From Candidatus Fermentibacterota bacterium (GTDB taxonomy: Bacteria > JAFGKV01): a DNA stretch of 7,031 nt. A program made the position numbers and the translations under genes. The stretch lies in contig JAFGKV010000262.1 of assembly GCA_016928395.1 (NCBI GenBank), forward strand, positions 1-7,031, read 5' to 3'. Shown piece after piece: positions 1-7,031 of this stretch (position 1 is its first letter; the number at the start of each line of letters is the position of its first letter). The notes beneath the pieces are model-generated. The model did no database searches and had not been told where the DNA came from. It saw nothing but the letters and a program-made list of their open reading frames with translations.

Positions 1-120
1 AGGTCATGCTCATGTCCCCGGACAGCACATAGGCCGATCCCGACCAGTAAGACTCGGAGGCGCAGACATGGTCGGCTCAGGAGCCTTGCGCCGCGACCCT
101 TAATTCATGGAGAACCGGCC

Positions 121-149
121 TTGACAAGGCTCGATCCCTTGCATAGACT
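121..149 (+). promoter_or_regulatory. Sigma-70-type promoter of the precursor gene
   Basis: A perfect -35 hexamer TTGACA (121-126) is followed after exactly 17 bases by TAGACT (144-149), which matches TATAAT at four of six positions. Transcription would start near 156, giving a leader of about 140 bases before the precursor ATG at 296. The spacing and the -35 box are seen directly; use as a promoter is inferred. It is the best promoter-like site I found upstream of the cassette and could drive the precursor alone or the whole set. Confidence 0.5.
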
Positions 150-177
150 GTTTTCGGCAGATGTACTCGTATAGTCG

Positions 178-218
178 AAGGAGAACCTGAAGGCAGAAGG
201 GAGGTGCAGCAAGGGAGG
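178..218 (+). promoter_or_regulatory. Purine-rich leader with three Shine-Dalgarno-like motifs
   Basis: The predicted leader transcript contains AAGGAG (178-183) and two copies of AAGGGAGG (197-204 and 211-218) spaced 14 bases apart. None has an ATG at a usable distance. Repeated GGA cores in a leader can be binding sites for CsrA/RsmA-type regulators, or standby ribosome sites. Both roles are inference; only the repeats are seen. Confidence 0.25.
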
Positions 219-242
219 AAGCATACGTCCGAACTGCTCCAC

Positions 243-260
243 CGAGGGGCCCCCCCCTCG
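243..260 (+). other. GC stem-loop in the precursor leader
   Basis: CGAGGGG (243-249) and CCCCTCG (254-260) are perfect reverse complements separated by a CCCC loop, forming a seven-base-pair, very GC-rich hairpin 35 bases before the precursor start codon. No T-tract follows, so it is not a typical intrinsic terminator. It may stabilise the 5' end or act in attenuation or translational control; the role is inferred. Confidence 0.45.
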
Positions 261-282
261 ACGACGGAAGAATCAAGGTAGT

Positions 283-288
283 AGGTGG
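283..288 (+). promoter_or_regulatory. Ribosome binding site of the precursor
   Basis: AGGTGG lies seven bases upstream of the ATG at 296 and matches the AGGTG part of the Shine-Dalgarno consensus. It sits inside a GTAGTAGGTGGTAGTAG triplet-like tract. It supports 296 as the start. Confidence 0.5.
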
Positions 289-295
289 TAGTAGA

Positions 296-577
296 ATGGG
301 CAAGTACGAATCGCCAATTCTTATCCCCTTAGGGGAGATGGCCAAAGGGTCTGGACTCTGTGAAACGGGAAGCTCAGTTGCGCCGGTGACCTGCACGGTC
401 GGTGATGCCGATGCGGCGGTGCTTGATTGCACCGCTGGCTATACTGCAACGCAGGACTGCAGCGCGGGCCCCACAGCAACTCGCGATTGCACTGCCGGCA
501 CTGCCGCACTCAATGCGTGCACTGCGGGTACCGATGCGATAGCGGCGTGCACGGACGGCACTGCTGACACACCGTAG
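296..577 (+). CDS. Putative RiPP precursor with tandem Cys-Thr-Ala-Gly repeats
   Basis: This 93-residue peptide has two parts. The leader-like N-terminus (about 1-20) runs MGKYESPILIPLGEMAKGSG and is the likely docking site for the PqqD-type protein encoded downstream. From Cys22 it becomes a low-complexity array with cysteines at 22, 33, 45, 55, 65, 75 and 85. The last five are exactly ten residues apart, in the pattern C-[T/S]-[A/D]-G-x-x-A. Phe, Trp and His are absent, while Ala, Thr, Gly and Asp dominate, which is unlike an ordinary folded enzyme. The GSG at 18-20 is a plausible cleavage point before the first Cys. It has its own promoter-like site and RBS, and lies upstream of a radical SAM maturation cassette whose precursor I do not know to be defined. 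The precursor role is inferred from composition and context. A thioether-bridged (sactipeptide or ranthipeptide-like) product is possible but unproven. Confidence 0.72.
   Translation: MGKYESPILIPLGEMAKGSGLCETGSSVAPVTCTVGDADAAVLDCTAGYTATQDCSAGPTATRDCTAGTAALNACTAGTDAIAACTDGTADTP
428..574 (+). repeat. Five-unit 30-base coding repeat (Cys motif)
   Basis: Units begin at 428, 458, 488, 518 and 548, each with a TGC codon, and the last is 27 bases before the stop. Each encodes C-[T/S]-[A/D]-G followed by six variable residues. The DNA differs clearly between units while Cys and Gly stay fixed, which suggests old duplication with selection on the protein motif rather than recent slippage. Two looser units start at Cys22 and Cys33 with 11- and 12-residue spacing. 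Confidence 0.85.
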
Positions 578-642
578 GTTGGGGAATAGACGATTGCACT
601 GCCGCTAGCGGCTCGCGAGAGACCGCTTCGCGGCTGGCCTGA
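568..642 (+). pseudogene. Frame-shifted relic of a further precursor repeat
   Basis: The 14-base string CGATTGCACTGCCG occurs inside the precursor (484-497) and again exactly at 591-604, just past its stop. In a frame shifted relative to the precursor, 589-642 reads D-D-C-T-A-A-S-G and continues to a TGA at 640-642. This resembles another C-T-A-x unit. It suggests the array once extended further and was cut short by an indel between about 565 and 590. The duplicate is seen; the history is inferred. Confidence 0.4.
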
Positions 643-647
643 CTCTG

Positions 648-696
648 TAGCGCTATTTTGGGCGAGGATGATTCCTCCAGGCCGAGAATAGCGTTG
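648..696 (+). other. Long stem-loop downstream of the precursor
   Basis: CGCTATT (651-657) pairs with AATAGCG (687-693). The helix extends inward by a G-T and a T-A pair, then, after one G-G mismatch, by GGC/GCC (661-663 with 681-683). Past a three-base bulge it continues as GAGGA/TCCTC (664-668 with 673-677) closed by a TGAT loop. Wobble and A-T pairs extend it outward to 648/696. That is about 17 pairs plus the outer extension. There is no T-tract after it, so a Rho-independent terminator is not supported. A processing or stability element that raises precursor mRNA over enzyme mRNA is a reasonable inference. Confidence 0.55.
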
Positions 697-1031
697 GGTG
701 AGGAGCGATTGTTTTCCCGTCGACCTGTAGTCTCTTCTGATACCGAATTGCGGCACGTGAAGGTGCCAAGGAGATGGCACGATTGGAGAAGCAGGGTAGG
801 CGGCGCGCCGGGAGGCTGCAGGAGCCGCGGCCCACGACCCAGGCTGCCTGGCCCTCCGGCAATACGCCGCATGGTCAGGCTCCGGTCGTCCGCGCCTGGC
901 ACACTGCCGGTTCGAGAGGGCACGGGCAGTAGCGTATTCGTGGGCGCAACGGCGGTGTAGGCGTTCCGCACAGTCGAAGTCCAACCAGCCCCTGTGAGCG
1001 CCGCTCGGGAGGTTCTGGTGGCCTCTCCATT

Positions 1032-1070
1032 GCGCAGCGAGGGTTGCCGCGAGTGTGAACCCGGCTGCGC
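1032..1070 (+). other. Stem-loop upstream of scmD
   Basis: GCGCAGC (1032-1038) pairs with GCTGCGC (1064-1070). After a small internal loop, GGGTT (1041-1045) pairs with AACCC (1058-1062), leaving a 12-base loop. Twelve pairs in total make a strong predicted helix. A 12-base palindrome follows at 1073-1084. No T-tract is present. Function unknown. Confidence 0.45.
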
Positions 1071-1252
1071 TTCGCAGGCCTGCGCATGAGCAAGCGTCAG
1101 GCCCTGCGTGTGATACGCGGCACCGGGTTTACCACGATCCGGCTGTCCTGCCCCGGGGGACGCCAAGCGAAACGACGACGCGATGACGACCGAGCGGGCG
1201 ATTGTCGCGTGCGGCAGGTCAGGCAGCGTTGTTGCCACAAGCGCGATTAGAT

Positions 1253-1256
1253 GGAG
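1253..1256 (+). promoter_or_regulatory. Ribosome binding site of scmD
   Basis: GGAG lies ten bases upstream of the ATG at 1267. The nearer ATG at 1260 is in another frame, so this site supports 1267 as the start. Confidence 0.45.
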
Positions 1257-1266
1257 AAAATGATCC

Positions 1267-1554
1267 ATGATTCAAACGGACAGACCGATCGCCAATCCCG
1301 TCGTTGTGCTCCGGGAGGAGTTCGCCGACTGGGCCGTGCTCTTCAATCCCGATACGGCCTATGCTGCAGGAACCAATCCTGTCGGTGTCGCAGTATGGAA
1401 ACTGATGGACGGTAAGAGAAGTCTCGACGATATCGTGTCGGAGATCCAGAACAGCTTTGAAGACACTCCGGACGCCGCCTTCAAAGAGATCGCCGCCTTC
1501 GTCAACACGCTCGCTGAGAACGGTTTTGTGGGGTTCGAGGTGGAGAACCAATAG
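1267..1554 (+). CDS. scmD: PqqD-family RiPP recognition protein ScmD
   Basis: The 95-residue product has the size and pattern of PqqD-like RiPP recognition elements. An N-terminal beta region (about 12-35, including VVLREEFADWAVLFNPDT) is followed by three predicted helices: 38-48 (NPVGVAVWKLMDG), 52-64 (RSLDDIVSEIQN) and 70-86 (AAFKEIAAFVNTLAENGF). Proteins of this family bind the precursor leader and deliver it to a radical SAM partner; they have no catalytic residues of their own. Here the natural ligand is the leader of the repeat peptide encoded at 296-577. The gene is followed after 14 bases by the scmE relic and then by scmF, as expected for one operon. The family call is firm. The Scm assignment rests on its partners, above all the highly characteristic ScmF. 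Confidence 0.88.
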   Translation: MIQTDRPIANPVVVLREEFADWAVLFNPDTAYAAGTNPVGVAVWKLMDGKRSLDDIVSEIQNSFEDTPDAAFKEIAAFVNTLAENGFVGFEVENQ

Positions 1555-1568
1555 TGGTGTCTCAGGTC

Positions 1569-1800
1569 ATGCGTGCGCCGTGCAGCCTGACCACTGATCA
1601 CTGCACGCTGCGATCTTCCCTGCCGCTACTGCTACTTCTTCAGCAACCCGGCGATGGTGTACCGGGATCTGCCTCCCGATGAATGGAGAAGCTTCTTCGC
1701 CGAACTGGGGTCGCTGGGCGTGCTGAGAGTCACCTTGGCAGGCGGAGAGCCGCCTATCGGGGAGGACCTGTGCGGGACAGGACAGCAGAAGACTGGATGA
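1569..1800 (+). pseudogene. scmE: Truncated, frameshifted radical SAM gene (scmE relic)
   Basis: From the ATG at 1569 the frame reads MRAPCSL, then shifts by one base between about 1588 and 1599. From 1609 a second frame gives CDLPCRYCYFF, with the radical SAM cluster motif CxxxCxxC. It continues through a conserved-looking stretch (MVYRDLPPDEW, then LRVTLAGGEPP) that contains the GGEP S-adenosylmethionine-binding motif, and ends at TGA 1798-1800. Only about 63 residues remain where a radical SAM/SPASM protein has roughly 350-400, so most of the barrel and any SPASM domain are missing. Left in its original ATG frame, translation would stop at 1680-1682 after 37 residues. Position between scmD and scmF matches the place of the second radical SAM enzyme in Scm cassettes. 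Two independent lesions argue against function, though an assembly error cannot be excluded. Confidence 0.85.
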
Positions 1801-1806
1801 CCCGGG

Positions 1807-2880
1807 ATGCCGACGCTCAATACCCTGTATTTCTACCTGACCGAAGGGTGTAACCTCGCATGTCGCCATTGTTGGATGGGGCCCCAGTTCCACGCCACAG
1901 GCAATCACTATCCCACCTTGCCGGTTGAATTATACGAGACGGCCATCCGTGAAGCTAGGCCGTTGGGGCTGAGTGGAGTCAAACTCACCGGCGGCGAGCC
2001 GTTGTTGCATCCCCACTTTGCCCGTTTGCTGGAGATTGTCCAGCGTGAAGAGTTGAAGCTGACGGTCGAGACCAACGGTCTGCTGTGCACGCCGGAGATT
2101 GCCGCTGAGATCGCCAAATCTCACAAACGATTCGTATCCGTCAGTATCGACGGAACCGACGCCGCGACCCACGAATGGGTGCGCGGTGTGCCGGGATCCT
2201 TCGAAGCGGCTCGACAGGCGGTGCGCAACCTTGTGGCCGCCGGCATCAGGCCGCAGGTCATCTTCACGGTGATGCGCAAAAATGCCGCGCAGGTGGACGC
2301 CATGGTGCGAATGGTCGCGGAACTGGGTGCGGGCTCGCTCAAGTTCAACGTGGTGCAGCCCACCGCCCGAGGCGAGAAGTTGCATGAAGACCAGGAGACC
2401 CTGTACATCGGCGACCTCATCGAGTTGGGGCGGCATGTGGAGCAGGAACTGGCGCCGAGGACCACGTTGAAGGTCTTCTTTCATTACCCACCTGCTTTTA
2501 GAGCCCTGCATCGCATCGCCGGCGGGGATGGGTGTGGTGCCTGTGGTATTTTCGGCATCCTGGGCGTCATCGCCAGCGGACACTATGCCCTGTGCGGCAT
2601 CGGCCAGCAGGTGCCGGAACTGGTCTTCGGCGAGGTGGGGAAGGACTCGTTAGAAGAGGTATGGCGAGAAAATGCCACCTTGAAAGAACTGCGAGAGGGC
2701 CTGCCCGAGCGACTGGAAGGGGTCTGCAGTCGCTGCCTGATGAAGAGGCGCTGCAGGGGCTCATGCATTGCTCAGAACTACTACAGCAAGGGCAGCCTGT
2801 GGGCGCCATACTGGTTCTGTGAACAGGCGGAAGAGGCGGGTCTCTTCCCACCTTCACGTGTGGGGACACGACCCGCATAG
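1807..2880 (+). CDS. scmF: Radical SAM/SPASM peptide maturase ScmF
   Basis: This is an intact 357-residue radical SAM enzyme. Cys15, Cys19 and Cys22 in CNLACRHC hold the SAM-cleaving [4Fe-4S] cluster. GGEP at 62-65 binds the SAM amino group. The C-terminal SPASM domain keeps a full cysteine set at 243, 246, 263, 307, 310, 316, 320 and 338, including the family signatures GxxxxC (258-263) and CxxCx5CxxxC (307-320), enough for two auxiliary iron-sulfur clusters. The stretches SCIAQNYY and LWAPYWFCE and the ending GLFPPSR are as I recall them in ScmF proteins. Such enzymes modify peptides by radical chemistry, often thioether or carbon crosslinks; the likely substrate is the Cys-repeat peptide upstream. 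The ATG at 1807 lies six bases after the scmE relic stop with no clear RBS, suggesting coupled translation. The exact chemistry cannot be read from the sequence. Confidence 0.93.
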   Translation: MPTLNTLYFYLTEGCNLACRHCWMGPQFHATGNHYPTLPVELYETAIREARPLGLSGVKLTGGEPLLHPHFARLLEIVQREELKLTVETNGLLCTPEIAAEIAKSHKRFVSVSIDGTDAATHEWVRGVPGSFEAARQAVRNLVAAGIRPQVIFTVMRKNAAQVDAMVRMVAELGAGSLKFNVVQPTARGEKLHEDQETLYIGDLIELGRHVEQELAPRTTLKVFFHYPPAFRALHRIAGGDGCGACGIFGILGVIASGHYALCGIGQQVPELVFGEVGKDSLEEVWRENATLKELREGLPERLEGVCSRCLMKRRCRGSCIAQNYYSKGSLWAPYWFCEQAEEAGLFPPSRVGTRPA

Positions 2881-2902
2881 TCTCAGTTCGTCACTGCCGT
2901 CA

Positions 2903-4528
2903 ATGCCTATTCAGACTGACAGCGGGAGCATCCCCGGCGCCGTGTTCTTCGCCGCCTATGCTGGCCCCAGCATGAATCCGACTCTGCGCGAGCCGGAGAT
3001 CATGGAGATCCTGCCCTATGACACCAGGCCCCTGCGTGTGGGCGATGTGGTTCTGTTTCTGTCACCGGAGGCTCATCAGCCGGTCGTACATCGCATTGTA
3101 CGTGTGACCCCCGCAGGCATATCCACGCTCGGTGACAACAATACCCACCAGGATGAGCCTCTTCTGCATCCGAGGAGCATCAAAGGCCAGGTGGTGGCCG
3201 CGTGGCGCGGGCAGAGGCGGCGGAAGATCGCCGGCGGGCTGCGAGGCCGGCTGACGGGCCGCTGGCTTCGTTGCCTACTCGTCCTTCGCCGTGGCGCGTC
3301 TCCTCTGCTCTATCCCCTGTATCATGCCCTGTCACGCGGGGGGTTGATCGCCTGGTTGGTCCCTGATCGATTCCGGCCGCGCGTCGTCGTCTTTCACGCC
3401 CAAGGCCGGGATCAGTTTCAGCTTCTGCTGGGCCGGCGTGTCATTGGCCGATACGATGACTACAGGCATCGATGGCAGATCCAACGGCCGTTTCACGTGC
3501 TTGTGGGGGGAAGAGCCCTTCCAAGGCAGCAGGACAAGACCCGCCTGAGCCGCCGCGTCTCGATTGAACGGCGACGAACCGTGGGCCATCCACCGACGCG
3601 GGAAGTATGGCATAGCCTGGCTTTGGCTGATGGGAGTCATTGGACAATTGCCGCCGGGGATGAGGAAGCCGCATCCATCGTCGCACAACTGGGATGCGCG
3701 ATGCAGTTGCCCAAGACCACGGGCGAAACGGAACCTTTTCAGCACAGTAATCCCTGCCGACTTGTCGTCACGGTGGACGCTCACACGTCCGTGGCGGATT
3801 GTTATGTCCCGTTGGCATCTGGGAACGACGGCGTCGTTGCCTGCATTCTGAGTCCATGCGACAGCTGGGGCGGCCCATACGTCAATCTGGTGAGACTATC
3901 GCTCATCTTTGCTCGCGAGGCGCAGGCCCGCGGAGGAGTCCTCATACACGGTGCGCTTGCTGAACGGGATGGCAACGGCGTGATCCTGGTTGGGCCGGGC
4001 GGGACGGGAAAGACCACTGCCAGCAATCGCCTTCCGGCCCCGTGGCGCTCGCTGTGCGACGATACCACGCTGGTGGTGCGGGATCCGCACGGGAACTACC
4101 AGGCGCACCCCTGGCCCACCTGGAGCCGCTTCCAGGACGGGGGTCCGGGCGGCACGTGGGACGTGCAGAACGCCGTGCCTCTCAAGGGCATCTTCATTCT
4201 AGCCCAGGCGGTTGAAGATCGGGTGGAACAGGTAGGCCCCGGGCAGGCGGTCAGCCTGCTCGTGGAGGGGGTGAGACAGGCCTCGATGTTCATGCCGCTG
4301 GGCCTGTTCAGAGACGAAGTCCGCACACTGTATCTTGAAGCGTTCAACAACCTTTGCGCCTTGGCCCGGATCGTACCTGCGCACATGCTTCACATCAGTC
4401 TGACCGGCCCCTTCTGGCAAGAGATTGAGCGGGCGCCTAAGGGAGACACGCGTGCGGAAACGCAGGAAACGAGCGTCAAAAACCAACCAGAATCAAAGCT
4501 CCGGAGCGTCGAAAGCGGGAGCGGATAG
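2903..4528 (+). CDS. scmC: Fusion of S26-type peptidase and ScmC/HPr-kinase-like protein
   Basis: The 541-residue product has two parts. Residues about 1-205 carry S26 signal peptidase signatures: GPSMNPTL with nucleophile Ser23, GDVVLF at 47-52, VVHRIV with His63 as the probable general base, and GDNN at 77-80 followed by Asp84. A His in place of Lys is the SipW/ER-type Ser-His version. No clear membrane anchor precedes Ser23, so a cytoplasmic leader protease is plausible. Residues about 230-515 resemble ScmC and HPr kinases: IHG at 348-350, Walker A GPGGTGKTT at 364-372, DD at 386-387 and HPWPTWS at 402-408. HPr-kinase homologues in some lasso-peptide clusters phosphorylate peptides, so Ser/Thr phosphorylation of the core is possible. 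The tail after 515 is charged and looks disordered. The frame is open back to 2768, overlapping scmF, but 2903 is the first ATG after it and gives the full S26 motif. No RBS is clear. The peptidase-kinase fusion is, to my knowledge, unusual. Confidence 0.85.
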   Translation: MPIQTDSGSIPGAVFFAAYAGPSMNPTLREPEIMEILPYDTRPLRVGDVVLFLSPEAHQPVVHRIVRVTPAGISTLGDNNTHQDEPLLHPRSIKGQVVAAWRGQRRRKIAGGLRGRLTGRWLRCLLVLRRGASPLLYPLYHALSRGGLIAWLVPDRFRPRVVVFHAQGRDQFQLLLGRRVIGRYDDYRHRWQIQRPFHVLVGGRALPRQQDKTRLSRRVSIERRRTVGHPPTREVWHSLALADGSHWTIAAGDEEAASIVAQLGCAMQLPKTTGETEPFQHSNPCRLVVTVDAHTSVADCYVPLASGNDGVVACILSPCDSWGGPYVNLVRLSLIFAREAQARGGVLIHGALAERDGNGVILVGPGGTGKTTASNRLPAPWRSLCDDTTLVVRDPHGNYQAHPWPTWSRFQDGGPGGTWDVQNAVPLKGIFILAQAVEDRVEQVGPGQAVSLLVEGVRQASMFMPLGLFRDEVRTLYLEAFNNLCALARIVPAHMLHISLTGPFWQEIERAPKGDTRAETQETSVKNQPESKLRSVESGSG

Positions 4529-4631
4529 GGCGCGACCGTTCCCGGCGAAGGATCCCGGCTGTGATGGGCCGCAAATCGCTGACCTGCACTCCGCCCAGGG
4601 CGCCTACGTTCCGCCATCCGTTTCAGTCGAA
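4529..4631. other. Convergent intergenic spacer
   Basis: About 100 bases separate the stops of the fusion gene and the opposing membrane-protein gene. I see no clear terminator: CGCCC-A-GGGCG is present but its loop is too short and no T-tract follows on either strand. Confidence 0.4.
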
Positions 4632-6626
4632 TCACGCGCCGATTTTCAGCCAAAGCCGGATGTTTGGCAGGATCCCTGAACCCGGGATGTCGGACGGAAA
4701 GACCTCAAACGAGATCTCGTTAGGGACATTGGGTTTGAGCAAGATGGACGGGAACCCAACGGTGTACCATGCCGCAGACCGCCGGTCGATTGTCAGGAGC
4801 TCGACGTCCTCTCCGTTAACTCGTACGAAGACGCGCAGGGGCGAGTCGGCGCCGGTGACCAGTTGGAGAGTGATGGCGGAGTAGCCCTTGACCTCCCGGA
4901 CCCCCCGCCCGGGGATGAACCACACCGCCGACTTCTTGGCTAAGGTCCGACGACTGGGGCCCCAGCTTTTCGCGGATTGAACGCTCCAATCGTGGAAGTA
5001 GGCAGTGATGCCGTCGGCCATCGAGACCTCCCTGCCGAGCGGAAACGTGGACAACCCCGCGGTCCTGTGGTCAACGAGGCGGCGTTCCACCCGAAGGCGG
5101 CTCGCAAGGAACTGCGCGTAGCGCCACTTGAAGAGATCTTCTTGGTAGACATCGATATCCGGCCTCGAGTTCCACCGAAGCGTCCACACGTTGAACAACC
5201 CCTGGTACGTGTGCATGAAGATGCTCACAATGGACGCGAGTAGAAACGCGAAAAGGGCTACACGCCGACGCCGCGTCTTCCTCTCCGCGAGATGTTCCCA
5301 CGCGATGAGGGTGAGGATCATGACTGCCGGGAACGCCTCGGTGAACACCCGAGGCCCATAGCAGTGCCCGCCATGCCATCGGAGTGGCCGCGCCACCCCA
5401 GCACAATGCAGTCCGAACCATGCGACCGCGAGCCGGAGCAGTGGATCTCTTCGTACGGCGCGATACTGAAGGGCGAGAACCGCGCCTGCGACGACGAAAA
5501 AGGGGCAGAACACGAGAAGGCCCCGGGAAGGGCTCACCAGCGACCCATTCACGGCAGAGATCGTCAGCGAAAGCGGCAGTGGCAGGAGCCTCCGTGCGAG
5601 GGTGTCGTGTCCCGCCACCAGAATCACCATGAGCCCCACTGTCACGAGCAGCAGTACGACGGCACCTCTCTCGGCCAGACGCCTCGTCCGCGACATGGTG
5701 GCTGACGTTCTCCGCACCACGCGATATCCGCCCACCGCGATGATCACGATACCCGCCAGCCCGACGAGCATGAGAGTTGGCTGCGGAAGACGCTTCAGGG
5801 GAGAGTAGTAGTCGGGCAGGAAGCGCCCGAACTCAAGGAGTGAGTATACGACGAAGGGGACGATCGCGAGTCCCATAGAGACCAGCACTCTACCGCCGTC
5901 TCGCGCACTCCGGAAAAAGATGAGCCCAAGGACAACCAGCGCGAATACTCCAGCCGTGGGTCTGCACAGAACGGCGAAGGCCAGCAGCACGCCAAGAAGC
6001 CAGGGCTTCAGGCTTGACCCTCTCCTCACATGCCTGGCGATGAGCACTAGGCAAAGCAGCACGAAGACAGTGGCGAAATCCGAACTCCACAGGGCCGTGC
6101 CCATGGTGCTGATCAGCGGGCTGCCGCACACGAAGGCAGTGGCAAGCACCAGGCTGGCGGTTTCGCCTGCGAAGCAACGCGAGAGGATGAAGGCGAGTAG
6201 AGCCGTGAAGGCGACGAGCGTAGCAGATATCAGGTTTTGAAGCCTGGCATCAGCCTCCGCGTCAACCATGTCCTCACCGGCGAGGTTCGCCAGCCACACA
6301 AAGGGCACGCTCGCCAGGGCGCTCCCCACCGGGAACGAGTAGTAGCAGTGCCCGCGGATCAGTCTGTACTTGCCCGAGAATTCGACTAGAACCTTCGGGG
6401 AAGGTACGGAGGTGCACTCGAAGTAGGGATCGAGCTTCAGCGTACCGGTCTTCACGAGAGCCTGCGCCGTCAAAAGCGTTCCCTGGGAGTCGCTGCCGGA
6501 ATAGTCGATGGGCGAAAGAAACGCGGCGAAGAACACCAGGATCATGAGGCATAGGATGCCCGGCTTGATGAGCCTCAGTGCTCCGCCTGGCGGCTTCATC
6601 CGGTCGCCGGGTTCGTATTCCCTCAT
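4632..6626 (-). CDS. GT-C-like polytopic membrane protein, putative glycosyltransferase
   Basis: The 664-residue protein starts with a short cytoplasmic segment and a first membrane helix (about 21-39). An extracytoplasmic loop with an acidic motif, DYSGSDSQGT (41-50), follows. In GT-C enzymes the first loop carries the catalytic or metal-binding acid. Around a dozen further hydrophobic segments run to about 472 (for example 130-149, 183-199, 208-239, 250-265, 284-299, 320-339, 368-386, 430-447 and 456-472). The motif WHGGHCYGPR (417-426) is of a kind seen in GT-C-like membrane proteins that use polyprenyl-phosphate sugars. A soluble C-terminal region (about 530-664), rich in predicted strands, would lie outside the membrane. 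The ATG at 6624-6626 is preferred because AGGAA lies nine bases upstream on the minus strand; the ATG at residue 10 has no RBS. The substrate is unknown, and no link to the peptide cassette is visible beyond proximity. Confidence 0.68.
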   Translation of the reverse strand: MREYEPGDRMKPPGGALRLIKPGILCLMILVFFAAFLSPIDYSGSDSQGTLLTAQALVKTGTLKLDPYFECTSVPSPKVLVEFSGKYRLIRGHCYYSFPVGSALASVPFVWLANLAGEDMVDAEADARLQNLISATLVAFTALLAFILSRCFAGETASLVLATAFVCGSPLISTMGTALWSSDFATVFVLLCLVLIARHVRRGSSLKPWLLGVLLAFAVLCRPTAGVFALVVLGLIFFRSARDGGRVLVSMGLAIVPFVVYSLLEFGRFLPDYYSPLKRLPQPTLMLVGLAGIVIIAVGGYRVVRRTSATMSRTRRLAERGAVVLLLVTVGLMVILVAGHDTLARRLLPLPLSLTISAVNGSLVSPSRGLLVFCPFFVVAGAVLALQYRAVRRDPLLRLAVAWFGLHCAGVARPLRWHGGHCYGPRVFTEAFPAVMILTLIAWEHLAERKTRRRRVALFAFLLASIVSIFMHTYQGLFNVWTLRWNSRPDIDVYQEDLFKWRYAQFLASRLRVERRLVDHRTAGLSTFPLGREVSMADGITAYFHDWSVQSAKSWGPSRRTLAKKSAVWFIPGRGVREVKGYSAITLQLVTGADSPLRVFVRVNGEDVELLTIDRRSAAWYTVGFPSILLKPNVPNEISFEVFPSDIPGSGILPNIRLWLKIGA

Positions 6627-6769
6627 GCGAACGAATTCCTATCGGTCTCGTTACGCCGTTCGTTCATTCATGCGCCCCCTTGTCGAGCGCAGCAGGTACC
6701 ATCGCCCTTCGTTCAGGGCCTTCGCTCTCGATGCGAGACCTCCTCGGGCATCCTTGAGTCGCGCCGGCG
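6627..6769. other. Spacer between regulator and membrane-protein gene
   Basis: This 143-base spacer holds the inverted repeat at 6629-6665 and a small hairpin (TCTCG 6726-6730 with CGAGA 6734-6738). No T-tract follows the hairpin on the minus strand, so a terminator after the regulator is not supported. I see no promoter with both boxes. Confidence 0.35.
6629..6665. repeat. Inverted repeat upstream of the membrane-protein gene
   Basis: GAACGAA (6629-6635) and TTCGTTC (6659-6665) form a 7-base inverted repeat 23 bases apart, just upstream of the minus-strand start at 6626 and spanning its AGGAA ribosome binding site at 6636-6640. It could be an operator or an RNA hairpin that masks the RBS. 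Length and spacing are modest, so chance is possible. Confidence 0.25.
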
Positions 6770-7030
6770 TCAGGACTGGGCAGGATCCTCGACGTGCGCG
6801 GTGCGCGTTCCCCGAACGACGCGGTAGCTCTTGAGCTTTCTGTACAGCGTCGCCGAGCCGATGCCGAGTTGCTTAGCAGTCCGGGTCTGGTTTCCGCCGT
6901 TGACCTCGAGCACCGCCATGATGTAGTCCTTCTCGATCTCGTCCAGGGCCTTGACGGGGCCGGAAACCGACGGTGTCGGGACCGCCTGCCGGACCTCTTC
7001 AGGGAGATCGTCGAGTTCTATCAGGCTGGC
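6770..7030 (-). CDS. C-terminal end of a sigma-54-dependent (NtrC/Fis-type) regulator, partial
   Basis: The minus strand encodes the last 86 residues of a protein that continues past the right edge of the window. After a variable linker, residues about 28-71 of this fragment form a Fis-type DNA-binding domain: KALDEIEKDYIMAVLE followed by NGGNQTRTAKQLGIGSATLYRKLKSY. The helix-turn-helix Asn-x-Thr-x-Thr-Ala and the LGI-xx-TLYRKL core are typical of NtrC-family activators, where this domain follows receiver and AAA+ modules. It ends after a short polar tail at TGA (6770-6772). The AAA+ part is outside the window, so the signal sensed is unknown. About 140 bases separate it from the membrane-protein gene; whether the two share a transcript cannot be told. 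Confidence 0.88.
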   Translation of the reverse strand, partial: ASLIELDDLPEEVRQAVPTPSVSGPVKALDEIEKDYIMAVLEVNGGNQTRTAKQLGIGSATLYRKLKSYRVVRGTRTAHVEDPAQS

Positions 7031-7031
7031 G

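Follow-up and report, generated by a model that had tools for sequence, protein, structure and literature searches.

A conserved peptide of C-x-x-G repeats is very probably the precursor of a SynChlorMet cassette with radical SAM enzymes

The window analysed in this work is a whole contig of 7,031 bases, part of an assembly of 4.8 Mb in 343 contigs. The following features were located in it.

121..149, plus strand: sigma-70-like promoter match 5' of scmA (TTGACA-17-TAGACT), weak, a consensus match only
296..577, plus strand: scmA, precursor peptide of 93 residues (MGKYESPILIPLGEMAKGSGLC...) with seven C-x-x-G units; assigned from the ORF, a TIGR04252 match, homologues and purifying selection
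305..331, plus strand: candidate leader recognition motif Y-x-x-P ... L (Y4, P7, L12; YESP), from conservation in 66 relatives
359..559, plus strand: seven C-x-x-G units, with Cys codons at 359, 392, 428, 458, 488, 518 and 548, from translation and shuffles
1267..1554, plus strand: scmD, PqqD-type RRE of 95 residues; TIGR04248 101.1 bits (cut-off 100), PF05402 52.8 bits
1555..1800, plus strand: scmE pseudogene, with a remnant at 1597-1770 (CDLPCRYC and about 60 residues) covering TIGR04250 positions 9-66
1807..2880, plus strand: scmF, radical SAM/SPASM enzyme of 357 residues; TIGR04251 533.6 bits (cut-off 400)
2903..3382, plus strand: S26 domain (archaeal-type signal peptidase I) at the N-terminus of the ScmC fusion protein, a candidate leader peptidase; TIGR02228 40.7 bits (cut-off of 51.85 not reached)
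3893..4435, plus strand: ScmC region, candidate HprK-like P-loop kinase (GPGGTGKTT, CDDTTLVV); TIGR04249 178.2 bits (cut-off 125)
3' of 2903-4528, minus strand: glycosyltransferase-like membrane protein, followed by the end of a Fis-type regulator

An Rfam search of the window gave no match, a consensus scan of positions 1-1600 returned two promoter-like matches against 0.3 expected, and no terminator was found between scmA and scmD. The set and order of the genes match those of other SynChlorMet cassettes (TIGR04252 ScmA, TIGR04248 ScmD, TIGR04250 ScmE, TIGR04251 ScmF, TIGR04249 ScmC), and ScmD, ScmF and ScmC of the window score above the cut-offs of their models. The window differs in a ScmA that scores under its cut-off, in the reduction of ScmE to a remnant and in the fusion of ScmC with a signal peptidase, which is common to its close relatives. 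The ScmE remnant and the signal-peptidase-like domain are additions to the initial annotation of this DNA.

The peptide encoded at 296-577 had been singled out in that annotation for its seven cysteines, the last five at exact ten-residue spacing in a C-[T/S]-x-G context, and for its place upstream of the ScmD, ScmF and ScmC genes. Translation confirms the count and the spacing, with Cys at residues 22, 33, 45, 55, 65, 75 and 85 (spacings 11, 12, 10, 10, 10 and 10), and the gene order is as described (ScmD at 1267-1554, ScmF at 1807-2880, ScmC within 2903-4528). The C-x-x-G context is also present, and it is wider than had been claimed, as all seven Cys stand in it (in order CETG, CTVG, CTAG, CSAG, CTAG, CTAG and CTDG). 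Seven C-x-x-G units did not arise in any of 200,000 shuffles of the core, and four equal successive Cys spacings arose in them with a frequency of 0.0004. Comparison with seven relatives gave dN of 0.21-0.41 and dS of 0.65-1.54, and when the repeat units are compared with each other the third codon position usually carries the most differences. The ORF is coding and under purifying selection. A Pfam search of the precursor gave no match. Recent tandem duplication was considered as the sole cause of the repeat and dropped, since one unit departs from another in 9-13 of its 27 bases. The 14 bases at 591-604, just past the scmA stop, exactly repeat those at 484-497 within a repeat unit, in another frame, and are perhaps what is left of an extra unit.

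The view that the Scm cassette lacked a defined precursor was wrong, as NCBIfam already names TIGR04252 SCM_precur_ScmA. The scmA product matches this model over positions 1-47 of 49 with 29.2 bits and an E-value of 8e-7, and the cut-off of 35 is not reached. The model looks narrow, because just 9 of the 66 ScmF-linked relatives match it at an E-value of 0.01 or better; over whole genomes it returns mostly sub-threshold noise, and a profile built from the alignment of the 66 relatives performs far better. We claim membership of the peptide in the SynChlorMet cassette, not in the TIGR04252 equivalog.

These relatives come from the loci of ScmF homologues. When 84,980 species genomes were scanned with four aligned ScmF sequences, 80 loci were obtained, and those with distant radical SAM relatives and no cassette (L099-L102 and L104) were left out. 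According to the records the hosts belong to Desulfobacterota/Deltaproteobacteria, Aminicenantes, Nitrospirae, Verrucomicrobia, Chloroflexota, KSB1, Bacteroidetes, Methanothrix and others. A strict detector, demanding a Y/W-x-x-P leader, at least three C-x-x-G and at least half of the Cys within C-x-x-G, found ScmA at 57 of the 76 loci with a true ScmF; on Markov-shuffled loci it gave 0 or 1 matches against 67 on the real ones. A looser search added ScmA at about six further loci, including one at a contig end (L037). Several of the loci where the strict detector finds nothing are cut by contig ends, and at three (L045, L053 and L058) no clear ScmA was detected. At L045 two D-E-F clusters of opposite orientation share one contig, and the precursor there may be of a different type. 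The closest relatives of the window's peptide (L025, L026, L027, L033 and L034) combine a leader of the KYE-x-P-I-L-V-P-L-G-E-M-A-K-G-S-G type with ten-residue CTAG units, and ScmA was also found on a contig of a genome of the same genus (G001).

The association extends to the presence and absence of the two genes in whole genomes. In an even sample of 395 genomes from the phylum to which strain NaphS2 belongs, ScmF occurs in 27 and the ScmA profile matches in 30, with both in 25, ScmF only in 2 and ScmA only in 5 (Fisher 2e-32); the loci behind the profile had themselves been located by way of ScmF, and one of them (NaphS2) is inside this sample. Most of the pairs are on the same contig within a few kilobases. 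Three of the seven discordant genomes are explained: one with ScmF only has ScmA-like ORFs (G279), and two with ScmA only have ScmF fragments beside it (G268 and G039). Similar short ORFs, which the initial annotation proposed to look for beside other scmF genes, are thus present next to most of them. The ORF at 296-577 is coding, conserved and linked to ScmF, and its role as precursor and substrate of the Scm cassette, strongly supported by the 57 of 76 loci and by the co-occurrence, is in our opinion almost certain. That the ORF is a chance frame, or encodes some low-complexity protein of another kind, might be suspected from the simple composition, rich in Ala, Thr and Gly, and from the TIGR04252 score under the cut-off. 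This reading is refuted by the purifying selection, the homologues at many loci in conserved synteny and the ScmA/ScmF co-occurrence, and its probability is negligible.

Across the family, Gly follows Cys at +3 for 85% of 353 Cys in ORFs picked without requiring Gly, and at every other offset it reaches 33% at most. In the strict set, which was chosen partly by C-x-x-G, the figure is 313 of 347 (90%) against 78 expected by shuffling. Positions that played no part in the selection are conserved too: Leu eight residues after the leader Tyr in 82% of the 66 relatives, Gly two residues before the first Cys in 70% of the relatives, Ser/Thr directly after the first C-x-x-G in 73% of first units and Ala at +6 (C-x-x-G-x-x-A) in 66% of middle units. 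The number of Cys per precursor varies from 3 to 10 and their spacing lies for the most part between 9 and 12 residues, most often at 10, while Gly at +3 holds across the family; the exact ten-residue spacing is therefore a trait of the subgroup and C-x-x-G the trait of the family. This family rule is testable, and we did not find it stated elsewhere. A literature search found no paper on CXXG repeats in RiPPs, and none of the open-access papers searched names SynChlorMet or its TIGR numbers; both may have been treated in work published elsewhere.

Such a variable number of Cys, unlike a fixed site, speaks against the idea that the repeats form a metal- or cofactor-binding scaffold with free C-x-x-G thiols, ScmF and ScmE acting just on leader-proximal residues. 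The regular Cys spacing and the composition rich in Gly, Ala and Thr would suit thiolate ligands. The Cys, however, are not paired into CxxC-type sites, and the cassette has two SPASM enzymes, the RiPP relatives of which act on core Cys, so that we regard the scaffold as very improbable.

The radical SAM enzyme of the window, ScmF, carries a CxxxCxxC motif at C15, C19 and C22 and SPASM Cys at C246, C263, C307, C310, C316, C320 and C338, all invariant in 25 homologues; these motifs are those of a maturase with radical SAM and SPASM clusters, as in sactipeptides. The nearest structures to its AF2 model (pLDDT 90.6) are SuiB, CteB and SkfB (Z 26.5-27.5, rmsd 2.8-3.4), of which CteB and SkfB are sactisynthases, with the anaerobic sulfatase maturase just behind (Z 25-25.5, rmsd 3.4). 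The predicted fold is compatible with crosslinking as well as with oxidation of Cys. The proximity of the sulfatase maturase would suit an oxidation of each Cys with no crosslink, for example to formylglycine as these maturases do, giving a multi-aldehyde or single-residue-modified repeat peptide, and the C-x-A pattern is common (Ala at +2 in 23%). The motif of anaerobic sulfatase maturases is C-x-[P/A]-x-R, and it is not kept in the family alignment, where +2 varies and no Arg is kept at +4, which makes Cys oxidation an improbable outcome.

No intact ScmE, the second radical SAM enzyme of the cassette, is present in the window. The remnant keeps 58 of 358 TIGR04250 positions, its 5' reading frame is broken with an in-frame stop upstream, and about 900 nt have been deleted near 1770-1782, a jump of that size being recovered by blastn of the remnant against L025, L026, L041 and L098; L025 and L026 are close relatives in which scmE is intact. 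ScmA, ScmD and ScmF are intact. Since ScmE is broken, this copy of the cassette may be in decay or may depend on a locus elsewhere. The C-terminus of a ScmE at a contig edge in the same genome (L015, contig C308) makes help in trans possible. At a further locus of that genome (L014) and at L073, ScmD adjoins ScmF with no ScmE between them and the C-x-x-G precursors are kept, which weakly suggests that ScmF suffices for the C-x-x-G unit. Co-expression of the precursor with ScmD and ScmF alone might nevertheless fail, because the full cassette normally also has ScmE.

In the protein encoded by 2903-4528 the S26 domain has S23, H63 and D78, invariant in 9 homologues; its best PDB match by sequence is SEC11, and a standalone homologue reaches 52.8 bits against TIGR02228, above the cut-off. 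The kinase part had no PDB match by sequence, and the likeness of ScmC to HprK is weak, being drawn from sub-threshold profile matches (23 bits of the ScmC region against HprK_rel_A; E 2e-5 of the Methanothrix ScmC against the HPr kinase model TIGR00679). The predicted model of the fusion (pLDDT 31) was not used. S26 genes belong to most Scm loci; they are fused to ScmC in the window and at L025, L027-L031, L033 and L036, and at most other loci the two are separate genes.

The LPP RiPPs of Bacillota offer a close parallel, with a Y-x-x-P leader, a discrete RRE, an archaeal-type signal peptidase with a Ser/His/Asp triad and an HprK-like kinase (PMC13381572). Their signal peptidase is the RRE-dependent leader peptidase and needs S29, H68 and D93, to which S23, H63 and D78 of the window correspond, and their kinase phosphorylates Ser3 of the core (PMC13381572). 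This parallel makes an S26 leader peptidase and a ScmC kinase the natural reading; by analogy, the peptidase role seems fairly likely, and for phosphorylation of Ser/Thr by ScmC the chances appear even. The core set described for the LPP systems contains neither radical SAM enzymes nor C-x-x-G repeats (PMC13381572), whereas in Scm one or two SPASM enzymes are present; of that set the window holds the RRE, the signal peptidase and, by weak assignment, the kinase, with the radical SAM enzymes as an extra. The systems differ also in the NTP transferase, none of which was seen in Scm, and the precursor of the window lacks the consensus YxxPxVLxHQxIxFETxxS of LPP leaders. The [Y/W]xxP motif itself is common to lasso and LPP leaders (PMC13381572). 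Paeninodin-type lasso peptides share with Scm this leader with an RRE and employ an HPr-kinase homologue as a tailoring enzyme (PMC8498205). They differ in using a macrolactam cyclase and a B2 protease, neither of which was found among the window proteins scanned, where Scm has radical SAM enzymes instead.

The following scheme would unite these observations. ScmD, to judge by its PqqD-type RRE homology, would bind the YESP/YxxP leader and present the peptide to ScmF, plus ScmE where present, which by homology would act on every C-x-x-G unit. The leader would be removed by the S26 part of the ScmC fusion, with a cut close to the Gly-rich junction that precedes the first Cys, and the HprK-like ScmC would phosphorylate Ser/Thr, the best candidate being the conserved residue after the first C-x-x-G. 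We offer the whole mechanism as the best explanation and give it an even chance of being right. That each C-x-x-G is a site of radical SAM modification is likely, and one crosslink per scmA unit is plausible.

Concerning the chemistry, the resemblance to sactipeptides seen here lies in the Cys/Gly pattern, the seven invariant SPASM Cys and the likeness of the predicted fold. In Ala, too, sactipeptides have acceptors, as in ruminococcin C, which together with the frequent Ala of middle units and with the ranthipeptide maturase PapB, a distant sequence relative of ScmF, would speak for larger rings. The precursor role would be the same, and the sulfur would be joined elsewhere in the ten-residue unit, to Ala +6 or to a beta or gamma carbon as in ranthipeptides, with Gly +3 just permitting a turn. 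In first units, however, +6 is mostly not Ala (Pro, Val or Ala), and Gly +3 accompanies 85-90% of all Cys; we consider larger rings rather unlikely. The leading guess is a thioether from the Cys sulfur to the alpha-carbon of Gly +3, because that Gly is near-invariant and because streptosactin has alpha-thioether bonds Cys31-Gly34 and Cys25-Ser28 (PMC8172795). The expected product would be a string of separate four-residue rings, with 2 Da lost per unit, and its formation should depend on Gly. By this analogy the Cys-Gly thioether is a tentative proposal, to which we give somewhat less than an even chance, as Gly +3 may instead serve to shape a turn or in recognition and not as the acceptor. 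The ladder or solenoid product imagined earlier is not favoured, the invariant partner Gly +3 pointing to small separate rings. Streptosactin would be like ScmA in the linkage of Cys to Gly +3, the separate small rings and the radical SAM enzyme, and differs in having two rings in a 14-mer, the enzyme GggB and no set of RRE, kinase and signal peptidase (PMC8172795).

The Scm cassette has hitherto been a group of named, uncharacterised protein families. It represents a widespread pathway of anaerobes, with hosts mostly in uncultured metagenome lineages and including some archaea. The scmA product is almost certainly the precursor of this known but uncharacterised cassette, and a precursor fixed across at least 57 loci, with a near-invariant rule, brings what was an open annotation within reach of a simple test by mass spectrometry. 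Scm joins radical SAM modification of Cys repeats to the signal-peptidase/HprK-kinase toolkit of LPP, a combination not found in the literature searched. Scm products might even form a RiPP class spread widely over archaea and bacteria, with a single radical SAM enzyme travelling along the repeat array and making a four-residue Cys-Gly thioether ring at each C-x-x-G, and with Ser/Thr phosphorylation and cleavage by a signal peptidase-kinase fusion in addition; this is a speculative extension that we think unlikely to hold in full.

The precursors are also diverse within single genomes and loci. The genome of the window has two further Scm loci, L014 (G000:C88) and L015 (G000:C308), with different ScmA peptides. 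A full cassette at L120 is accompanied by long ScmA-like ORFs (7324-7701 and 8572-9306) that have additional Cys, in CCSTG and similar motifs, and the ScmA profile misses both ORFs. Several ScmA genes may stand at one locus, as at L064 (four in 7935-9008), L056 (five in 6314-7511) and L061 (three), where the leaders are similar and the cores differ.
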